Source of the DNA: Micromonospora sp. CCTCC AA 2012012
GTDB lineage: Bacteria > Actinomycetota > Actinomycetes > Mycobacteriales > Micromonosporaceae
Length of the DNA: 64,000 nucleotides
Assembly (NCBI RefSeq): GCF_040499845.1
Contig: NZ_CP159342.1
Span: forward strand, 1,674,001-1,738,000
Direction: 5' to 3'
Shown here: positions 1 through 64,000 of the stretch, one piece after another
How positions within the stretch are numbered: the first letter of the stretch is position 1
Layout: each line of letters starts with the position of its first letter
Translations under genes and position numbers: made by a program
The notes under the pieces: model-generated
What the model was told of the DNA's origin: nothing
The model's database searches: none
The model's input: only the letters and a program-made list of their open reading frames with translations

Positions 1-3000
1 CTGCAGCCGGGGGAGACGACGTACAACGTCGCGTTCGCGTTCCGGCTCGACGGCGAGCTGAACGCCGACGCCCTCGCCGCCTCTCTCGCCAGCATCGTCG
101 CGCGCCACGAGGCGCTGCGGACCTACGTCCTCGTCGAGAACGACCAGTACTTCCAGGGGATCGTCGAGGATCCGGAGGTCGTCGTCGGGCGGTCACGCGC
201 GGACTCCGAGACCGAAGCGAACGCGATCCTCGCCGACCTCGCCGAGACCCGCTTCACGTTGACGACGTTTCCGCTGTGGAAGTTCGATCTGGTCACCGTG
301 CGTGATGACCTGCACTTCCTCAGCGTGGTCTTCCACCACATCATCTTCGACGGCGTGTCGTCGGCCGTCTTCTTCGACGAGCTGGTGCGGGAGTACAACG
401 CCCGGCGGGTCGGTGTCGTGCCGGAGATCGAGCCGCCGGCCGTCCAGTTCGCCGACTTCAGCGCGTGGCAGCGCAAGCGCCTGCAGGACGGGGCGTGGCA
501 GGCCAGCGTCGACTACTGGACGGAGACGCTGCGCGACGTCGAGGTCATGGACATTCCCGGCGATCGTCCGCTGCCGCCCGACGCGACGTACGCCGGCAGT
601 TCGGAGACGAGCGGCTGGAAGGGGGTCGCGGCCGACGTCAAGCGCCTCGCCCTGGCCTTGTCGACCACGCCGGCGACGGTGTACGCGACGGCCATGGCCT
701 GCGTGTACCACCGCTACTCGGGATCCGAGGACGTCATCTTCGGGATGCCCAACGCGAACCGCGGCGAGATCGAGACCGAGCGGACCATCGGCTTCTTCAT
801 CAACATGATGCCGCTGCGCTGCCAGGTCGCACCGGACGAGACGTTCCAGGAATGCCTGGCGCGGGTCCAGCAGCGGCTGCGCGGCGCCCAGGCGCACGGC
901 TACCTGCCGCTCGAGGAGATCGTCGCGCACACGAACGTCCAGCGGGACTCCTCGCGGTCGACGCTGCTCCAGTACACGTTGACCATCAACGAGTGGACCG
1001 ATCAGCTCCAGCTCCTCGACGGCGTCTCCCTGACCGGCATCCTGCCCGAGACGACGCGCGCGAAGTTCTTCCAGCAGTGGACGCTCAACCAGGCCGACGA
1101 GGACCTGGACGTCAACACGGTGTACAACACCGACATCTTCGACCTGGCGACGATCCAGACCATGCAGCGGGTCTTCGTCGGGTTCCTGCGCCGGGCGCTG
1201 GCCGCGCCGGACGTCAGCATGCAGCGGCTCTGGGACTCCGACGAGGAGTCCCGCGAGCTGCAGGCCCGCCTCGGCGTCGGTACCCGGGCGCCGGTGCCCA
1301 CCGGCAACGTCTACGCGCACTTCCGCGACGTGGTCGAGGAGCACGAGCACCGGGTGGCGGTCAGCACGCCCACCGGGCAGCTCAGCTACGGACAGCTCCT
1401 GCGCCGGGTCGACCTGCTGCGCGCCCACCTGAGCGCGGCCGGGGTCGGCGCCGGCAGCCGGGTGGGTGTCGCGCTCGAACCGTCGCCCGACTTCCCGGCG
1501 GCCGTGCTGGCCCTCATGTCACTGGGGGCGGTCTACGTCCCGATCGACGCGATGAACCCACGCGGCCGGATCGAGGCGATCATCGCCGACGCCGACCTGT
1601 CGGGTGTGCTCTGCGACGAGACCACGGCCGGGATCTCACCGGCGCTGGAGTGGCGGTTGCCGGCCGACTCCGACCCTCCGGCCGACCGGCCGGAGGTGGC
1701 CCGCGGCGAGGACACGGTCGCCTACCTGATGTACACCTCGGGCAGCACGGGGACGCCCAAGGGCGTGCTCATCAGCCACGACAACATCCTCGGCTTCATC
1801 CGCAACGTGCGGACGCTGTTCGAGCTGTCGCCCGCGGACCGGGTCCTCGGCTACGCCTCCTGCGGGTTCGACGTCTCGATCTTCGAGATGTTCGGTGCGT
1901 TGCTGAGCGGCGCGTCGCTCCACCTCGTGCCGTCCGCCCAACGGCTGAGCATGCCGGATGTCCAGCAGTTCCTTCAGGAGCGCCGGATCACCGTGACGGA
2001 CCTGCCGCCGTCGGTGATGAAGCTGCTCGATCCGGCACCGCTGCACGACCTGCGCATCGTGTTCGTCGGCGGCGAGGCGTTCTCCCACGAACTCGTCCGG
2101 GCGTGGGGCAGGGGCCGCCGGATCTTCAACGGGTACGGCGTGACCGAGTGCACCGTCACCAGCGTCGTGAAGGAGCTGCGGGAGCCGCTGGCACCGGGCG
2201 CCCTGCCCATGGGCGGACCGATGGACAACCACACGGCGTACGTGCTGGACGACCAGCACCGACCGGTGCCGCAGGGGGTCATCGGACAGCTGGCGCTCGG
2301 CGGCGTCGGACTGACGTCGGGCTACTGGCGCCGGGACGAGGACAACCAAAAGAAGTTCATCCTGGACCCGATCGGCCCCGATCCGACGGCCCGGGTCTAT
2401 CTCTCCGGCGACCTGGCGCGGCTCAACGGCAGCGACGAACTCGTGTACGTCGGGCGGCGCGACCGACAGGTCAAGATCAATGGCGTACGGATCGAGATCG
2501 GCGAGATCGAGAGCGTGATCCGCGCCGCCGACGGGATCAGGAACGTGTACGTACAGGTCCGGCCGGACGGGGCTCAGAAGCGGGTCGTGGCGTACTGCGC
2601 GACCGGGGCGGGGGGCACCGTCTCCGAGGCGGTGCTGCGGGAACACTGCCGCAAGCGCCTCGTGTCCACGATGCGGCCGAGCAGCTTCGTGATCATGGAC
2701 GAGCTGCCGATCAATGCGAGCGGGAAGATCGACGAGCGGGCGCTGCCCGCCGCCGGCTTCGACGGCGTCGTCGAGTCCAGGCCCGTGGAGCAGCTCAGCG
2801 ACATCGAACGCACGATGCTCACCGAGGCGTTCGGGCCGATCCTGGGCCGGGTCGACTTCTCCAAGACGGCCAGCTTCTTCGACCTGGGCGGGACGAGCCT
2901 CCAAGCCGTCCAGCTGATGTCCAAGATCAAGAAACTCTTCTCCACGACGATCTCCCTGGTGGTGTTCTTCAACGACTCGAGCGTGCAGAGCATGGCCCTG

Positions 3001-3105
3001 GAGGTCGAACGGGCCCGGCTGGCCAGCCTGTCGCCCGAGGAGCTCGAGCGGGCCATCGAGCAGATGAGCGAAGAAGACGTCGCCCGACTCCTGGCCAGCG
3101 AGTAG
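1..3105 (+). CDS. NRPS module C-A-PCP, 5' end outside window
   Basis: The frame is open from base 1, so the protein starts upstream. It activates one amino acid and condenses it with an incoming peptidyl chain. Visible in order: a condensation domain with an intact HHIIFDG active site (about 334-354); an adenylation domain with the YTSGSTGTPKG core (about 1732), FDVSIFE (about 1866), GYGVTE, YLSGDL and NASGKID motifs; and a carrier domain with LGGTSL (about 2884), whose Ser takes phosphopantetheine. The acidic tail ending SEEDVARLLASE looks like a docking segment. There is no thioesterase in cis; the next gene, starting 6 nt after this stop, supplies one. My alignment to GrsA gives a pocket code of roughly D-V-F-D-F-G-G-V-T-K, which I cannot match to a substrate. 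Whether further modules lie upstream cannot be seen. Confidence 0.95.
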   Translation: MQPGETTYNVAFAFRLDGELNADALAASLASIVARHEALRTYVLVENDQYFQGIVEDPEVVVGRSRADSETEANAILADLAETRFTLTTFPLWKFDLVTVRDDLHFLSVVFHHIIFDGVSSAVFFDELVREYNARRVGVVPEIEPPAVQFADFSAWQRKRLQDGAWQASVDYWTETLRDVEVMDIPGDRPLPPDATYAGSSETSGWKGVAADVKRLALALSTTPATVYATAMACVYHRYSGSEDVIFGMPNANRGEIETERTIGFFINMMPLRCQVAPDETFQECLARVQQRLRGAQAHGYLPLEEIVAHTNVQRDSSRSTLLQYTLTINEWTDQLQLLDGVSLTGILPETTRAKFFQQWTLNQADEDLDVNTVYNTDIFDLATIQTMQRVFVGFLRRALAAPDVSMQRLWDSDEESRELQARLGVGTRAPVPTGNVYAHFRDVVEEHEHRVAVSTPTGQLSYGQLLRRVDLLRAHLSAAGVGAGSRVGVALEPSPDFPAAVLALMSLGAVYVPIDAMNPRGRIEAIIADADLSGVLCDETTAGISPALEWRLPADSDPPADRPEVARGEDTVAYLMYTSGSTGTPKGVLISHDNILGFIRNVRTLFELSPADRVLGYASCGFDVSIFEMFGALLSGASLHLVPSAQRLSMPDVQQFLQERRITVTDLPPSVMKLLDPAPLHDLRIVFVGGEAFSHELVRAWGRGRRIFNGYGVTECTVTSVVKELREPLAPGALPMGGPMDNHTAYVLDDQHRPVPQGVIGQLALGGVGLTSGYWRRDEDNQKKFILDPIGPDPTARVYLSGDLARLNGSDELVYVGRRDRQVKINGVRIEIGEIESVIRAADGIRNVYVQVRPDGAQKRVVAYCATGAGGTVSEAVLREHCRKRLVSTMRPSSFVIMDELPINASGKIDERALPAAGFDGVVESRPVEQLSDIERTMLTEAFGPILGRVDFSKTASFFDLGGTSLQAVQLMSKIKKLFSTTISLVVFFNDSSVQSMALEVERARLASLSPEELERAIEQMSEEDVARLLASE

Positions 3106-3111
3106 GCCGGC

Positions 3112-5733
3112 ATGGACTACGGAAAACGCCTCAGCACGTACCTCGGTGCGAGGTCGACGGCGACCGGCGTACCGGGCCTGGTCGAGATGAGCAGGCCGGC
3201 ACACGCCGAGCGGGTCCTCCTGTTCGCGCATCCGGTCGGTGGCAGCCTCCTCGCGCTCCAGCCGCTGGTGCGCCGACTCCTGGACCACCGGTGCGTCGGG
3301 CTGGAGGCGTCGCTGGAGGTCCTCGTCGACGGGGAGCCGGCCCCGTCCATGCAGGAACTCGCGCGACGGTATGTGGCGAGCTTCGGCGATCGGTGTCCGG
3401 ACATCGACGTGGTGTGCGGCTGGTCGTTCGGCGGCGGTCTCGCCTGGGAGATCGGCTGCCTGCTGGCGCGCCGGGGAGTCCGCCCGAAGGTGGTCCTGCT
3501 CGACTCGACGTGGCCGTTCCGGGCGTACAAGGAGCCCAGGCCGAGCGAGCAGCTGCAGGAGTTCGTCGGCGACGCGCTGAGGTCGGGCGGACAGAACGGC
3601 GAGTGGCTGGTCGACTCGCCGGCGGCGGCCGCCGAGGCCCTGGGCATGGACATGGAGACGTTCTCGGAGCGCTTCGAGATCTTCGTGCACAACTCCCGCA
3701 TCATCGGCACCTGGTCGCCCACGCCCGGCGATCTCGACATCGTCTCGATCCGCGCCACACAGTCCTCGAGGTCGGACTGGCGCGAGATGACCACGGGCGA
3801 CGTCGACTTCCAGGAGCTGCCCGGCGGACACTACGACCTGCTCAACGGTCCCGAGAACCTGGCCGCCATCGAAAAGATCATCCGATACGGTCTTCCGGCC
3901 GCGGGCACCGTCGCAGAGACGGGCACGGGCACGGGCACGGGCACGGACGACGGGAACGCCGCGCCCGATCTGTTCGCGTCGCTGGCCGAGCTGACCGACA
4001 CGGCCCGGTGGCGCGACCTGGTGATCCGGTCCCGGCGGATGGACGGGAAGGCCATCGCCGAGGCGTACCGGGAACTCGGCCGACGCGGTCTGCTCACCCC
4101 GGACTGGCCGCGCGAGTTCGGCGGCTCGGGGACGTCGACGCGGGTGAGCGTCGAGCTGTTCGAGCGGTTCATCGCGACCGGTCTGCCCGACCTCGTGTAC
4201 GCGCTCACCGTGCAGATCGTCGGCTACTTCGTGCTCAAGTCCGGCTCCGACCGGCTGAAGCGCGAACTGCTTCCGCGCATCAGCCGGGGCGAGGAGTTCG
4301 CCACCGTGCTCTACAGCGAGCCGGGCGCGGGCAGCGACCTCGCCGCGCTCCGCACCCGGGCCGAGCGCCGCGGCGATCGGTACGTCGTCAACGGCGTCAA
4401 GGTGTTCAGCATCTACAGCGACATCTCGGGTTCGGCGCTGGTGGCCGCCCGTACCGGGGCGGACGGCAACAAGTACGACGGCATCACCCTCTTCGTCGTC
4501 GACCTGGCCGCACCCGGCGTGACCGTCGAGCTGGTCGACACGATCCAGCCCGAGCGCATGTGTCGGGTGACGCTGCGCGACGTCGAGGTCGAGAGCTGGC
4601 GCCGGATCGGTGCGGACGGCCGCGGGTGGGGGCTGCTCGACGGCGCCCTGGCCATCGAACGCACCGGCATCGACCATGTGGTCCGGGCGGCCCGATGGCT
4701 GACCGCGCTCCGTACGGCGACCGGCCGACCCGACGACCTCCCGCTGCTCGAGGGGCAGGTCGAGTGCGCCACGACGGTGGCCCGCGCGGCGACCGAGGTG
4801 TTCCTGCGCCCCGATGTCGCGGCGACCGACACCGCCGTGGCCAAGCTGTACACGAGTGAGACCTGCCAGCAGGTCGGGCACGAGGTGCTGCGCCGCTGGC
4901 GTACGCTCGCGGACCGGACCGATCTTGACGAGCTGGTCCGCGAGGAGCTCTATTCCGGACTCACCGAGTCGCCCGGGCTCACGCTGTCGGCCGGCTCGTC
5001 GGAGATCATGCTCTCCACCATCAAGGTGGACCTCGGCGAGGAGTACTCCCGCCGCTGTCGGGACATTCCCCGACGCTTCGGGGCGGAGCTGGTCGACACC
5101 CTGGTGGAGGTCCTCGAACCGGTCGGCGCCGGCGTCCGGGCACAGCCCTTGTTCGCCTCTTCGCCGACCCGCCGCACGGCGCTCGCGGAGACGCTGGCCG
5201 AGCTGGGGTTCGACCGTGTGGAGCGCCCCGAGGACGAGGGCGGTCTCGGGCTCGGACTCACCGCCGGGTGCGCGATCACCCTGAGCCTCGGGTACCTCGG
5301 TTACGAGAACGCCTACCGACCCGGTCCGACCGGGTCCGGTGAGGACCGCGTACGCCACGCGGCGTACGTGCTGGGCCTGGGCGTCGGGCTGTTCCGCACG
5401 GCCTGGGAGTACGCGTCCGGCCGCGAACAGTTCGGTCGGCGCCTGGTCGACCTCGACGCGTTGATGTTCCCGCTCGTGCGCTCCTACGCCGAGATGTACG
5501 CGGTGGGCACCCGCCTGCACGAGATCGCGAACACCGCGACGCAGCCGGACCAGGGTGCGCTCCGGCGGTTCGAGCTGGTCCAGCAGGACGCGATGGTCCG
5601 CCTCGTACGCGCCGCGATGCAGGTCATGGGCGCCCGAGGCATCACGGAGTGGTCGGTCGCGTCGCGCTTCTACATGCGGTGCGCGGAGAACATCGGGCTG
5701 CTCGACCCCCTGTCAGGCGAGGAGAAGTGCTGA
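3112..5733 (+). CDS. thioesterase fused to two acyl-CoA-dehydrogenase-like units
   Basis: 873 residues. Residues 1-260 are a type I/II-like alpha/beta thioesterase with GWSFGG (Ser105), an Asp near 131 and GGHYD (His240), so release of the NRPS chain is likely. A Gly-Thr linker (about 271-278, encoded by a hexamer repeat) leads to an acyl-CoA-dehydrogenase unit (about 285-645) with the flavin-site motif EPGAGSDLA and a C-terminal SAGSSEIM. A second unit (about 655-873) has REQFGRRL but almost no beta-barrel domain, so it is much shorter than a full subunit. Tandem fused dehydrogenases are known (FadE34 type), but a thioesterase in front is one I do not recognise. It starts 6 nt after the NRPS and overlaps the P450 start (TGATG). 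The likely job is chain release plus desaturation of a residue or acyl group; the substrate is unknown. Confidence 0.88.
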   Translation: MDYGKRLSTYLGARSTATGVPGLVEMSRPAHAERVLLFAHPVGGSLLALQPLVRRLLDHRCVGLEASLEVLVDGEPAPSMQELARRYVASFGDRCPDIDVVCGWSFGGGLAWEIGCLLARRGVRPKVVLLDSTWPFRAYKEPRPSEQLQEFVGDALRSGGQNGEWLVDSPAAAAEALGMDMETFSERFEIFVHNSRIIGTWSPTPGDLDIVSIRATQSSRSDWREMTTGDVDFQELPGGHYDLLNGPENLAAIEKIIRYGLPAAGTVAETGTGTGTGTDDGNAAPDLFASLAELTDTARWRDLVIRSRRMDGKAIAEAYRELGRRGLLTPDWPREFGGSGTSTRVSVELFERFIATGLPDLVYALTVQIVGYFVLKSGSDRLKRELLPRISRGEEFATVLYSEPGAGSDLAALRTRAERRGDRYVVNGVKVFSIYSDISGSALVAARTGADGNKYDGITLFVVDLAAPGVTVELVDTIQPERMCRVTLRDVEVESWRRIGADGRGWGLLDGALAIERTGIDHVVRAARWLTALRTATGRPDDLPLLEGQVECATTVARAATEVFLRPDVAATDTAVAKLYTSETCQQVGHEVLRRWRTLADRTDLDELVREELYSGLTESPGLTLSAGSSEIMLSTIKVDLGEEYSRRCRDIPRRFGAELVDTLVEVLEPVGAGVRAQPLFASSPTRRTALAETLAELGFDRVERPEDEGGLGLGLTAGCAITLSLGYLGYENAYRPGPTGSGEDRVRHAAYVLGLGVGLFRTAWEYASGREQFGRRLVDLDALMFPLVRSYAEMYAVGTRLHEIANTATQPDQGALRRFELVQQDAMVRLVRAAMQVMGARGITEWSVASRFYMRCAENIGLLDPLSGEEKC
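3921..3944 (+). repeat. in-frame hexamer repeat (GGGCAC) x4
   Basis: Four perfect tandem copies of GGGCAC encode the alternating Gly-Thr linker between the thioesterase and the first dehydrogenase unit. Being a multiple of three, copy number changes would only alter linker length. Confidence 0.9.
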
Positions 5734-6944
5734 TGCGAGTCGATCTCGACGCTCGCGGGTCGTCGGAACTCTACGACGAGTCGCGGTATTCGGACCAGGG
5801 CATGCACGCGGTGTGGCGGGAGATGCGCGCGCGCGGCGGACTCCACCGTCAGGTCACCCCCGACGGTCAGGAGTTCTTCGCGGCGATGCGGCACGCCGAC
5901 GTCCGGGAGGTGCTGAGCAACCACACGGCGTTCTCGTCGGCGTACAGCACGATGCTCAGCGTGCGCGGCGACGGGGACGTCGCGGCCGGGGCGGCGATCC
6001 ACCTCACCGACCCGCCGGTCCACTCCGAACTCAAGCGGATCTTCACCCCGCTGATGACGGTGCCGGCGACGCAGCGGCTCGCGCAGGGGATCGAAGAGCG
6101 CATGCGAGAGTTGTTCGACACCATCCGGGGCCGTGAATCGTTCGACTTCTGTGCGGACATGGTCACCCTGCCGATGACGGTCACCGGCGCGCTGATGGGC
6201 ATTCCCACGAGTGAGTGGCCGGTCACCGGCCGGGCGACCGTGCGCGCGATGGGCGGAACGGACGCCGACGAGTCGGACTACCAGCGTCGTCTCAACCTCT
6301 TCGAAGCCCACACGACGATCATGACCGTGCTCGGGGACGTCCTGGCGGACGCTCCGGCGGGTGACTCCGTGATCGGCCGCTGTCCGCAGACCGCCGACGT
6401 GGTCGACGACCCGGGCCGGGACGTCGCGTTGCTGAACGCCTACGCGTTCCTGATGGGCGCGAATCCGACCATCCCGCAGACGGTCAACCAGATGTTGATC
6501 CTGCTGGCCGGCGACGACGACCTGTGGTCGTGGTTCACCCGCCAGGACCGTACGGACCAGAAGTTCATCGACGAGGCACTGCGGTGGGCCAGCCCGATCA
6601 ACCACGTGCTGCGGCGTACCAGCGTGGACGTGACGCTCGCCGGAACCGAGGTCCCGGCCGGGTCGTTGGTCACCGCGTGGCTCGGCTCGGCGAATCGCGA
6701 CGAAGAGGTGTTCCCGGAGCCGTTCCGGTTCGTCCCCGACCGATCCCCGAACCAGCACACCGCGTTCGGGTTCGGTGTCCACCGGTGTATCGGTCAGCAT
6801 GTGGCCACGGTCGGGATGAAAACATTCTTCGATCTCTGGCGCGAGAACGTCCGATCCGTTTCCCTTGCTGGTGAGCCCAGGCATCTCGTGTCGAACTTTC
6901 TGAACGGCGTCGTGAGCCTGCCGCTCTCGGTCAGCTGGAGATGA
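5733..6944 (+). CDS. cytochrome P450 of the NRPS cluster
   Basis: 403 residues from the ATG overlapping the previous stop (TGATG) with GGAG upstream; longer in-frame starts lie inside the thioesterase-dehydrogenase gene. A soluble bacterial P450: ExxR as EALR in the K helix and heme motif FGFGVHRCIG with the axial Cys. The I-helix reads FLMGANPTIPQT, where the usual acid-Thr pair for oxygen activation appears as Asn-Pro, although a Thr follows one place later. It probably hydroxylates or cross-links the peptide or a carrier-bound residue. Translational coupling to the upstream gene suggests the two act on the same intermediate. Confidence 0.93.
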   Translation: MRVDLDARGSSELYDESRYSDQGMHAVWREMRARGGLHRQVTPDGQEFFAAMRHADVREVLSNHTAFSSAYSTMLSVRGDGDVAAGAAIHLTDPPVHSELKRIFTPLMTVPATQRLAQGIEERMRELFDTIRGRESFDFCADMVTLPMTVTGALMGIPTSEWPVTGRATVRAMGGTDADESDYQRRLNLFEAHTTIMTVLGDVLADAPAGDSVIGRCPQTADVVDDPGRDVALLNAYAFLMGANPTIPQTVNQMLILLAGDDDLWSWFTRQDRTDQKFIDEALRWASPINHVLRRTSVDVTLAGTEVPAGSLVTAWLGSANRDEEVFPEPFRFVPDRSPNQHTAFGFGVHRCIGQHVATVGMKTFFDLWRENVRSVSLAGEPRHLVSNFLNGVVSLPLSVSWR

Positions 6945-6975
6945 GGCGGCACTGACGCCGCGGAGAGAAGGACGT

Positions 6976-7554
6976 GTGAGTGACCTCGTGGCAACTGTGG
7001 TCGGCCCGGACGACTGGCCGAGGGTGGACCGGTTCTTCGGCCCGAAGGGGCTCGTCGAGCACTGCTTCTGTCAGTACTTCCGACTGGAGCGGAAGGACTA
7101 CTCCGCATGCCGTTCCGCGGCGCGGCGGGACCGCCTCGGCGAGCTGATCACCACGGGGGAGCGGGTCGGCGTCCTCGGTTCGATCGACGAGGAACCGGTG
7201 GGCTGGATCGGGGTCGGTCCCCGCCTGGGCTTCGCGCGGCTTCGCACCTCCCGCGCGGCGAAGCTGCTCCCCGGGGACGACCCGGCGCGCATCTGGTCCA
7301 TCGTCTGCGTCTACCTGGCGCGTGAGCAGCGGCACCGGGGCCTGCTCCAGGTGCTGATCAACCGGGCCGTGGAGTGGGCCCGGGACGAGAAGGCCGACCT
7401 GATCGAGGCCTATCCCGAGGACGACCGGGACCCGACGACCCGGATCGACCCGCGCAGCTTCCGTGGCCGGGTCACCACCTTCGAGGCCTGCGGATTCACC
7501 GTCGTCGAGCCCAGGTTGCAACGCCGGGCGCTGATTCGCAAAGACCTTCGATAA
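6976..7554 (+). CDS. GNAT-family N-acetyltransferase
   Basis: 192 residues from GTG 6976 with AGAGAAGG about 8 nt before. The C-terminal half has the acetyl-CoA binding pattern (VYLAREQRHRGLLQVLINRAVEWA) and the closing FEACGFTVVE strand typical of GNAT folds. The N-terminal third has a cluster VEHCFCQYFRLERKDYSAC, as in a subgroup of actinobacterial GNAT proteins of unknown substrate. It lies 31 nt after the P450 and 17 nt before the exporter, in the same transcript. It could acetylate the peptide product, a precursor amine, or the product for self-protection; the sequence does not decide. Confidence 0.85.
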   Translation: MSDLVATVVGPDDWPRVDRFFGPKGLVEHCFCQYFRLERKDYSACRSAARRDRLGELITTGERVGVLGSIDEEPVGWIGVGPRLGFARLRTSRAAKLLPGDDPARIWSIVCVYLAREQRHRGLLQVLINRAVEWARDEKADLIEAYPEDDRDPTTRIDPRSFRGRVTTFEACGFTVVEPRLQRRALIRKDLR

Positions 7555-7571
7555 CCTGTTGAGGAGTGGGC

Positions 7572-8894
7572 ATGGGCATGGGCTTGGGGCGTAGTTTCAA
7601 CCGCCTGTGGTTGTCGCAGGGCCTGTCGAACACGGCCGACGGCCTGGTGTCGGCGGCGATGCCGTTGCTCGCGGTGGCGATCACCCGGGATCCCCTGCTG
7701 ATCGGCGGGATGACCGTGGCGAACTTCCTGCCGTGGCTGCTGTTCACCCTGCCGTCCGGTGAGCTCGCCGACCGTGTCGATCGGCGCCTCATCATGGTCG
7801 CCGGCAACGTGTTCCGTGCGGTCGCGTTCGGTCTGCTCGTCCTGGCGCTGCTCGCCCACCTGCACAGCATCGCCATCCTCTACCTGGCGGTGTTCCTCTC
7901 CGGCGCGGCCGAGACGATGGTCGACAATGCGGCGCTGACCGTCCCACCGCGCCTGGTCGAACGCAAGGACCTGGAGCGGGCGAACGGACGACTCTTCGCC
8001 GCCCAGTCGGCCATCAACACGTTCGTCGGTCCGCCGGTGGGCGCCGCGCTCTTCGCGGTGTCGGCGTGGTTGGTCTTCACCACCGGCGCCGGGCTGTTCG
8101 CGATCGCCGCGCTGGCCCTGATCACGCTGCCCCGGCTGTTGCCGACGCCGAGCACCGTCGACAACTCCCGGCCCACGCCCGGCTCCATCGCGCGGAGCAT
8201 CCGGGCCGGCTGGTCCTACTTCTGGAACCACAAGCTGCTGCGTCGGGTGGCGTTCATCTCCGCGTCGATCAACGGTTTCGGAGCCGCCACCGGCGGTCTG
8301 ATCGTGCTCGTGGCGACCGGGCCGCTCGGCGTCACGCCGGCGTGGTGGGGCGTCTTCATCGCGGTGCCGGCGGTGGGCTCCATCGTCGGCTCGCTGATCG
8401 CGTCGAAGCTGGTCCGGGCGATCGGCGGTGGGCCGGTGACCTGGCTCGCGGCCCTGGTGCCCGCGGCCACCTACACCGCGTTCGGCTTCAGCACCAGTGT
8501 CGTCCTCGTCGAGATCTTCCTGTTCTGCAGCTCGGTGGCGACCGCGATGAACCAGATCGTGGTCAGTACGCTGCGGCAGGCCTCGGTCCCCGACGAGCTG
8601 ATGGGCCGGGTCACCGCCGCCTATCGCCTGATCGTGCTCGGCGTCGTTCCGCTGGGTGCGTTGCTGGGTGGGGCGCTGGCCCACTGGCGGGGCACGTCGG
8701 CCACGTTCATCGCCGCCAGCATCGGGTTGACGCTCGCCGCACTCGTGTTCGCCTCGCGGGTGACGACCCGGGGGCTGCGCGAAGCCGAGCAGGCCGGCCA
8801 CGCGACGACGACCGCGTCGTCGCCGGAGCCCGACCGGAAGGACTCCGACCCGGACGAGCTCGCGGACGCCAAGGTCGTCACCCCGCAGACCTGA
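7572..8894 (+). CDS. MFS transporter, DHA3-like exporter
   Basis: 440 residues; ATG 7572 has GAGGAG 6 nt upstream, so the GTG at 7566, inside that box, is less likely. About 11-12 hydrophobic segments with the MFS loop motif GELADRVDRR between segments 2 and 3, resembling EntS/macrolide-exporter type permeases. Being the last gene before a strong terminator in a biosynthetic operon, it most likely exports the peptide and gives self-resistance. The charged C-terminal tail (about residues 405-440) is cytoplasmic and unremarkable. Confidence 0.9.
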   Translation: MGMGLGRSFNRLWLSQGLSNTADGLVSAAMPLLAVAITRDPLLIGGMTVANFLPWLLFTLPSGELADRVDRRLIMVAGNVFRAVAFGLLVLALLAHLHSIAILYLAVFLSGAAETMVDNAALTVPPRLVERKDLERANGRLFAAQSAINTFVGPPVGAALFAVSAWLVFTTGAGLFAIAALALITLPRLLPTPSTVDNSRPTPGSIARSIRAGWSYFWNHKLLRRVAFISASINGFGAATGGLIVLVATGPLGVTPAWWGVFIAVPAVGSIVGSLIASKLVRAIGGGPVTWLAALVPAATYTAFGFSTSVVLVEIFLFCSSVATAMNQIVVSTLRQASVPDELMGRVTAAYRLIVLGVVPLGALLGGALAHWRGTSATFIAASIGLTLAALVFASRVTTRGLREAEQAGHATTTASSPEPDRKDSDPDELADAKVVTPQT

Positions 8895-8903
8895 CGACGG
8901 CGC

Positions 8904-8942
8904 GACGGTGCTGACCCCGAACGGTTCGGGGCCAGCACCGTC
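8904..8942 (+). terminator. strong hairpin terminator of the NRPS operon
   Basis: A 10-bp outer stem (8904-8913 with 8933-8942), one A/C mismatch and a 7-bp inner stem CCCCGAA/TTCGGGG around a CGG loop, starting 9 nt after the exporter stop. There is no T-tract, as is common in high-GC actinobacteria. Confidence 0.8.
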
Positions 8943-9135
8943 CGGTCGGGGCACGCGGTCCCTTCGCTGGTGGGAGACCGGGCCCGGGTGGCGGCCGGCC
9001 GCGGATGTCCCCCGGCCGGTGTCCGCGCGGCCCGCCCGGTGCCGGTCGGGCCTCCGCCCGTAGGCCGGAACCGCCCGCCGTGTGTGGGAAGACTTCAGCC
9101 GTACGAACATTCACCTTGGGCACGCACGTGTGATT
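8943..9135. other. intergenic, nothing recognised
   Basis: Part of the 347-base gap between the exporter and the AfsR-like regulator. Beyond the terminator on its left and the dyad on its right I see no coding frame with a ribosome binding site and no clear promoter. Confidence 0.5.
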
Positions 9136-9162
9136 CGATGTCCGGACAGGCGCCGGACATCG
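9136..9162. promoter_or_regulatory. 10-bp perfect dyad, likely operator
   Basis: CGATGTCCGG, a 7-nt spacer and CCGGACATCG form a perfect inverted repeat; inside it TGTCCGGACA is itself a palindrome. It lies about 75 nt before the regulator start, in the usual place for an autoregulatory operator. Confidence 0.5.
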
Positions 9163-9236
9163 ACGTTCGCACACGCAGGCGATCGCGTGGGTCAGTCGCT
9201 CCGAGCGTTCTACAGCATCGGACACAGGAGACCGCG

Positions 9237-9266
9237 ATGCCATGGACCTGGCGCTTCAGTCGCTAG
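9237..9266 (+). CDS. possible 9-residue leader peptide MPWTWRFSR
   Basis: ATG 9237 is spaced 6 nt from AGGAG (9226-9230), better than the regulator ATG at 9242 (11 nt). The reading frame stops at 9266 after nine codons, two of them Trp, and overlaps the first 25 bases of the regulator in another frame. It could couple or attenuate translation of the regulator. It is too short to be sure it is translated. Confidence 0.35.
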   Translation: MPWTWRFSR

Positions 9267-11179
9267 AGCAACTATGCCTGGACCTACGGCAACTCCGACT
9301 TCAAGCGGGCGGCCCCAGCCTGCGTGACCTGGCCGACCGCGTGGGCATCAGCAAGAGCCAGCTGGGCTCGATCCTGTCCGGGCAGGTCCGCCGGCTGCCC
9401 GACTGGGACGTGGTCAAGGGGCTGGTGGAGGCCGTCCGCCAGTACAGCGCCGACCGCGGGCAGCTGGGCCAGCTGTCGTTGACCACCGGCGTGGAGGAGT
9501 TCTGGCGGCCCCGTTACGCGGCGGTCGAGCACGCGTTCAGTTACCGGCAGATCCAGCCCGCCGAGACACCGCGGATCCCCGAACCGGCTCCACCCGAGCC
9601 GCACCCGCTGGTCGTACCGCATCAGCTGCCGCCCGCCGTGTCCCACATCAGCGGCCGATCGGCCGAGCTGGCCGCGTTGGACGCGGTGATCGCGCAGGAC
9701 GTACCGGCTGGCCGCGCGGCGATCGCGGTCGTCGGCGGCATGGCCGGGGTGGGAAAGACGGCGCTGGCCGTGCACTGGGCCCACAAGGTCGCCGGTCGCT
9801 TTCCCGACGGGCAGCTGTACGTCAACCTCCGCGGGTGTGACCAGGACGGTCCGCCGATGTCCCCCGACGCGGTCGTGCGGGACTTCCTGACCGCCCTCGG
9901 CGTGCCGGCCGGACAGATTCCCGCGACCGAGGCGGCGCGCATCGCCCTCTACCGTTCGCTGCTCTACGACCGCCGGATGCTGGTGGTGCTGGACAACGCC
10001 CACGCGGTCGAGCAGGTGCGGCCCCTCCTGCCGGCGGGCTCGGGTTGCCTGGTCCTGGTGACCAGCCGGAGCCGGATGGCGGGTCTGATCGCCGCCGACG
10101 GCGCCCGCTCGGTGATGCTCGATGTGCTGGCCGGCGACGCGGCCGGCGACCTGCTGGCGCGTGGCCTGGGGGCGCACCGGGTGGCCGCCGAGCCGCGCGC
10201 GGTCCGCGACGTCGTCGAGTGGTGTGGAGGGCTGCCCCTGGCGCTGGTGCTCGTCGCCGCCCTGGCACTGACCCACCCCGGCGTGGCCCTGGACGCGCTG
10301 GCTGTCCGACTGCTCGACGGCGGCCACGACCCGTACGCGCTCGCCGGCGATCCGGCCACCGACCTCGGGGCGGCGTTCTCCTGGTCGTACCGGACGCTCA
10401 CCCAGCGGGCCGCCGGGCTGTTCCGGCTGCTGGGCCTGCACCCGGCACGGGAGGTCAGCGTGGCCGCGGCCGCCAGTCTGGCGGCCCTCCCGCTGACCGA
10501 GGCGACCCGTCGGCTGTCCGAACTCAGCGAGGCGGCCCTGGTCACCGAGCGGGGGTCGGGCTGGTACGCGCTGCACGGCCTGGTCGGTGCGTACGCCGGC
10601 GGCCTCGCCGTGCACACTGATCCCGAGGACGCCCGGCGTGCCGCGACGGTCCGGCTGCTCGACCATTACGTGCACAGCGCGCGGGCCGCCGCGACCCTCC
10701 TCGACCCCGGCGACGATCCGGACCCGGTGCCGCTCGCCCCGCCGGCCGCCGGCGTCACCACCGAGCCGCGGTGCACCGACAGGTCGTCGGCGATGGCCTG
10801 GTTCGACGAGCGGCGACCCGTGCTCCACACCGTGCTGCACCACGCGATCGGCGCCGGCTTCGCCGCTCACGCCTGGCACCTGGCCTGGAGCCTGGACGCG
10901 TACCTGGCGCACGGCGGCCACCGGCCCGACCGCCTGGACATCTGGCAGGTCGCGCTGCGCGCCGCGGAGCGACTCGACGACCCGGACGCCCGGACGCTCG
11001 CCCGCCGCCGCCTGGTCGGTGCCTCCGTCCGGCTCGACCGGACGGTCGGGGTCCTCGCCCACAACGAGCGTGCCCTCGTGCCCCACCAGCGTCGCGGCGG
11101 CACCCGGCGGACCGTCCTCGACGGCGAGGTCAGCTCGCCCGCTTGTCAAGGTCGGGGCCGCGCCCATCCGACTGGATGA
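9242..11179 (+). CDS. AfsR-like XRE/NB-ARC regulator, truncated C-terminus
   Basis: 645 residues. Residues 10-65 are an XRE-type helix-turn-helix (LRDLADRVGISKSQLGSILSG); 135-430 are an NB-ARC ATPase with P-loop GGMAGVGKT (about 165-173), LVVLDN and the GLPLAL motif; then a helical region. Relatives usually continue with several TPR repeats to 800-1000 residues. Here a first TPR-like stretch (LDRTVGVLAHNERALVPHQRRGG) breaks into low-quality sequence and stops, overlapping the convergent response regulator by 50 bases. That suggests loss of the sensor repeats. It probably regulates the peptide cluster, and may still be active as ATPase and DNA binder. Confidence 0.82.
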   Translation: MDLALQSLEQLCLDLRQLRLQAGGPSLRDLADRVGISKSQLGSILSGQVRRLPDWDVVKGLVEAVRQYSADRGQLGQLSLTTGVEEFWRPRYAAVEHAFSYRQIQPAETPRIPEPAPPEPHPLVVPHQLPPAVSHISGRSAELAALDAVIAQDVPAGRAAIAVVGGMAGVGKTALAVHWAHKVAGRFPDGQLYVNLRGCDQDGPPMSPDAVVRDFLTALGVPAGQIPATEAARIALYRSLLYDRRMLVVLDNAHAVEQVRPLLPAGSGCLVLVTSRSRMAGLIAADGARSVMLDVLAGDAAGDLLARGLGAHRVAAEPRAVRDVVEWCGGLPLALVLVAALALTHPGVALDALAVRLLDGGHDPYALAGDPATDLGAAFSWSYRTLTQRAAGLFRLLGLHPAREVSVAAAASLAALPLTEATRRLSELSEAALVTERGSGWYALHGLVGAYAGGLAVHTDPEDARRAATVRLLDHYVHSARAAATLLDPGDDPDPVPLAPPAAGVTTEPRCTDRSSAMAWFDERRPVLHTVLHHAIGAGFAAHAWHLAWSLDAYLAHGGHRPDRLDIWQVALRAAERLDDPDARTLARRRLVGASVRLDRTVGVLAHNERALVPHQRRGGTRRTVLDGEVSSPACQGRGRAHPTG

Positions 11180-11822
11180 GCCCGGAACGGTAGGCCAGCG
11201 ACACCAGCTCCGCGCGGTCGCGGACGCCGAGCTTGGTGCGTACCCGGTAGAGGTGCGTGCGCACGGTGGCCACGCCGATGATCAGCTCACGGGCCACGTC
11301 CTCGGTGGACATGCCCCGGGCCACCATCCGTGTCACCTCCCGCTCACGCGGGGTCAGGTCGGTCACCTCCGGATACTGCGTCGAGGCCGTGGTCTCCGGC
11401 TGCTCGCGGAACCAGGTGACCAGGCGCTGCGCGACGTTCGGGGCGAGCATGGCCCGACCCGCGGCCGCCGCCCGGATCGCGGTGACCAGCTCGTGTGGGC
11501 TCGCGTCCTTGCCGAGCAGGCAGCTCGCGCCCGCGTGCAGCACGTCGCTGACGGTCTTGTCGGCGTCGGACGCGGTGAACACGACGATGTTGGGCGGCGG
11601 GTCCTCCTTGCCGAGTCGGCGGATCATCTCGAGGCCGGAGATGGTCCGCAGGTTCAGGTCGGTGACCACGACGTCGGGCCGTGCGGTGCGCACCAGCATG
11701 ATCGCCTCCATGCCGTTGTCGGTCGTCCCGGTCACGTCGATGTCCGGTACGGCGTCGAGCAGCGTCCGCATGCCGTCCCGGACGACCGGCAGTTCGTCGC
11801 AGATGAGTGCGCGGATGGTCAT
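11130..11822 (-). CDS. NarL/FixJ-type response regulator
   Basis: 230 residues. The receiver domain (1-120) has Asp9, the phospho-acceptor Asp55 in VVVTDLNL and Lys105; the LuxR-type helix-turn-helix is at about 160-215 (LTPREREVTRMVARGMSTEDVARELIIGVATVRTHLYRV). No histidine kinase is adjacent, so the signal is unknown and it may be an orphan regulator. Its ATG overlaps the stop of the carrier-protein gene by 4 bases (ATGA), so the two are made together. Its 3' end overlaps the convergent AfsR-like gene by 50 bases. Confidence 0.93.
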   Translation of the reverse strand: MTIRALICDELPVVRDGMRTLLDAVPDIDVTGTTDNGMEAIMLVRTARPDVVVTDLNLRTISGLEMIRRLGKEDPPPNIVVFTASDADKTVSDVLHAGASCLLGKDASPHELVTAIRAAAAGRAMLAPNVAQRLVTWFREQPETTASTQYPEVTDLTPREREVTRMVARGMSTEDVARELIIGVATVRTHLYRVRTKLGVRDRAELVSLAYRSGLIQSDGRGPDLDKRAS

Positions 11823-12145
11823 CGCGTTTCGCCTCCGGACGGGTCACCGGAGACCCGGTCGACGAAGGTGGTGATGCCGGCCACGGTCGGGTCGTCGAAC
11901 AGATCGAGGAGCGTCATCTCCACCTGGAAGTTCGAACGCACCAGCGCGACCAGTCGCGCGGCGAGCAGCGAATGGCCGCCGAGGGCGAAGAAGTTGTCGT
12001 CGACACCGACCTCTTTCCGGCCGAGCAACTCGGTGAACAGCGCGGCCACCCCCTCTCTGGTCGTCCTGCGGGAGCTGGTCGGGTCGTCGACGCCCTCGCG
12101 AGGCGGGAGATCCGCCGTGTTCGTTCTCTGCGACACATCAGCCAT
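11819..12145 (-). CDS. free-standing peptidyl/acyl carrier protein
   Basis: 108 residues. The core (about 30-100) is a carrier domain with NFFALGGHSLLAARL, Ser59 being the phosphopantetheine site; the first 28 residues are a polar extension. It would hold one amino acid or acyl unit as a thioester for the NRPS machinery. No partner adenylation domain is nearby on this strand, so loading must be in trans. Translational coupling to a response regulator is unusual. It is divergent from the thioesterase-like gene across 258 bases. Confidence 0.9.
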   Translation of the reverse strand: MADVSQRTNTADLPPREGVDDPTSSRRTTREGVAALFTELLGRKEVGVDDNFFALGGHSLLAARLVALVRSNFQVEMTLLDLFDDPTVAGITTFVDRVSGDPSGGETR

Positions 12146-12403
12146 CTGTCCGTTGTTCTGCGTGTCGGTATCGGTGGGCTATCCAACAGATATCGGCGTT
12201 CGGGAATACGTGATCGACCCGCCCTCCCCGGACTGGTGGTTCTCGGGTGTTTCGCCCGGTTGCCCGCGCGACGGAAGTCCGTCGTCGGGTGGCGGGACAC
12301 CGTGGTCACTCCCGCAACGGTCGTCGGCGATCGTCGGGCGATACGCGATCGATATCGTCCCCGGGTTACCTGGGGCGCTGGCGAACGAGCGGAGGGGTCG
12401 GCG

Positions 12404-13192
12404 GTGGAGTTGACGACGTGGCGGGAGCTGTGCGATCGGGGACGTGACCTCGTCCTGTGCCTGGACTTCCCGGGCGGCCGGGCCGCCGCCGGCTTCGCCG
12501 ACCTGGCCGCCGGGGCACCCGTCGAGCTGTGCTTCCTCCACATCGCCTGGTCGGGCCTGCACACCGATTCGACGCTGGACGCGCACATCGCGCAGTGGGT
12601 GGGCGAGGCGCTCGGGACCGGTCGCCCGGTGCGGGCCGTGCTGGGCTTCTGCGCCGGAACGGCCCTGGCGACCCGGGTCGCGGACGCGGTCAGCGCGACC
12701 GCCGGCGCGGCACCGCCCGCGGTGCTGCTCTTCGACGCGGCCACGGTTGCCGACGACGCGCTCCGCGACCAGTTCGTGTCGTCGGTCCAGGCCTCCGCGG
12801 CCCATCTGGCCGAAGGCGAGCTGGACGATGCCCGGCAGTGGTCGCGGGAACTGCTCGCCACCGGCCGGGACGACCTGCCGCGGGTCGCCTCGGCGTTGGT
12901 CGACCGGTACGGCCGGCTCATGTCGGGCATCGCCGAGCGGTTGTCCCTGGGCGAGACCATCCGCCGGGAACTCACCGACGGCTTCGCCGCGTACCTGGCC
13001 TACCTGCTGCTGGCCGCCCAGGGTGGACTGGATCTGCGGGTGGGAACTCCGATGTTCCTGTCGTCGCGGGACCACAAGCTGCCGGTGGACCCGGCGCGCG
13101 GCATCTCGTTCGGAGTCGACCGCGAAAGGTTGCTGGGCGACGCCGACGTGTGGAGGGTCGTCGCCGGCGTGCTGGGCGAAGAGCGGTCGTAG
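12404..13192 (+). CDS. thioesterase-like alpha/beta hydrolase, Cys elbow
   Basis: 262 residues from GTG 12404, with GGAGGGG about 7 nt before; the open frame runs further upstream but over the divergent carrier gene. The nucleophile elbow reads GFCAGTA (Cys83) where thioesterases have GxSxG, and a strand VLLFDA gives a candidate Asp. The usual C-terminal GGH is not visible; a His occurs in SRDHKLP. The layout resembles NRPS thioesterases. It may proofread mis-loaded carriers, move chains by transacylation, or be a non-catalytic relative. It probably serves the free-standing carrier protein encoded divergently. Confidence 0.7.
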   Translation: MELTTWRELCDRGRDLVLCLDFPGGRAAAGFADLAAGAPVELCFLHIAWSGLHTDSTLDAHIAQWVGEALGTGRPVRAVLGFCAGTALATRVADAVSATAGAAPPAVLLFDAATVADDALRDQFVSSVQASAAHLAEGELDDARQWSRELLATGRDDLPRVASALVDRYGRLMSGIAERLSLGETIRRELTDGFAAYLAYLLLAAQGGLDLRVGTPMFLSSRDHKLPVDPARGISFGVDRERLLGDADVWRVVAGVLGEERS

Positions 13193-13568
13193 TCCGGATC
13201 CGGGGCCGGGCCGCTCCGGCAGTCACCAATGTGACGGTTGGCGATCGCGCGGCCCGACTCTCGTCCCGGCGTCGTCACATCCGTGGCTCACCGGATATCC
13301 GCACAAAAGGAGCGTCGGTCACCGCAGGATTCCCGCCGCGTCCATTGCTGTCCGCAAGATTTGTCGGACACGCGAGCGCGACCTGCGAGTACGGTCTAGC
13401 TGTCCGCAGCCTGTCCGGAATGCAGGGCAACCATCCATCGGCGAGCAACAATTCCCCCAGTGGGCGTGGAGCCTGAGGTGCCGCCGGTACGCCGATTATC
13501 CAGCGCGGTATCGCCAATTGTGCGATGGACGCGCCGAAGCCACCTCATATGGGGGAGGGAGCATATTT
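13193..13568. promoter_or_regulatory. 376-base regulatory gap before the SARP gene
   Basis: Contains no convincing gene. It holds a palindrome CGGATATCCG (13292-13301) and three same-orientation copies of CTGTCC[GC]: 13348, 13400 and 13411. The last two are 11 bases apart, the one-turn spacing typical of SARP binding sites. An inverted form, TGTCGGACA, is at about 13362. Confidence 0.45.
13400..13419 (+). promoter_or_regulatory. candidate SARP box: CTGTCCGCA / CTGTCCGGA
   Basis: Two direct repeats 11 bases apart, about 150 bases before the SARP start. The geometry fits SARP operators; the heptamer differs from the classical TCGAG type, so the assignment is inferred from spacing only. Confidence 0.4.
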
Positions 13569-15479
13569 GTGTGGTTTCGCGTGCTCGGTCCGCTGGAAGT
13601 TGTCGGCACGACCGGCCATCTGTCGTTCCCACCTCGGCAGCGGACCGTTCTGTCCATGCTGTTGCTCGAGCCCAACCGGGTGGTGACCGTCGAGCGCCTC
13701 GTGGACGCCGTCTGGGACAACACGCCGCCACGCACCGCGAAGGAGCAGGTCCGGATCTGCGTCTCGGCCATCCGGCGAGCCGTGACCGCCGGCGGTCGGC
13801 CCGATGCGATCGTGACCCGCCCGCCGGGCTACTCGATCCAGTGCGCCGACGACGAACTGGATCTGCTGAAGTTCAACGAGCTGGTCGCGAACGGCCGGCG
13901 ACTGCTGGGCCAGGGCCGGCCGCACGACGCCGCCGACACGCTGCGCGACGCCCTGCGGCTGTGGCGGGGCGCTGTCCCGCTGGCCGGCGTACGCAGCCAA
14001 CTCGTCCAGTCGATCGGCAGCCAACTGGCCGAACGGCGACTGGCCGTGATCGAGGAGTACGTCGACATGCGACTGCGGCTCGGCCAGCACCACGAGTTGA
14101 CCAGCGGGCTGGCCGAACTGGTCGCGGCGAACCCGTTCCGTGAGCGGCTGCGGGCGCGGCTGATGATCGCGCTGTACCGGGGCGGACGGCAGGCCGAGGC
14201 GCTGCACACCTACCGGGTCGGCCGGCAGTTGTTCGTGGAGCAGCTCGGCCTGGAGCCCGGGGTCGAGCTGCACCGGTTGGAACGGGCGATTCTCGCCGGC
14301 GAGGGGGCCGACCTGCTGGAGCCGGAGGGGGCGTCCCGTCCGGTGCCGGTGCGGGCGGCCGTACCCCATCTCCTGCCGGCCGACATCGGCGACTTCACCG
14401 GCCGGCGGGACCTGATCGGACGGGTCCGGACGGCGCTGCGTGGACCGCGCGACGCCGGGTCCCGCGCGATGCCCATCGTGGTGGTCACCGGCCGGCCCTG
14501 GCTGGGTAAGACCACCCTGGCCGTGCACGTCGCCCACGCCCTCGACCGGGAGTACCCGGACGGCCAGCTGTTCGCCCGACTCGGCGGCACCGCCCGCCCC
14601 GCCGACGCCGCCGGGGTGCTGGCCCGCTTCCTCGGTGCTCTCGGCGTGCCCGGCCGCGCCGTGCCCGACACCCTGGAGGAGCGGACGGACATGTACCGCA
14701 ACCTGCTCAGCGACCGCCGGGTCCTCGTGGTCCTCGACGACGCGGCCAGCGGGCAGCAGGTGGCGCCGCTGCTGCCCGGCGGCCCGACGTGCTCGGTGAT
14801 CCTGACCAGCCGGACCCGGCTGGCCGTGCTCGGCGGCGCGACCACGCTGGGCATCGGCCCGCTGGACGCCCGGGAGTCGGTCGAGCTGCTCGCCAAGGCG
14901 GTAGGCCAGGAGCGGGTCGACACCGAGGCGGCCGACATCGCCCTGCTGGCCGACCTGTGCGCCGGTGAACCGCTGGCGCTACGGCTGGCCGCCGGTCGGC
15001 TGAAGAGCCAACCGCACTGGCCGGTACGCGACCTGATCGTCCGCCTGTGCGACGACCGCCGCCGGCTGACCGAACTGTCGTACGGCGGCCTGAATCTGGT
15101 GGCGATGGTCAGCGAGATCTGGCAGGGGCTCAGCCCGCTGGCCCGGCGCCTCCTGCGGCGCGTGAGCCGGCTGGACGACCTGCGCTTCCAGGGCTGGATG
15201 TGCGCGCCGCTGCTGGACGTCGCCGAGCAGGAGGCGCAGGACGCGCTCACCGAACTGCTGGACGCCGGGCTTCTGGACATCGACCGGCAGGACGGTCAGG
15301 TCGTGTTCCAGCTCCGGGGCCTGCTGCGGGCGTTCGCCCGGCGGCTGGCGGTCGAGGAGTCGTCCTGCGGCGACGCCGGCCGCGCGGCGGAGCGGCCCGA
15401 CGAGAGCCGCGACGACATCCGCGGGGACCGCATCCGCCTCGGCTCGTCCCCGTCGAAGACCGCGCCCGATCCGGGGTGA
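13569..15479 (+). CDS. SARP-family activator with NB-ARC domain
   Basis: 636 residues from GTG 13569, with GGGGAGGGAG about 8 nt before. Residues 1-95 are an OmpR-like winged helix (FRVLGPLEVV...LLLEPNRVVTVERLVDAVW); 100-245 a BTAD domain (LDLLKFNELV...YRGGRQAEALHTYRVGRQLFVEQLGLEPG); 260-560 an NB-ARC ATPase with a variant P-loop GRPWLGKT (about 307-314), VLVVLDDA and GEPLALRLAA. The TPR region of full AfsR is missing, giving a medium-size SARP. Such proteins are usually pathway-specific activators; position at the end of the cluster supports control of the NRPS operon and of the divergent carrier genes. Confidence 0.92.
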   Translation: MWFRVLGPLEVVGTTGHLSFPPRQRTVLSMLLLEPNRVVTVERLVDAVWDNTPPRTAKEQVRICVSAIRRAVTAGGRPDAIVTRPPGYSIQCADDELDLLKFNELVANGRRLLGQGRPHDAADTLRDALRLWRGAVPLAGVRSQLVQSIGSQLAERRLAVIEEYVDMRLRLGQHHELTSGLAELVAANPFRERLRARLMIALYRGGRQAEALHTYRVGRQLFVEQLGLEPGVELHRLERAILAGEGADLLEPEGASRPVPVRAAVPHLLPADIGDFTGRRDLIGRVRTALRGPRDAGSRAMPIVVVTGRPWLGKTTLAVHVAHALDREYPDGQLFARLGGTARPADAAGVLARFLGALGVPGRAVPDTLEERTDMYRNLLSDRRVLVVLDDAASGQQVAPLLPGGPTCSVILTSRTRLAVLGGATTLGIGPLDARESVELLAKAVGQERVDTEAADIALLADLCAGEPLALRLAAGRLKSQPHWPVRDLIVRLCDDRRRLTELSYGGLNLVAMVSEIWQGLSPLARRLLRRVSRLDDLRFQGWMCAPLLDVAEQEAQDALTELLDAGLLDIDRQDGQVVFQLRGLLRAFARRLAVEESSCGDAGRAAERPDESRDDIRGDRIRLGSSPSKTAPDPG

Positions 15480-15718
15480 CCGGGCATCGGGAGGTGCGAC
15501 GGCTCTGCTGGTGCGTGCGGAATGCCGGTCGGTGACGCTGGGGAACCGCGGTGAGGGCAGCCCCTCGTACGTCGGTGCGCTGAGCGTTGGCGGCCCGGTC
15601 GTCACGTCGGTAGGCTGCACGAACGGCCTCGGCAAGCCCTCTGTGAGGTGTGGAGACCGTCGGTGACCGGCGCGCCACCGACCGTTTTGCGTATCCGCAA
15701 GGAGAGGCGGACCAACAC

Positions 15719-17011
15719 GTGACCGCGGTATCAGGTCACCGGCCCACCGCTGTGGATCCGGCTTCTGCCCGGGCGGCGGCAGAGGAGGACCTACGAGCGC
15801 TCTTCGGGCAGTCCACCGCCGTCTTCGCCTCGCTGTCGGGGCCCGAGCACCTGCTGGAGACGGCGAACCCGGCGTTCATCGCCACCATCGGCGAAGAGCG
15901 GCTCCGCACCGGCGCCCCACTCGTGGACCTGCTGCCCGAACTGGCCGGCCAGGGCTTCCTCGCTCTGCTCGACCAGGTCTACGGCACGGGGGAGCCCTAC
16001 ACCGGCCGTGACGTGCGGGTGATGCTGGGCAGCGGCCCGCACACACGGGAGGCGTTCTTCGACGTCACCTACGAGCCGCGCCGGGACGCCAGCGGCACCG
16101 TGACCGGGATCCGGGTCATCGGTGTGGAGACCACCCAGGTCAAGCACGCTCAACGGCTGATGACCGAACACCGTGCCCTGCTGGAGCAGATCGCCCGCCA
16201 GGCACCCCTGGCCGAGGTGCTCGACGGGATGGCCCGCTGTATCGAGAATTTCGCCCCGCAGGAGGTGCTCGTCTCCGTTCTGCTCGCCGACCCCGACGGC
16301 CGGCACCTGCGCCACGGCGCCGCGCCGAGCCTCCCCGACTTCTACAACCAGGCCATCGACGGAATCGCCACCGGGGAAGGTGTCGGTTCCTGCGGCACCG
16401 CCGCCCACCGCCGGGAACCGGTCATCGTCACCGACATCGCCACCGACCCGTTCTGGGACGACTTCCGGGGCCTGGCCGAGCGGGCCGGCGTGGCCGCCTG
16501 CTGGTCGACGCCGATCCTGGCCCGCGACGGTGGCCTGTTGGGCACCTTCGCCATGTACCACCGCACCCCGCGGGTCCCGCAGGACCACGACCTCGCCCTC
16601 ACCCGCGTCTTCGCCGGCACCACCGCCCTGGCCATCGAACGTCACCACGTCGAACGGGCGAAGGCAGCCGCCGAGGCTCACGCCAGGGCAGCCCACGATG
16701 AGCTGGCCAGAGCGGTACGCGCCGAGCAGAAGTTGCGCGCCGAGGCCGAGCAGCGCGCCGCCACCGCGGCGGAACTGACCAACCGGGTTCGTGCCGCCGC
16801 GGCCGCGCAGGCCACCAGGCCGCGTCCCGATCGCTGTCAGCTCGGCGGTGAACCCGGCTGCACCGCCGCGGCGGAGATCAAGGTCGCCGACTCCTGGGGC
16901 GACGCCGCCTGGGGCTGCCCGGCCCACGTCGAAGAGGCCATCCTCAACGTGCGATCGGTGTTCATCGCCACCGAAGAACTCGGTGGCCTCGCCGCCTACC
17001 TCAACCGCTGA
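15719..17011 (+). CDS. PAS-GAF sensor protein with C-terminal Cys/His motif
   Basis: 430 residues if started at GTG 15719 (GAGGCGG 8 nt before); GTG 15650 is an alternative. Residues about 15-125 form a PAS fold (LFGQSTAVFASLSGPEHLLETANPAF), 140-290 a GAF domain (GEGVGSCGTAAHRREPVIVTDI), then an Ala/Glu-rich coiled coil (about 300-355). The last 60 residues carry C-x7-C, a WGC and C-x2-H, a possible metal site, in place of the usual output domain. There is no kinase, cyclase or phosphatase domain. It is probably a cytoplasmic signal or redox sensor acting through protein contacts. Confidence 0.85.
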   Translation: MTAVSGHRPTAVDPASARAAAEEDLRALFGQSTAVFASLSGPEHLLETANPAFIATIGEERLRTGAPLVDLLPELAGQGFLALLDQVYGTGEPYTGRDVRVMLGSGPHTREAFFDVTYEPRRDASGTVTGIRVIGVETTQVKHAQRLMTEHRALLEQIARQAPLAEVLDGMARCIENFAPQEVLVSVLLADPDGRHLRHGAAPSLPDFYNQAIDGIATGEGVGSCGTAAHRREPVIVTDIATDPFWDDFRGLAERAGVAACWSTPILARDGGLLGTFAMYHRTPRVPQDHDLALTRVFAGTTALAIERHHVERAKAAAEAHARAAHDELARAVRAEQKLRAEAEQRAATAAELTNRVRAAAAAQATRPRPDRCQLGGEPGCTAAAEIKVADSWGDAAWGCPAHVEEAILNVRSVFIATEELGGLAAYLNR

Positions 17012-17102
17012 CCACCGTCGCGTTCCTCGACTGCGCTCCGCACACCGGCGCGGACGCCGGTCCCGCCAGGTCACCGAGGTGACTCGCCGGACGATCCCGC
17101 CG

Positions 17103-17136
17103 GCGAGGACCGGTCGACGTGGCGGCCGGTCCTCGC
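17103..17136. terminator. bidirectional hairpin, 11-bp perfect stem
   Basis: GCGAGGACCGG (17103-17113) pairs perfectly with CCGGTCCTCGC (17126-17136) across a 12-nt loop, between the convergent PAS-GAF and flotillin-like genes. Confidence 0.75.
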
Positions 17137-17143
17137 GGCCGCA

Positions 17144-18283
17144 TCAGTTGGTGGAGACCGGCGTCCCGTTCACTGCCGGCCGCTCCACGGGAGTTCCGGC
17201 GGTCGGCGCGATCCCGCTGCGGACGGCGTCCAGCAGTGCCATGCCCTGACCGGCCAACGACGCGACCACGCCGTTGAGCCCGTCGGCGCCGTTGAGCACC
17301 GTGACGTTGGCGCCTTGCAGGCCGGCGGCTGCGGCGCGCAGCATGTCGGGCAGCTGCTCGATCACCCGCTGGTCCAGGGCGATCCGGTTCTGCGCGGCGG
17401 CCGCCTCGGCGGAGAGCTTGGTGGCGTCGGCCTGCGCCTGGGCCAGCGTGCGGATCCGCTCCGCCTCCGCCTGGGCGGGACGGACCACTTCGGCGATCAG
17501 TTCGGCCTGCCTCAGCTCAGCGTTGCGCTCGGCCACCAGAGCCCGCTCGACCAGCACCTCCTGCTGAGCGCGCGCCGCCGCCAGCGGGCCGGCCTGGGCC
17601 GCGGTCTGCTGGGCCTGGTCGATCTCGGCCTGGTACTGGGCGCGGGCGATCGCGGTCTGTCGGGCGTACTCGGCCTGGTGGCGCACGCTTTCCTGCTGCG
17701 CCATCGCACTGGCCTGGTCCGCGGCGGCCTGCGCCACCTTGGCGTCCTGGTCGACCTTGGCCTGGTGCGGCGCGGCGAGCGCCCGGATGTAGCCGACGCC
17801 CTTGTCGTCGATGCTGCTGATCTGCAGGGAGTCGACGGCCAGGCCGATCCGGGCCATCTCGGTCTTGCTGGCGTCCACGATGGCGTCGGCGAGGGTCTGC
17901 TGCTCGCGGATGATCGACTCGACGGTCATGCTGCCGATGATGCTGCGCAGGTGGCCGCTGAAGATCCGCCCGACCAGGGTGGGCATCTGGCTCTGGTCGC
18001 CCTGGAAGCGCCGGGCGGCGGCGGCGATGGACTCGTGGTCGTCAGCGACCTTGAACGCGATGACGGCCTGCACGGTCAGCGTGATGCCCTGCTTGGTGTA
18101 GCAGTCCTCGACGACCTCGGCCTCCTGCATGGCGAGCGTGAGCCGGGTGGCTTTGGAGAAGACCGGCACCACGAAGACCCCGTGACCTGTGACGATCTTG
18201 AATGGCAGCGCATCCGCTCCCCGCTGCTTGCGTCCGCTGATGAGCAACGCCTCGTTGGGGGCGGGCACGCGGTATCCGAACAC
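17144..18283 (-). CDS. flotillin-like SPFH protein
   Basis: 379 residues from GTG 18283, with AGAAGG 8 nt upstream; the longer frame to 18337 runs into the preceding gene. The N-terminal half is an SPFH/band-7 domain (VPAPNEALLISG, FVVPVFSKATRLTL, TLVGRIFSGHLRSIIGSMTVESII); the second half is a long Ala/Gln/Glu coiled coil as in flotillins (about 180-310). There is no clear membrane helix at the N-terminus, so it probably attaches as a hairpin or by partners. It lies 17 nt after a short NfeD-like gene, the classic nfeD-flotillin order, suggesting a membrane-microdomain scaffold. Confidence 0.88.
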   Translation of the reverse strand: MFGYRVPAPNEALLISGRKQRGADALPFKIVTGHGVFVVPVFSKATRLTLAMQEAEVVEDCYTKQGITLTVQAVIAFKVADDHESIAAAARRFQGDQSQMPTLVGRIFSGHLRSIIGSMTVESIIREQQTLADAIVDASKTEMARIGLAVDSLQISSIDDKGVGYIRALAAPHQAKVDQDAKVAQAAADQASAMAQQESVRHQAEYARQTAIARAQYQAEIDQAQQTAAQAGPLAAARAQQEVLVERALVAERNAELRQAELIAEVVRPAQAEAERIRTLAQAQADATKLSAEAAAAQNRIALDQRVIEQLPDMLRAAAAGLQGANVTVLNGADGLNGVVASLAGQGMALLDAVRSGIAPTAGTPVERPAVNGTPVSTN

Positions 18284-18300
18284 TGGACGACCCTTCTGTC

Positions 18301-18537
18301 CTACCGGGGGCTCTCGCCCCCGGCCACGGTGGGCCATGGCTCGACGTCGACCTGGCGCGCGCCACGGTTGTTGATGATCAGTACCTCGGAGCCGGCCGGG
18401 ACCGGCGTCGACGCGTACGCGAGGTAATAGTGCGCGATACCGTCCACCATGACCCGGACCTCGCCAGGGCGATCACCGCCGCGCAGCGCGTGCACCACGC
18501 GCCCGATCCTGCCGACCAGCAACCGACCGTCCACCAT
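18301..18537 (-). CDS. short NfeD-like OB-fold protein
   Basis: 78 residues from ATG 18537 (GTG 18534 is equally possible; GGGGAG lies just before). The sequence GRIGRVVHAL...GEVRVMVDGIAHYYLAYASTPVPAGSEVLIINNRGARQVDVEPWP matches the C-terminal OB fold of NfeD proteins, without the protease or membrane parts. It is followed 17 nt later by a flotillin-like gene, whose assembly it probably assists. Confidence 0.72.
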   Translation of the reverse strand: MVDGRLLVGRIGRVVHALRGGDRPGEVRVMVDGIAHYYLAYASTPVPAGSEVLIINNRGARQVDVEPWPTVAGGESPR

Positions 18538-18713
18538 GCTCCCCGCGATCGGGCGCCGACCACTGCCCGCGCCCTCGCAGAGCATTGTCCGCCCGGATCG
18601 GCCAGGGGAAAAGGGGGCCGACGTCCCTCGGTGGCTCGGATATCATGCGTCGGTCGGCGTTGATCAACAACTGGATTCCTGCCGACGCCCGGCGTCGATG
18701 AGGAGACCGTCTG

Positions 18714-19412
18714 ATGGCACCTGTCACCGTGGTCACGGGCGGTTCGAGCGGGATCGGCGCGGCCACCGCCCGGGGACTGCTCAAGCAGGGGCACCGCGTG
18801 GCGGTCACCGGCCGCGATGCCGCGCGGCTGGCCGCTTTTGCCGCCTCCGCCGGGGCCGGGGAGCAGCTGCTGACGATCGTCGGTGACGCCGGCGACGCCA
18901 GCGCTGTCGCCGCGACCGTACGTCAGGTCGTGGACACCTGGGGGCGGCTCGACACCGTGATCGCCAACGCCGGTTTCTCCCTGCCCGGCACGCTGGAGGA
19001 CCACGACCCCGAGGCCATGCGTTCCATGGTCCTGACCAACGTCCTCGGCCCGGCTCTGCTGGTGCGCGAGACCCTGCCGTACCTGCGGGAGTCCAAGGGC
19101 CGGATCGTGGTCGTCGGTTCGGTCGCGGGCATCAGGAACACGCCCGGCAACATGTACTCGGTCACCAAGTGGGCCGTGCACGCGCTGGTCGAGAACGTCC
19201 GGCTGCTGGTGGCCAAGGACCGCGTCGGGGTCACGCTCGTCGCCCCCGGCGTGGTGGACAGCCCGTTCTGGGACGAGCGCGGCGGAACCCCGCAGGCGGC
19301 ACCGGCGCTGACCGTCGAGCAGATCGCCGACACGATCCTGTTCGCCGTCAACCAGCCCGAGGGCGTCGACGTCAGCCAACTCGTGGTGCGGCCCACCGGC
19401 CAGCTCGGCTGA
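18714..19412 (+). CDS. short-chain dehydrogenase/reductase
   Basis: 232 residues, ATG 18714 with GATGAGGAG upstream. Classical SDR: TGGSSGIG cofactor motif at residues 9-16, NAG near 89, catalytic Ser in VVVGSVAG and Tyr-x-x-x-Lys as YSVTK. The Arg in VTGRD after the second strand suggests NADPH preference. The substrate is not predictable and neighbours give no pathway. Confidence 0.9.
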   Translation: MAPVTVVTGGSSGIGAATARGLLKQGHRVAVTGRDAARLAAFAASAGAGEQLLTIVGDAGDASAVAATVRQVVDTWGRLDTVIANAGFSLPGTLEDHDPEAMRSMVLTNVLGPALLVRETLPYLRESKGRIVVVGSVAGIRNTPGNMYSVTKWAVHALVENVRLLVAKDRVGVTLVAPGVVDSPFWDERGGTPQAAPALTVEQIADTILFAVNQPEGVDVSQLVVRPTGQLG

Positions 19413-19512
19413 GACCCCGGGTGCGCAGCCAGGCCGACGAGTCGAACGAGACCGGCGCGCGCACCCCCCGCTCGCTGACGCGTCGACCGCCCGACCGGCG
19501 CCGTCGTGGCGC

Positions 19513-19518
19513 TAGACT
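19513..19518 (+). promoter_or_regulatory. -10 box TAGACT, leaderless start at 19527
   Basis: TANNNT 8 nt before the ATG with no ribosome binding site between, so transcription probably begins at the start codon. Confidence 0.55.
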
Positions 19519-19526
19519 CGCCGGCC

Positions 19527-20084
19527 ATGGGATCGCTGACCTTCAGCCTCAACGTCACCCTGGACGGTTGCGTCGACCACCAGGAGGGGATCGCCGACGA
19601 CGAGACGCACGCCTTCTTCACCCGTCTCATGGACGAGAGCGGGGCGATGCTGTGGGGCCGCGTCACCTACGAGCTGATGGAGAGCTACTGGCCGGCCGTC
19701 GCCCGCGGCGACCAGGAGGCGCCGCCGGCCCTGCACGAGTGGGCGGTCAAGCTGGAGGCCAAACCCAAGTACGTGGTGTCGTCGACGCGCGGGGACTTCG
19801 GGTGGGCCAACAGCCACCAGATCGTCGGCGATCTGCGCGAGGGCGTGCAGAAGCTCAAGGACGCGACCCCGGCCGGAGTCCTCCTCGGAAGCGGCAAGCT
19901 CGCGACCGCGCTCGACCGGCTGGACCTGATCGACGAGTACAGGCTGCTCGTCCAGCCCAGGATCGTCGGCCACGGCCCGACGCTGTACCAGGACGGGCTG
20001 CCCGGCACGCGCCGGCTCGAGCTGCTCTCGGCGGAGCCGATGAGCAACGGCGTGGTGGCCGTGCACTACCGCCGCGCGCGCTGA
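19527..20084 (+). CDS. DHFR/RibD C-terminal family reductase
   Basis: 185 residues from ATG 19527, chosen because a TANNNT box lies 8 nt before it. The pattern FSLNVTLDGCVD at the start, MLWGRVTYELM and LLGSGKLATALDRLDLIDEYRLLVQPRIVGHGPTLY is that of the RibD C-terminal/dihydrofolate-reductase-like NADPH reductases common in actinobacteria. The true substrate is unknown; no folate or riboflavin genes adjoin it. Confidence 0.88.
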   Translation: MGSLTFSLNVTLDGCVDHQEGIADDETHAFFTRLMDESGAMLWGRVTYELMESYWPAVARGDQEAPPALHEWAVKLEAKPKYVVSSTRGDFGWANSHQIVGDLREGVQKLKDATPAGVLLGSGKLATALDRLDLIDEYRLLVQPRIVGHGPTLYQDGLPGTRRLELLSAEPMSNGVVAVHYRRAR

Positions 20085-20225
20085 ACCACCGGAGTCCATC
20101 GCGGTCGGCTCACCGGCGGTTCGGCGTCCTCCGAACCCATCGCCCGGGTCGGCGGGAGCCGGCCGCGGCTGGTTTCCGCCCGGGTCGCGCTGACACCGCA
20201 CCCGGCCGGGCGTGAGGATGTACGC

Positions 20226-21050
20226 ATGAGTTCGTCGTCGCGGCGCACCCCTGGGTCTGCCCCGGATCAGCGCTACCTGCTCGACAACGCCCGGGTGGAG
20301 GCGGGCGAGCGGTTCACCTGGTTGGCCGAGCTGTTCGACGGTGTCACCCGGGGGCACTTCGACCGGCTCGGAGTGCGGGCGGGCTGGCGCTGCTGGGAAG
20401 TCGGTGCCGGAGGCCCCGGCATTCCCCAGGCACTCGCCACGGCCGTCGGGCCAACCGGTCACGTGCTGGCCACGGACCTCGATCCGGCCTGGTTGGACCC
20501 GCACGGCGGGTACGAAGTGCTCCGGCACGACGTCGTGGCGGACCCGCCGCCGCAGATGGGCGCGTTCGACCTGGTGCACGCGCGGCTCGTACTCGTTCAC
20601 GTGCCCGACCGTGCCCGGGCCCTGGCGACGATGGTGGCGGCGCTGCGGCCGGGCGGTTGGCTGTTGGTGGAGGACGCCGACACCGAGCTGCAGCCGCTCG
20701 CCTGCCTGGATGAGGTCGGCCCGGCGCAGCAGCGCGCCAACCGGCTGCGGCGTGCCGTCCGGGAGTTGATGACCCGCCGCGGCGCCGATCTGCGCTACGG
20801 CCGTACGCTGCCGCGGGCGTTGCGTGCGGCGGGCCTGGTCGATGTCTGTGCGGCCGGCTGCTTCCCGGTCGGCGGGGTGGCCTGCGACCGGCTGGAGACC
20901 GCGACGGTACGCATGGTCCGCGCCGAGTTGCTCGCCGCAGGGCTGGCCGACGACGCCGAGATCGACGCGCACCTGGCCGCCGTCGACGCCGGCGAACTCG
21001 ACCTCACCCTCGCGCCGCTGATCTCGGCGTGGGGACGCCGCCCGGGCTGA
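20226..21050 (+). CDS. class I SAM-dependent methyltransferase
   Basis: 274 residues, ATG 20226 with GTGAGG about 8 nt upstream. Contains the SAM motif EVGAGGPGI (about 60), the acidic VLATDLDPAWLD after strand 2, and FDLVHARLVLVHVPDRARAL. The N-terminus YLLDNARVEAGERFTWLAELFD matches the family of small-molecule methyltransferases with a helical lid. The acceptor cannot be told, and it stands alone between unrelated genes. Confidence 0.87.
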   Translation: MSSSSRRTPGSAPDQRYLLDNARVEAGERFTWLAELFDGVTRGHFDRLGVRAGWRCWEVGAGGPGIPQALATAVGPTGHVLATDLDPAWLDPHGGYEVLRHDVVADPPPQMGAFDLVHARLVLVHVPDRARALATMVAALRPGGWLLVEDADTELQPLACLDEVGPAQQRANRLRRAVRELMTRRGADLRYGRTLPRALRAAGLVDVCAAGCFPVGGVACDRLETATVRMVRAELLAAGLADDAEIDAHLAAVDAGELDLTLAPLISAWGRRPG

Positions 21051-21148
21051 GCACACTCCCCGAAGCCCCCGGAGGTGACCGGGTGGCGGCATGAGCGGGC
21101 CGCCACCCCACCGCGATCACCACTGCGGACGGGGACTCGGAGCGCCGG

Positions 21149-21592
21149 TCACCCCGCCGGGACGGCGTCGATCTGGTCGAAGGAGAGCGACTGCCCGCAC
21201 GAGGCGCAGCTGAACCGCTCTGTGAGTCGCCCGCCGCAGCCCCGGTGCAGCAGCGCCCGCGGCGGCCCACCCTCGGCCGGGTAGTGCCGGTCGCCCCACA
21301 TCATCAGCAGCGCGACGACCGGAAACAGCTCCCGGCCCTTGGGCGTCGGCACGTACTCGAACCGGTCCGGGCGACGCTGATAGGGGCGGCGCTCCAGCAC
21401 GCCGTGCTCCACCAGGCGCGTGAGGCGTCGGGTGAGGACCGTCCGTGGCACGCCGACGCTCTCGGCCAGCTCGTCGAAGCGGCACCGGCCGAGCAGGACA
21501 TCCCGCAGGATCAGCAGCGTCCACCGCTCACCGACCACTTCGAGGGTGCGCGCCACCGAGCAGACCTGGTCGGGGTAGTCGTTGGCGAGCAC
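21149..21592 (-). CDS. HxlR-family transcriptional regulator
   Basis: 147 residues from GTG 21592, which has TAGGAT 6 nt upstream and no ribosome binding site (leaderless). A winged helix (CSVARTLEVVGERWTLLILRDVLLGRCRFDELAESVGVPRTVLTRRLTRLVEHGVLERRPYQRRP) typical of HxlR proteins, followed by a C-terminal tail with HRGCGG and CASCG cysteines. The latter could bind zinc or act as a thiol/electrophile switch. Divergent from an SDR gene only 58 bases away, which it probably controls together with itself. Confidence 0.92.
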   Translation of the reverse strand: MLANDYPDQVCSVARTLEVVGERWTLLILRDVLLGRCRFDELAESVGVPRTVLTRRLTRLVEHGVLERRPYQRRPDRFEYVPTPKGRELFPVVALLMMWGDRHYPAEGGPPRALLHRGCGGRLTERFSCASCGQSLSFDQIDAVPAG

Positions 21593-21598
21593 GGGCCG

Positions 21599-21604
21599 AT
21601 CCTA
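21599..21604 (-). promoter_or_regulatory. -10 box TAGGAT for the HxlR gene
   Basis: On the minus strand TAGGAT lies 6 nt before the GTG at 21592. It sits within the 58-base spacer shared with the divergent SDR promoter. Confidence 0.55.
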
Positions 21605-21637
21605 ACAAGTGGGTAGCGTGACGAGACCCACGACCGA

Positions 21638-21643
21638 TAAAGT
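21638..21643 (+). promoter_or_regulatory. -10 box TAAAGT for the SDR gene
   Basis: TAAAGT 7 nt before GTG 21651, no ribosome binding site; back to back with the HxlR promoter. Confidence 0.55.
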
Positions 21644-21650
21644 CAGTCTC

Positions 21651-22532
21651 GTGAAGCTACCGACTGCGGAGGGAACCCTTCGCCGCCCTTCCGCCTTCCG
21701 GCGGCGCTACGGCCCGTGGGCGCTGGTCACCGGCGCCTCGTCCGGCATCGGCCGGGCCATGGCGACCGCGATCGCCTCGACCGGCATCAACGTGATCGCG
21801 GTCGCCCGCCGCGGTGAGGAACTCGCCGAGGTCGCCGCGACGCTCCGGCAGCGCCACGGCGTCCAGACCCGGGTCGTCGCCGCCGATCTGGGGACGCCGC
21901 AGGGAACGCAGGCCGTCCACGACGCGACCGCACAACTGGACATCGGCCTCCTGGTCGCGGCCGCCGGCTTCGGAACGAGTGGACCATTCGTCGACGCCGA
22001 CCCGGCGACGGAGCAGTCCATGCTCGACGTCAACTGCCGGGCCGTGCTGGACCTCACCCACACGGCGGCGCTCCGGATGACGCGCCGAGGCGGGGGAGGG
22101 ATAGTGCTGCTGGCATCCCTGGTGGGCCGGCAGGGAACGCCGCAGGCGGCCCACTACGCGGCGACCAAGGCGTACGTGCAGGCGCTCGGTGAGGCGCTCC
22201 ACGTGGAGTTGCGTCCCCGCGGCGTCGACGTCGTCACCAGCACCCCGGGCCCGGTCACCTCCGGCTTCGGCGACCGGGCCGGCATGCGCCTCACCACCGC
22301 CGCGCAACCGATGCAGGTGGCGCAGGCGACGCTCAACGCTCTCGGGCGACGGATGACCGTCAGTCCCGGCCCCCTGTCCAAGACCCTGGCCTGGTCGCTG
22401 GCCCCGCTGCCCCGGCCGCTGCGGACCAGGATCATGGGACGGGTGATGAGCGGCCTGGTGGCAGCCCCGGAACACCGCGACCCCGGCCCCGGCAGCCATC
22501 CTCGACTCGCCCAGGACAGCCCCGCCGGATAG
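21651..22532 (+). CDS. short-chain dehydrogenase, HxlR-linked
   Basis: 293 residues. GTG 21651 is preferred over GTG 21609 because a TANNNT box sits 7 nt before it. SDR features: TGASSGIG, NVIAVARRG (Arg suggests NADPH), a shortened AAAGFG in place of NAG, Ser in VLLASLVG and YAATK for Tyr-x-x-x-Lys. The C-terminal 60 residues are an extra basic, partly hydrophobic tail (LAWSLAPLPRPLRTRIMGRVMSG), as in SDRs acting on lipid-like substrates. The divergent HxlR sensor suggests induction by a reactive carbonyl or quinone. Confidence 0.9.
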   Translation: MKLPTAEGTLRRPSAFRRRYGPWALVTGASSGIGRAMATAIASTGINVIAVARRGEELAEVAATLRQRHGVQTRVVAADLGTPQGTQAVHDATAQLDIGLLVAAAGFGTSGPFVDADPATEQSMLDVNCRAVLDLTHTAALRMTRRGGGGIVLLASLVGRQGTPQAAHYAATKAYVQALGEALHVELRPRGVDVVTSTPGPVTSGFGDRAGMRLTTAAQPMQVAQATLNALGRRMTVSPGPLSKTLAWSLAPLPRPLRTRIMGRVMSGLVAAPEHRDPGPGSHPRLAQDSPAG

Positions 22533-22553
22533 CGCAGTAGGGGTGCCGCGCGC

Positions 22554-23540
22554 TCAGCCGTCGATGTCGACGACCACCTTGCCCTGCGTGGCACCCCTGC
22601 CGACCACGTCGTGCGCCTCGCCGACCGTGCCGAGAGTGAACCGACGTGGGTCGAGCCGGGGGCGCAGCTCACCGGCGTCGGCCAGTGCCGCGCCCGCACG
22701 CAGGATCTCGCCGTGGTGTTCGCGGCGCTGCCCGGTCAGCAGGGGCAGCAGGGTGAACACCCCGGAATAGGTCGCGCCGCGGAACGACAGCGGCGCGAGG
22801 GAGTGCGTCCCCCAGCCCAACGCGCTGACGACGTGTCCGTGGTAGGTGCGCACCGCCGCGAACGACGCGTCGAGCGTCGAGCCGCCCACGTTGTCGGCGA
22901 CGACGTCGAAGCCCTCACCTGCGGTGTACGCCGCGACGTACTCCTCCACGCTGGTGGCGCGGTAGTCGATCGGCACGGCGCCCAGGCTCTCGATCACCCC
23001 CAGGCTGGACGGGCCACCCGTGGCGTACACCTCGGCGCCCCGGGCCCGAGCGAGCTGGACGGCGACGTGCCCGACACCGCCGGCACCCCCGTGCACCAGC
23101 ACCTTCTGCCCGGCGTGGACCCCGGCGCGGTCGACCAACCCCTCCCAGGAGGTGATCAGGGCCAGCGGCAGGGCGGCGGCCTCCCGCATCGACAGCGCGC
23201 GCGGCTTGCGCGCCAGCAGCCGGGCGTCCACGGCGGCGTACTCGGCCAGCGAGCCCTGCAGATCGCCGACGCCGCCGGTGAGTCCGTACACCTCGTCACC
23301 GGGCGCGAAGCCCGTGACGGCCGGGCCCACGGCGACGACGACGCCGGCGAGGTCCATGCCGAGGACCGCCGGCGGTCGTACGCGGGCGTGCGGAGCCTTC
23401 CCGGCCTGGATCTTCGTGTCCAACGGGTTGACGCCGCTGGCCCCGATCCGCACGAGCACCTGGCCGGTGCCGGCGACGGGTTGATCGATCTCGTCGACCC
23501 GCAGGGGAGCACCGAATTCTCGCAGTACCACCGCACGCAT
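22554..23540 (-). CDS. MDR-superfamily NADPH:quinone oxidoreductase
   Basis: 328 residues from ATG 23540; the frame is open for 175 more codons upstream but over another gene. Medium-chain dehydrogenase without structural zinc: GMDLAGVVVAVGPAV, GDEVYGL, the nucleotide motif VHGGAGGVGHVAVQLARARGAEVYATG. It belongs with zeta-crystallin/QOR-like reductases that reduce quinones or enones. It converges on the SDR at 21651-22532, and the monooxygenase-like gene lies 53 bases upstream on the same strand; a small redox or detoxification set is plausible. Confidence 0.9.
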   Translation of the reverse strand: MRAVVLREFGAPLRVDEIDQPVAGTGQVLVRIGASGVNPLDTKIQAGKAPHARVRPPAVLGMDLAGVVVAVGPAVTGFAPGDEVYGLTGGVGDLQGSLAEYAAVDARLLARKPRALSMREAAALPLALITSWEGLVDRAGVHAGQKVLVHGGAGGVGHVAVQLARARGAEVYATGGPSSLGVIESLGAVPIDYRATSVEEYVAAYTAGEGFDVVADNVGGSTLDASFAAVRTYHGHVVSALGWGTHSLAPLSFRGATYSGVFTLLPLLTGQRREHHGEILRAGAALADAGELRPRLDPRRFTLGTVGEAHDVVGRGATQGKVVVDIDG

Positions 23541-23593
23541 GCCGGCCTGTCCTTCCTGTTCTCGAGGCCTCCCAGGGACGCTGGTCGACTGGA

Positions 23594-23896
23594 TCAGGTG
23601 AGGTGGTGCAGCACGGGGGCGATCCGGAAGTCGACCGTGGCGTGGTCGATGGTGGCGTGCACCGGGGAGTCGGCCATCTCGGTCATGATCCCCGAGGCGC
23701 TGCGCCGGGCGTCGGCGGCGGAGTCCCAGGCGACGATGTCGGTGATCGTGCCGTCGTCGGCCTGGGTGATCCGGCGCCACCGGAAGCCCGGCTGCCGCCG
23801 CAGGTAGTCGTCGATGTCCTCGTTGGCGGCGAGGAAGTCGGCGCCGGTGCGGCCGGGGGCGAGCCGGAACGTCGTCATTTCGAGTGCCTCGCTCAA
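23594..23896 (-). CDS. small dimeric alpha/beta-barrel protein
   Basis: 100 residues from TTG 23896: a textbook AGGAGG lies 6 nt before it, better than the ATG at 23878. The sequence (MTTFRLAPGRTGADFLAANEDIDDYLRRQPGFRWRRITQADDGTITDIVAWDSAADA) matches the ferredoxin-like fold of antibiotic-monooxygenase/EthD-type proteins, which dimerise into a barrel. Its ligand or reaction is unknown. Probably co-transcribed with the downstream quinone oxidoreductase. Confidence 0.75.
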   Translation of the reverse strand: MSEALEMTTFRLAPGRTGADFLAANEDIDDYLRRQPGFRWRRITQADDGTITDIVAWDSAADARRSASGIMTEMADSPVHATIDHATVDFRIAPVLHHLT

Positions 23897-24078
23897 AGTC
23901 GTCCTCCTGACCTGCGGTTTGCGGCTGTTGCCGCTTGCCCAACGATCCGGTGGGCATGCGCGCCCGGAAGGGCGAGGTTTCCGGGACGCACGTGACCCAG
24001 GGACGCCCTACGTTCACCCGGTTCCGTGCCCACCTGTCCGGTCCGCCGTGAACGGGACGCGACAACGGGCATTTCGCC

Positions 24079-24084
24079 TACCCT
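24079..24084 (+). promoter_or_regulatory. -10 box TACCCT, leaderless start at 24092
   Basis: TACCCT 7 nt before GTG 24092. It lies in the 195-base divergent spacer with the barrel-protein gene. Confidence 0.5.
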
Positions 24085-24091
24085 GGGCAGG

Positions 24092-24640
24092 GTGGTGATC
24101 AGCACCGGCCGACTGCGGTTCGGCCCGGATAACGGACGGATGCTGCTGCGTACGGGCCGCGCGGGCGTCGGCTCGGCCGTCGGCCACGACCTGACCATCG
24201 AGGTCACCGACTGGTCGGCGCAGGTCGACGTGCCCGAGACAGGGGCGGCGGACGCCACCGTGACAGCTCACGTCGAGCTCGGTTCCCTGGCCGTGCGGGA
24301 GGGCAGCGGCGGCGCGCGTCCGCTGACCGACAAGGACCGGGGCGAGATCGAGACCAACGCCCGGCGGACGCTGGACGTCCCACACCACCCGAGGGCCACC
24401 TTCGACTCCACCAGGGTCACCACCGCCGACGACTGCACCACCGTCAGCGGAACTCTCAGCCTGCACGGGGTCACCGCCCCCATCGACGTGCAGGTGCGGG
24501 AGGTGGCCCCCGACCGGTACCGCGCCACGACGGTGGTGACCCAGTCGGCCTACGGCATCAAGCCGTACTCGGCCTTCCTCGGCGCGCTCAAGGTCCGTGA
24601 CGACGTCCAGGTGGAGATCGAGTTCCGGCCGGGAGGGTGA
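24092..24640 (+). CDS. YceI-family protein
   Basis: 182 residues from GTG 24092. The lipocalin-like YceI pattern is clear: VGSAVGHDLTIEVTDWSAQVDV, LDVPHHPRATFDSTRV, GTLSLHGVTAPIDVQVRE and YGIKPYSAFLGALKVRDDVQVEIEF. There is no signal peptide, so unlike E. coli YceI it is probably cytoplasmic. Family members bind isoprenoid or amphiphilic lipids; the ligand here is unknown. Confidence 0.9.
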   Translation: MVISTGRLRFGPDNGRMLLRTGRAGVGSAVGHDLTIEVTDWSAQVDVPETGAADATVTAHVELGSLAVREGSGGARPLTDKDRGEIETNARRTLDVPHHPRATFDSTRVTTADDCTTVSGTLSLHGVTAPIDVQVREVAPDRYRATTVVTQSAYGIKPYSAFLGALKVRDDVQVEIEFRPGG

Positions 24641-24675
24641 CCTCCGGGTCGCCCGGCTTCCCGCCCGACGTGTCG

Positions 24676-25095
24676 CTATCCGGGCTCGGGCGGCCGGTCG
24701 ACCTGGGCGGCCAGCCGTTTCGGCGCCAGCACGCGGTAGCTCTCCGTCAGCAGCTCGGCGACCTCGTCCCAGCCGACCGTGCCGTCCAGCACCATGCCGA
24801 CCACGTCCGCCGCCCAGTCCGGCTTGTAGAACGGGTGGCCGCCGCCGATCAGCCCGCCGATCTCGTCGCCGGGTGACCGGAACGTCAGCACACAGAACGG
24901 CTGGTCGGTCGCGGCGGCCCGGGCGCGGGCCGCCGGATGGTCGGGACCGACCGCGAGCACGTGGGCGAACGTGCGCTTGCGGATCCGCCAGCGCGTGCCC
25001 ACCCACGCCGGCTCCTCGTAGGTCTCCGGTAGCCCGAGGCAGACGGGCCGGAGCCGGTCGAGGATCTCGGGTGGGACGTCGCCGGGGCCGGTCAC
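24676..25095 (-). CDS. MmcQ/YjbR-family DNA-binding-fold protein
   Basis: 139 residues from GTG 25095, supported by a TAGCGT box 7 nt upstream (an upstream GTG at 25125 is open too). The pattern LGLPETYEEPAWVGTRWRIRKRTFAHVL...FYKPDWAADVVGMVLDGTVGWDEVAELLTESYRVLAPKRL is the MmcQ/YjbR (CyaY-like fold) family. Its function is not established. Confidence 0.9.
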   Translation of the reverse strand: MTGPGDVPPEILDRLRPVCLGLPETYEEPAWVGTRWRIRKRTFAHVLAVGPDHPAARARAAATDQPFCVLTFRSPGDEIGGLIGGGHPFYKPDWAADVVGMVLDGTVGWDEVAELLTESYRVLAPKRLAAQVDRPPEPG

Positions 25096-25102
25096 GCCCC
25101 GG

Positions 25103-25108
25103 ACGCTA
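25103..25108 (-). promoter_or_regulatory. -10 box TAGCGT for the MmcQ/YjbR gene
   Basis: Minus-strand TAGCGT 7 nt before GTG 25095, no ribosome binding site. Confidence 0.5.
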
Positions 25109-25233
25109 TCCGGCACCTCCGACACTCCCGCCCAGCCGCACCACGACAGCGGCCCCGCCCCGGACCCCGAGGGCCGACGGGCCGGGACGGATCCGGCACC
25201 GAATCACACCTGCGGCGCGGGTGGCCGGGTGAG

Positions 25234-25239
25234 TAGGGT
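25234..25239 (+). promoter_or_regulatory. -10 box TAGGGT, leaderless start at 25246
   Basis: TAGGGT 6 nt before GTG 25246, no ribosome binding site; it would drive the nucleotidyltransferase pair. Confidence 0.55.
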
Positions 25240-25245
25240 GCGGCG

Positions 25246-25956
25246 GTGACGTACCGCGAACCCGACAAGGCGATGGACCGGCTGGTCGACGACCGGACGA
25301 TCCTCCAGGTCGTCGTGGGGTCCCACGCGTTCGGTCTGGCCGGTCCCGGCTCGGACACCGACCGGCGCGGGGTGTACGCGCTGCCGGCCGCCGCCTTCTG
25401 GGGCCTGACCAAACCGGCGAAGCACCACGAGGGCCCCCAGCCGGAGCAGTTGCGCTGGGAGGTGGAGCGGGTCTGCGTCCTCGGCCTGGCGGCGAACCCG
25501 AACGTGCTGGAGGTGCTGCACTCTCCGCTGGTGGAGATCTGCACGCCGGTCGGCGACGAGTTGCGGGCGCTCGCCCCGGCGTTCCTGTCCCGGCGGGTGG
25601 CCGACACCTATCTGGGCTACGCCGCCGCCCAGTTCGCCAAGGCCGAGCGGGGTGTCGCCCGGTCCGGTACGCCGACGTGGCGGCACGTCGTACACCTGAT
25701 CCGGCTGCTCACCGCGGGCGGGCACCTGGTGCGGACGGGGGAGTTGGTGCTGGACGTGGGCGCGGACCGGGACCGGCTGCTCGCGGTCAAGGCCGGTCGG
25801 CTGCCGTGGACGGAGGTCGCCGCCTGGCGGGACCGCCTGGTGGCCGAGCTGGTGCGGGACCTGGACGCCAGCCCGCTTCCCGACCATCCCGACGAGGCCC
25901 GGGTGGACCAGTGGTTGATCTCGGTACGACGCCGCTCGGTGGAGGAGATGGCATGA
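25246..25956 (+). CDS. minimal nucleotidyltransferase, first of a pair
   Basis: 236 residues. Polymerase-beta-type fold signature near the N-terminus: VVGSHAFGLAGPGSDTDRRGVY, the GS followed by D-x-D metal ligands. The rest is helical (LIRLLTAGGHLVRTGELVLDV), as in the YcgL/RlaP-like nucleotidyltransferases linked to RNA repair. Its stop overlaps the start of a second related gene (ATGA). The nucleotide and acceptor are unknown. Confidence 0.85.
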   Translation: MTYREPDKAMDRLVDDRTILQVVVGSHAFGLAGPGSDTDRRGVYALPAAAFWGLTKPAKHHEGPQPEQLRWEVERVCVLGLAANPNVLEVLHSPLVEICTPVGDELRALAPAFLSRRVADTYLGYAAAQFAKAERGVARSGTPTWRHVVHLIRLLTAGGHLVRTGELVLDVGADRDRLLAVKAGRLPWTEVAAWRDRLVAELVRDLDASPLPDHPDEARVDQWLISVRRRSVEEMA

Positions 25957-26738
25957 ACGCGCTCGACGCGGCCGGGCTGCCGGCCCGTCTCGACCTGACG
26001 GCGGTGGTCGCGGAGCAGCCGTACCCGATGGTCTTCGCCACGGTCTCCGGCGCCCACCTGTACGGCTTTCCGTCCGTCGACTCCGACGTGGACCTGCGCG
26101 GCGTCCACCTGTTGCCGGTCGCGCAGCTGATCGGGCTCGGCGAGCCGGCGGAGACCCGGATGGTGATGGCGGACCGCGACGACGTCGAGATGGACCTCGT
26201 CACGCACGACCTGCGCAAGTTCGTCCGGCTGATGCTGCGGCGCAACGGGTACGTGCTGGAACAGCTCCTGTCGCCGCTGGTGGTGCAGAGCACGCCGACG
26301 CACGCGGCGCTGGTCGAGTTGGCACCGCGCGTGCTCACCCGGCACCACGGCCACCACTACCGGGGTTTCGCCGCCACCCAGCGGCGACTCTTCGACACCA
26401 CCGGGCAGCTCAAACCGCTGCTCTACACCTTCCGCGCCCTGTTGACCGGCATCCATTTGCTGCGGACCGGGCAGGTGCAGGCGCACCTGCCGACGCTGCT
26501 GGCGGCCGAACCCGCCCCGGCCTACCTGCCGGAGTTGATCGCGGCGAAGCGTACGGCGGAACACGGCGATCTGGGCGATCTGGTCTCCCGCGACGTCCTC
26601 GACCGGGACCTGCGGGACCTGGCCGAGCGGCTCGACCAGGCACAGCAGGACAGCCGACTGCCCGAGCAGCCGTCCGCGACGCCGCAGCTCGACGCCCTGG
26701 TCGTCGACGCCCGGCTGGCAACGCTCGCGTCCCGTTAG
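25953..26738 (+). CDS. minimal nucleotidyltransferase, second of a pair
   Basis: 261 residues from ATG 25953, overlapping the previous stop, with GGAGGAG upstream. Same family: ATVSGAHLYGFPSVDSDVDLRGVHLLP, with S-x-SDVD metal ligands, then EMDLVTHDLRKFVRLMLRRNGYVLEQLLSPLVV and a helical half. The two proteins are paralogues of different length and may act as a heterodimer or on related substrates. It is followed convergently by the GAF-ANTAR gene 10 bases away. Confidence 0.85.
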   Translation: MNALDAAGLPARLDLTAVVAEQPYPMVFATVSGAHLYGFPSVDSDVDLRGVHLLPVAQLIGLGEPAETRMVMADRDDVEMDLVTHDLRKFVRLMLRRNGYVLEQLLSPLVVQSTPTHAALVELAPRVLTRHHGHHYRGFAATQRRLFDTTGQLKPLLYTFRALLTGIHLLRTGQVQAHLPTLLAAEPAPAYLPELIAAKRTAEHGDLGDLVSRDVLDRDLRDLAERLDQAQQDSRLPEQPSATPQLDALVVDARLATLASR

Positions 26739-26748
26739 AAGCCGCCGG

Positions 26749-27504
26749 TCAGGGCTGCTGGCGGGGGTTCACGAATCCGGGCGCGGGCCGCGGGGACTCC
26801 CCGGTGACCTGGGTGATGATCTCCGTGGCCACGTCGCGCAGTTTGCGGTTGCGGTGCTGCGACGCCTGCCGCAGCAGGGTGAACGCCTCCGTCGCGGTGC
26901 ACCGCTGCTGACCCATCAGCACCCCGAGCGCCTGGTCGATGATGCTGCGGGAGGCCATCGCGTCGGCGAGCTGCTGCTGCAGGAGCGCCTGCTCGGCCTG
27001 CCGGAGGATGACGGCCAGCGCAGCCGCCGCCTGGTCGGCGAAGGCGACGGCCTGCCGGTGTGTCGTGCCGGTGAAGGCGGCGGGCCGGGTGGCGTACAGG
27101 TTCAACGCGCCGACCGTCTCCCGCTCGACCGTCATCGGCAGCGACAGCGAGCTGACCGCGCCGAGCCGCAGCGCGTGGTCCCGGTAGCGGGGCCAGCGGC
27201 CGTCGGTGCCCAGGTCGACGACCTCGACGACCCGGCCCCGGCGCAGTGCTTCGAGGCAGGGCCCTTCGTCGGCCCCGTACTGGACCTCGTCGCCCCGCGC
27301 GGCCAGCTCGCCGCTGCTGGCGACGGTGAACGCGCCGCTCTCGCGGCGCACGGTCAGCCCGCACGCCTCGGCGGGGGCGACGACCTCCGTCGCGACCCGG
27401 ACCACCTGGTCGAGGAAGACGTCGACCTGCGGTGAGTCGGCCAGCAGGACCAACAGACTGCTGTACGCCGAGGCGAAATGCGACTGCGCGGTATGGGAGA
27501 CCAC
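26749..27504 (-). CDS. GAF-ANTAR antitermination regulator
   Basis: 251 residues from GTG 27504, with GGGGAGG 5 nt before. Residues 20-165 are a GAF domain (GADEGPCLEALRRGRVVEVVDL...SSLSLPMTVERETVGALNLY); 185-240 an ANTAR RNA-binding helix bundle (RSIIDQALGVLMGQQRCTATEAFTLLRQASQHRNRKLRDVATEIITQV). Such proteins bind paired RNA hairpins and prevent transcription termination in response to a ligand or redox signal. Divergent from a STAS-domain gene, a common pairing in actinobacterial stress signalling. Confidence 0.92.
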   Translation of the reverse strand: MVSHTAQSHFASAYSSLLVLLADSPQVDVFLDQVVRVATEVVAPAEACGLTVRRESGAFTVASSGELAARGDEVQYGADEGPCLEALRRGRVVEVVDLGTDGRWPRYRDHALRLGAVSSLSLPMTVERETVGALNLYATRPAAFTGTTHRQAVAFADQAAAALAVILRQAEQALLQQQLADAMASRSIIDQALGVLMGQQRCTATEAFTLLRQASQHRNRKLRDVATEIITQVTGESPRPAPGFVNPRQQP

Positions 27505-27744
27505 TGCCACCTCCCCGGAAGTGGATGTCCGTTTCGTTGCCGGTGACGCGTTGACCCGCCTCGTCACCGGCAGGTCGGCGGAGTTCATCGCCGACGCGTA
27601 CGCGCCCGCGACGAGAGGGGTGCGGATCGGGCCGTACCCGGCTAAGGTCGGGGTGGGTTCGGACATGAGCCCAGGACCAGTGCCGCCCGCAGCCAGCGGG
27701 CCGAGCGCCGACCCGGTCCCGACATCCTCGCCGAGGAGCTGCTC

Positions 27745-28107
27745 ATGTCTGTCCATCAGGCACCACCCTGTGCGGTGCGGGAAGTCATCAGACCGTCGCT
27801 GCTGTCCCTCGCGCTCGCCGACGAGGGCGCGGCGACCGTGGTGAAGGCGCACGGCCCGCTGGACATGGACACCGCCGGCCTGCTCGTCGACCTCGTGGAC
27901 AGCGTGCTGGCGGGCCAACCGCCGCCGGTGCTGGTGCTCGACCTCAGCGGGGTGGACTTCTTCTGCGCGGCCGGGGTCACGGCGCTGCTGACGGCGCGCC
28001 AGCGGGTCGCCTCGAGCGGGCGCGCACTGGTGGTGCGCACGCCGTCCCGGATCATCGTCGCCGTACTCGAACTGGTCGGCCTGGAGCAGGAGTTCGCCAC
28101 CGACTGA
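27745..28107 (+). CDS. STAS-domain protein lacking the phospho-serine
   Basis: 120 residues, ATG 27745 with GAGGAG 7 nt before. STAS fold of anti-sigma-factor antagonists (VVKAHGPLDMDTAGLLVDLV...VLVLDLSGVDFFCAAGVTALLTARQRVASSG). The loop that normally reads DSSG, with the phosphorylated Ser, reads CAAG here. It therefore cannot be switched by the usual RsbW-type kinase and may be constitutively active or sense something through the Cys. Confidence 0.88.
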   Translation: MSVHQAPPCAVREVIRPSLLSLALADEGAATVVKAHGPLDMDTAGLLVDLVDSVLAGQPPPVLVLDLSGVDFFCAAGVTALLTARQRVASSGRALVVRTPSRIIVAVLELVGLEQEFATD

Positions 28108-28170
28108 CCTGCCTTTCCCTCCGCGTCCATTGGGTCGTACCCGTTGCTGACGGCGGTCCTGGTACCCGGC

Positions 28171-28182
28171 CGTTGATCAACG
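28171..28182. promoter_or_regulatory. 12-bp palindrome CGTTGATCAACG
   Basis: A perfect palindrome about 55 bases before the leaderless lipid-kinase-like gene. The inner 10 bases, GTTGATCAAC, recur at 18659-18668 before the SDR at 18714. It may be an operator or chance. Confidence 0.3.
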
Positions 28183-28224
28183 TAAACGCGTGCGTCGGCG
28201 GGTCGGGGGCGTGACGTGCGGCGA

Positions 28225-28230
28225 TAGGCT
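28225..28230 (+). promoter_or_regulatory. -10 box TAGGCT, leaderless start at 28239
   Basis: TAGGCT 8 nt before ATG 28239, no ribosome binding site. Confidence 0.5.
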
Positions 28231-28238
28231 CTGGCAGC

Positions 28239-29168
28239 ATGCGGACCAAGCAGGAGCTGGGCGCGGCCATCCGGCGGGACCGACGGGCGGCGCTCGTCGT
28301 CAACGCCCACTCCCGGCGCGGGCGCCGGCTCTACGAGGGTGCCCGGTCCCGGCTGCTGGCGGCCGGCTTCACCCTGCTCGGCAGCTGTCCCGTCGACCGG
28401 CCCGCCGAGCTGGAGCAGCGCCTCGCCGAGGCCGCCGACCTCCGGCCGGACCTGCTGGTCGCGGGCGGCGGCGACGGCACCATCGGCACCGCCGCGCGGC
28501 TGCTCGCCCACCGGGACGTCGCGCTCGGCCTGCTGCCGCTCGGCACCACCAACAACTTCGCCCGCACCGTGGGCATCCCGCTCGACCTGGACGCCGCCGT
28601 CGCGGTCCTCACCGACGGCACGGTGATCGACGTCGACCTCGGCCTCGTCGGCGACCTGCGCTTCACCAACCACGTCGGGATCGGCCTCTCCGCCGACGTG
28701 ATGCTCGCCGCGCCGCCGCGACTCAAACGGGTCGCCGGACGGCTCGCGTACCCGCTGACCGCGCTGGGGCTGCTGCGCCGGCACCGTCCGCTGCGGGTCA
28801 CCGTCCGCGCCGAGGGGCGCGACCACGACTTCGCCACCCACCAGGTGTACGTGGCCAACGGCGGCTTCCACGCCGGCCGGCCGATCACCGCCGACGCGAA
28901 CGCCGACGACCGGCTGCTGGTCGCGTACCCGGTGGGTGGCCCGACCCGGCGCGGGCTGCTGCGCGAGACGGCCCGCAACGCGGCCGGGGGCCGCCGCCGC
29001 ACCCTGCGCGAGGAGCCGTTCCTCGCCGTGCGGCACCTCTGGGTGGAGACCGACCCGCCGGCGCGCGTCGAGGTCGACGGCGAGCCCTACGGCGAGACCC
29101 CGATCCGGATCGGGCTGGACCCGAACGCGCTGCGGATCATGGCCGCCGCCGGCAGCCCCGACCACTGA
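28239..29168 (+). CDS. diacylglycerol/lipid kinase-like protein
   Basis: 309 residues. DAGK catalytic fold: ALVVNAHSRRGRRLYEGARSRLLAAGF, the nucleotide loop VAGGGDGTIGTAARLL (about 77-82), LPLGTTNNFARTVGIPLDLDAAV, then FTNHVGIGLSADVM and the C-terminal barrel with HLWVETDPPARVEVDGEPYG. Members phosphorylate diacylglycerol or other lipid alcohols at the membrane face. The substrate is not known, and it stands as a single leaderless gene. Confidence 0.9.
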   Translation: MRTKQELGAAIRRDRRAALVVNAHSRRGRRLYEGARSRLLAAGFTLLGSCPVDRPAELEQRLAEAADLRPDLLVAGGGDGTIGTAARLLAHRDVALGLLPLGTTNNFARTVGIPLDLDAAVAVLTDGTVIDVDLGLVGDLRFTNHVGIGLSADVMLAAPPRLKRVAGRLAYPLTALGLLRRHRPLRVTVRAEGRDHDFATHQVYVANGGFHAGRPITADANADDRLLVAYPVGGPTRRGLLRETARNAAGGRRRTLREEPFLAVRHLWVETDPPARVEVDGEPYGETPIRIGLDPNALRIMAAAGSPDH

Positions 29169-29246
29169 CGGGCACCGCCACGCGGCAGAGGCGATCTTCG
29201 ATGAAGGCCGCACACCACGAGAATCACCTCCGACCCACCGGGCCGA

Positions 29247-29252
29247 TAACGT
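29247..29252 (+). promoter_or_regulatory. -10 box TAACGT, leaderless start at 29259
   Basis: TAACGT 6 nt before ATG 29259, no ribosome binding site. Confidence 0.5.
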
Positions 29253-29258
29253 ACTGTC

Positions 29259-30041
29259 ATGCTTCAGTACGCGAGAGTAACCAGCCGGTGGGGTCACGCG
29301 GTGCGCTACCGGGTGCTGGACACCGTCGCGGTGCGCACCACCGACGGCACCTGGCGCGAAGCGCCGACAGCCAAGCAGCGCAGCCTGCTGGCGAGCCTGC
29401 TGATGCGCAGCAACGAGTGGGTCACCGCCGGCCGGTTGACGGAGCTGCTCTGGGCCGAGCATCCGCCCCGCTCGGCACCGGGCAACCTCAAGACCTACGT
29501 GTGGCGGCTGCGCACCCTGCTCGTCGAGGCCGGACACGGCAGCGACCGGCTGGAGAGCCGGCCCGGTGGCTACCGGCTGCGCGTCGAGCCCGGCGAACTG
29601 GACCTGCACGTCTTCCACGGCCTCGTCGACCAGGGCCGACAGGCGCTGGCGGCCGGTGACCCGGCGGACGCCGGCCGGCTGCTCGCCGCCGCCCTGTCGC
29701 TGGGACCGGCCGAACCGGTCGAGAGCAGACCGGAGGCGATGTCCGCGGCGGACCGGGCGCACCTGCACGAGCTGCTGCGCGGCACCCAGGCCGTGTTGAT
29801 CGAGGCGGAGCTGGCGGCCGGCCACCCGGACGGCACGATCACCCTGCTCCGCCGCCTCGTCGCGGATCAGCCGTTGGCCGAACAGTGGTGGGCGATGCTG
29901 ATCCGGGCTCTCGCCCTGGCCGGCCGGCGGGCCGAGGCGATCACCGCGTACCAGCGGGCCTGCCGGCTGCTCGACCGTGAGCTGGGCCTGACCCCCGGCG
30001 CGCTGCTGCGCGACGCGTACGGGCGGGTCCTCGTCGGGTGA
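29259..30041 (+). CDS. small SARP-like (winged helix-BTAD) regulator
   Basis: 260 residues. An OmpR-like winged helix (RYRVLDTVAVRTTDGTWREAPTAKQRSLLASLLMRSNEWVTAGRLTELLW...LESRPGGYRLRV) followed by a BTAD domain (LDLHVFHGLVDQGRQAL...AITAYQRACRLLDRELGLTPG). There is no ATPase domain, so it is the small SARP class. It converges on the peptide-associated TPR gene and shares a terminator with it, making it the best candidate activator of that locus; a target box was not found. Confidence 0.87.
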   Translation: MLQYARVTSRWGHAVRYRVLDTVAVRTTDGTWREAPTAKQRSLLASLLMRSNEWVTAGRLTELLWAEHPPRSAPGNLKTYVWRLRTLLVEAGHGSDRLESRPGGYRLRVEPGELDLHVFHGLVDQGRQALAAGDPADAGRLLAAALSLGPAEPVESRPEAMSAADRAHLHELLRGTQAVLIEAELAAGHPDGTITLLRRLVADQPLAEQWWAMLIRALALAGRRAEAITAYQRACRLLDRELGLTPGALLRDAYGRVLVG

Positions 30042-30058
30042 CCGGCGGGCCGGTCACC
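30037..30058. terminator. bidirectional hairpin overlapping two stop codons
   Basis: GGTGACCGGC (30037-30046) pairs with GCCGGTCACC (30049-30058). The dyad contains the SARP-like stop and the end of the convergent TPR gene. In RNA the top pairs would open to form the loop. Confidence 0.6.
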
Positions 30059-32135
30059 GACCGGCGGCCACCCCCAGGGCTCGGGCGCACTCGGTCCGCT
30101 CGCGGCGGATCTCCTCGTCGGTCGGGTCCAGCTCGGCCGCCCGGGCCAGGTCGGCCAGGGCGTCGTCGTACCGGCCCAGCGCCCGGTAGGCGGTGGCCCG
30201 GTTGTACCGCAGCGCCGCGTCGTCGCCGACGGCCAGCGCCCGGTCCAGGTGGTCGACGGCTGCCGACGGATCGCCCGCGTCGAAGGCCAGCGCGGCCAGA
30301 CCCGACCAGGCGGCGGTCGAGCCCCCGTCCACCTCCAGCGCCCGCCGGTACGACCGCTCCGCCTCGGCGGTCCGGCCCTCCTCGGCCTGCACCTGGCCGA
30401 GCAGGCACAGCAGGTGCGGGTTCTCCCCGTCCAGGGCCAGCCCGGCGTCCAGATCGGCGCGCAGCGCCGCCCCGTCGTCCAGGACGGCGTACAGGCCGGC
30501 CCGGTTGACCAGCGCGTCCACATTGGTCGGGTCGATCTCCAGCACATAGCTCAGATCGGCCAGCGCGGCGTCGAGGTCGCCCAGGCCGGCCAGCACGTCG
30601 GCCCGGTTGTAGTGCGCCTCCGGGAACGGCGGACCGAGCCGGATGGCCTCCGCGTAACCGGCCAGTGCCTCCTCGTCGCGGCCCAGCCGGTGCAACAGGT
30701 TCGCCCGGTCGAAGTGGTACTCGGGATGGTTGCGGTCGTCCGCGATCACCGCGGTGAAGTCGGCCAGCGCCTCGTCCAGCCGGCCCAGCGCGGCCAGCAC
30801 CTGGGCCCGGTTGTGCAGCAGCACCGAGCGGTGCAGCCGGTGCTCGTCCGCGCCCAGCTCCTCGTCGAGCCGGGCCAGGCCGGTGGCGACCAGCTCCAGC
30901 GCGCCGGGCAGGTTGCCCAGGTGCATCTCGATCAGGGCCAGCCCGTTCTGCTGGAAGACCGTGGAGAAGCTGCGGTCGGCGCCCTCCGGCTGGAGGCTGG
31001 AGATCGCGATCGCCTGGTTGATCCAGGCCCGGGCGCGCACGTGGTCCCGGTGGTCCGGGTCCCGGTGCCGGGTGTAGATCATCGCGGTGGCGTACGCGGC
31101 CTGGCGGTGGATGATCGGGTTGACGCTCAGCGAGCGGGCCTCGTCGTACAGCTCCTCGGCCTCCTCGGGCCGGCCCAGCGCCGACAGCGAGGTGGTCATC
31201 TTGGTGGTGAACGCCCACCACGCGCCCTCCCGGGCGGCCCGGTCGACGACCGCCCGGCCACGCCGGCCCAGGTCCAGGGTGGCGTGATAGAAGCCCATGT
31301 CCACGCAGTAGTTCAGCGCCTCCAGCAGCGCCCGGGCACCCGCCTCGGCCGGGTCGCCGGCCCGCTCCAGGTGGTACGGCACCGCGCCCAGCTTCGGCGA
31401 CCGCAGCCCGGTGGCGAGCAGCTGCTCGGCCCGCTCGGCGTGCAGCCGGCACCGGGCGGCGGGGTCCAGCTCGGCGTAGGCGGCCAGCAGGGCCGGGTCG
31501 TCGGCGCAGCAGTCGGAGGCCACGTAGGCCCGGGCCGGGTCGGCCGGCGGCGCACCGGGGGAGGGCACCGGCGGTGCGTCGCGCCGCTGGGCGTACCGGG
31601 CCAGGTCGGCGGCCAGGTTTTCGTCGAGCGGTCCGGTACCGGTGCCGACGACCACGGTGAGCAGGTCGGGATCGAGCCGGCGCAGCAGCACCGAGACGAA
31701 CTCGGCGTCGGTCGGGTCGGCCTCGTCCAGGCGGTCCAGCACCAGGACGCGGCGCGGGCCGCCCAGCGCGCGGACGTGGTCGCGGAGCAGCTCGGCGAGG
31801 CCGTGGGAGAGCCGCAGCGTACGCACCCGGGAGTAGAACCGGGTCCGTTCGGCCGGCACCGCCAGGGAGGTGAGCGTCTCCCGGGAGGCGGGCACCAGCG
31901 GCCGCAGGTCCGGGGCGACGGAGAGCACCTCGATGTCGTGCCTGCGCACCAGCTCCGGCGTACGCGCCAGCATCTCCGGCACGAGCGCGGTGAGGAGCGC
32001 GTTCGCCCCGGTGTACGGCCCGAACCGGCGTCGGTGCGCGTCGACCGGCTCCGCCAGCGGCACGGCGGTCAGGGCGCGGGCAGCGGCCAGGCGCTGGTAC
32101 GCATGGTCGCCGGTGATCCACAGGTGCTGCGCCAT
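30054..32135 (-). CDS. TPR protein with degenerate NTPase head
   Basis: 693 residues from ATG 32135, with AGGAG 8 nt before; the open frame beyond is a shadow of the peptidase. Residues 1-190 look like a STAND-type ATPase head (RRFGPYTGANALLTALVPEML, then VLVLDRLDEADPTDAEFVSVLLRRL as Walker B), but no GxxxxGK[ST] loop is visible. Residues 280-690 hold about nine TPR units (LGRLDEALADFTAVIADDRNHPEYHFDRANLLHRLGRDEEALAGYAEAIRLG and on). It starts 14 nt after the M50 peptidase stop, so it belongs to the peptide operon. It is probably a scaffold or chaperone that brings peptide and enzyme together. Confidence 0.85.
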   Translation of the reverse strand: MAQHLWITGDHAYQRLAAARALTAVPLAEPVDAHRRRFGPYTGANALLTALVPEMLARTPELVRRHDIEVLSVAPDLRPLVPASRETLTSLAVPAERTRFYSRVRTLRLSHGLAELLRDHVRALGGPRRVLVLDRLDEADPTDAEFVSVLLRRLDPDLLTVVVGTGTGPLDENLAADLARYAQRRDAPPVPSPGAPPADPARAYVASDCCADDPALLAAYAELDPAARCRLHAERAEQLLATGLRSPKLGAVPYHLERAGDPAEAGARALLEALNYCVDMGFYHATLDLGRRGRAVVDRAAREGAWWAFTTKMTTSLSALGRPEEAEELYDEARSLSVNPIIHRQAAYATAMIYTRHRDPDHRDHVRARAWINQAIAISSLQPEGADRSFSTVFQQNGLALIEMHLGNLPGALELVATGLARLDEELGADEHRLHRSVLLHNRAQVLAALGRLDEALADFTAVIADDRNHPEYHFDRANLLHRLGRDEEALAGYAEAIRLGPPFPEAHYNRADVLAGLGDLDAALADLSYVLEIDPTNVDALVNRAGLYAVLDDGAALRADLDAGLALDGENPHLLCLLGQVQAEEGRTAEAERSYRRALEVDGGSTAAWSGLAALAFDAGDPSAAVDHLDRALAVGDDAALRYNRATAYRALGRYDDALADLARAAELDPTDEEIRRERTECARALGVAAGR

Positions 32136-32149
32136 CGTGCGCGCTCCTC

Positions 32150-33361
32150 TCACTGGGCCAGGTGACGGACGTCGGCGGCGGAGCGCCGCTGTCGACGGTT
32201 GCGCAGCATCAGCACGCCGACCAGGACGAGCTGACCGACGGTGACGGTGAGGAAGATCAGGGCGTCGACGATCCCGGTGCCGCCGTGGCTCTGCCGCACC
32301 AGCCGGGTGGCGGCCATGCCGATGGTGCGCACCGTGGTCGGCAGCACCGCCAGCGCCAGCACACCGAGCGAGACTCCGTACCCGATGAGCAGGAGCCAGG
32401 AATACCAGCGGGCCACCGCGCGGTCCCGCGGGTGCAGCCCGGACTCGTCGACCGGGGTACGCCCGACCAGCCGCCGGGCCCGGTTGCCGAGCACCCGACG
32501 GGCCGCGCCCTGCAGGTCGTGGCAGCCGAGCACGGTGGTGACCACCCCGTAGAGGTCGGTGCGCAGATAGAAGGCGAACTGCCAGGCGAAGCGGAGCAGG
32601 GTCAGGAACGCCAGGGCCAGACAGAAACCGCCCAGCCGCGACGGCGTGCCGTCCGGGCGGAGGGCGGCCGCGGCAACCAGCGTGAGCACCGAGATCAGCA
32701 GCAGGTCGGCCAGCATGCCGGCGAGCATCGGCAGGTATCGCTGCCGGCGCGGCACCACGACCAGACCGTCCAGGCTGGTCTCGAAGGTGAGGAAGTGCAG
32801 TCGGTGGCTGATCCGGAGGGTGGAGCGCAGCCCCAGCCGGCGCCCGGCCAGGGCGTGGAAGCTCTCGTGCACCAGGATCAGCGGGATCTGCCCGAGGAAC
32901 ACCGTCAAGGCCAGCGCCGTCACGTAGTCCGTGTAGAAGAGGTTGTCGGTCTGCGGGGCCAGCCGGGGCCGGGCCACCATCGCGGCGACCGCGCCGGCGA
33001 TCAGCAGCGCGTACAGGATCCAGGCCGGCGGGGAGAAGAGCCACCGGCCCAGCCGCTGCCAGCGCAGCGGCGCGACGGTGGTGGCCGGCGGGACGTCACC
33101 GACCAGGAAGTCCAGCTCCTCCAGGACGCCCAGGAACTCGGCCAGGTCGACCTGTTCGCCGTAGGTCTCGGCGTACCAGTCGGCGGCCTCGGCCGGTGGC
33201 ATCCCGTCGGCGATCCGCCGGAGCAGTTCCGCACCGTCGGGCGGGAAGACCCCGAAGGACTCGACATCGGTACGACCCACCACGACGTCGTCCCCGTCGG
33301 GCAGGTAGGTCAGCGGATACACGCGCAGCGGCTGGTGCAGCGTGGACGGTACGGTCGTCAT
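32150..33361 (-). CDS. RRE-like domain fused to M50 membrane metallopeptidase
   Basis: 403 residues. Residues 10-90 (YLPDGDDVVVGRTDVESFGVFPPDGAELLRRIADGMPPAEAADWYAETYG...FLGVLEELDFL) have the length and pattern of a PqqD/RRE winged helix, which binds RiPP leader peptides. Membrane segments lie at about 113-130, 145-170, 208-233, 243-265, 320-341 and 365-387. The second holds HESFH (165-169), the zinc HExxH; RTDLYGV (Asp269) fits the third zinc ligand of M50 enzymes. It follows a 29-residue peptide gene, so cleavage or export of that peptide in the membrane is the natural guess. YydH of the Bacillus epipeptide system is a comparable M50 protein. Confidence 0.88.
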   Translation of the reverse strand: MTTVPSTLHQPLRVYPLTYLPDGDDVVVGRTDVESFGVFPPDGAELLRRIADGMPPAEAADWYAETYGEQVDLAEFLGVLEELDFLVGDVPPATTVAPLRWQRLGRWLFSPPAWILYALLIAGAVAAMVARPRLAPQTDNLFYTDYVTALALTVFLGQIPLILVHESFHALAGRRLGLRSTLRISHRLHFLTFETSLDGLVVVPRRQRYLPMLAGMLADLLLISVLTLVAAAALRPDGTPSRLGGFCLALAFLTLLRFAWQFAFYLRTDLYGVVTTVLGCHDLQGAARRVLGNRARRLVGRTPVDESGLHPRDRAVARWYSWLLLIGYGVSLGVLALAVLPTTVRTIGMAATRLVRQSHGGTGIVDALIFLTVTVGQLVLVGVLMLRNRRQRRSAADVRHLAQ

Positions 33362-33394
33362 GGTGGCCTTCCCCCGGTGGTGGGGCCGGGGCCC

Positions 33395-33435
33395 GGACCG
33401 GTGTGACGGTCCAGGCCCCGGTGTGACGGTCCCGC
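33395..33435 (-). promoter_or_regulatory. repeated CCGGTGTGACGGTCC element between peptide and peptidase genes
   Basis: A 15-base direct repeat starts at about 33398 and again at about 33418. The first copy also forms a small hairpin (GGACCG/CGGTCC, 6-nt loop). In the 78-base gap after the peptide stop it could cause partial termination or protect the short upstream message, giving more peptide than peptidase. Confidence 0.45.
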
Positions 33436-33439
33436 CGGC

Positions 33440-33529
33440 TCAGAACGGCCAGCAGAGCGGGTTGTCGTAGAACGTGGCGGCGGTGGTCAGCCGGACGGTG
33501 CCCGGCTTGCGCACGACGATCTTCTTCAT
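33440..33529 (-). CDS. 29-residue peptide, candidate RiPP precursor
   Basis: Starts at ATG 33529 behind a strong GGAGGGAGG and ends at TGA 33440. The first half, MKKIVVRKPGTVRLT, is basic and beta-strand-like, as expected of a leader that docks onto an RRE. The second half, TAATFYDNPLCWPF, is aromatic, with a single Cys and a C-terminal Pro-Phe. It is too short to be noticed by ordinary gene finders. It heads an operon with an RRE/M50 membrane peptidase and a TPR protein. No radical SAM, lanthionine, YcaO or ABC transporter gene is near, so any modification is unknown; the mature product may simply be a cleaved peptide. Confidence 0.75.
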   Translation of the reverse strand: MKKIVVRKPGTVRLTTAATFYDNPLCWPF

Positions 33530-33685
33530 CTCGTTCCTCCCTCCGGGGGTGTGAGGTCCTACCGCAGAACCTGCCACCCGCCGGTCCACCCGCCGTCCAC
33601 CGTCGGTGTTTCCGCCGGTCACCGGCGCCGAGGACCACGGCGCCGGGCGGCGCTATGGTGAACCCGCTGGGAAGGGGAGGCCGCC

Positions 33686-34843
33686 ATGACCGGTTCGCTG
33701 GACGGGGTGCTCGTCGCCGACTTCAGCCGGGTCCTCGCCGGGCCGTACGCCACCATGCTCCTGGCCGACCTCGGCGCCGACGTGGTCAAGGTCGAACGGC
33801 CCGGCGCCGGTGACGACACCCGCGCCTGGGGCCCGCCGTACGACGCCGACGGCACCGCCACCTACCACCTGGCCGTCAACCGCAACAAGCGCTCCGTCGC
33901 GCTGGACCTGACCGATCCCGACCACCTGGCCGCCGCCCGCGAACTGGTCCGCCGGGCGGACGTGGTCGTGCAGAACTTCCGCCCCGGCACGATGGAACGC
34001 CACGGCCTCGGCCACGCCGACGTCGCCGCCGTCAACCCCCGCGCCGTCTACTGCTCGATCACCGGCTTCGGCGCCGGGCCCGGCGCCGACCTCCCCGGAT
34101 ACGACCTGCTCGTCCAGGCCGTCGGGGGGCTGATGAGCGTCACCGGAGCGCGGCCGGGCGAACCGGTCAAGGCGGGCGTCGCGGTGGTCGACGTGATCAC
34201 CGGCCTGCACGCCACGGTCGGCATCCTGGCCGCGCTACGCCACCGCGAGGTCACCGGCGTCGGTCAGCACGTCGAGGTCAACCTGCTCTCGTCGCTGCTG
34301 TCCGCCCTGGTCAACCAGGCGTCCGGCTATGTCAGCGCCGGCGTGGTGCCGGGCATCCTGGGCAACGCCCACCCCAGCATCGTGCCGTACGAGCTGCTGC
34401 CCACCGCCGACCGTCCGCTGGCGGTGGCGGTCGGCACCGACGCCCAGTTCCGCGCCCTGTGCCAGGCGCTCGACCTGCCCGCCGTCGCGACGGATCCGCG
34501 CCACGCCACCAACGCCGACCGGGTACGCCACCGCGCCGGGCTGATCGCCGTGTTGTCCGAGCGGACCGCGCGGTGGCCCGCCGACGACCTGGCCGCGACG
34601 CTCAGCGGGCTCGGGGTGCCGTGCGGGCCGGTCAACGACCTGGCCGGGGCGTTCCGGCTCGCCACCGACCTGGGGTTGACGCCGGTCGTGGACGTCCCCG
34701 GGCCGGACCGGCCGCACCCGGCCCGTCAGGTCGCCAACCCGATCACCCTGTCGGCGACGCCCGCCACCTACCACCGGCCACCACCCCGGCTCGGCGAGCA
34801 CACCACCGAAGTCCTCACCTGGCTGGGGCGGCAGCCGTCCTGA
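33686..34843 (+). CDS. CaiB/BaiF family III CoA-transferase
   Basis: 385 residues, ATG 33686 with GGGAAGGGGAGG upstream. Family III pattern: VLVADFSRVLAGPYATMLLADLGADVVKVERP at the start, NRNKRSVALDL, NFRPGTMERHGL, and PGYDLLVQAVGGLMSVTG, whose Asp forms the acyl anhydride intermediate. It moves CoA between carboxylic acids; the acids cannot be told. Divergent from the peptide operon across 156 bases, with no sign of sharing a role. Confidence 0.93.
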   Translation: MTGSLDGVLVADFSRVLAGPYATMLLADLGADVVKVERPGAGDDTRAWGPPYDADGTATYHLAVNRNKRSVALDLTDPDHLAAARELVRRADVVVQNFRPGTMERHGLGHADVAAVNPRAVYCSITGFGAGPGADLPGYDLLVQAVGGLMSVTGARPGEPVKAGVAVVDVITGLHATVGILAALRHREVTGVGQHVEVNLLSSLLSALVNQASGYVSAGVVPGILGNAHPSIVPYELLPTADRPLAVAVGTDAQFRALCQALDLPAVATDPRHATNADRVRHRAGLIAVLSERTARWPADDLAATLSGLGVPCGPVNDLAGAFRLATDLGLTPVVDVPGPDRPHPARQVANPITLSATPATYHRPPPRLGEHTTEVLTWLGRQPS

Positions 34844-34846
34844 CGC

Positions 34847-35587
34847 TCAGCGGTAGATGTGGACCGGTACGCCGACCCCGATGATCGACCACAGCCGGTT
34901 CATCGCCGGGATGGGCACCCGGACGCAGCCGTGGCTGGCCGGATAGTTCGGGACCGACGTGGCGCCGTGCACCGCGTATCCCCGGTAGAAGTAGTTCGGG
35001 CGCCACAGCAGACCCAGGTCGCTCTGCCGCCAGCCGTCGATCCGCCGGAGGATCGTGTAGTTGCCGGTGGGCGTGGGGGTGCTGGACTTGCCACTGGAGG
35101 CGTCCAGGATGCGGACCACCGAGCCGCCACGGGCCAGGTACAGCACCTGCGTGGTGAGGTTCGCCTCCACCGAGTAGCCGGTGTGCGAGTACTTCGGCCG
35201 GGGGATCACCGGCCGGTCGAGGGCCGCCCAGGTGCGCGGCCCGACGATGCCGTCCCGGGTCAGGCCGTTGACCTTCTGGAAGGCCACGACCGCGTGGAAC
35301 GTGGACGGCCCGAAGATCCCGTCGGCGGAGCCGACGTCGTAGTGCAGCGTGGCGAGCCGTCGTTGCAGGCCGGTCACCGCGCTGCCGCGCGAACCCTGCC
35401 GCAGCACGGGTTGCGCCGTGCTCGACAGGGCGACCTGGACGGCCACGGCCCGGCTGGCCCCGGTGGTGACGCCGGCCGCCGCCGGGGCGGCGGGGACGGC
35501 GAGGCCGGTGACGAGGAGCGCCATCCCGAGAGCGGCGCGCGGGCCGACATGGCGGTGCGGGGTGCTGGGTGGTGAGACGGGAACCAT
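34847..35587 (-). CDS. secreted L,D-transpeptidase with peptidoglycan-binding domain
   Basis: 246 residues, ATG 35587 with GGGAGGG upstream. A signal peptide (about 17-38, ALGMALLVTGLAVPAAPAAA), a peptidoglycan-binding domain (about 65-122, LRQGSRGSAVTGLQRRLATLHYDVGSADGIFG) and a YkuD catalytic domain with HGATSVPNYPASHGCVRV, the Cys being the nucleophile. It forms 3-3 cross-links or anchors proteins in the cell wall. The domain order is as in other actinobacterial enzymes with an N-terminal binding module. Confidence 0.94.
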   Translation of the reverse strand: MVPVSPPSTPHRHVGPRAALGMALLVTGLAVPAAPAAAGVTTGASRAVAVQVALSSTAQPVLRQGSRGSAVTGLQRRLATLHYDVGSADGIFGPSTFHAVVAFQKVNGLTRDGIVGPRTWAALDRPVIPRPKYSHTGYSVEANLTTQVLYLARGGSVVRILDASSGKSSTPTPTGNYTILRRIDGWRQSDLGLLWRPNYFYRGYAVHGATSVPNYPASHGCVRVPIPAMNRLWSIIGVGVPVHIYR

Positions 35588-35659
35588 GGGGTCCCTCCCT
35601 TCCGAACTCCTGTCTCGACGGTAGACCGCACGGCCGCCCCGTGGTGTCCCGCCGGGCCG

Positions 35660-36010
35660 TCAGGCCACCCGGGGTACGGGCAGGATCGGCATGGCGCGGC
35701 GGTGGGTCGTACCCGTGATGTCGCCGGTCTGGTCGACGGCCGGCGCGGCCGGCACCGGCCCGCCGGCGACGGCGGCCCCCGACCCGCCGCCGGCCGGCGC
35801 GGCGGGTGTCGCCGGGACCGTCGAGGAGCGGATCTCGGCGAGCAGGGCCGTCAGCCGGTCCAGGTCGTCGACGGGCATCCGGAACGAGCCCCGGCAGAGC
35901 GTGCCGCTCCACAGGGACACCACCACCGCGCCGCGGTCCGGGTGGTAGCTGACCCGCATCGTCCGGTCGTCGCCGCGTACGTCGGTGAACAGGTCACCGA
36001 AGCTGGGCAT
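35660..36010 (-). CDS. uncharacterised actinobacterial protein
   Basis: 116 residues from ATG 36010 (GGGAGAGG 8 nt upstream). The first half (DRTMRVSYHPDRGAVVVSLWSGTLCRGSFRMPVDDLDRLTALLAEI) looks like a small folded domain of beta strands and a helix; the second is Ala/Pro/Gly-rich and disordered. I do not recognise a family with a known role. It may be co-expressed with the downstream L,D-transpeptidase, 72 bases away. Confidence 0.7.
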   Translation of the reverse strand: MPSFGDLFTDVRGDDRTMRVSYHPDRGAVVVSLWSGTLCRGSFRMPVDDLDRLTALLAEIRSSTVPATPAAPAGGGSGAAVAGGPVPAAPAVDQTGDITGTTHRRAMPILPVPRVA

Positions 36011-36149
36011 CGGTCGCACCTCTCCCATCCACCCAGCATGCCCCGACCCGCCGCGCGGACGCCAGAGGCCGGCACGGGCTGCCGTGCCGGGCGGCGGCCA
36101 CGGGGGTAGCCTGCACGGCGGGAAACCGGTGCGGCGAGGGGTGGATCAG

Positions 36150-36920
36150 ATGCGGACGACGACGGTGGACGTTCCGGTCGGCGACGGGGTCGCCGACGCG
36201 TATCTCGTCCGGCCGGACGGGGACGGGCCGTTCCCGCCGGTGCTGCTCTTCATGGACGCGTTCGGGCTGCGTCCCCGGCTCGCCGAGATGGCAGGGCGGA
36301 TCGCCGCCGAGGGCTACGTCGTGCTGGTGCCGAACCTGTTCCACCGCTTCGGTCGGGCACCGCTGGTCGACCTGTCCGGGCTGGCCGACGCGGAGCGGCG
36401 CGGCGCGCTGTTCGGGCAGCTCAACCCGATGATCGGAGCGCTCACCCCGGACCTGGTCGCCGGGGACACCGCCGCCTACCTGGACTTCCTGGCCGCGCAG
36501 CCCGGCGTCGCGGCGGGCCCGGCGGCGATCACCGGCTACTGCATGGGCGGCACGAACGCGCTGCGGGCCATCGAGGCCCACCCGGACCGGATCGCCGCGG
36601 TGGCGAGCTTCCACGGCGGCCGGATCGTCACCGACGCGCCGGACAGCCCGCACCTGGCGGTCGGCGCGGTGACCGGTGAGCTGTACTTCGGGCACGCCGA
36701 CAACGACCAGTCGATGACCGCCGAGCAGATCGCCACCCTGGAGAAGGCGCTCGACGCGGCCGGTGTCACCTACCGCTCCGAGGTCTACACCGGGGCGCAC
36801 CACGGCTACACGATGGCCGACACGCCGATCTATGACGAGGCGGCCACCGAGCGGCACTGGACCGCCCTGTTCGACCTGCTCGACCGCACCATCGGCCGAC
36901 TCGCCGCGCGGCGGATGTAA
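36150..36920 (+). CDS. dienelactone hydrolase family protein
   Basis: 256 residues from ATG 36150, with GAGGGG upstream. Alpha/beta hydrolase with the nucleophile elbow GYCMGG (Cys), Asp in FGHADNDQSM and His in GAHHGYTM, the Cys-Asp-His triad of dienelactone hydrolases. No other aromatic-degradation genes accompany it, so the true substrate may be another lactone or ester. Confidence 0.93.
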   Translation: MRTTTVDVPVGDGVADAYLVRPDGDGPFPPVLLFMDAFGLRPRLAEMAGRIAAEGYVVLVPNLFHRFGRAPLVDLSGLADAERRGALFGQLNPMIGALTPDLVAGDTAAYLDFLAAQPGVAAGPAAITGYCMGGTNALRAIEAHPDRIAAVASFHGGRIVTDAPDSPHLAVGAVTGELYFGHADNDQSMTAEQIATLEKALDAAGVTYRSEVYTGAHHGYTMADTPIYDEAATERHWTALFDLLDRTIGRLAARRM

Positions 36921-36950
36921 CAGGGGACAGCGTCACGACGCTACCGGCGG

Positions 36951-36956
36951 TAGTCT
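36951..36956 (+). promoter_or_regulatory. -10 box TAGTCT, leaderless start at 36964
   Basis: TAGTCT 7 nt before GTG 36964, no ribosome binding site. Confidence 0.5.
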
Positions 36957-36963
36957 CCCCGCC

Positions 36964-37593
36964 GTGGACGTGGTCACGATGATCGCGGCGGAGCGGCGGC
37001 AGGTCGCCGACCTGGTCGAGTCGCTGAGCCCGGAGCAGTGGGACACCTCGAGCCTGTGCGGTTCGTGGACGGTGCGGGAGGTGACCGCGCACCTGGTGTC
37101 ACCGTTCCTGACCCGCCCGCGCGCCGTCCTGCCGATCCTGCTGCGCAGCGGGTTCAGCCTGCACCGCGCCAACGCCCGGCTGGCCCGGACGATCGCCCGG
37201 CGGCCGGTGCCGGAGCTGGTCGCCGCGTTGCGCGACAACGCGGAGAACCGCTTCGCGCCACCCGTCGTCGGGCACCTCGGTCAGCTCACCGACCTCCAGG
37301 TGCACGGGCAGGACATCCGCCGCCCGCTGGGCCTGCCGCACCAGCTGCACCCGAAACGGCTGCGCACGTCGCTGGACTTCCTGGTCAGCCGCCGCTCGGT
37401 GGCCTTCGGCGGCCGGCGGCTGCGCGCCGGGCTGCGCTTCGAGGCCACCGACCAGGACTGGGTGTGGGGGACCGGCCCGGTGGTGCAGGGCACGGCGGAG
37501 GCGCTGCTGCTGGCGCTGACCGGTCGTACCGTCGTCCTGCCCGAGCTGCGCGGCGACGGTGTGCCGGTGCTGCGGGACCGGCTCGGGAGCTGA
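36964..37593 (+). CDS. mycothiol-dependent maleylpyruvate isomerase-like (DinB fold) protein
   Basis: 209 residues. The N-terminal helical bundle (IAAERRQVADLVESLSPEQWDTSSLCGSWTVREVTAHLVSPF) with the WTVREVTAHL helix, and LGQLTDLQVHGQDIRRPLG, are typical of the DinB/MDMPI fold; the histidines are candidate metal ligands. The C-terminal part (ATDQDWVWGTGPVVQGTAEALLLALTGR) is the MDMPI C-terminal domain. Family members use mycothiol or a metal in isomerase or transferase reactions. The substrate is unknown. Confidence 0.87.
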   Translation: MDVVTMIAAERRQVADLVESLSPEQWDTSSLCGSWTVREVTAHLVSPFLTRPRAVLPILLRSGFSLHRANARLARTIARRPVPELVAALRDNAENRFAPPVVGHLGQLTDLQVHGQDIRRPLGLPHQLHPKRLRTSLDFLVSRRSVAFGGRRLRAGLRFEATDQDWVWGTGPVVQGTAEALLLALTGRTVVLPELRGDGVPVLRDRLGS

Positions 37594-37652
37594 ACCGGCC
37601 GCGCAGGCCACGAACGGCGAAGTGGCCCGCCACCGGAGCGGGCACCGCTGAC

Positions 37653-37658
37653 TACCGT
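37653..37658 (+). promoter_or_regulatory. -10 box TACCGT, leaderless start at 37665
   Basis: TACCGT 6 nt before ATG 37665, no ribosome binding site. Confidence 0.5.
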
Positions 37659-37664
37659 CGGGAC

Positions 37665-38378
37665 ATGAGCCTGGACCCGCACGAACTGCACCGACGGTTC
37701 GCCGCCCTGACCACCGCCCACGTCGCCGACGCCTGTCTGCGCGCCGCCGTGCCGGTGCGCTGCGCCCCGGCCGCCGTCCGGCCCGTCCTGCCCGGCGTAC
37801 GCCTCGCCGGCCGGGTCGCGCCGGCCCGGCACGTGGGCAGCGTCGACATCTTCCTGGAGGCGATCGACCGGGCCGCCCCCGGTGACGTGCTCGTCGTGGA
37901 CAACGCCGGCCGGGTCGACGAGAGCTGCGTCGGTGACCTGGTCGTCCTGGAGGCGTCCGCCGCCGGGCTGGCCGGGGTGGTGATCTGGGGGCTGCACCGC
38001 GACACCGCCGACCTCCGGGCGGTCGGGCTGCCCGTCTTCAGCGCCGGCGCGATCCCCACCGGCCCGCTGCGGCTGGATCCCCGGCCCGCCGGGGCGCTGA
38101 CGTCGGCGACGGTGGGGGAGTGGCCGGTGGACCGGGACGACGTGGTGCTCGGCGACGACGACGGGGTGCTCTTCGTGCCGGCGGCGCAGGTCGACGAGCT
38201 GATCGGGCTGGCCGAGGCCATCCGGGACACCGAACGCCGGCAGGCCGACCGGATCCGGGCCGGGGTGTCGCTGCGGGAGCAGGTGGGCTTCGGGGCGTAC
38301 CTTGCGCGGCGGGAGCGGGAGCCGGCGCTGACCTTTCGCGAGCACCTGCGCGCGGTGGGCGGGGCGATCGAGGAGTGA
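37665..38378 (+). CDS. RraA-like aldolase/decarboxylase family protein
   Basis: 237 residues. RraA fold: LTTAHVADACLRAA, GRVAPARHVGSVDIFLEAIDRAAPGDVLVVDNAGRVDESCVGDLVVLEASAAGLAGVVIWGLHRDTADLRAVGLPVFSAG, DDVVLGDDDGVLFVPAAQ. In the related 4-hydroxy-4-methyl-2-oxoglutarate aldolases the RD pair binds the metal; here RDT is present in HRDTADLR. It could be an aldolase or an RNase-E-inhibitor-like protein; an enzyme is more likely in an actinobacterium. Confidence 0.88.
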   Translation: MSLDPHELHRRFAALTTAHVADACLRAAVPVRCAPAAVRPVLPGVRLAGRVAPARHVGSVDIFLEAIDRAAPGDVLVVDNAGRVDESCVGDLVVLEASAAGLAGVVIWGLHRDTADLRAVGLPVFSAGAIPTGPLRLDPRPAGALTSATVGEWPVDRDDVVLGDDDGVLFVPAAQVDELIGLAEAIRDTERRQADRIRAGVSLREQVGFGAYLARREREPALTFREHLRAVGGAIEE

Positions 38379-38381
38379 CGC

Positions 38382-39956
38382 TCAGCCGACCGCGGTCGCC
38401 GAGGGCGGGGCGCTGCCACCCCGGGGCGCCTCCGCCGTCATCAGACGGATGATCTCCGCCTGGTCGGCCGCGGACGGCTGACCCCAGCCGGGCCGGTACC
38501 CGTACACCTGGCGCAGCGGGGTGGAGGCGGTCCGGCCGTCGAGGATCTCCACCGCGTCGGCGTCGATCAGGCCGGGGTGTTCCACGCCGCACGCCTCGGC
38601 GACCTTGACCAGGTCCCGCCGGAGCGTACGGATGTAGTTGGCGGCCCGCGCGGCCTTGCGGGTCGGGTCGAGGCCGCGGGCCAGCCAGGGGTTCTGGGTG
38701 GCGACGCCGGTGGGGCAGGTGTCGGTGTGGCACTTCTGCGCCTGGATGCAGCCGATCGACAGCATCGCCTCCCGACCCACGTTGACCATGTCGCAGCCGA
38801 GCGCGAACGCGACGATCGCGTTGTCCGGCAGGCCGAGCTTGCCGGCGCCGATGAAGACGGTCCGCTCGTGCAGGTCCTTCTCGGCGAAGATCCTGTAGAC
38901 GCGGGAGAAGCCCTGCTGGAACGGGAGCGACACCGAGTCGGTGAAGATCAGCGGCGCGGCGCCGGTGCCGCCCTCGCCACCGTCGACGTTCACGAAGTCC
39001 ACGCCGCGTCCGGTGTCCCGCATCAGGGTGGTCAGCTCGTCCCAGAAGTCGAGGTCGCCGATGGCGGACTTGATGCCGACCGGCAGCCCGGTCTCGGCGG
39101 CGAGCAGTTCCACCCAGTCGAGCAGGCTGTCGCAGTCGGAGAACTCGGCGTGCCGGGACGGGCTGACGCAGTCCTGCCCCTGCGGAATGCCCCGGGTGGC
39201 GGCGATCTCCGCCGACACCTTCGCCCCCGGCAGCAGCCCACCGAGGCTCGGCTTCGCGCCCTGACTCAGCTTGATCTCCAACGCCCGCACCGGCGCGCCC
39301 GCCACCAGGTCCTTCAGCCGCTCCAGGCTGAACCGGCCGCGCTCGTCCCGACACCCGAAGTACGCGGTGCCGAGCTGGAACACCAGGTCACCGCCGTTGC
39401 GGTGGTACGGCGACAGCCCACCCTCACCGGTGTTCTGCAGGCAGCCGGCCAGCGCGGCACCCCGGTTCAGCGCCTCCACCGCCTTGCCCGACAGCGACCC
39501 GAAGCTCATGCCCGAGATGTTGACCACCGACCCGGGCCGGAACGCGCGCGCCCGCCCCCTCGGGCCGCCGAGCACCTTCGCGCAGGGCAGCTCCACCTCG
39601 TGCCCGGCGGTCGGCGACGACGGCGGCACCGCCCGCCCGAACGTGCGGTGCTTGATGATCGGATAGCCGGGCGTGAACTCGATGTCGTTGTCGGTGCCGA
39701 AGCCGAAGTAGTTGTTCTCCTTCTTGGCCGAGGCGTAGATCCAGCGCCGCTGGTCCCGGGTGAACGGCCGCTCCTCGTTGTTGCCGGCCACGATGTACTG
39801 CCGCAGCTCCGGACCGATCGCCTCCAGCAGGTAGCGGGCCCGTCCCACGACCGGGAAGTTGCGCAGCAGCGCGTGGTCGCGTTGGAGCAGGTCGCGCGCG
39901 GCGAGCGCGGCGACGGCGGCGGAGACGACGGGTACGGCACGGCGGGCCCAGGTCAT
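38382..39956 (-). CDS. FMN-binding glutamate-synthase-family protein
   Basis: 524 residues from ATG 39956 (GTG 39965 possible). An N-terminal hydrophobic segment (WARRAVPVVSAAVAALAARDLL) may anchor it. The body is the glutamate synthase central/FMN domain: GSVVNISGMSFGSLSGKAVEALNRGA, NTGEGGLSPYH, EIKLSQGAKPSLGGLLPGAKVSAEIA, VDGGEGGTGAAP and the cysteine cluster CIQAQKCHTDTCPTGVATQ, which binds an iron-sulfur cluster in GltB. It lacks the glutaminase domain. It may act as a stand-alone amino-acid or oxo-acid oxidoreductase; the function is unproven. Confidence 0.92.
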   Translation of the reverse strand: MTWARRAVPVVSAAVAALAARDLLQRDHALLRNFPVVGRARYLLEAIGPELRQYIVAGNNEERPFTRDQRRWIYASAKKENNYFGFGTDNDIEFTPGYPIIKHRTFGRAVPPSSPTAGHEVELPCAKVLGGPRGRARAFRPGSVVNISGMSFGSLSGKAVEALNRGAALAGCLQNTGEGGLSPYHRNGGDLVFQLGTAYFGCRDERGRFSLERLKDLVAGAPVRALEIKLSQGAKPSLGGLLPGAKVSAEIAATRGIPQGQDCVSPSRHAEFSDCDSLLDWVELLAAETGLPVGIKSAIGDLDFWDELTTLMRDTGRGVDFVNVDGGEGGTGAAPLIFTDSVSLPFQQGFSRVYRIFAEKDLHERTVFIGAGKLGLPDNAIVAFALGCDMVNVGREAMLSIGCIQAQKCHTDTCPTGVATQNPWLARGLDPTRKAARAANYIRTLRRDLVKVAEACGVEHPGLIDADAVEILDGRTASTPLRQVYGYRPGWGQPSAADQAEIIRLMTAEAPRGGSAPPSATAVG

Positions 39957-40159
39957 GCCCGCCACTTTCTCCGCGCGCGTCGCCGGTCAAACCCCGCCGC
40001 AGCGCGCGGCGCACGCGGCCAGGGACCGCCGCCGGGCGGGGGTGTGGTGAGGGCGTCGTCGGGCAGGTGCAGGCGGGTGCCGGTGACGGCGGCGTGGCGA
40101 CGACCGGTTGTCGGTCCGGACCCGTGCGGGTGCCCGGCCGGACACCCGCACGGTTCGGA

Positions 40160-41689
40160 TCAGTACCGGCCGACCTTGAGCCGTTGCTGCTGCGAGACGA
40201 CCACCGCCGGTGCGGTGGCCGGGGCGGCGGCGCGGGTGGCGGCCGGCGGGGCGCCACCCGGGTACGCGGGCTTGCCCTCCTGATAGAGCCAGGCGTCGAA
40301 GAACGCGTCGAGCTGCCGCCCGGAGATCCGCTCGGCCAGCGCGATGAACTCGGCGGTGGAGCCGTTGCCGCCCCGCTGGGTGGCGGCCCAGGCGCGCACG
40401 ATCCGCCAGAAGGCCGCGTCGCCGACGGTCATCCGCAGGGCGTGCAGGGTCAGCCCGCCCCGGGTGTAGACGGAGCTGCCGAAGAGTTGGTCGACGCCGG
40501 GGTCGCCGGGGGGCGGGTTCCAGAATCCGGCGTCCAGCGGCTGCGCGTACAGGTAGTCGAAGGTCTGCTGCGGGGTGCCGTCGCCCAGCCGCTCGCCCCA
40601 CAGCCACTCCGCGTAGGTGGCGAAGCCCTCGTTGAGCCAGACGTCGCGCCAGTGGTGCACCGCGACGCTGTCCCCGAACCACTGGTGGGCCAGCTCGTGG
40701 GCGACCACGTACGTCTCCCACGGGTTCACCCCGGCGGCGAAGAAGTGCCGGGAGTAGATCGGTCGGGTCTGGTTCTCCAGGGCGAAGTGCAGGTTGTCGT
40801 AGTCGTCGACGATCGCGCCGTTGGCCTCGAACGGGTACGGCCCGAACTTCGTCGCCAGGAAGTCGGTGACCTCACCGGTGCGGCTCACCGCGTCGTCGGC
40901 GAAGTCCGGCGGCAGGTCCGGGTCCATCGCGATGATCATCGGCTTCCCGTGGTGGGTGGTCTCGCTGATCCGGAACCTGCCGATCGTCGCGGTCGCCAGG
41001 TAGCTGATCATCGGAGTGGACTGCCGCCAGCGCCAGGTGGACCAGCCGTCGCGGGTGGTGGTGCCGAGGTGGACGCCGTTGCTGATGGCGGCCAGGCCCG
41101 CCGGCACGGTGATGGCGATCCGGTAGCTCGCCTTGTCCAGCGGGTGGTCGTTGACCGGGAACCACGCGGTGGCCACCTCGGGCTGGCCGGCGACGACCGC
41201 GCCGTCGTCGGTGTGCATCCAGCCGGCCTCCAGGTCGGTGCCGGCGATGGTGAAGGTGGTCGGCACCCCGTGGTAGCGGACGTCCACGGTGAACGGACGG
41301 GACGCGTGCAGCTTCCGTCGTGGCGTGACGACCAGCTCGTGGCTGCTGCGCGACCAGTGGGCCCGCCTGCCGTCCACGGTGACCGAGTCGACGGTCAGGC
41401 CGACCAGGTCCAGGTTGAAGCGGGACAGGTTCTGCGTGGCCCGGGCCCGGATCACCGCGTGACCGTCGAGGGCGTCGGTGGCCGGGTCGTACCGGATCGC
41501 CAGGTCGTAGTCGGCGACGTCGTAGCCGCCGTTGCCGTAGGTCGGGTAGTAGGGGTCGCCGATCCCCGCGGCGCCGGGCCGGAAGTGCCCGCCACCCCCC
41601 GGATCCGCCCCGGCGGTCGCGGTGTTCAGCACCGCCATGGTCAGGCCGGCGGCCAGCACCGCCGTCAGTCTCGCGCCCACGTTCCTCAT
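40160..41689 (-). CDS. secreted M1-family metallopeptidase
   Basis: 509 residues from ATG 41689 (GGAGGGG just before). A signal peptide (RLTAVLAAGLTMAVLNTATAGA) then an aminopeptidase-N-like fold: FALENQTRP as the substrate-binding GxMEN counterpart, HELAHQWFGD and the distal Glu in LNEGFATYAEWLW for zinc. It removes N-terminal residues from peptides outside the cell. The last 40 residues are an Ala/Pro-rich tail. Confidence 0.95.
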   Translation of the reverse strand: MRNVGARLTAVLAAGLTMAVLNTATAGADPGGGGHFRPGAAGIGDPYYPTYGNGGYDVADYDLAIRYDPATDALDGHAVIRARATQNLSRFNLDLVGLTVDSVTVDGRRAHWSRSSHELVVTPRRKLHASRPFTVDVRYHGVPTTFTIAGTDLEAGWMHTDDGAVVAGQPEVATAWFPVNDHPLDKASYRIAITVPAGLAAISNGVHLGTTTRDGWSTWRWRQSTPMISYLATATIGRFRISETTHHGKPMIIAMDPDLPPDFADDAVSRTGEVTDFLATKFGPYPFEANGAIVDDYDNLHFALENQTRPIYSRHFFAAGVNPWETYVVAHELAHQWFGDSVAVHHWRDVWLNEGFATYAEWLWGERLGDGTPQQTFDYLYAQPLDAGFWNPPPGDPGVDQLFGSSVYTRGGLTLHALRMTVGDAAFWRIVRAWAATQRGGNGSTAEFIALAERISGRQLDAFFDAWLYQEGKPAYPGGAPPAATRAAAPATAPAVVVSQQQRLKVGRY

Positions 41690-41799
41690 GGCCCCCTCCA
41701 CGGGTCGACTGTGGTCCCTTCGCACCCTTCCACAGCAGGAGCCGGATCGCATCGAAGTATGCCGTTACGTGACCGTGTCGTCACGCCGTCCGCGGCCGC

Positions 41800-42999
41800 T
41801 CAGTCCGGAAGGCGGGGCATCTCCAGGCCGGGGTCGCGGCCGAGCAGCACCGCCCGGGTCAGCGCGGCCGAGCCGAACCGGTCCCGTACCGCGTCGACCG
41901 CGGCGTCCAGTTCCGCGCCGGAATCCCGGTCGAACGGCAGGGTCGGCTGGACGTGCCCGTCGTCGAGGTTGCCGACCGACACCCCGAGCAGCGTGATGCC
42001 CCGCCGGTCGATCTCCGGTCGGGCCGTGCCCAGCAGCGCGCGGGCGGACTCCAGCAGGGGACGGGTCTGCGCGGTGGCCTTGGCCAGGGTGTGCGAGCGG
42101 GTCGCCCGGGTGTAGTCGGCGAAGCGCAGCCGCAGCACCACCGTGCGGCCGGTCCGGTCGGCGGAGCGCATCCGCCGGGTCACCCGGTCCACCAGCCCGG
42201 CGAGGATCGCGTCGAGGTCGTCGGGGGAGTGCGCCTGGCGGCCCAGGGCGTGCTGCGCACCCATCGAGGAGCGGCGGCGCCCCACCTGCACCGGTCGGGG
42301 GTCGCGGTTGTCGGCGAGGGCGTGCAGGTGCCGGCCCGCGCCTGCGCCGAGCAGCGACACGAGGGTGGCCTCGCCGAGCCGGGCCACCTGCCCGACGGTC
42401 AGGATGCGCCGTTCCCGCAGCTTGGCGGCGGTGACCGGCCCGACGCCCCAGAGCCGTTCCACCGGCAGCGGGTGCAGGAACTCCCGCTCCCGGTCCGGCG
42501 CGACGACCAGCAGGCCGTCGGGCTTGGCCACGCCGCTGGCCACCTTCGCGAGGAACTTCGTCCGGGCCACCCCGACGGTGATCGGCAGCCCGACCCGGGC
42601 ACGGACCTCGCGGCGCAGTCGCGCGGCGATGTCGGCCGGTGGGCCGGAGAGCCGGCGCAGCCCGCCCACGTCGAGGAACGCCTCGTCGATGGAGAGCCCC
42701 TCGACCAGCGGGGTGGTGTGCCGGAAGATGTCGAAGACCGCCCGGCTCGCGGCCGTGTACGCGGCCATCCGGGGCGGCACCACGATCGCGTCCGGGCAGA
42801 GCCGGCGTGCCTGCCGGCCGCCCATCGCGCTGCGCACGCCGCGCGCCTTCGCCTCGTAGCTGCACGCCAGCACCACGCCACCACCGACGATCACCGGGCG
42901 GCCGCGCAGGCGCGGGTCGTCACGCTGCTCGACCGACGCGTAGAACGCGTCCAGGTCGGCGTGCAGGATGGTGGCCTCGCCCGACACGGGACACATCAT
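41800..42999 (-). CDS. dinB: DNA polymerase IV (Y-family)
   Basis: 399 residues from ATG 42999 (the next codon is also ATG). Y-family catalytic motifs LHADLDAFYASVEQ and LSIDEAFLDV, helix-hairpin-helix PVERLWGVGPVTAAKLRERRILTVGQVA, and the little-finger domain RRSSMGAQHALGRQ...VVLRLRFADYTRATRSHTL. It copies past DNA damage at low fidelity. The beta-clamp motif is probably the TLPFDR stretch near the C-terminus. A sequence close to the actinobacterial SOS box touches the start codon, so LexA control is likely. Confidence 0.96.
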   Translation of the reverse strand: MMCPVSGEATILHADLDAFYASVEQRDDPRLRGRPVIVGGGVVLACSYEAKARGVRSAMGGRQARRLCPDAIVVPPRMAAYTAASRAVFDIFRHTTPLVEGLSIDEAFLDVGGLRRLSGPPADIAARLRREVRARVGLPITVGVARTKFLAKVASGVAKPDGLLVVAPDREREFLHPLPVERLWGVGPVTAAKLRERRILTVGQVARLGEATLVSLLGAGAGRHLHALADNRDPRPVQVGRRRSSMGAQHALGRQAHSPDDLDAILAGLVDRVTRRMRSADRTGRTVVLRLRFADYTRATRSHTLAKATAQTRPLLESARALLGTARPEIDRRGITLLGVSVGNLDDGHVQPTLPFDRDSGAELDAAVDAVRDRFGSAALTRAVLLGRDPGLEMPRLPD

Positions 43000-43014
43000 C
43001 GCACAGATGTTCGA
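42999..43014. promoter_or_regulatory. candidate LexA (SOS) box TCGCACAGATGTTCGA
   Basis: One base from the dyad TCGNAC(N4)GTNCGA on either strand; it compares with the actinobacterial consensus TCGAAC-N4-GTTCGA with a single mismatch in one half. It overlaps the first base of the dinB start codon. Confidence 0.7.
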
Positions 43015-43043
43015 ACCAGGTGCGCTGACCTGCCCGTACGCGA

Positions 43044-43079
43044 GCCCCGAGCCGACCGTTCCTCCGGCCGGCCCGGGGC
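43044..43079 (-). terminator. hairpin downstream of the ene-reductase
   Basis: GCCCCGAGCCGAC pairs with GCCGGCCCGGGGC with two mismatches around a 10-nt loop, just after the ene-reductase stop at 43087 (minus strand). Confidence 0.6.
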
Positions 43080-43086
43080 GTCGGGA

Positions 43087-44160
<1,074 letters not shown>

Positions 44161-44430
44161 CGTGTCTCCGCTTCGTCGGTCGAACGGACGTCGTGAATAC
44201 GAGCGGCGTCCCGGATTTGATCAACTCGACGGGGTGCCCGCGGATTCCCCGGCGGAGCCCGGCCGTGATGTACGTCTCGGCGACGGTCCCGCCGACCCAC
44301 CTGTCCGCGCCTTTGCGCGGTGTCGGGTAGCTGACACCGGGAAGCGGGAGCGACGTTGATCGTTCTCCACCTGCCGTCCGTTGAGCAATCTGGTGGCCGT
44401 GGACGCGACCACCGCGAACGGAGGAACGGC
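44161..44430. other. 270-base divergent spacer
   Basis: Holds the promoters of the ene-reductase and the secreted protein. A dyad CGGTGTC-N8-GACACCG at 44318-44339 may be an operator. No gene was seen. Confidence 0.4.
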
Positions 44431-45009
44431 ATGCTCAGCACCTCTCACTCCCGGGTCCGCACGATCGCGGCCATCGGCACGGCCGGTGTCCTGGCGGGGA
44501 TCGGCGCGGTGGCCGGTCAGGCGTCCGCCGCCGAGGTTTCCGCCCCGGCCGTCGCGGCAGCCGACGTCCGCCAGGTCGACGTCCCGCGGATCGACCCGGC
44601 GATCCGACCGCCGGCCGGGTCCCGCCCGGTCGGCGCGTACCTCGTCGTTCGCGGCACGCAGACCTACACCTGTGCCGGCGGCGTGTTCACCGGCCCGTCC
44701 GTGCCGGAGGCCCAGCTCATCGGCACCGGCGGCCGGATCCGTCACTTCAAGGGCCCGAGCTGGCAGTCCGCGCGCGACGGCTCGCTGATCACGGCGAAGA
44801 AGACCGCGGAGAGCCCGCGTCCGGGGGCGATCCCCGAGCTGCTGCTGACGGTGGACACCCACAGCGGCACCGGCATGCTCGGCAACGTCGCGTACATCAA
44901 CCGCCTGTTGACCTCGGGTGGTGTCGCCCCCTCCGGGTCCTGCACCGACGGCGCGACGACGGCCGTGCCCTACGGCGCGGTCTACGTCTTCTGGACCGGT
45001 CAGAGCTGA
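44431..45009 (+). CDS. secreted DUF3455-type protein
   Basis: 192 residues from ATG 44431, with GGAGG 7 nt before. A signal peptide (TIAAIGTAGVLAGIGAVAGQASA) precedes a domain I recognise as DUF3455: AYLVVRGTQTYTCAGGVFTGPSVPEAQLIG, HFKGPSWQSARDGSLITAKK, IPELLLTVDTHSGTGMLGNVAYINRL, SGSCTDGATTAVPYGAVYVFW. Two cysteines probably form a disulfide. The function is unknown. Confidence 0.87.
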   Translation: MLSTSHSRVRTIAAIGTAGVLAGIGAVAGQASAAEVSAPAVAAADVRQVDVPRIDPAIRPPAGSRPVGAYLVVRGTQTYTCAGGVFTGPSVPEAQLIGTGGRIRHFKGPSWQSARDGSLITAKKTAESPRPGAIPELLLTVDTHSGTGMLGNVAYINRLLTSGGVAPSGSCTDGATTAVPYGAVYVFWTGQS

Positions 45010-45098
45010 TCGGTGCGGCGCTGTCGAGGTCCCGGCATCGGCGGCGAGCGGGTCGAGATCGACGGTGACGGGGAAGCTCGGAGGCGACGGCCGGGAAG

Positions 45099-45121
45099 CG
45101 CCCGGGCCGCTTTCCCGGGCG
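45099..45121. terminator. bidirectional hairpin CGCCCGGG/CCCGGGCG
   Basis: An 8-bp perfect stem with a 7-nt loop ending in TTT, between the convergent secreted protein and DUF2231 genes. Confidence 0.65.
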
Positions 45122-45628
45122 TCAGACGCCGCGGGTGCGCGGTCGGCCGCCGGAGCGGCGTGACAGCGAGCTGGGCGCGTTGACGTCCGCCTCGTCGCTC
45201 ACGCTGACCCCGAGCCGCTCGACCAGCTCACCGCCGAGCCAGCCGGTGGCCCCGGCGAGCAGGATGCCGGCGAAGCTGCAGATCAGCGCGAGGGCGTTCG
45301 GGTCCCAGTTGTCGGCGGCGCGGCGCAGCAGCCAGCTCACCGCGAACAGCAGCAGGACCACCACGTTGCCGAGGCCGTGGGCCGCGCCGACCCGCTTGGC
45401 GCGGGTGCCGGTGGGGATGGCGCTGTAGTCGATCAGCCCGAACACCGCCGCGACCAGGCCGCCGACGATGCCGGCGCCGATCGTGTACGCGGCCGAGATC
45501 TGGAACCCCGTCCGGTCGGTGACCAGATAGAGGATGTCGAAGATCACCGAGGTGGCGAGCAGCCCCAACGGGAAGACGATCAGGATGGGATGGATCCCGT
45601 GGCCCATCGCCTTGGCGCGACTCTCCAT
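45122..45628 (-). CDS. DUF2231-type membrane protein
   Basis: 168 residues, ATG 45628 with AGGAG upstream. Four membrane segments: HPILIVFPLGLLATSVIFDILYL, IGAGIVGGLVAAVFGLIDY, LGNVVVLLLFAVSWLL and LALICSFAGILLAGATGWLGG, with the HPILIVFP start typical of DUF2231. Distant resemblance to heme-b membrane redox proteins is known for the family; nothing more can be said here. Confidence 0.88.
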   Translation of the reverse strand: MESRAKAMGHGIHPILIVFPLGLLATSVIFDILYLVTDRTGFQISAAYTIGAGIVGGLVAAVFGLIDYSAIPTGTRAKRVGAAHGLGNVVVLLLFAVSWLLRRAADNWDPNALALICSFAGILLAGATGWLGGELVERLGVSVSDEADVNAPSSLSRRSGGRPRTRGV

Positions 45629-45708
45629 GGCAAGCTCTCCTGTCTCTCCCCAGGCGTCGCCGGGTTCCCCGTCACGTCCGGGCTACACCTCACCCGGCCG
45701 GCCACCGG

Positions 45709-46446
45709 TCAGCCTCGTCGCCACCGGACGAGCAGCTCGACGGTGAGCGCGATGGCCACCGCCTCGACCGCCAGCAGGGTCAGCAGGATCAGCAGCTGGG
45801 TGGCGCCGGCCTGGACCGGCCCGGCCCCGCCGAGCAGCACACCCACGAACGCCCCGGGCAGGGTGACCAGCCCGACGGTGCGCGTCTGGTCCAGCGCCGG
45901 GATCAGCGCCTGACCGGCGGCCGGCCGGCAGATCTCCATCGCCGCGTCCCGGGGCAGGAGCCCCAGCGCGAGGCCCGCCTCGTACTCGCCGTGCCGGGCG
46001 CGCAACTCGTCGAGGGTCCGCCGGCCGGCCAGGCTCGTCGCGGTCATCGCCCCGCCGATCAGGATGCCCGCCGTCGGCAGCACCACCAGCGGCGTCACGG
46101 GCAACGCCCGGCCCACCAGGAGTACGCCGAGGGCGGGCGCCACCCCGGCCGCGATCGCCAGCGCGGTGACCGGCACCGGGCAGCCCGCGCCGACCCGCCG
46201 CCGGGCGGTGACGGTGGCGACGGCGTACATGAGCAGGATGAACGCGCCGCTGCTCCACCAGGCGCGCAGCACGGCCACGATGACCAGCGACACGACGCCG
46301 AGCTGGACGGTGGCCCGGACGGCGGCGCCGAGGATCGCCCGGGCCCGGCCCAGGCCGCTGAGCCGCAGCACGGCGGCCCCGGCCAGGGTGAGCCCGGAGA
46401 GGGTGGCGACGAGCGCCGGTCCGATCGGGACGGCCGGCGCGCTCAT
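45709..46446 (-). CDS. UPF0014/FetB-type permease without ATPase partner
   Basis: 245 residues with about seven membrane segments. The pattern ATVQLGVVSLVIVAVL, PVTPLVVLPTAGILIGGAMTATSLAGRRTLDELRARHGEYEAGLALGLLPRDAAMEICRPAAGQALIPALDQTRTVGLVTLPGAFVGVLLGGAGPVQAGATQLLIL is characteristic of the FetB/UPF0014 family, the membrane half of an iron-export ABC transporter in E. coli. No FetA-like ATPase gene lies in this window, so the partner must be elsewhere. It is 16 bases after the VOC gene. Confidence 0.9.
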   Translation of the reverse strand: MSAPAVPIGPALVATLSGLTLAGAAVLRLSGLGRARAILGAAVRATVQLGVVSLVIVAVLRAWWSSGAFILLMYAVATVTARRRVGAGCPVPVTALAIAAGVAPALGVLLVGRALPVTPLVVLPTAGILIGGAMTATSLAGRRTLDELRARHGEYEAGLALGLLPRDAAMEICRPAAGQALIPALDQTRTVGLVTLPGAFVGVLLGGAGPVQAGATQLLILLTLLAVEAVAIALTVELLVRWRRG

Positions 46447-46462
46447 CGGAGGCGGTGGCGGG

Positions 46463-46876
46463 TCAACTCGACGACTGGCTGATGTTGACCATCCAGCGGA
46501 TGCCGAAGCGGTCGACGCAGTCGCCGTACTCGTCGCCCCACATCTGCTTCTCCAGCTGCACCGAGACGGTGCCGGAGTCGCTGAGCCGCTGCCACTGGCG
46601 GCGCAGGGTGTCGGCGTCGTCGCCGTTGAGGATCAGCGAGATGCTGCTGCCCGGCGTGTGGGTCATGCCGGGCGGGGTGTCCGCCGCCATCAGGACGTAG
46701 CCGTCGTCGGTGTGCAGCAGGCCGTGCATGATCTGGTCGGCCAACGCCGGGTCGGCGTTGCCGAACTCGGCGAAGGTGGTCAGGGTCAGCGTCCCGCCGA
46801 ACACCTCACGGTAGAACTCCAGCGCCTCGCGCGCGTCGCCGGTGAAGCTCAGGTACGGGTTGAGCCGTGCTTCCAT
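46463..46876 (-). CDS. PhnB/VOC-fold protein
   Basis: 137 residues, ATG 46876. LNPYLSFTGDAREALEFYREVFGGTLTLTTFAEFG at the start and MWGDEYGDCVDRFGIRWMVNIS at the end match the PhnB-like subgroup of the glyoxalase/VOC fold. Such proteins are often of unknown function, sometimes metal-free. Co-directional with the FetB-like gene. Confidence 0.93.
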   Translation of the reverse strand: MEARLNPYLSFTGDAREALEFYREVFGGTLTLTTFAEFGNADPALADQIMHGLLHTDDGYVLMAADTPPGMTHTPGSSISLILNGDDADTLRRQWQRLSDSGTVSVQLEKQMWGDEYGDCVDRFGIRWMVNISQSSS

Positions 46877-47014
46877 GTCGCCTCCTCGATCGTGACCTGC
46901 GCATCGTCGCAGAGCGACGGGAGCCGGCCAACGAGGCGCGACGGGCGGGTCGCGACCGGGTGCGGTGGGGGTGGCGCCGTTGACACCCCCACCGCCCTCC
47001 CCGCCGGTACGCCG

Positions 47015-48148
47015 TCAGTCCTGTCGGAACGACTGGCGCACCACACCACCCACCAGAGCACACCAGGTGGTGGTGCTGACCTTGCCGTTGGCGGGCAGAC
47101 CGTGCAGCTCCTGCAGGTCCTGCACCGCCTTCTTGGTGACGTGGTCGTACTCGCCGGTGACGGCGACGTCGGCGTACCCCTTGGAGTTGAGCATGAACTG
47201 CACCGCGCTGACCGGGATGCCGGTGGCGTCCTTCTCCAGCTCGGGGGCGAGCGTCTCCCAGGTCGGCGCGGTGAGGGTGGCGTCGACGTCGACCGGGATG
47301 TTGTTGCGGGCCTGCCAGTCCTGCACGGCCGCCACGGTGGCGGCGTCGAAGACGCCGGTGACCGGGACGGTGTAGCCGCGGAAGGTCAGCAGGTACTGCG
47401 CGACGCGGACGACGGGGCCACCGACGAAGCGCCAGATGTCCGGCCAGCGGCGGGCGGGCACGTCGGCCAGGTCGGTGCCGAGCTTCGCGAAGACCCGGCG
47501 GCGCAGGGTCGGGAACTCGCGGTAGAACATCGCGCCCGGGCACTGCGTCTGCCGGAAGTCCCAGTGGCCGAAGATTTCGTGCGCGTGCAGGCCGTACTGC
47601 TGGCAGACGGTGGTGCAGAGCCTGACCAGTGAGTCGAGCAGTTCCTGCGGCGGGGTCTCGGTGACGTAGGTGCCCTCGTTCTCGATGCCGATGGCCCGGC
47701 CGTTCTCGCCGGGGCAGTGGGCCGAGATCATCTGCCGGTCGCCGGCCTGGAGCCGGTCCAGGCTGCCGTGCCGGCCCTCCAGGACGTGGCCGCCGCGGCT
47801 GACCGTGAAGTGCTGCCCGGTGTCGGACCAGTGGTTGACGTCCAGGTGCAGGTTCTGGCAGTCGCGGGCGAGCTGCTTGGCGTGCTCCTCGGAGTAGTCG
47901 GTGCTGTTCGGGAACGCCATGTGGTGCACGATGATCTTGTTGGTGGCGATCGCGCTGATCGACAGCGGGTCCGCCGGCGGGCGGGCGCCCCACTCGTCGC
48001 AGCTGATGATCCAGTCCAGGTTCGCGCCCGGTGCCGCCTGCGCGGCGGCGGGGAGGGCGAGTTCGCTCCCGACGACCGCGACCGCCGCGGCACCGAGTCC
48101 GGCCCGCAGCAGGGTACGACGGTCCAGCTCGGGGTGGTCGAAGTGCAT
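47015..48148 (-). CDS. secreted N-acetylmuramoyl-L-alanine amidase, two peptidoglycan-binding domains
   Basis: 377 residues from ATG 48148 (GAGGAG 5 nt before). The N-terminus DRRTLLRAGLGAAAVAVVGS looks like a Tat signal. Amidase_2/PGRP fold: SCDEWGARPPADPL, KIIVHHMAFPNSTDY with the zinc His, YHF-like GQHFTVSRGG, and HWDFRQTQCPGAMFY with the second zinc ligands. Two peptidoglycan-binding repeats follow (about 250-310 and 315-377). It cleaves the amide between MurNAc and the stem peptide. The folded Tat export is usual in actinobacteria. Confidence 0.94.
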   Translation of the reverse strand: MHFDHPELDRRTLLRAGLGAAAVAVVGSELALPAAAQAAPGANLDWIISCDEWGARPPADPLSISAIATNKIIVHHMAFPNSTDYSEEHAKQLARDCQNLHLDVNHWSDTGQHFTVSRGGHVLEGRHGSLDRLQAGDRQMISAHCPGENGRAIGIENEGTYVTETPPQELLDSLVRLCTTVCQQYGLHAHEIFGHWDFRQTQCPGAMFYREFPTLRRRVFAKLGTDLADVPARRWPDIWRFVGGPVVRVAQYLLTFRGYTVPVTGVFDAATVAAVQDWQARNNIPVDVDATLTAPTWETLAPELEKDATGIPVSAVQFMLNSKGYADVAVTGEYDHVTKKAVQDLQELHGLPANGKVSTTTWCALVGGVVRQSFRQD

Positions 48149-48468
48149 GGCATCTCCTCTGTGGCCGGCGAGGCCGGGGGGATGAAAAGTAGCTCCAACA
48201 AAGGCGCGCGATGTGGAGGATATTGCCAACAGCGGCCGCGGCGCTAGAGGCAAGGTGCGATCCGCATCGATGGGCGTGTCGCGCCCGGCGGCGGACCACC
48301 CGCCGACCGATATGACTCAGCGGCATGAAAATGCCGCTGAGTCATATCGCTCCTGGGCACCTCCGGGTCTCCCGGCGACGGCCCCGACCGACGCGGCGGA
48401 CGAGAGGCCCGATGTCGCTGGGTGGGACGGCCGGCGGTCCGGGCCGGGGCCTGTGGCACCCTTGACCA
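48149..48468. other. 320-base divergent spacer with a large hairpin
   Basis: Lies between outward-facing amidase and thioredoxin genes, so promoters for both must be here. It contains a perfect 19-bp inverted repeat (next entry) and a locally A/T-rich stretch near 48180-48235. No gene with a ribosome binding site was found. Confidence 0.5.
48308..48349. repeat. perfect 19-bp inverted repeat, GAAA loop
   Basis: CGATATGACTCAGCGGCAT is followed by GAAA and the exact reverse complement. The arms are only about 53% GC in a window above 70%. Both flanking genes point away from it, so it is not a normal terminator. It could be an operator, a small mobile or REP-like element, or part of a non-coding RNA. 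Confidence 0.9.
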
Positions 48469-48942
48469 GTGCAGGAACCCTCCGTGACCGGCCTCGTCGT
48501 GGTCGTCGTCGTACTCGCGCTGGCGAGCGCGTTCGGCTGGTGGCGCCGGCACCGGGACGGTCGGCTCCGGCCCGTCGCCACCTTGCCCGTCGCCACTCGA
48601 CCCGACGAGTCGGCCGGCGCGACCCTCCCGGCGGCCCTCACCGACCTCGGCGTACGGGCCGGAACGGTCACGCTCGTGCAGTTCTCCTCCCCGGTCTGCG
48701 CCCCGTGCCGCGCCACCCGACGGGTGCTCGACGAGGTCCGCGCGGCCGTCGACGGCGTACACCTGGTCGAGGTCGGCGTCGACGAGCACCTCGACCTCGC
48801 GCGGGAGTTGGACATCTGGCGTACCCCGACGGTGCTGGTGGTGGACCCGGCCGGGCGGATCGCGCAGCGCGCCGCCGGCGTGCCCGCGAAGGACGACCTG
48901 GTGGCGGCCGTGACGCCGTTGCTGGCCGGGGCGCGACGGTGA
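48469..48942 (+). CDS. membrane-anchored thioredoxin-like protein
   Basis: 157 residues from GTG 48469. One N-terminal membrane helix (TGLVVVVVVLALASAFGWW), then a thioredoxin fold with CAPC (FSSPVCAPCRATRRVL) and the cis-Pro in WRTPTVLVVD. It probably performs disulfide exchange on the outer face. The next gene, encoding a DUF4395 protein with a CxxC, commonly accompanies such thioredoxins. Confidence 0.9.
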   Translation: MQEPSVTGLVVVVVVLALASAFGWWRRHRDGRLRPVATLPVATRPDESAGATLPAALTDLGVRAGTVTLVQFSSPVCAPCRATRRVLDEVRAAVDGVHLVEVGVDEHLDLARELDIWRTPTVLVVDPAGRIAQRAAGVPAKDDLVAAVTPLLAGARR

Positions 48943-49056
48943 CGGCGGTGGCGCTGACCCGGCGACGGGTGGTCGACCACGGGCGGCTGGCGGCGAGCCT
49001 CTGTGCGCCGACCCGCCCCGCCTGAACCCGCCCCTCCCGCCCGAACGGAACCCCGC

Positions 49057-49497
49057 ATGCTGCTCGACCCTCGCGGGCCGCGGTTCGCCGCCGCCCTCAC
49101 CACCGTCGTCCTCGCCGTCGCGCTGGTCACCGGCTCCGGCTGGCTCGTGCTCGCCCAGGCCGCCGTCTTCGCGATCACCGCCGCCAACCCGCGCCTCGGC
49201 CCGTACGGCCTGCTCTTCCGCCTCCTGGTGGCACCCCGGCTGCGGCCCCCGGCCGAGCTGGAACCGGTCGCGCCGGTCCGGTTCGCCCAGCTCGTCGGCC
49301 TGGTCTTCGCCACCACCGGGGCCGTCGGCTACCTGACCGGCGTGTCCGCGCTCGGGCTCGGCGCCACCGCCGCGGCGCTCGCCGCCGCCTTCCTCAACGC
49401 CGCCTTCGACGTCTGCCTCGGCTGCGAGGGCTACCTGGCGTTCCGGCGGCTCACCGGCCGTCCCGTCGCCGCCCGGGTGCCCGCCCCCACCGCCTGA
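49057..49497 (+). CDS. DUF4395-type membrane protein
   Basis: 146 residues from ATG 49057. It starts LLDPRGPRFAAALTTVVLAVALVTGSGWLVLAQA and has about four membrane segments, typical of DUF4395. A CLGC motif near the end (FDVCLGCEGYLAFRRL) may carry electrons to the thioredoxin-like protein encoded upstream, like a minimal DsbD/CcdA partner. This is inference from adjacency and the cysteines. Confidence 0.85.
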   Translation: MLLDPRGPRFAAALTTVVLAVALVTGSGWLVLAQAAVFAITAANPRLGPYGLLFRLLVAPRLRPPAELEPVAPVRFAQLVGLVFATTGAVGYLTGVSALGLGATAAALAAAFLNAAFDVCLGCEGYLAFRRLTGRPVAARVPAPTA

Positions 49498-49571
49498 CCG
49501 CGCACCCCACCTCGTCCGCTCCGCCGCCGGGAGCACCCCGTCGACGGATCACCGGCCGGTGCGGGAATCCG

Positions 49572-49577
49572 TACCCT
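49572..49577 (+). promoter_or_regulatory. -10 box TACCCT, leaderless start at 49585
   Basis: TACCCT 7 nt before GTG 49585, no ribosome binding site. Confidence 0.5.
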
Positions 49578-49584
49578 GGCTCCG

Positions 49585-51396
49585 GTGACGGCGGAGAGCG
49601 GCACGCGCGACGAACGGCCCCGGCTCCACCGGCGGCACCTGCTCGTCGCCGCCGGTGGCCTCGCGGTGGCCGGTGTCGGCGTCCCCGTGGCGCTCGCCGC
49701 CACCGCCGACCCGCCACCGCCGACGCCGGTGCGGGGTCGCCGCCCGATCAGCATGGCCATGCACCTGCACGCCTCGTTCAGCGAGGGCACCGCCAGCTTC
49801 GCCGCCCACCTCGACCAGGCGCAGCGGCACGGCGTCGACGTGATCTGGTGGACCGACCACGACTTCCGCGTCGCCGCCCACGACCACCGCCGCGCGGTCC
49901 ACTTCGACGGCGCACAGGAGCCGGAGGGCGGGCTCGCCTGGACCTGGACGGCGTCCACCGAGGGCCGACTCACCGCGTCGGCCGCCGACTTCGTCGACAC
50001 GCCGCACGCCACCGACGACCCCGGGAAGGCGCTGCGGCTGGCCGCGGCCGGCGACGGCATCCTCTGGTACGCCGGCAAGGCGTGGAACTGGACGCACACC
50101 GGCAACATCTCCGACACCACCCTCCACCTCGACGTACTGCCCGAGGAGTCCGGGCCGGACGCCACCCTGATCGTCGAGATCGCGCTGTCCCACCACCCGG
50201 CCCGTGCCGGTCGACCCGCCGGCCAGCACGTCCTGCGCTACCGCCTCGGCGCGGCCCGCACCGCCGGCCACCGGACCGACGGCCTGCGCGGCACGATCGA
50301 CCTGCCCGCGCCGACAGGGCAGTGGCGTCGGCACACCCTGCCGCTGCTGGCGGACGTCCGGCGGCTCTGGCCCGACCTGGTCGCCGGGGACAACTCGCTG
50401 TGCGGGCTGCGCCTCGGGGTCGACGTACGCGGGTCGACGCGGGGCAGCTTCGTCGTGGACCGGCTGGTCTTCGAGCGGGCCCGCCGCGCCGGCCAGGCCG
50501 GCGAGGACCTCCGCGCCGAGGTGCTGCGCGGGTACGCCGGCCGGTTCCCCGGGGTCACCCACCATCGGGCGTACGAGGTGTCCATGGTGCGGCACCTCAA
50601 CTGGTTCGGCGGGGACCAGACCCTGCCGGCGTTCCCGTCCCCGCCGTACCGGGACAACGACGTGGGCCGCACCGAGCGGATGATCGAGTTCCTGCACGCG
50701 CACGGCGGGGTGGTCTGCTGGAACCACCCGCTCGACGTGGAGAACCGGGAGTCCCTGGCCCGGCTGATGGTGCAGCGGAACAACCTCGGCGCCGACCTGA
50801 TCGAGATCGGTCGCGCGCCCGTCGACAACTACCTCTGGGCGTACGACGTGGCCGCCCGCAACGCCGTCTTCGCCACCGCCGTCGGGGTCACCGACGACCA
50901 CGACGGCACCGACTGGCGGGGCCGCGCCGACCGGCACCTCACGTACGTCTGGGCTCCCTCCACCGGCCGCGACGACCTGGTCGCGGCGCTGCGCGCCGGG
51001 CAGGCCTGGTTCACCGACCTGGCCCGCTGGCGCGGCGCCCTCGACATCCAGGTCGACGGGCGGAGCGCGATGGGTGCCGTCCTGCTCACCCCGGCCGCCG
51101 AGGTGACGCTCCGCCTGCACGCCACCGACCTGCCCGACGGCGCGTCCCTGACCGTGGTCACCGGCACCGTCGACCTGGCCGGTGACGCCGACCTCACGCC
51201 GGCCACCACGACCACCCGGCTCACGCCCCGCCAACTCCGGCAGGGCTGGTACGACCTGCGCCTCCCGCCCGGCCCCGGCGCGTACGTCCGCACCGAAATC
51301 CGGTCGGCGGACGGCGAGATCCTCGCAGCGGGCAACCCGACGTGGCTGCTGCGCTCCGCACCCCCACGCGGCATCCCACCCGCCCGCCGTTTCTGA
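49585..51396 (+). CDS. Tat-exported CehA/McbA-type (PHP) metallohydrolase
   Basis: 603 residues. Tat-like signal LHRRHLLVAAGGLAVAGVGVPVALAA; PHP metal motifs SMAMHLHASFSEGTASF and WWTDHDFR near residues 55-100, VVCWNHPLD and VTDDHDGTDW further on. A beta-rich insertion (about 150-310) lies between the metal motifs and could bind carbohydrate or envelope ligands. The family includes phosphoesterases and carbamate hydrolases; the substrate is not predictable. Confidence 0.88.
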   Translation: MTAESGTRDERPRLHRRHLLVAAGGLAVAGVGVPVALAATADPPPPTPVRGRRPISMAMHLHASFSEGTASFAAHLDQAQRHGVDVIWWTDHDFRVAAHDHRRAVHFDGAQEPEGGLAWTWTASTEGRLTASAADFVDTPHATDDPGKALRLAAAGDGILWYAGKAWNWTHTGNISDTTLHLDVLPEESGPDATLIVEIALSHHPARAGRPAGQHVLRYRLGAARTAGHRTDGLRGTIDLPAPTGQWRRHTLPLLADVRRLWPDLVAGDNSLCGLRLGVDVRGSTRGSFVVDRLVFERARRAGQAGEDLRAEVLRGYAGRFPGVTHHRAYEVSMVRHLNWFGGDQTLPAFPSPPYRDNDVGRTERMIEFLHAHGGVVCWNHPLDVENRESLARLMVQRNNLGADLIEIGRAPVDNYLWAYDVAARNAVFATAVGVTDDHDGTDWRGRADRHLTYVWAPSTGRDDLVAALRAGQAWFTDLARWRGALDIQVDGRSAMGAVLLTPAAEVTLRLHATDLPDGASLTVVTGTVDLAGDADLTPATTTTRLTPRQLRQGWYDLRLPPGPGAYVRTEIRSADGEILAAGNPTWLLRSAPPRGIPPARRF

Positions 51397-51450
51397 CCCG
51401 GCTCGTCCCTGTTCGTGGTGCCGGACGACGCCGTGCCTCCTGGCCCGGGA

Positions 51451-51642
51451 CTACCGATGCGGTCGGATCTGGTCCGGCGTCAGCGCCAGGCTGGCCAACG
51501 TGCGCCCGTCGCCGTCCGTGAACTCCACCTCGTAGGCGTCCCGGGGTTTCGTGAAGACATGCACGATCGTCCCGACGGAGCCGGCAGCCAGCCCCTCATC
51601 CGGTAGCTCACGGGTCAGTTCGACCACGTCGAAGAGGTCCAT
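51451..51642 (-). CDS. small DUF4926-type protein, candidate immunity
   Basis: 63 residues from ATG 51642. The pattern FDVVELTRELPDEGLAAGSVGTIVHVFTKPRDAYEVEFTDGDGRTLASLALTPDQIR fits the DUF4926 family of small SH3-like barrels. It begins 10 bases after the toxin-like gene and is the last gene of that operon, the usual place for an immunity protein. The immunity role is inferred. Confidence 0.82.
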   Translation of the reverse strand: MDLFDVVELTRELPDEGLAAGSVGTIVHVFTKPRDAYEVEFTDGDGRTLASLALTPDQIRPHR

Positions 51643-51652
51643 TCGACTGTCC

Positions 51653-52804
51653 TCACGGAAACGAGATGGTGGCGAGACGGGGTGTGGAGGATCCGACGTC
51701 AAGTATCCAGGCGGTGCGGACGACGATGGTCCCGCCCGGCCCTGTCAGGGGCACGTCGACCGCCCATCGCTGGCCGTACTCGTCGGCCCTGCCCATGATC
51801 GGGCTTCCCTCGCGTACGCCGTCCCGGATCTGCTGCTCGATGAGAGCGGCGTCGCCAATGTCGAGACCGGTCGCCGATCTGATGACCCGATACTTGTCCC
51901 TGCCGCGCGGATGGTCGGGATTCATGGCATAGGCAGTGATCTTCCGAGGGTCGATCTCGGGATCGGTGAAGTCGGGGGAGTTCGGGCTGGCCGGGGCGGG
52001 CGGGCGTTCGGGTTCGTGGTGGGTTGGCGTCTTCTCGCCGCCGTGGCGGCTCAGGCGATTCAGGAGTTGCTTGAGCTTGTCGATGAGGTCGCCGAGGTGG
52101 TGCAGCTTGGGGAGGAGGCGGCGCAGGCTCGCCAGCAGCGCCCACAGCCACTGCGCGATCTTCGCCGCCCACGCCGCCACCGTCGTGGTGACCTGTTCGA
52201 CCACCAGGGGAGTGGCGAACCCGAGCGTGGCGGCCTCTTCGGCCGCGTACACGACAAGGCGGGAGACGCAGGTGGCGATGGCGTCGCGGACCATCAGCCG
52301 GACGGCGGCGATGAGCATGCCGGCGGCCTCGGTGATCAGCGCCATGGTGTCGGCGGCCTCGCCGAGCCCGGCGATGGCCTGCTGCTGCTCGTCGACCCAG
52401 GTGCGGTAGGCGCGGCCCGCGCCGCCGTCCCAGCCCGCCACGTCCATCCGGACGGCGCGGCCCAGGCTCTCCGCCTCGTCGCGCAGTGAGCTGGCGACGT
52501 TGCGCCAGGTCTGCGCGTGGGCGCCGATCTGCGCCGGGTCGCCGGCCAGCCAGTCCAGGGCCTCGGTGAGCGGCCGGACGTGCTCGATGATCCAGGCGAC
52601 GCCGTACTGGAGGAGGGAGCCGAGCGGGTCGGAGACCAGCGCGAGGCCGTCCAGGGTCGCGCCGACCACGCCGAGGGTGCCGTCGATCCAGCTGTGGTCG
52701 CGGACGCCCGCGCCGATGGCCTGGATGTCCTCCACGATCCAGACCCCGGCCCACGGGTTCGTCGGCCCGTCGGCGGGGGCGGCGACCAGCGGGTTGGTCG
52801 TCAC
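51653..52804 (-). CDS. WXG-type effector with DUF6883-like toxin domain
   Basis: 383 residues from GTG 52804, overlapping the EspC-like stop (GTGA). Residues 1-240 are helical with a WDG turn (125-127), as in LXG/WXG-type N-termini recognised by type VII secretion; 255-285 are a Pro-rich linker; 285-383 (DPRKITAYAMNPDHPRGRDKYRVIRSATGLDIGDAALIEQQI) resemble DUF6883, a small C-terminal domain found at the end of polymorphic toxins. The catalytic residues are unknown to me. Upstream genes encode EspC-like and YbaB-like proteins, downstream a DUF4926 protein, so a toxin-immunity unit is likely. No secretion ATPase is in this window. Confidence 0.8.
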   Translation of the reverse strand: MTTNPLVAAPADGPTNPWAGVWIVEDIQAIGAGVRDHSWIDGTLGVVGATLDGLALVSDPLGSLLQYGVAWIIEHVRPLTEALDWLAGDPAQIGAHAQTWRNVASSLRDEAESLGRAVRMDVAGWDGGAGRAYRTWVDEQQQAIAGLGEAADTMALITEAAGMLIAAVRLMVRDAIATCVSRLVVYAAEEAATLGFATPLVVEQVTTTVAAWAAKIAQWLWALLASLRRLLPKLHHLGDLIDKLKQLLNRLSRHGGEKTPTHHEPERPPAPASPNSPDFTDPEIDPRKITAYAMNPDHPRGRDKYRVIRSATGLDIGDAALIEQQIRDGVREGSPIMGRADEYGQRWAVDVPLTGPGGTIVVRTAWILDVGSSTPRLATISFP

Positions 52805-53127
52805 GACCGCTGCCGGACCCGGTCGAGCGCCGCCTGCGACCGGGCGTCGGTCGCCCGGTAGCGGTCGGCGGCGGTCCGGAGCCGGTCGGCGGCGTCGCCC
52901 ACCGCGCCGGCGGCCGCGCCGACACCGTCGAGCAGGATCCGCTGCACCTGGCCCAGCAGCACCGGCACCGTGGTGCAGAGCTGACCGTACGCGTCGGCGT
53001 CGAGTCGGGTCGTCGCGCCGGCCTGCCGGGCCAGGGTCACCGCGTCGGCGATCCGGTCGAGGTGACCGGCGTGCGCGACGAGTTCCGCCGGGACGACCTC
53101 GATGCGGTCAGCGGGCGGCACCGTCAC
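52801..53127 (-). CDS. EspC/WXG100-like small helical protein
   Basis: 108 residues from GTG 53127 (GTG 53130 adjoining). It starts 20 bases inside the 3' end of the YbaB-like gene. The sequence IEVVPAELVAHAGHLDRIADAVTLARQAGATTRLDADAYGQLCTTVPVLLGQVQRILLDGVGAAAGAVGDAADRLRTAADRY matches the EspC-like excreted-factor family, a helical hairpin secreted through type VII systems. It probably pairs with the effector encoded next. Confidence 0.82.
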   Translation of the reverse strand: MTVPPADRIEVVPAELVAHAGHLDRIADAVTLARQAGATTRLDADAYGQLCTTVPVLLGQVQRILLDGVGAAAGAVGDAADRLRTAADRYRATDARSQAALDRVRQRS

Positions 53128-53497
53128 CACCGAGCCGCCGGGCGTACGACTCGACGACGGCCGTGGCCGCCGGGTCGTCCGGACCCAGGGTCTCCCGGGT
53201 CGCCGCGGTGACCTGGCGGAGCAGGTCGGCATACGCGGCGCGGGTGGTCGCGAGCACCTGCTCGGCCGTCCGCGCCGCCGAGGCCGCCCGGATCCGTTCG
53301 TCCAGCCGCAGGCCGACCAGTTTCCCGGCCGCGTCCACGGTCGCCTCGACGGTGCGGTCGGGGCTGGTGGCGGTGCCGGTCAGCCCGGTCAGCCGCTCGG
53401 CCAGCAGGGCGCTGCGGGCGGCCCGCTCGGCCAGCGACGACTCCCAGTCGTCGACGCGACGGCGTGCCGCCGCCAGGCCCGCGTCGTCCGTCCACAT
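53108..53497 (-). CDS. YbaB/EbfC-family-like protein of the toxin operon
   Basis: 129 residues from ATG 53497, with GAGGAGG 6 nt before. ARRRVDDWESSLAERAARSALLAERLTGLTGTATSPDRTVEATVDAAGKLVGLRLDERIRAASAARTAEQVLATTRAAYADLL has the coiled coil, central beta hairpin (VEATVDAAGKLVGLRL) and helix of YbaB/EbfC proteins. Actinobacterial operons with type VII effectors often begin with such a gene. Whether it binds DNA or chaperones the effector is unknown. Confidence 0.82.
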   Translation of the reverse strand: MWTDDAGLAAARRRVDDWESSLAERAARSALLAERLTGLTGTATSPDRTVEATVDAAGKLVGLRLDERIRAASAARTAEQVLATTRAAYADLLRQVTAATRETLGPDDPAATAVVESYARRLGGDGAAR

Positions 53498-53587
53498 GTC
53501 GACCCTCCTCAAGGGACCCCGTGTCGGCCCGCGACACGTTACCAACCGCACCCGACGCGTCGCTGCCCGTACGCGGCGAGTGATTCG

Positions 53588-53600
53588 TTGCACTGTGCAA
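53588..53600. promoter_or_regulatory. MarR-type operator TTGCACTGTGCAA, copy 1
   Basis: Perfect palindrome TTGCAC-T-GTGCAA in the divergent spacer between the toxin operon and the ndh operon, 84 bases before ndh. The same 13 bases, with the following AGGA nearly identical, recur at 58119. Confidence 0.7.
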
Positions 53601-53684
53601 GGAATTCTTCGGCGGAGCGGTTTCCCGCCCGGCGACCCGGGTAGCGACCTTCACGGCGGCGCAGTCGGCACCGAGGAGGCACCC

Positions 53685-54983
53685 ATGGCACGACCGCACA
53701 TCGTCATCGTCGGCGCGGGCTTCGCCGGGTTCCACGCCGCGCGACGGCTGTCCCGGACCGCCCGGGGCCGCGCCGACATCACTCTGGTCAACCCCACCGA
53801 CTACTTCCTCTATCTGCCGCTGCTGCCCGAGGTGGCCGGTGGCGTCCTCGACCCCCGGCACGTCGCGGTGCCGCTGGCCGGCGCGCTGCCCGGCGTCCGG
53901 CTGGTCCTCGGCGAGGTGACCGACCTCGACGTCGACGGCCGCCGGATCGGCTACGACGACCCGACCGGCGGGCACGACACGCTCCGCTACGACCGGCTGG
54001 TGCTCGCCGCCGGCAGCGTCAACAAGCTGCTGCCGATCCCCGGGGTCACCGACCACGCCCACGGCTTCCGTGGCATCCCCGAGGCGCTGCACCTGCGCGA
54101 CCACCTGATCCGGCAGCTCGAACTCGCCGACGCCGCCGACGACCCGGCCGAGCGGGCCGCCCGCTGCACCTTCGTGGTGGTCGGCGCCGGCTACACCGGC
54201 ACCGAGGTCGCCGCCCAGGGGCAGCTCTTCACCCGCGAGCTGGCCCGGCGGCACCCCCGGCTCGCCGACGTGCCGATCCGGTGGCTGCTGCTCGACACCG
54301 CCGACCACGTGCTGCCCGGCATGCAGGCCCGGCTCTCCGCCACCGCCGAGCGGGTGCTGCGCGACCGAAACGTCGAGGTGAACCTGGGGGTGTCGGTGCG
54401 GGAGGCGACCGCCACCGGCGTCGAGCTCACCGACGGGCGCAGCGTGCCGACCCGCTCGCTGATCTGGTGTGTCGGCGTGCGGCCCGACCCGCTGGCCGAG
54501 GCGACCGGCCTGCCGTTGGAGCACGGCCGGCTGGTGGTCGACGCATACCTGGCCGTCCCCGGCCACCCCGAGATCCTGGCCTGCGGCGACGCCGCCGCCG
54601 TGCCCGACCCGCAGCATCCGGGCCGGGCCACGCCGATGACCGCACAGCACGCCGTACGCCAGGGCAGGCTCGCCGCCGACAACATCGCCGCCGGGTACGG
54701 CAGCGGCCGGCGCCGCCCCTACCGGCACCGTGACCTCGGCTTCGTGGTCGACCTCGGTGGCTGGCAGGCGGCCGCCGCGCCGCTGCACGTGCCGCTCGCC
54801 GGCCCCCTCGCCCGGGCGGTGACCCGCGGCTACCACCTGGTGGCGCTGCCCGGCGGGCGGGCCCGGGTGGCCGCCGACTGGCTGCTCACCGCGTTCGGCT
54901 CCCGTCCCGCGGTCGGGCTGGGCCTGGTGCCCGACGCGGCCGTCCCCCTGGAGACGGCCTCCCCGGAGACCGTCCACCACTGA
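53685..54983 (+). CDS. type II NADH dehydrogenase
   Basis: 432 residues from ATG 53685, with GAGGAGG before. Two dinucleotide motifs: HIVIVGAGFAGFHAAR for FAD and FVVVGAGYTGTEVAAQ for NADH; RYDRLVLAAGS and EILACGDAAAVPD complete the NDH-2 pattern. A C-terminal amphipathic region should attach it to the membrane. It passes electrons from NADH to menaquinone without proton pumping. It leads an operon with glucose dehydrogenase and a GH15 enzyme, so it may reoxidise the NADH they generate. Confidence 0.9.
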   Translation: MARPHIVIVGAGFAGFHAARRLSRTARGRADITLVNPTDYFLYLPLLPEVAGGVLDPRHVAVPLAGALPGVRLVLGEVTDLDVDGRRIGYDDPTGGHDTLRYDRLVLAAGSVNKLLPIPGVTDHAHGFRGIPEALHLRDHLIRQLELADAADDPAERAARCTFVVVGAGYTGTEVAAQGQLFTRELARRHPRLADVPIRWLLLDTADHVLPGMQARLSATAERVLRDRNVEVNLGVSVREATATGVELTDGRSVPTRSLIWCVGVRPDPLAEATGLPLEHGRLVVDAYLAVPGHPEILACGDAAAVPDPQHPGRATPMTAQHAVRQGRLAADNIAAGYGSGRRRPYRHRDLGFVVDLGGWQAAAAPLHVPLAGPLARAVTRGYHLVALPGGRARVAADWLLTAFGSRPAVGLGLVPDAAVPLETASPETVHH

Positions 54984-54996
54984 CCGAGGAGAAGTG

Positions 54997-56046
54997 ATGC
55001 GTGCCCTGACCGTCATCCCGCAGCAGGCGGACACCGCCGCCCTCACCGACCTGCCCGACCCGGTCCCCGGCGACGGGGAGCTGCTGGTCGAGGGGATCGC
55101 CCTGGGCATCTGCGGCACCGACAAGGAGATCGTCGAGGGTCGGTACGGCTGGGCCCCGCCCGGTCACGACCGGCTGGTGCTCGGCCACGAGTCGCTGGGC
55201 CGGGTCCGTCAGGCTCCGGCCAGGGCCGACTTCGCCGAGGGGGACCTGGTCGTCGGGGTGGTCCGCCGCCCCGACCCGGAGCCCTGCGGCGCCTGCGCCC
55301 GCGGCGAGTTCGACATGTGCCGCAACGGCCGGTACACCGAGCGCGGCATCAAGGAACGCGACGGCTACGGCAGCGAACTCTGGACCGTCGAGACCGACTA
55401 CGCGGTGAAGCTCGACCGCCGGCTGGAGCGGGTCGGCGTGCTGATGGAGCCGACCACGGTGGTGGCGAAGGCGTGGGAGCAGGTCGACCGGGTCGGCGCC
55501 CGCTCCTGGTACGCGCCGCGGACCGCGCTGGTCACCGGCGCCGGACCGATCGGCCTGCTCGCCGCCCTGCTGGGCGTCCAGCGCGGCCTCGACGTGCACG
55601 TGCTCGACCTGGCCACCGACGGTCCGAAGCCGGCGGCGGTGGCCGCGCTCGGCGGCACGTACCACAGCGAGCCCGTCGCCGACGTCGCCGCGAAGCTCCA
55701 GCCGGACGTGGTCATCGAGGCCACCGGGGTCGGTCAGGTCGTCTTCGACGCGATGGCCGGCACCGCCGCGTACGGGATCGTCTGCCTCACCGGGGTCTCC
55801 TCCGGCGGCCGGAAGATCGCGGTCGACGCCGGCGCGACCAACCGCGACCTGGTCCTGGAGAACGACGTGGTGATCGGCTCGGTCAACGCCAACCTGCGGC
55901 ACTACGCCGCCGCCGCGGACGCCCTCGCCGCGGCGGACCTGGAGTGGCTGGAGCGGCTGGTGACCCGCCGGGTGCCGCTGAGCCGCCACGCGGAGGCGCT
56001 CACCCCGCGACCGGATGACATCAAGGTCGTTCTCACCCTCGACTGA
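54997..56046 (+). CDS. zinc-type glucose 1-dehydrogenase
   Basis: 349 residues from ATG 54997, AGGAG 5 nt before, 13 bases after the ndh stop. MDR fold with catalytic zinc ligands in GICGTDKEI and GHESLGRV, and structural cysteines CGACARGEFDMC; nucleotide motif TGAGPIGLLAAL. The long N-terminal pattern and YTERGIKERDGYGSELW, ENDVVIGSVNANLRHY are characteristic of archaeal/bacterial glucose dehydrogenases. It oxidises glucose to gluconolactone with NAD(P). Confidence 0.9.
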   Translation: MRALTVIPQQADTAALTDLPDPVPGDGELLVEGIALGICGTDKEIVEGRYGWAPPGHDRLVLGHESLGRVRQAPARADFAEGDLVVGVVRRPDPEPCGACARGEFDMCRNGRYTERGIKERDGYGSELWTVETDYAVKLDRRLERVGVLMEPTTVVAKAWEQVDRVGARSWYAPRTALVTGAGPIGLLAALLGVQRGLDVHVLDLATDGPKPAAVAALGGTYHSEPVADVAAKLQPDVVIEATGVGQVVFDAMAGTAAYGIVCLTGVSSGGRKIAVDAGATNRDLVLENDVVIGSVNANLRHYAAAADALAAADLEWLERLVTRRVPLSRHAEALTPRPDDIKVVLTLD

Positions 56047-56056
56047 GGAGGTTGTC

Positions 56057-57868
56057 GTGCCCCGTCCGATCGAGGACTACGCGCTGATCGGGGACCTGCA
56101 CACGGCCGCGCTGGTGGCCCGGGACGGTGCGATCGACTGGCTCTGCCTGCCGAGGTTCGACTCGCCGGCCTGCTTCGCGGCGCTGCTGGACGACGAGCGG
56201 GCCGGCCACTGGCGGATCGCCCCGGCCGGCGGCGGCGCGGCCACCCGTCGTCGCTACCGGGATGACACGCTCGTGCTGGAGACCGAGTGGGACACCCCGC
56301 AGGGGAGCGTCCGGGTGGTCGACTGCATGCCGCCCCGGGGCGAGGCCGCCGACGTCGTCCGCGTCGTGGAGGGGGTCTCCGGGCGGGTGCCGATGCGGAT
56401 GGACCTGCGGCTGCGCTTCGACTACGGCCACATCGCGCCCTGGGTGCGGCACCACGGCCGGGACCTCGGCGCGGTCGCCGGGCCGGACGCGGTGTGGCTG
56501 CGGTCCGACGTGACGCTGCACGGCAGCGACGGCGCCACGGTCGCCGAGTTCGAGGTCTCCGCCGGGCAGCGGGTGCCGTTCGTGCTCACCTGGCAGCCCT
56601 CGCACCTGTCCCGCCCCACCCCGGTCGACGCCGACGCCGCGCTGGCCGGCACCGAACGGTACTGGCGGGACTGGATCGGCCGCTGCGCGTACGACGGGCG
56701 CTGGTCGGCGGCCGTCAGGCGGGCGCTGATCACCCTCAAGGCGCTCACCTACGCCCCGACCGGCGGCATCGTCGCCGCCGCCACCACCTCGCTGCCCGAA
56801 CAGCTCGGCGGCCCGCGCAACTGGGACTACCGCTACTGCTGGCTGCGCGACGCCACCTTCACCCTCCAGGCGCTGCTCGGCACCGGCTACGTCGCCGAGG
56901 CGAAGGCGTGGCGCGAGTGGCTGCTGCGCGCCGTCGCCGGCGACCCCGCCGACCTCCAGATCATGTACGCCCTCGACGGCACCCGTCGGATCCCCGAGCA
57001 GACCCTCGACTGGCTCGGCGGCTACGCCGGTTCCCGCCCGGTCCGGATCGGCAACGCCGCCGCCGAACAGTTCCAGCTCGACGTCTGGGGCGAGGTGCTG
57101 GACGGGCTGCACCTCAGCCGGGAGGCCGGGATCGCCGCCACCGAGGCCGCCTGGGACGTGCAGCGGGCGCTGCTGGACTTCCTGGAGGGCAACTGGCGTC
57201 AGCCCGACAACGGCCTGTGGGAGGTGCGCGGCCCGCGCCGCCACTTCGTCCACTCCAAGGTGATGGCCTGGGCGGGTGTCGACCGGGCGGTCGCCGCCGT
57301 CGAGCAGCACGGCCTCGACGGGCCGGTCGACCGCTGGCGGGGCGTCCGGGACGCCATCCACGCCGAGGTCTGCGAGCGGGGCTTCGACCCGGCCCGCAAC
57401 ACGTTCACCCAGTTCTACGGCTCCGACGGCCTCGACGCCGCGCTGCTGCTGCTGCCCCGGGTGGGGTTCCTGCCGTGGCACGACCCGCGGGTCGTCGGCA
57501 CCGTCGAGGCGGTGCGGCGCGAACTCTGCACCGACGGCTTCCTGCTGCGCTACCAGCCGCAGCACGACCGGAACGTCGACGGGCTGCCCGGCACCGAGGG
57601 CGCGTTCCTGGCGTGCACGTTCTGGCTGGTCGACGCGCTGCACAACATCGGCCGCACCGCCGAGGCGGAGGAGACCTTCACCCGGCTGCTCGCGCTGCGC
57701 AACGACGTCGGCCTGCTCAGCGAGGAGTACGACCCGGCCGCCGGGCGGCAGTTGGGCAACACCCCGCAGGCGTTCAGCCTGGTCGGCCTGGTCAACTCGG
57801 CCCGTCAGCTCGGCGGCGCCAGCACCCGTACCTCGGCGTCGCCGGCCGAGCAGCACACCGCCTCCTGA
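56057..57868 (+). CDS. GH15-family glucosidase/trehalase
   Basis: 603 residues from GTG 56057, with GAGGAGG before, 10 bases after the dehydrogenase stop. (alpha/alpha)6 barrel of GH15: PRPIEDYALIGDLHTAALVARDGAIDWLCLPRFDSPACFAALLD at the start, then GPRNWDYRYCWLRDATFTLQALL, LWEVRGPRRHFVHSKVMAWAGVDRAV, LPGTEGAFLACTFWLVDALH. Intracellular actinobacterial members include trehalases and glucan hydrolases that release glucose. The adjacent glucose dehydrogenase supports glucose as product. Confidence 0.92.
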   Translation: MPRPIEDYALIGDLHTAALVARDGAIDWLCLPRFDSPACFAALLDDERAGHWRIAPAGGGAATRRRYRDDTLVLETEWDTPQGSVRVVDCMPPRGEAADVVRVVEGVSGRVPMRMDLRLRFDYGHIAPWVRHHGRDLGAVAGPDAVWLRSDVTLHGSDGATVAEFEVSAGQRVPFVLTWQPSHLSRPTPVDADAALAGTERYWRDWIGRCAYDGRWSAAVRRALITLKALTYAPTGGIVAAATTSLPEQLGGPRNWDYRYCWLRDATFTLQALLGTGYVAEAKAWREWLLRAVAGDPADLQIMYALDGTRRIPEQTLDWLGGYAGSRPVRIGNAAAEQFQLDVWGEVLDGLHLSREAGIAATEAAWDVQRALLDFLEGNWRQPDNGLWEVRGPRRHFVHSKVMAWAGVDRAVAAVEQHGLDGPVDRWRGVRDAIHAEVCERGFDPARNTFTQFYGSDGLDAALLLLPRVGFLPWHDPRVVGTVEAVRRELCTDGFLLRYQPQHDRNVDGLPGTEGAFLACTFWLVDALHNIGRTAEAEETFTRLLALRNDVGLLSEEYDPAAGRQLGNTPQAFSLVGLVNSARQLGGASTRTSASPAEQHTAS

Positions 57869-57877
57869 CCGGCCCGG

Positions 57878-58048
57878 TCAGTTCCCGGTGGTCGGCGGTC
57901 GCCGGGTGAGTCCCTCGGCGATCCCCTCGATGGTCTGCGCGAGGTAGTCGAAGTCCGGCACGGCGACCCGTTCGGCCCGGTCGTGCAGGTTCTCCGCGGT
58001 GACCGTGTCGTCGATGCGGGCGACCTCGTGGTGTCCGTCGCGGTCCAT
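57878..58048 (-). CDS. 56-residue protein behind a MarR-type operator
   Basis: Starts at ATG 58048 with GGAGGAGG 6 nt before, ends at TGA 57878. Acidic, hydrophilic: MDRDGHHEVARIDDTVTAEN through DYLAQTIEGIAEGLTRR. No family recognised and no membrane segment. Its upstream region carries the second copy of the TTGCACTGTGCAA palindrome, so it probably belongs to the MarR regulon. It is too short for many gene finders but has one of the best ribosome binding sites in the window. Confidence 0.65.
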   Translation of the reverse strand: MDRDGHHEVARIDDTVTAENLHDRAERVAVPDFDYLAQTIEGIAEGLTRRPPTTGN

Positions 58049-58118
58049 GGTGCGCCTCCTCCGGTGACGGTGACCGGCGCCGACGCGCCGCCGGGCCGGT
58101 CAGTGCATGATGCCATCA

Positions 58119-58131
58119 TTGCACTGTGCAA
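58119..58131. promoter_or_regulatory. MarR-type operator TTGCACTGTGCAA, copy 2
   Basis: Identical to the copy at 53588. It lies 71 bases before the 56-residue gene and 43 after the MarR stop. A second imperfect dyad GTGCATGATG/CATCATTGCAC overlaps it at about 58103-58124. Confidence 0.7.
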
Positions 58132-58173
58132 GGATTATGGCCAGGGTCACGACCACGACCGGGCGACGATTGC

Positions 58174-58677
58174 TCAGGCCTCCGGCTCCGGCTCGTCCGG
58201 CGTGGCGAAACCGAGCCACCACTCCTGCTCCGGCAGCTCCCCGGCGGCCGCCGCGAAGGCGGTCAGCGCCTCGGTGACCGCCGGCTGCCAGTACGTCGCG
58301 GTGGCCGCGACGATCGCCGACAGCTCCTCCCGCCGCCGCCGGATCACCTCCTGCACCAGGTCCCGACCGTCGGGCGTGAGCCGCAGCCGGACCACCCGGC
58401 GGTCGCTGGTCGAGCGGGAGCGGCGGACCAGGCCCTTGCGGATCAGACGGTCGCACATCCGGGTGCCGGTCGACGGGGCCACCCGCAGCTCGGCGGAGAT
58501 GTCGACGGAACGCTGCGGACCCCGGGTCGCCAGCACGACCATCGCCCGGAACTGCGGCAGGGTGACCTCGGCGTCGAGGTCGGCCAGCGAGCGGGCCGCC
58601 AGGCCGACGAAGGCGCGGCTCGCCGCCATCAGCGCCTCGACGGCGGCGGTCTCCGAGCCCCGGGCGGGTGGTTGCAT
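58174..58677 (-). CDS. MarR-family transcriptional regulator
   Basis: 167 residues from ATG 58677; no ribosome binding site is evident. Winged-helix core LDAEVTLPQFRAMVVLATRGPQRSVDISAELRVAPSTGTRMCDRLIRKGLVRRSRSTSDRRVVRLRLTPDGRDLVQEVIRRRREELSAI, with the DxRxx wing motif. It is the best candidate to bind the two TTGCACTGTGCAA palindromes. A dyad GGTTGC-N14-GCAACC (58670-58695) covers its own start, suggesting autoregulation. Confidence 0.93.
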   Translation of the reverse strand: MQPPARGSETAAVEALMAASRAFVGLAARSLADLDAEVTLPQFRAMVVLATRGPQRSVDISAELRVAPSTGTRMCDRLIRKGLVRRSRSTSDRRVVRLRLTPDGRDLVQEVIRRRREELSAIVAATATYWQPAVTEALTAFAAAAGELPEQEWWLGFATPDEPEPEA

Positions 58678-58769
58678 ACCGCCATCATCGCAACCCGCCC
58701 GGGAATGGACGGCACCGGAACGGGTACGCGCGCCGCCGGGAGGCGGGCGCCTCCGGGAGCGGGGGGACA

Positions 58770-59696
58770 ATGGGAAGCGCCGGCATCGTCGGCCTGGCCG
58801 TCGTGCTCGTGATCGTGCTGCTCGTGCTGGCGCTGAGCGTACGGCTGGTGCAGCAGTACCAGCGGGGCGTCGTGTTCCGCTTCGGCCGGGTCCTCGACCG
58901 CATCCGCCAGCCCGGGTTCCACCTGATCATCCCGGTGGCCGACCGGATGGTCCGGGTCAGCATGCAGACCACCGTGATCGGCGTGCCGGCGCAGGGCGTC
59001 ATCACCCGGGACAACGTCACGCTGACCGTCGACGCGGTCGTCTACTACCGGGTGGTGGACCCGGTGAAGGCGCTGGTCAACGTGCGGGACTATCCGTCGG
59101 CGGTGCTCCAGGTCGCACAGACCGCCCTCCGGTCGGTGATCGGCAAGGCCGACCTCGACACGCTGCTGCGCGACCGCGACCGGATCAACGCCGAACTGAA
59201 GTCGGTCATCGACGCGCCCACCGAGAAGCCGTGGGGGCTGCTCATCGAACGCGTCGAGGTCAAGGACGTGGCGCTGCCCGAGGGAATGAAGCGCTCGATG
59301 TCCCGGCAGGCCGAGGCCGAACGGGAACGGCGCGCGCGGGTGATCGCCGCGGACGGTGAGTTCCAGGCGTCCCGCCGGCTGGCCGACGCGTCCCGGGCGA
59401 TGGCGGACACGCCGGGGGCGTACCAGCTGCGGCTGCTGCAGACCGTGGTGGACGTCGCGGCGGAGAAGAACAGCACACTCGTCATGCCGTTCCCGGTCGA
59501 ACTGCTGCGATTCTTCGACGAGGTGGCCCGTGGCTCACGGGAGCAGGCCCCCGGCGGGCAGCCGTCGGCGGCGACCGCCGGGCGGGGACCGCGCGAGCAG
59601 GCCACCCCGGTCGGGCCGGTGCTCGGCCCCGTCACCGAGAACGTCGCCGCCGCCGCTGCCGACGGTGACGGCCACCGCGGCCGACCCGGCACCTGA
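58770..59696 (+). CDS. slipin/SPFH-domain membrane protein
   Basis: 308 residues from ATG 58770 (GGGGGG just before). One N-terminal membrane helix (IVGLAVVLVIVLLVLALSV), then an SPFH domain: QQYQRGVVFRFGRVLDRIRQPGFHLIIPVADRMVRVSMQT, TRDNVTLTVDAVVYYRVVDPVKALVNVRDY, LRSVIGKADLDTLLRDRDRINAELKSVID, GLLIERVEVKDVALPEGMKRSMSRQAEAERERRARVIAA. It is a member of the bacterial stomatin/slipin group, probably a scaffold or protease cofactor. The second SPFH protein in the window, after the flotillin-like one. Divergent from the MarR gene. Confidence 0.93.
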   Translation: MGSAGIVGLAVVLVIVLLVLALSVRLVQQYQRGVVFRFGRVLDRIRQPGFHLIIPVADRMVRVSMQTTVIGVPAQGVITRDNVTLTVDAVVYYRVVDPVKALVNVRDYPSAVLQVAQTALRSVIGKADLDTLLRDRDRINAELKSVIDAPTEKPWGLLIERVEVKDVALPEGMKRSMSRQAEAERERRARVIAADGEFQASRRLADASRAMADTPGAYQLRLLQTVVDVAAEKNSTLVMPFPVELLRFFDEVARGSREQAPGGQPSAATAGRGPREQATPVGPVLGPVTENVAAAAADGDGHRGRPGT

Positions 59697-59700
59697 CCCC

Positions 59701-61317
59701 TCAGGCGGGCACCGCCGGCTCCCGCTCGCCCGCCTGCTCCGGTACGACCACCGCCGCCGGCTTCGGCAGGGTGAACACGAACCGGGCCCCGCCCGAGTGG
59801 TCCTCGTCCAGCCGCAGCGTGCCGCCGTGGTACTCGACGATCTTCTTGCAGACCGCCAGGCCGATGCCGGTGCCGTCGTAGGTGCCGCGGGCGTGCAGGC
59901 GCTGGAAGATCAGGAAGATCTTCTCGGCGTACCGGGGGTCGATGCCGATGCCGTTGTCCGTCACGGCGAACGCCCACCCGGAGTCGTCCTGCGTCACCTC
60001 CACCCGGATCCGGGGCGCCCGGTCGGGGCTGCGGAACTTCACCGCGTTGCCGAGCAGGTTCTGCCAGAGCATCGTCAGCAGCGTCGGGTCGCCGTGCACC
60101 ACCGGCAGCGGATCCGCGCTGATCTCGGCGCCGGCCTCCGCGATCGGCCCCGAGAGGTTCGACTCGGCCTGCGCGAAGACCTCCCCGAGGTCGACCTCCC
60201 GGTCGTCGCCGTAGACCCGCCCGATCCGGGAGAACGCCAGCAGGTCGTTGATCAGGGCCTGCATCCGGGTCGCGCCGTCCACCGCGTACGTGATGTACTG
60301 CCGGGCCCGCTCGTCGAGCTGGTCGCCGTAGCGGCGCTGGAGCATCTGGCAGAACGACGCCACCTTGCGCAGCGGCTCCTGGAGGTCGTGCGAGGCCACG
60401 TAGGCGAACTGCTCCAGGTCCTCGTTGGAGCGGCGCAGCTCGGCGGCCTGCTGCTCCAGCGCGTCCCGGTCCCGCCGGCTGGCCACCAACGCGTCGACCA
60501 CCCGCTGCCGCATCGACTCCACGTCGGCGGTGAGCCGGGCGATGTCCGCCGGCCCCTCCGGGCGCAGCCGGTGGTCGAAGTCGCCGCCGGCCACCTGCCG
60601 CACCGACGCGCCGAGCCGGTCGAGCGGGCGCAGCACCGTGGTCCGCACCAGCACCGAGATGACGATGCTGCAGACCAGCAGCGTCACCAGGATCGCCAGG
60701 AGCAGCAGGTTCCGCACCGTCCGCGACCGGTCCAGGTCCGCCCGCCCGGCCGCCTGCACCCGGTCCAGGCGACCCTCCAGCGTGGTCATCGCCGCGCGGG
60801 CGGCGTCGAAGGTGAGCCGGCCGCGCTCCACCACCGGCGCCAGGTCCGTGGCGGTCGCCCCGGCCCGCCGGGCGGCGATCACCCGGTCCGCGACGTCGGT
60901 GCGCCACCGCTGCGCCAGGGCCAGCGCCGCGTCGAGGTCACGGCGCGAGTGCGGGTCGTCGGCGAGCAGGCCGCGCAGCCGGACCACCGTCGTGCGCTCG
61001 GTCGCCACCCCCTCGTCGTACGGGCCGAGCAGCTCCGGGTTGCCGGTGATGACGTACCCGCGCACGGCCGCGACCTGCTGCAACAGGTTGCTCTCCAGCC
61101 GGCCGACGGCGGTACGGGCCGGGGAGACCCGGTCCGCCAGCCGGTTCGCCGCCGCCGTCGTGCGGGACAGGGCCACCGCGCCGACCGCGCCACCGGTCAG
61201 CACCAGCACCGTCATCGTCAGCATCATGACACTGAGCCACCGGCTGGTGGTCATCCGCGCCGGCTGCCCGCCACCGGCGTCCCCACCCGTGGTGCTGGCC
61301 GCTCCGTTGCTGGTCAC
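59701..61317 (-). CDS. CHASE3-HAMP sensor histidine kinase
   Basis: 538 residues from GTG 61317, supported by TAATGT 8 nt upstream. Membrane helix 1 at about 29-49, an extracytoplasmic CHASE3-like helical domain to about 195, helix 2 (NLLLLAILVTLLVCSIVISVLV), HAMP, then HisKA with His310 in YVASHDLQEPLRKV and a HATPase with NLLGNAVKF, VTDNGIGIDP and GTGIGLAVCKKIVEYHGG. It resembles phytochrome-like cytoplasmic kinases in its HisKA. There is no response regulator beside it, so its partner is unknown. Confidence 0.94.
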   Translation of the reverse strand: MTSNGAASTTGGDAGGGQPARMTTSRWLSVMMLTMTVLVLTGGAVGAVALSRTTAAANRLADRVSPARTAVGRLESNLLQQVAAVRGYVITGNPELLGPYDEGVATERTTVVRLRGLLADDPHSRRDLDAALALAQRWRTDVADRVIAARRAGATATDLAPVVERGRLTFDAARAAMTTLEGRLDRVQAAGRADLDRSRTVRNLLLLAILVTLLVCSIVISVLVRTTVLRPLDRLGASVRQVAGGDFDHRLRPEGPADIARLTADVESMRQRVVDALVASRRDRDALEQQAAELRRSNEDLEQFAYVASHDLQEPLRKVASFCQMLQRRYGDQLDERARQYITYAVDGATRMQALINDLLAFSRIGRVYGDDREVDLGEVFAQAESNLSGPIAEAGAEISADPLPVVHGDPTLLTMLWQNLLGNAVKFRSPDRAPRIRVEVTQDDSGWAFAVTDNGIGIDPRYAEKIFLIFQRLHARGTYDGTGIGLAVCKKIVEYHGGTLRLDEDHSGGARFVFTLPKPAAVVVPEQAGEREPAVPA

Positions 61318-61325
61318 GGGCAAGC

Positions 61326-61331
61326 ACATTA
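61326..61331 (-). promoter_or_regulatory. -10 box TAATGT for the histidine kinase
   Basis: Minus-strand TAATGT 8 nt before GTG 61317, no ribosome binding site. Confidence 0.5.
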
Positions 61332-61451
61332 ACGGAGATCGACGGTGCCGTCGCGTCCGAGGACCCGTTGCCGCCCTCTGCTACCTCTGTGAGGCGTGTC
61401 CGTAACTGACCACGCGTATTTGCGGCCCGCCACAGCGGGGCGGCGGCGCCG

Positions 61452-61469
61452 GCCGGGCACGTGCCCGGC
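61452..61469. promoter_or_regulatory. 18-bp perfect palindrome GCCGGGCACGTGCCCGGC
   Basis: In the 269-base divergent spacer between the histidine kinase and the Ser/Thr kinase. Perfect dyad centred on CACGTG without spacer. It may be an operator for one or both genes. Confidence 0.5.
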
Positions 61470-61586
61470 GGACGTCCGGGCGCAGGAAGCACCCGTTGCG
61501 CCGATGGACGGCAGCCCCGGCGGGGCCAGAATGATCAGCGTGGTGGCGACGAGCAGCCGCCCCTGGAGCATCTCGGAGAACGTCGC

Positions 61587-63278
61587 ATGAGCGGCTGGCA
61601 GTTGTCCGGCTACACGCCGGTCCGTCGGCTCGGCGCGGGCGCGTCGGGCAGCGTCCTGCTCGCCACCCACGACGACACCGGCACCCCGGTCGCCATCAAG
61701 TACCTGATCCGCAGCATCGGCGAGGACCCGTCGTTCCGGACCGCCTTCCGGGCCGAGGCCCGGCTGCTCGGGGAGATCGACGACCCGCACGTCTCCCGGC
61801 TCTACGAGTACGTCGAGTCGCCCGGCGGCGCGGCCATCGTGATGGAGCTGGTCAACGGCGTGTCGCTGCGGCAGATGCTGCGCGAGCACGGCCCCACCAC
61901 CCCGGAGGCCGCGCTCTGCGTCCTCAAGGGGTCGCTGGCCGGGCTGGCCGCCGCGCACACCCACGGGGTGGTGCACCGCGACTACAAGCCGGAGAACGTC
62001 CTGGTCACCGGCGCCGGGCTGAGCAAGCTGGCCGACTTCGGCATCGCCATGCCGATCGGGGCCGGCTCCGACACCACCGTCTCCGGCACCCCCCGCTACA
62101 TGGCGCCCGAACAGTGGACCGGCGCGCCGGCCAGCCCCGCCTGCGACATCTACGCCGCCACCGCCACCTTCTTCGAGTGCCTCACCGGCCACCCCCCGTA
62201 CGACGGGCGGGACCTGCTCACCCTGCGCCGGCAGCACGCCACCGCGCCGATCCCCACCGAACCGGCACCCGTGCCGGTGCACGAGCTGCTGCGCCACGGC
62301 ATGGCCAAGCAGCCCGCCGAACGGCCCCAGCCCGCCCAGGTCTTCATCGAGGTCCTGGAGCAGGTGGCCGCCGGGGCGTACGGCGAGGACTGGGAGGAGC
62401 GCGGGGTGCGCGAGCTGGCCCGCCGGGCCGCCCTGCTCGCCGCCCTGTTCCCCTTCCCGGACGGCACGGGCGGCGCCACCAGCCTCGCCAGCACCGTGCT
62501 CGGCGGGACGGGCCGGATGCGCCGGTCGGCGTTCCGGCAGGGCCGCCGCCGTACCGCCGTGCTGGCCGGTGGGGCGCTGGTCGCGGCGATGCTGGTCGGC
62601 GGCGCCGGCTACAGCTACGCCTCCCGCAGCGCGCCGGCCGCCGCCGACGGGCCGCTCGCCCCGGCCGCGACCGACCCGACCGGCACCGGTACGCCGACCG
62701 GCGTGCCCACGGTGAGCGACCCGCCCACCCCGGCGCCGAGCGCCGCGCCGTCCACGCCGTCCACGCCGTCCACGCCGTCCGCCCCGCCCGCCCCGCCCGC
62801 CCCGTCGGCCACCGTGGCCGCCCCGAGCGTGACTCCCGACCGGACCCGGACGGCCACCCCCTCCCGTCCGCCGGTACGCACCAGCGCACCCCCGCCGCCC
62901 AGCACCTCCCCGCCACCGCCGCCGGACGGCACCGCACCGACGGTCGGCGGGGTCAGCGCCAACCCGGGGGAGCTGGAGCCCAAGGGCTGCCCGTACGGCT
63001 ACAAGTCCAGCACCGTCTCCGCCGTCGCCACCGACGACCGCACCGCCGCCTCCGGGCTGAGGGTCAGCTTCCGCTACACCGTGGAAGGGGTCACCGGCAC
63101 GGTCGGGATGAGTTCCGTCGGCCGGAACGTCTTCTCGGGGACGCTCGGGCCGCTCTCCACGCCCAAGCAGAGCAGCCGCATCCCGATCTACGTCACCGCC
63201 GTCGACGCCGCCGGCAACTCGACCACCTCGGCGTCACCGGTGTACGTGACGCTCTACAACTACTGCACCCCCGGCTAG
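61587..63278 (+). CDS. receptor-type Ser/Thr protein kinase
   Basis: 563 residues from ATG 61587. Kinase domain (about 8-270): glycine loop LGAGASGSVLLA, Lys38 in VAIKYL, catalytic HRDYKPEN (130-137), DFG (150-152) and YMAPEQW. Juxtamembrane, then a membrane helix (323-343), a long Pro/Thr/Ser stalk (about 350-450) and an extracytoplasmic C-terminal domain (about 455-563) with two cysteines that may pair. No PASTA repeats. It would sense an outside signal and phosphorylate cytoplasmic proteins; the gene 53 bases downstream encodes Thr-rich repeats that are candidate substrates. Confidence 0.94.
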   Translation: MSGWQLSGYTPVRRLGAGASGSVLLATHDDTGTPVAIKYLIRSIGEDPSFRTAFRAEARLLGEIDDPHVSRLYEYVESPGGAAIVMELVNGVSLRQMLREHGPTTPEAALCVLKGSLAGLAAAHTHGVVHRDYKPENVLVTGAGLSKLADFGIAMPIGAGSDTTVSGTPRYMAPEQWTGAPASPACDIYAATATFFECLTGHPPYDGRDLLTLRRQHATAPIPTEPAPVPVHELLRHGMAKQPAERPQPAQVFIEVLEQVAAGAYGEDWEERGVRELARRAALLAALFPFPDGTGGATSLASTVLGGTGRMRRSAFRQGRRRTAVLAGGALVAAMLVGGAGYSYASRSAPAAADGPLAPAATDPTGTGTPTGVPTVSDPPTPAPSAAPSTPSTPSTPSAPPAPPAPSATVAAPSVTPDRTRTATPSRPPVRTSAPPPPSTSPPPPPDGTAPTVGGVSANPGELEPKGCPYGYKSSTVSAVATDDRTAASGLRVSFRYTVEGVTGTVGMSSVGRNVFSGTLGPLSTPKQSSRIPIYVTAVDAAGNSTTSASPVYVTLYNYCTPG

Positions 63279-63331
63279 GAGCTCGCCGTGCCCTCGTTCG
63301 ACAGGTCCACCACCCCTCGGGGACGGCTGCG

Positions 63332-64000
63332 GTGACCCGGCCGGAGGAACCCACCGAGGCGCTGCCCACCCGGGCCGTGCCGCTGCCGGCGACCCCCGTC
63401 GACCCGGACCGCACCCACCCGCTCGACGCCACCGACGCCACGGTGCACCTCGGCTCGCCGGACGCCACCGTCCACCTGGGCGCCACCGGGCAGCTGGCCC
63501 CGACCGACGTCACCGTGCATCTCGCGCCGCCGGTCGACAACACGGTGCACCTCGCGTCGCCGGACGACACGGTGCACCTCGCCGCCGCCGACGCGACCGC
63601 GTACCTCGGCTCGCCCGACGCGACAGTGCACCTGGGGTCGCCCGATTCGACGGTCCGCCTCGGGTCGCCCGACGCGACCGGGCACCCGGGGTCGCCCGAC
63701 GCGACGGTGCACCTGGGCGGCGCGCCGACCGCCAGCGGCGGGACCGGGTCGACCATGCGCTTCGCCCCCGGCGGCACGACCGGCACCAGCGGACCAGCCG
63801 CGACCGGGCCCGTCACGTCGGCGTACCCGTGGACCGGGGCGACCTCCGCGTACCCCGGCGGGACGGCCGAGGCGCGGGCCGCGACCGGCCCCGCGCAGCC
63901 GGCACCCGGCGGCGAGGTGCGCTTCGGACCCGGCGTGCCGGCCACCCCGCCGGCCGCACCGCCCTGGCCCACGGCGGTCCGCCGCCGGCGCCCGCTGTGG
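63332..64000 (+). CDS. protein with Thr-containing 9-residue repeats, 3' end outside window
   Basis: 223 codons visible from GTG 63332; the frame is open to the window end. After a short start (TRPEEPTEALPTRAVPLPA) come about ten copies of a unit like DATVHLGSP (63434 to about 63723), then a Gly/Thr/Pro-rich stretch and a basic VRRRRPLW at the edge, which looks like the front of a membrane helix. Each repeat keeps an acidic residue two places before a Thr, compatible with phosphorylation by the kinase encoded 53 bases upstream. The family is not recognised. Confidence 0.7.
   Translation, partial: MTRPEEPTEALPTRAVPLPATPVDPDRTHPLDATDATVHLGSPDATVHLGATGQLAPTDVTVHLAPPVDNTVHLASPDDTVHLAAADATAYLGSPDATVHLGSPDSTVRLGSPDATGHPGSPDATVHLGGAPTASGGTGSTMRFAPGGTTGTSGPAATGPVTSAYPWTGATSAYPGGTAEARAATGPAQPAPGGEVRFGPGVPATPPAAPPWPTAVRRRRPLW
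63434..63723 (+). repeat. tandem 27-base coding repeats (DATVHLGSP units)
   Basis: About ten imperfect copies of a 27-base unit close to CCCGACGCGACGGTGCACCT plus GGGTCG, in frame throughout. Later copies (63600-63720) are most alike, suggesting recent duplication; one unit is 24 bases and two carry inserts. Confidence 0.85.

Follow-up and report, generated by a model that had tools for sequence, protein, structure and literature searches.

Closest described systems

The hallmark of epipeptides is a radical SAM epimerase encoded beside the precursor. In these systems (YydF/YydG/YydH, EpeP), an M50 protease matures a small peptide (PMC10885120). Daptide loci encode MpaP, an intramembrane site-2 protease that carries an RRE fused to its N-terminus (PMC10036551). 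Rgg/SHP systems and ComRS, working with Eep, combine a short peptide, a membrane zinc protease and a TPR protein (PMC7564271). Biphenomycin BipC, a RiPP arginase, and the putative arginase PbsE are annotated as, or contain, tetratricopeptide repeats, which gives them a likeness to the TPR protein considered here by description alone (PMC12707348, PMC12257519).

The locus described here is from Micromonospora sp. CCTCC AA 2012012 (GCF_040499845.1, contig NZ_CP159342.1, positions 1,674,001-1,738,000); this whole stretch of 64,000 nt is the window, and its numbering is used throughout. The locus encodes a 29-residue peptide, an RRE-M50 peptidase and a TPR protein, and appears to belong to a family of small ribosomal peptides, so far undescribed, whose variable end always carries a Tyr-Cys pair. 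The literature covered, chiefly open-access papers, yielded no description of this trio. An original prediction had proposed that the trio forms a real locus, which we confirm, and that the lack of a modifying enzyme or ABC transporter sets it apart from known RiPP classes. That interpretation is partly supported; the RRE-protease fusion has a precedent in daptide MpaP (PMC10036551).

The fusion of an RRE to a site-2 protease and the several small precursors per locus are shared with daptides (PMC10036551). However, the daptide leader motif ELExMEAP (PMC10036551) is absent here, and the last residue of the window tail is not Thr. Daptide genes (oxidative decarboxylation, aminotransferase, methyltransferase) and an ABC transporter were not found among 12 scanned window neighbours, which lie between 24.7 and 40.0 kb and do not include the ORF at 26749-27918. 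The daptide model NF041824 matched 2 of 73 peptidase relatives (best E 3.5e-4) and left the window protein unmatched. Daptide membership thus failed on the leader, the C-terminal Thr and the neighbouring genes. Epipeptides share an M50 protease and a small peptide with the locus (PMC10885120), and the YydH/LiaK model NF058609 matched 6 of the 73 relatives (best E 0.004). Epimerase and precursor features were compared by description, and epipeptide membership was rejected on the absence of a radical SAM gene among the 12 scanned neighbours. Pearlin pathways likewise use M50 enzymes, TglG and TmoG, to free a product from a ribosomal scaffold (PMC10885120), but no PEARL enzyme occurs among the same 12 neighbours, and pearlin membership was rejected on the absence of this ligase. 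These neighbours also showed no exporter, no immunity gene and no enzyme known to modify RiPPs, which counts against a RiPP-like reading of the locus.

A short peptide, a membrane zinc protease and a TPR protein are what the trio has in common with Rgg/SHP and ComRS (PMC7564271), whereas the trio's protease has an RRE, its TPR protein is without a visible HTH, and its host belongs to the Actinomycetota. RRNPP receptors, which have an N-terminal HTH and a peptide-binding TPR region, were rejected as a match because no HTH was found among 25 of the 26 Pfam families of the TPR protein, whose head is AAA_16-like. RRNPP propeptides, in which an N-terminal basic region precedes a hydrophobic secretion segment, were also rejected: the window peptide is without a hydrophobic run (best 12-residue hydropathy mean 0.45). 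Usual S2P substrates, unlike the window peptide, contain such a run.

Gene organization and conservation

The precursor peptide gene (29 aa; 33440..33529, minus strand) was assigned by reading the sequence and from the family motif, omega and Tyr+Cys tails, and its ribosome binding site, GGAGGGAGG, was read at 33536..33544 on the same strand. Downstream, also on the minus strand, are the genes for the peptidase (403 aa; 32150..33361) and the TPR protein (693 aa; 30054..32135). A convergent neighbour on the plus strand (29259..30041) encodes a SARP-type regulator (Trans_reg_C and BTAD in a Pfam scan).

The trio co-occurs in many soil actinobacteria. Our close-relative sample comprises 64 distinct loci in 43 distinct neighbourhoods; L055, L135 and L218 are a single contig and were counted once, which reduced the totals from 65 and 44, respectively. 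A small ORF with the leader motif MKKI.[VI]RK.G.[VI]RLT lies upstream of the peptidase in 64 of 64 loci, and the TPR gene, with its head, lies downstream in all 64. The leader pattern first matched 55 of 56, the exception, L133, carrying MKVIKIRKAGPVRLTSPACTTYHAPG. The conserved small ORF that the original prediction anticipated beside homologous peptidases is therefore present, and the absence that would have spoken against it was not found.

Contrary to what had been supposed, the peptidase is not always present beside the precursor. Two 300-genome searches placed close M50 proteins and the TPR head in the same 32 genomes, and 5 further genomes were TPR-only. In peptidase-free relatives, homologous precursors that keep the leader directly precede the TPR gene, and one such sister unit consists of a homologous peptide (MKKM...WIEWCW) and a TPR protein. 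These units indicate that the precursor has its constant partner in the TPR protein rather than in the peptidase, and that the RRE alone cannot account for the conserved N-terminal half of the precursor. No recognisable precursor was found at the TPR-only loci G116 and G170.

Accessory genes, taken from clusters common to at least 3 of 44 neighbourhoods (some of them Pfam-checked), occur at 20 of the 43 distinct neighbourhoods: flavin reductase at 13, OYE at 4 and a B12-radical-SAM type at 3, with one member of this last cluster Pfam-checked. The proposed absence of a modifying enzyme thus holds for the window copy and not for the family. SARP-related regulators are found at 12 of the 43 neighbourhoods and were not seen at 31.

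Features of the peptide, the RNA and the proteins

The precursor consists of a conserved N-terminal half, MKKIVVRKPGTVRLT, and a tail, TAATFYDNPLCWPF, that carries the Tyr/Cys pair. Coding selection acts on the ORF, with an omega of about 0.14 for the leader. At least six precursor copies are present at five loci, and in tandem arrays the leader is constant and the tails are varied. Tyr and Cys occur close together in 74 of 74 precursor tails, a count that includes the tails of L041 and L045, added by hand. The pair is also present in 27 of 27 dissimilar tails, a level reached by none of 20000 shuffles. The spacing is 1-6, and both orders occur (46 versus 28 of the 74 tails), which is awkward for one defined linkage.

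The gap between the precursor and peptidase genes contains a stem-loop with a 15-bp stem and a 6-nt loop (33386..33421, minus strand; intergenic fold z -2.87). In the family, the mean z of 62 distinct intergenic regions is -2.90, versus -0.88 for 61 upstream controls; L041 and L045, which the leader pattern did not catch, are omitted from this count. No terminator-type U-run was found after the window stem-loop, an Rfam scan of 29000-34000 gave no match at E <= 1, and a scan of 29900-33800 detected no sigma-70 promoter.

In the predicted model of the peptidase, residues 10-89 (33095..33334, minus strand) form a bbb-aaa winged helix like those of characterised RREs and align with lasso-peptide RREs, so the proposed RRE-like domain is upheld and the misfold that would have contradicted it was not seen. 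Residues about 145-345 align with site-2 proteases, and the predicted site-2-protease fold contains HExxH and a distal Asp, as expected for the M50 membrane peptidase originally proposed. The zinc motif HESFH (residues 165-169; 32855..32869, minus strand) and Asp269 in RTDLY (32555..32557, minus strand), which is likely the third zinc ligand, are conserved such that His165, Glu166, His169 and Asp269 are unchanged in 73 of 73 relatives. The window protein scores 11.7 bits against a PF02163 gathering score of 27.2 bits, and is therefore a divergent M50 relative rather than a Pfam member. Its profile had no matches among PDB sequences up to E 10, and PADLOC did not match it.

The TPR protein has a degenerate AAA_16/STAND-like head and a predicted TPR superhelix with Asn at 442, 510, 544 and 645. 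The earlier description of the head as a degenerate NTPase agrees with our results: the Walker A P-loop expected of a STAND/AAA_16 ATPase is found in 0 of 50 (first 200 residues). A PDB comparison of the TPR model bears hardly at all on the head. Family comparison and the model mark a nearly invariant stretch in the head, ETLTSLAxPxERTRFYSRxRT (residues 86-106; 31818..31880, minus strand), in which residues 91-96 have pLDDT < 50. The stretch resembles the precursor in an LTS.A.P pattern, with no clean correlation with peptidase presence. PADLOC gave one weak match in the TPR repeats (PrimPol, E 0.00099). At E <= 0.001, a protein database contained 1195 peptidase relatives and 520 TPR relatives, distant ones included; among the 120 listed per protein, names include hypothetical protein, peptide zinc metalloprotease, PqqD family and tetratricopeptide repeat protein.

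Possible functions

We somewhat favour the reading of the trio as an unnamed RiPP-like family, in which the site-2 protease would receive the peptide from the RRE fused to it and the TPR protein would assist or perform a modification. The conserved N-terminal half of the precursor would be a leader, bound by the RRE and handed to the protease, which may cut near the LTxxA/Tyr boundary and yield a tail, about 8-20 residues long and containing Tyr and Cys, that could be exported. The TPR protein would hold the peptide in an Asn-lined groove and, either as a helper or as the enzyme itself, modify it around the aromatic-Cys pair; in some relatives, tailoring by flavin or radical-SAM enzymes might follow. 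One effect of the stem-loop could be to keep precursor mRNA in excess of enzyme mRNA. In favour of this reading we counted the gene association, the predicted RRE and S2P folds with their invariant zinc residues, the selection on the leader, the tandem arrays, the Tyr/Cys pair, the stem-loops, the redox accessory genes and the tail distances given below. We counted against this RiPP-like reading that the peptide has no hydrophobic run and that peptidase-free relatives keep the leader. The trio offers a clean, testable family of one short substrate, one RRE-protease and one TPR protein, and if the TPR protein is a maturase, then RiPP mining by known modifying enzymes overlooks a class.

The main rival is a signalling unit like SHP/ComS-Eep-Rgg, in which the M50-type protease would trim the MKK... 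peptide and the TPR protein would be an intracellular receptor acting via the SARP. This would give actinobacteria a peptide-signalling route built like Eep/Rgg, but it seems unlikely: the TPR protein has a degenerate NTPase head instead of a visible DNA-binding domain, the peptide is without a hydrophobic export segment, most neighbourhoods show no SARP, and the redox genes and invariant Tyr/Cys pair point to chemistry. Actinobacterial signals are, moreover, described as typically small molecules (PMC10075063). It is quite doubtful that the small peptide and the pseudo-STAND TPR protein are the defining unit, with the TPR protein as a so far unrecognised enzyme that links or alters the nearby Cys and an aromatic residue, which is Tyr here and Trp in the sister, and the RRE-site-2 protease as an exchangeable release module; if so, this RiPP class would rely on a fold that no peptide-modifying enzyme is known to have. 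The protease-free sister unit makes the two roles separable experimentally.

That the peptide is a scaffold for a small Tyr/Cys-derived compound, pearlin- or PQQ-like, with variable tails discarded, we consider very unlikely. Tyr and Cys do stay constant while downstream tails vary freely in tandem copies, and TglG and TmoG release a C-terminal residue (PMC10885120), but the variable spacing and order of the pair argue against it, and no PEARL-like gene was recognised among the 12 window neighbours scanned or in the gene clusters common to at least 3 of 44 neighbourhoods, some of which were Pfam-checked. Finally, the short ORF just upstream, its Cys/Trp/Tyr codons near the end and the stem-loop in the gap could suggest an attenuator or arrest peptide with an RNA switch regulating the downstream genes. 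The multiple tandem copies, the conserved N-terminal protein sequence and a window stem-loop that has neither a terminator-like U-run nor an Rfam match make this regulatory leader highly improbable.

Distance matrices bear on the binding partners in the favoured RiPP-like reading. RRE-leader co-variation is unsupported by this test, as leader and RRE distances show no RRE-specific signal when the S2P part is controlled for (partial r -0.006), and leader distances were not seen to follow TPR distances with M50 controlled for. Tail distances track both M50 distances (r 0.73) and TPR distances (r 0.68).

Organization of the trio in the window

Three ORFs on the minus strand make up the trio: a 29-codon precursor peptide ORF (33440-33529), a 403-aa ORF for an M50 site-2-protease-type peptidase fused to an RRE (32150-33361), and a 693-aa ORF for a TPR protein with a degenerate AAA_16/STAND-like head (30054-32135). 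The precursor and peptidase are 78 bases apart, and the peptidase and TPR genes 14 bases. A SARP-type regulator with Pfam domains Trans_reg_C and BTAD (29259-30041) is convergent with the trio. It is one of 12 genes between 24.7 and 40.0 kb that were scanned with Pfam; the remainder correspond to CoA transferase, YjbR, two RlaP, STAS, DAGK, L,D-transpeptidase, DLH, RraA-like, glutamate-synthase-like and MDMPI families. Nothing recognisable as a transporter, radical SAM enzyme, P450, YcaO protein or lanthionine enzyme was seen among these 12, with ORF 26749-27918 and some short ORFs lying outside the scan. The two RlaP (RNA repair polymerase beta) genes are adjacent, at 25246-26738.

The region from the precursor stop to about 20 bases beyond the peptidase start folds stably, with a mean z of -2.90 over 62 distinct sequences (46 below -2), versus -0.88 (12 of 61) in stretches of the same length taken from upstream of the precursor (Mann-Whitney p 5e-13). 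Stem sequences vary between loci. The window stem has 15 pairs (33386-33421), and this stem-loop has no U-run. Stem-loops that separate a precursor gene from the genes of its enzymes are usually read as stabilisers or partial terminators.

Conservation of the small ORF

The original prediction relied on a small ORF that should recur beside homologous peptidases, and it does. Among close loci, in which the peptidase reaches at least 200 bits when compared with the window protein (41% identity or more; window included, one duplicate contig dropped), all 64 distinct loci have an ORF with the conserved N-terminal leader pattern upstream and a TPR head downstream. None of the 17 loci with a more distant peptidase (best-segment identity 34% or less) has this TPR head. 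Most close loci (59) have a single precursor copy in the 1450 bases that were searched; two copies occur at one locus, six at three loci and seven at two. One genome (G085) yields twelve precursor-profile matches at E up to 0.08.

Single-nucleotide codon differences among 71 distinct DNA leaders are synonymous in 7737 cases and non-synonymous in 3000, against an expected 2.75 non-synonymous possibilities per synonymous one. The resulting omega of ~0.14 is only a rough figure, because leader pairs are not independent. This pattern of conservation marks the small ORF as a gene. When 250 genomes of the window's family were searched in six frames with the precursor profile, 28 gave matches at E 1.1e-8 or better, each with a peptidase nearby or, in the case of G274, a fragment of one at the end of a contig. 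Most of the weaker matches (E 8e-5 to 0.1), which are sited elsewhere, probably arise by chance; loci were taken from two of these genomes, G101 and G293, and G101 is described below.

Peptidase distribution is patchy. In the window's family, 32 of 300 genomes have a close relative (E <1e-80), and a second family has close relatives at E 1e-90 in 25 of 341 genomes. Across the class, 17 of 394 genomes have a relative of any kind at E 1e-20. One peptidase-TPR pair (L222; NZ_CP109482.1, Streptomyces sp. NBC_01450) is plasmid-borne, with several transposase genes on each side.

Tyr and Cys in the precursor tails

The variable tails, taken as 74 unique sequences after the [IV][RK]L[TK] motif (two of them entered by hand), all contain both Tyr and Cys, with a nearest separation of 1 to 6 residues. 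Cys follows Tyr in 46 and precedes it in 28; the L133 tail also conforms (CTTY). Among 27 mutually dissimilar tails all have both residues, whereas 20000 pooled-letter shuffles gave a mean of 16.4 and a maximum of 24. Separation is at most 5 in all 27, versus 20.2 expected when each tail is self-shuffled (reached in 2 of 2000), but separation of at most 3 is ordinary (15 observed, 15.6 expected).

Accessory genes

We considered gene clusters found in at least three of 44 neighbourhoods (43 distinct, five peptidase-free). The TPR cluster occurs in 43, and the peptidase cluster in 36 as a separate gene, some gene calls having fused the peptidase with other frames. Flavin-reductase-like genes are present in 13 (one on the opposite strand; Flavin_Reduct in two members checked with Pfam), SARP regulators in 12, OYE-like genes in 4 (Oxidored_FMN in one member) and, ahead of the precursor and peptidase genes, a B12-rSAM-type gene in 3 (Radical_SAM and a sub-threshold B12-binding match in one member). 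No two of the three redox gene types share a locus among the 43 distinct neighbourhoods, so 20 of 43 carry one. The proposed absence of a modifying enzyme thus holds for the window copy, with none among its 12 scanned neighbours, but not for the family. At the window locus and at L057, a near relative of it, the SARP is the sole accessory.

Precursors at two B12-rSAM-type loci, L208 and L209, have long proline-rich tails. L070 also carries this gene, and precursors at L041/L070 and L045/L209 have long tails ending PPIPWPY.

TPR proteins without the peptidase

Two 300-genome searches found the close peptidase and the TPR head in the same 32 genomes, and the TPR head without a close peptidase in five more (G095, G101, G116, G166 and G170). 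In G101, a precursor, MKKLQVHKVGPMRLTGAAIGCYTTPSCSCDENGF, that obeys the Tyr/Cys rule lies directly before the TPR gene, which is followed by an OYE-cluster gene. G116 and G170 lack both a peptidase and a recognisable precursor. At L204 and L205, TPR proteins lacking both adjoin proteins of 956-997 aa that by eye resemble AAA_16 proteins.

Starting from G166 and G095, a peptidase-free, two-gene sister unit was traced in 20 of 330 Micromonosporaceae genomes (E <1e-128; L206, L207, L223-L242). Its peptide, M[KR][KR]M.[VI]R[RH]...[LV]RL.SGARRLW[IMF]EWCW, is present in 19 of 19 loci with readable upstream sequence (the contig start truncates L237). Single changes among 13 distinct DNA copies are synonymous in 418 cases and non-synonymous in 166. 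The tail is nearly fixed, and its aromatic residue is Trp. One such genome, G140, has no peptidase match at E 1e-3, and therefore no close relative acts from elsewhere in it. On this comparative evidence, the peptidase is dispensable to the peptide-TPR unit.

Possible function and classification

An aromatic-Cys pair persists even where its order flips or Trp replaces Tyr, which suggests that these two residues undergo chemistry, and the redox accessory genes agree with such putative chemistry. The components are consistent with an RRE-guided site-2 protease that would act on the short precursor, an arrangement also proposed for daptides (PMC10036551). The TPR protein probably also reads the leader, since leaders stay conserved at loci that lack an adjacent RRE-peptidase. 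BipC offers a precedent for TPR proteins as hidden RiPP enzymes (PMC12707348, PMC12257519). A nearly invariant TPR-head stretch, LTSLAxP (31818-31880 of the window), resembles the precursor's LTSAAQP before Tyr and is a possible pseudo-substrate.

Across 48 loci, tail distances track peptidase (r 0.73) and TPR (0.68) distances, with partial correlations of 0.37 and 0.16. Leader distances show no partial correlation with those of the RRE, which is short and noisy (-0.006, protease domain controlled for), or of the TPR protein (0.019, peptidase controlled for). This distance test does not favour the predicted recognition of the peptide by the RRE. Alternatively, the trio might be a signalling unit like SHP/ComS-Eep-Rgg, with the TPR protein as receptor acting through the SARP; the parallel with Eep/Rgg (PMC7564271) and the nearby SARP regulators speak for this reading, which we nevertheless consider rather unlikely.

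We call the trio a variant of RiPP-like systems, because modification is putative and the RRE-protease fusion has precedent. The peptide-plus-TPR unit could be its own class. None of the known classes tested matches the trio by defining features.

Distant M50 branches

The window's genome has a second, distant M50 gene (L077; G000:C1:2283000-2301000), ~33% identical, adjoining a ThiF-cluster gene. Among 20 distant loci, which include L077 and L081-L096, this cluster (one member Pfam-checked) lies near the M50 in 13. At L089 a tiny peptide, MKIEIKKIENTRLTGCQIAGKLCDS, directly precedes the M50. In another branch (L009, L012, L019, L021, L086 and L105), peptides of the form MKKL.VR[RK]LE.[IV]KTSA...C have a single Cys and no Tyr; at L078-L080, a nearby gene appears CRP-like by eye.
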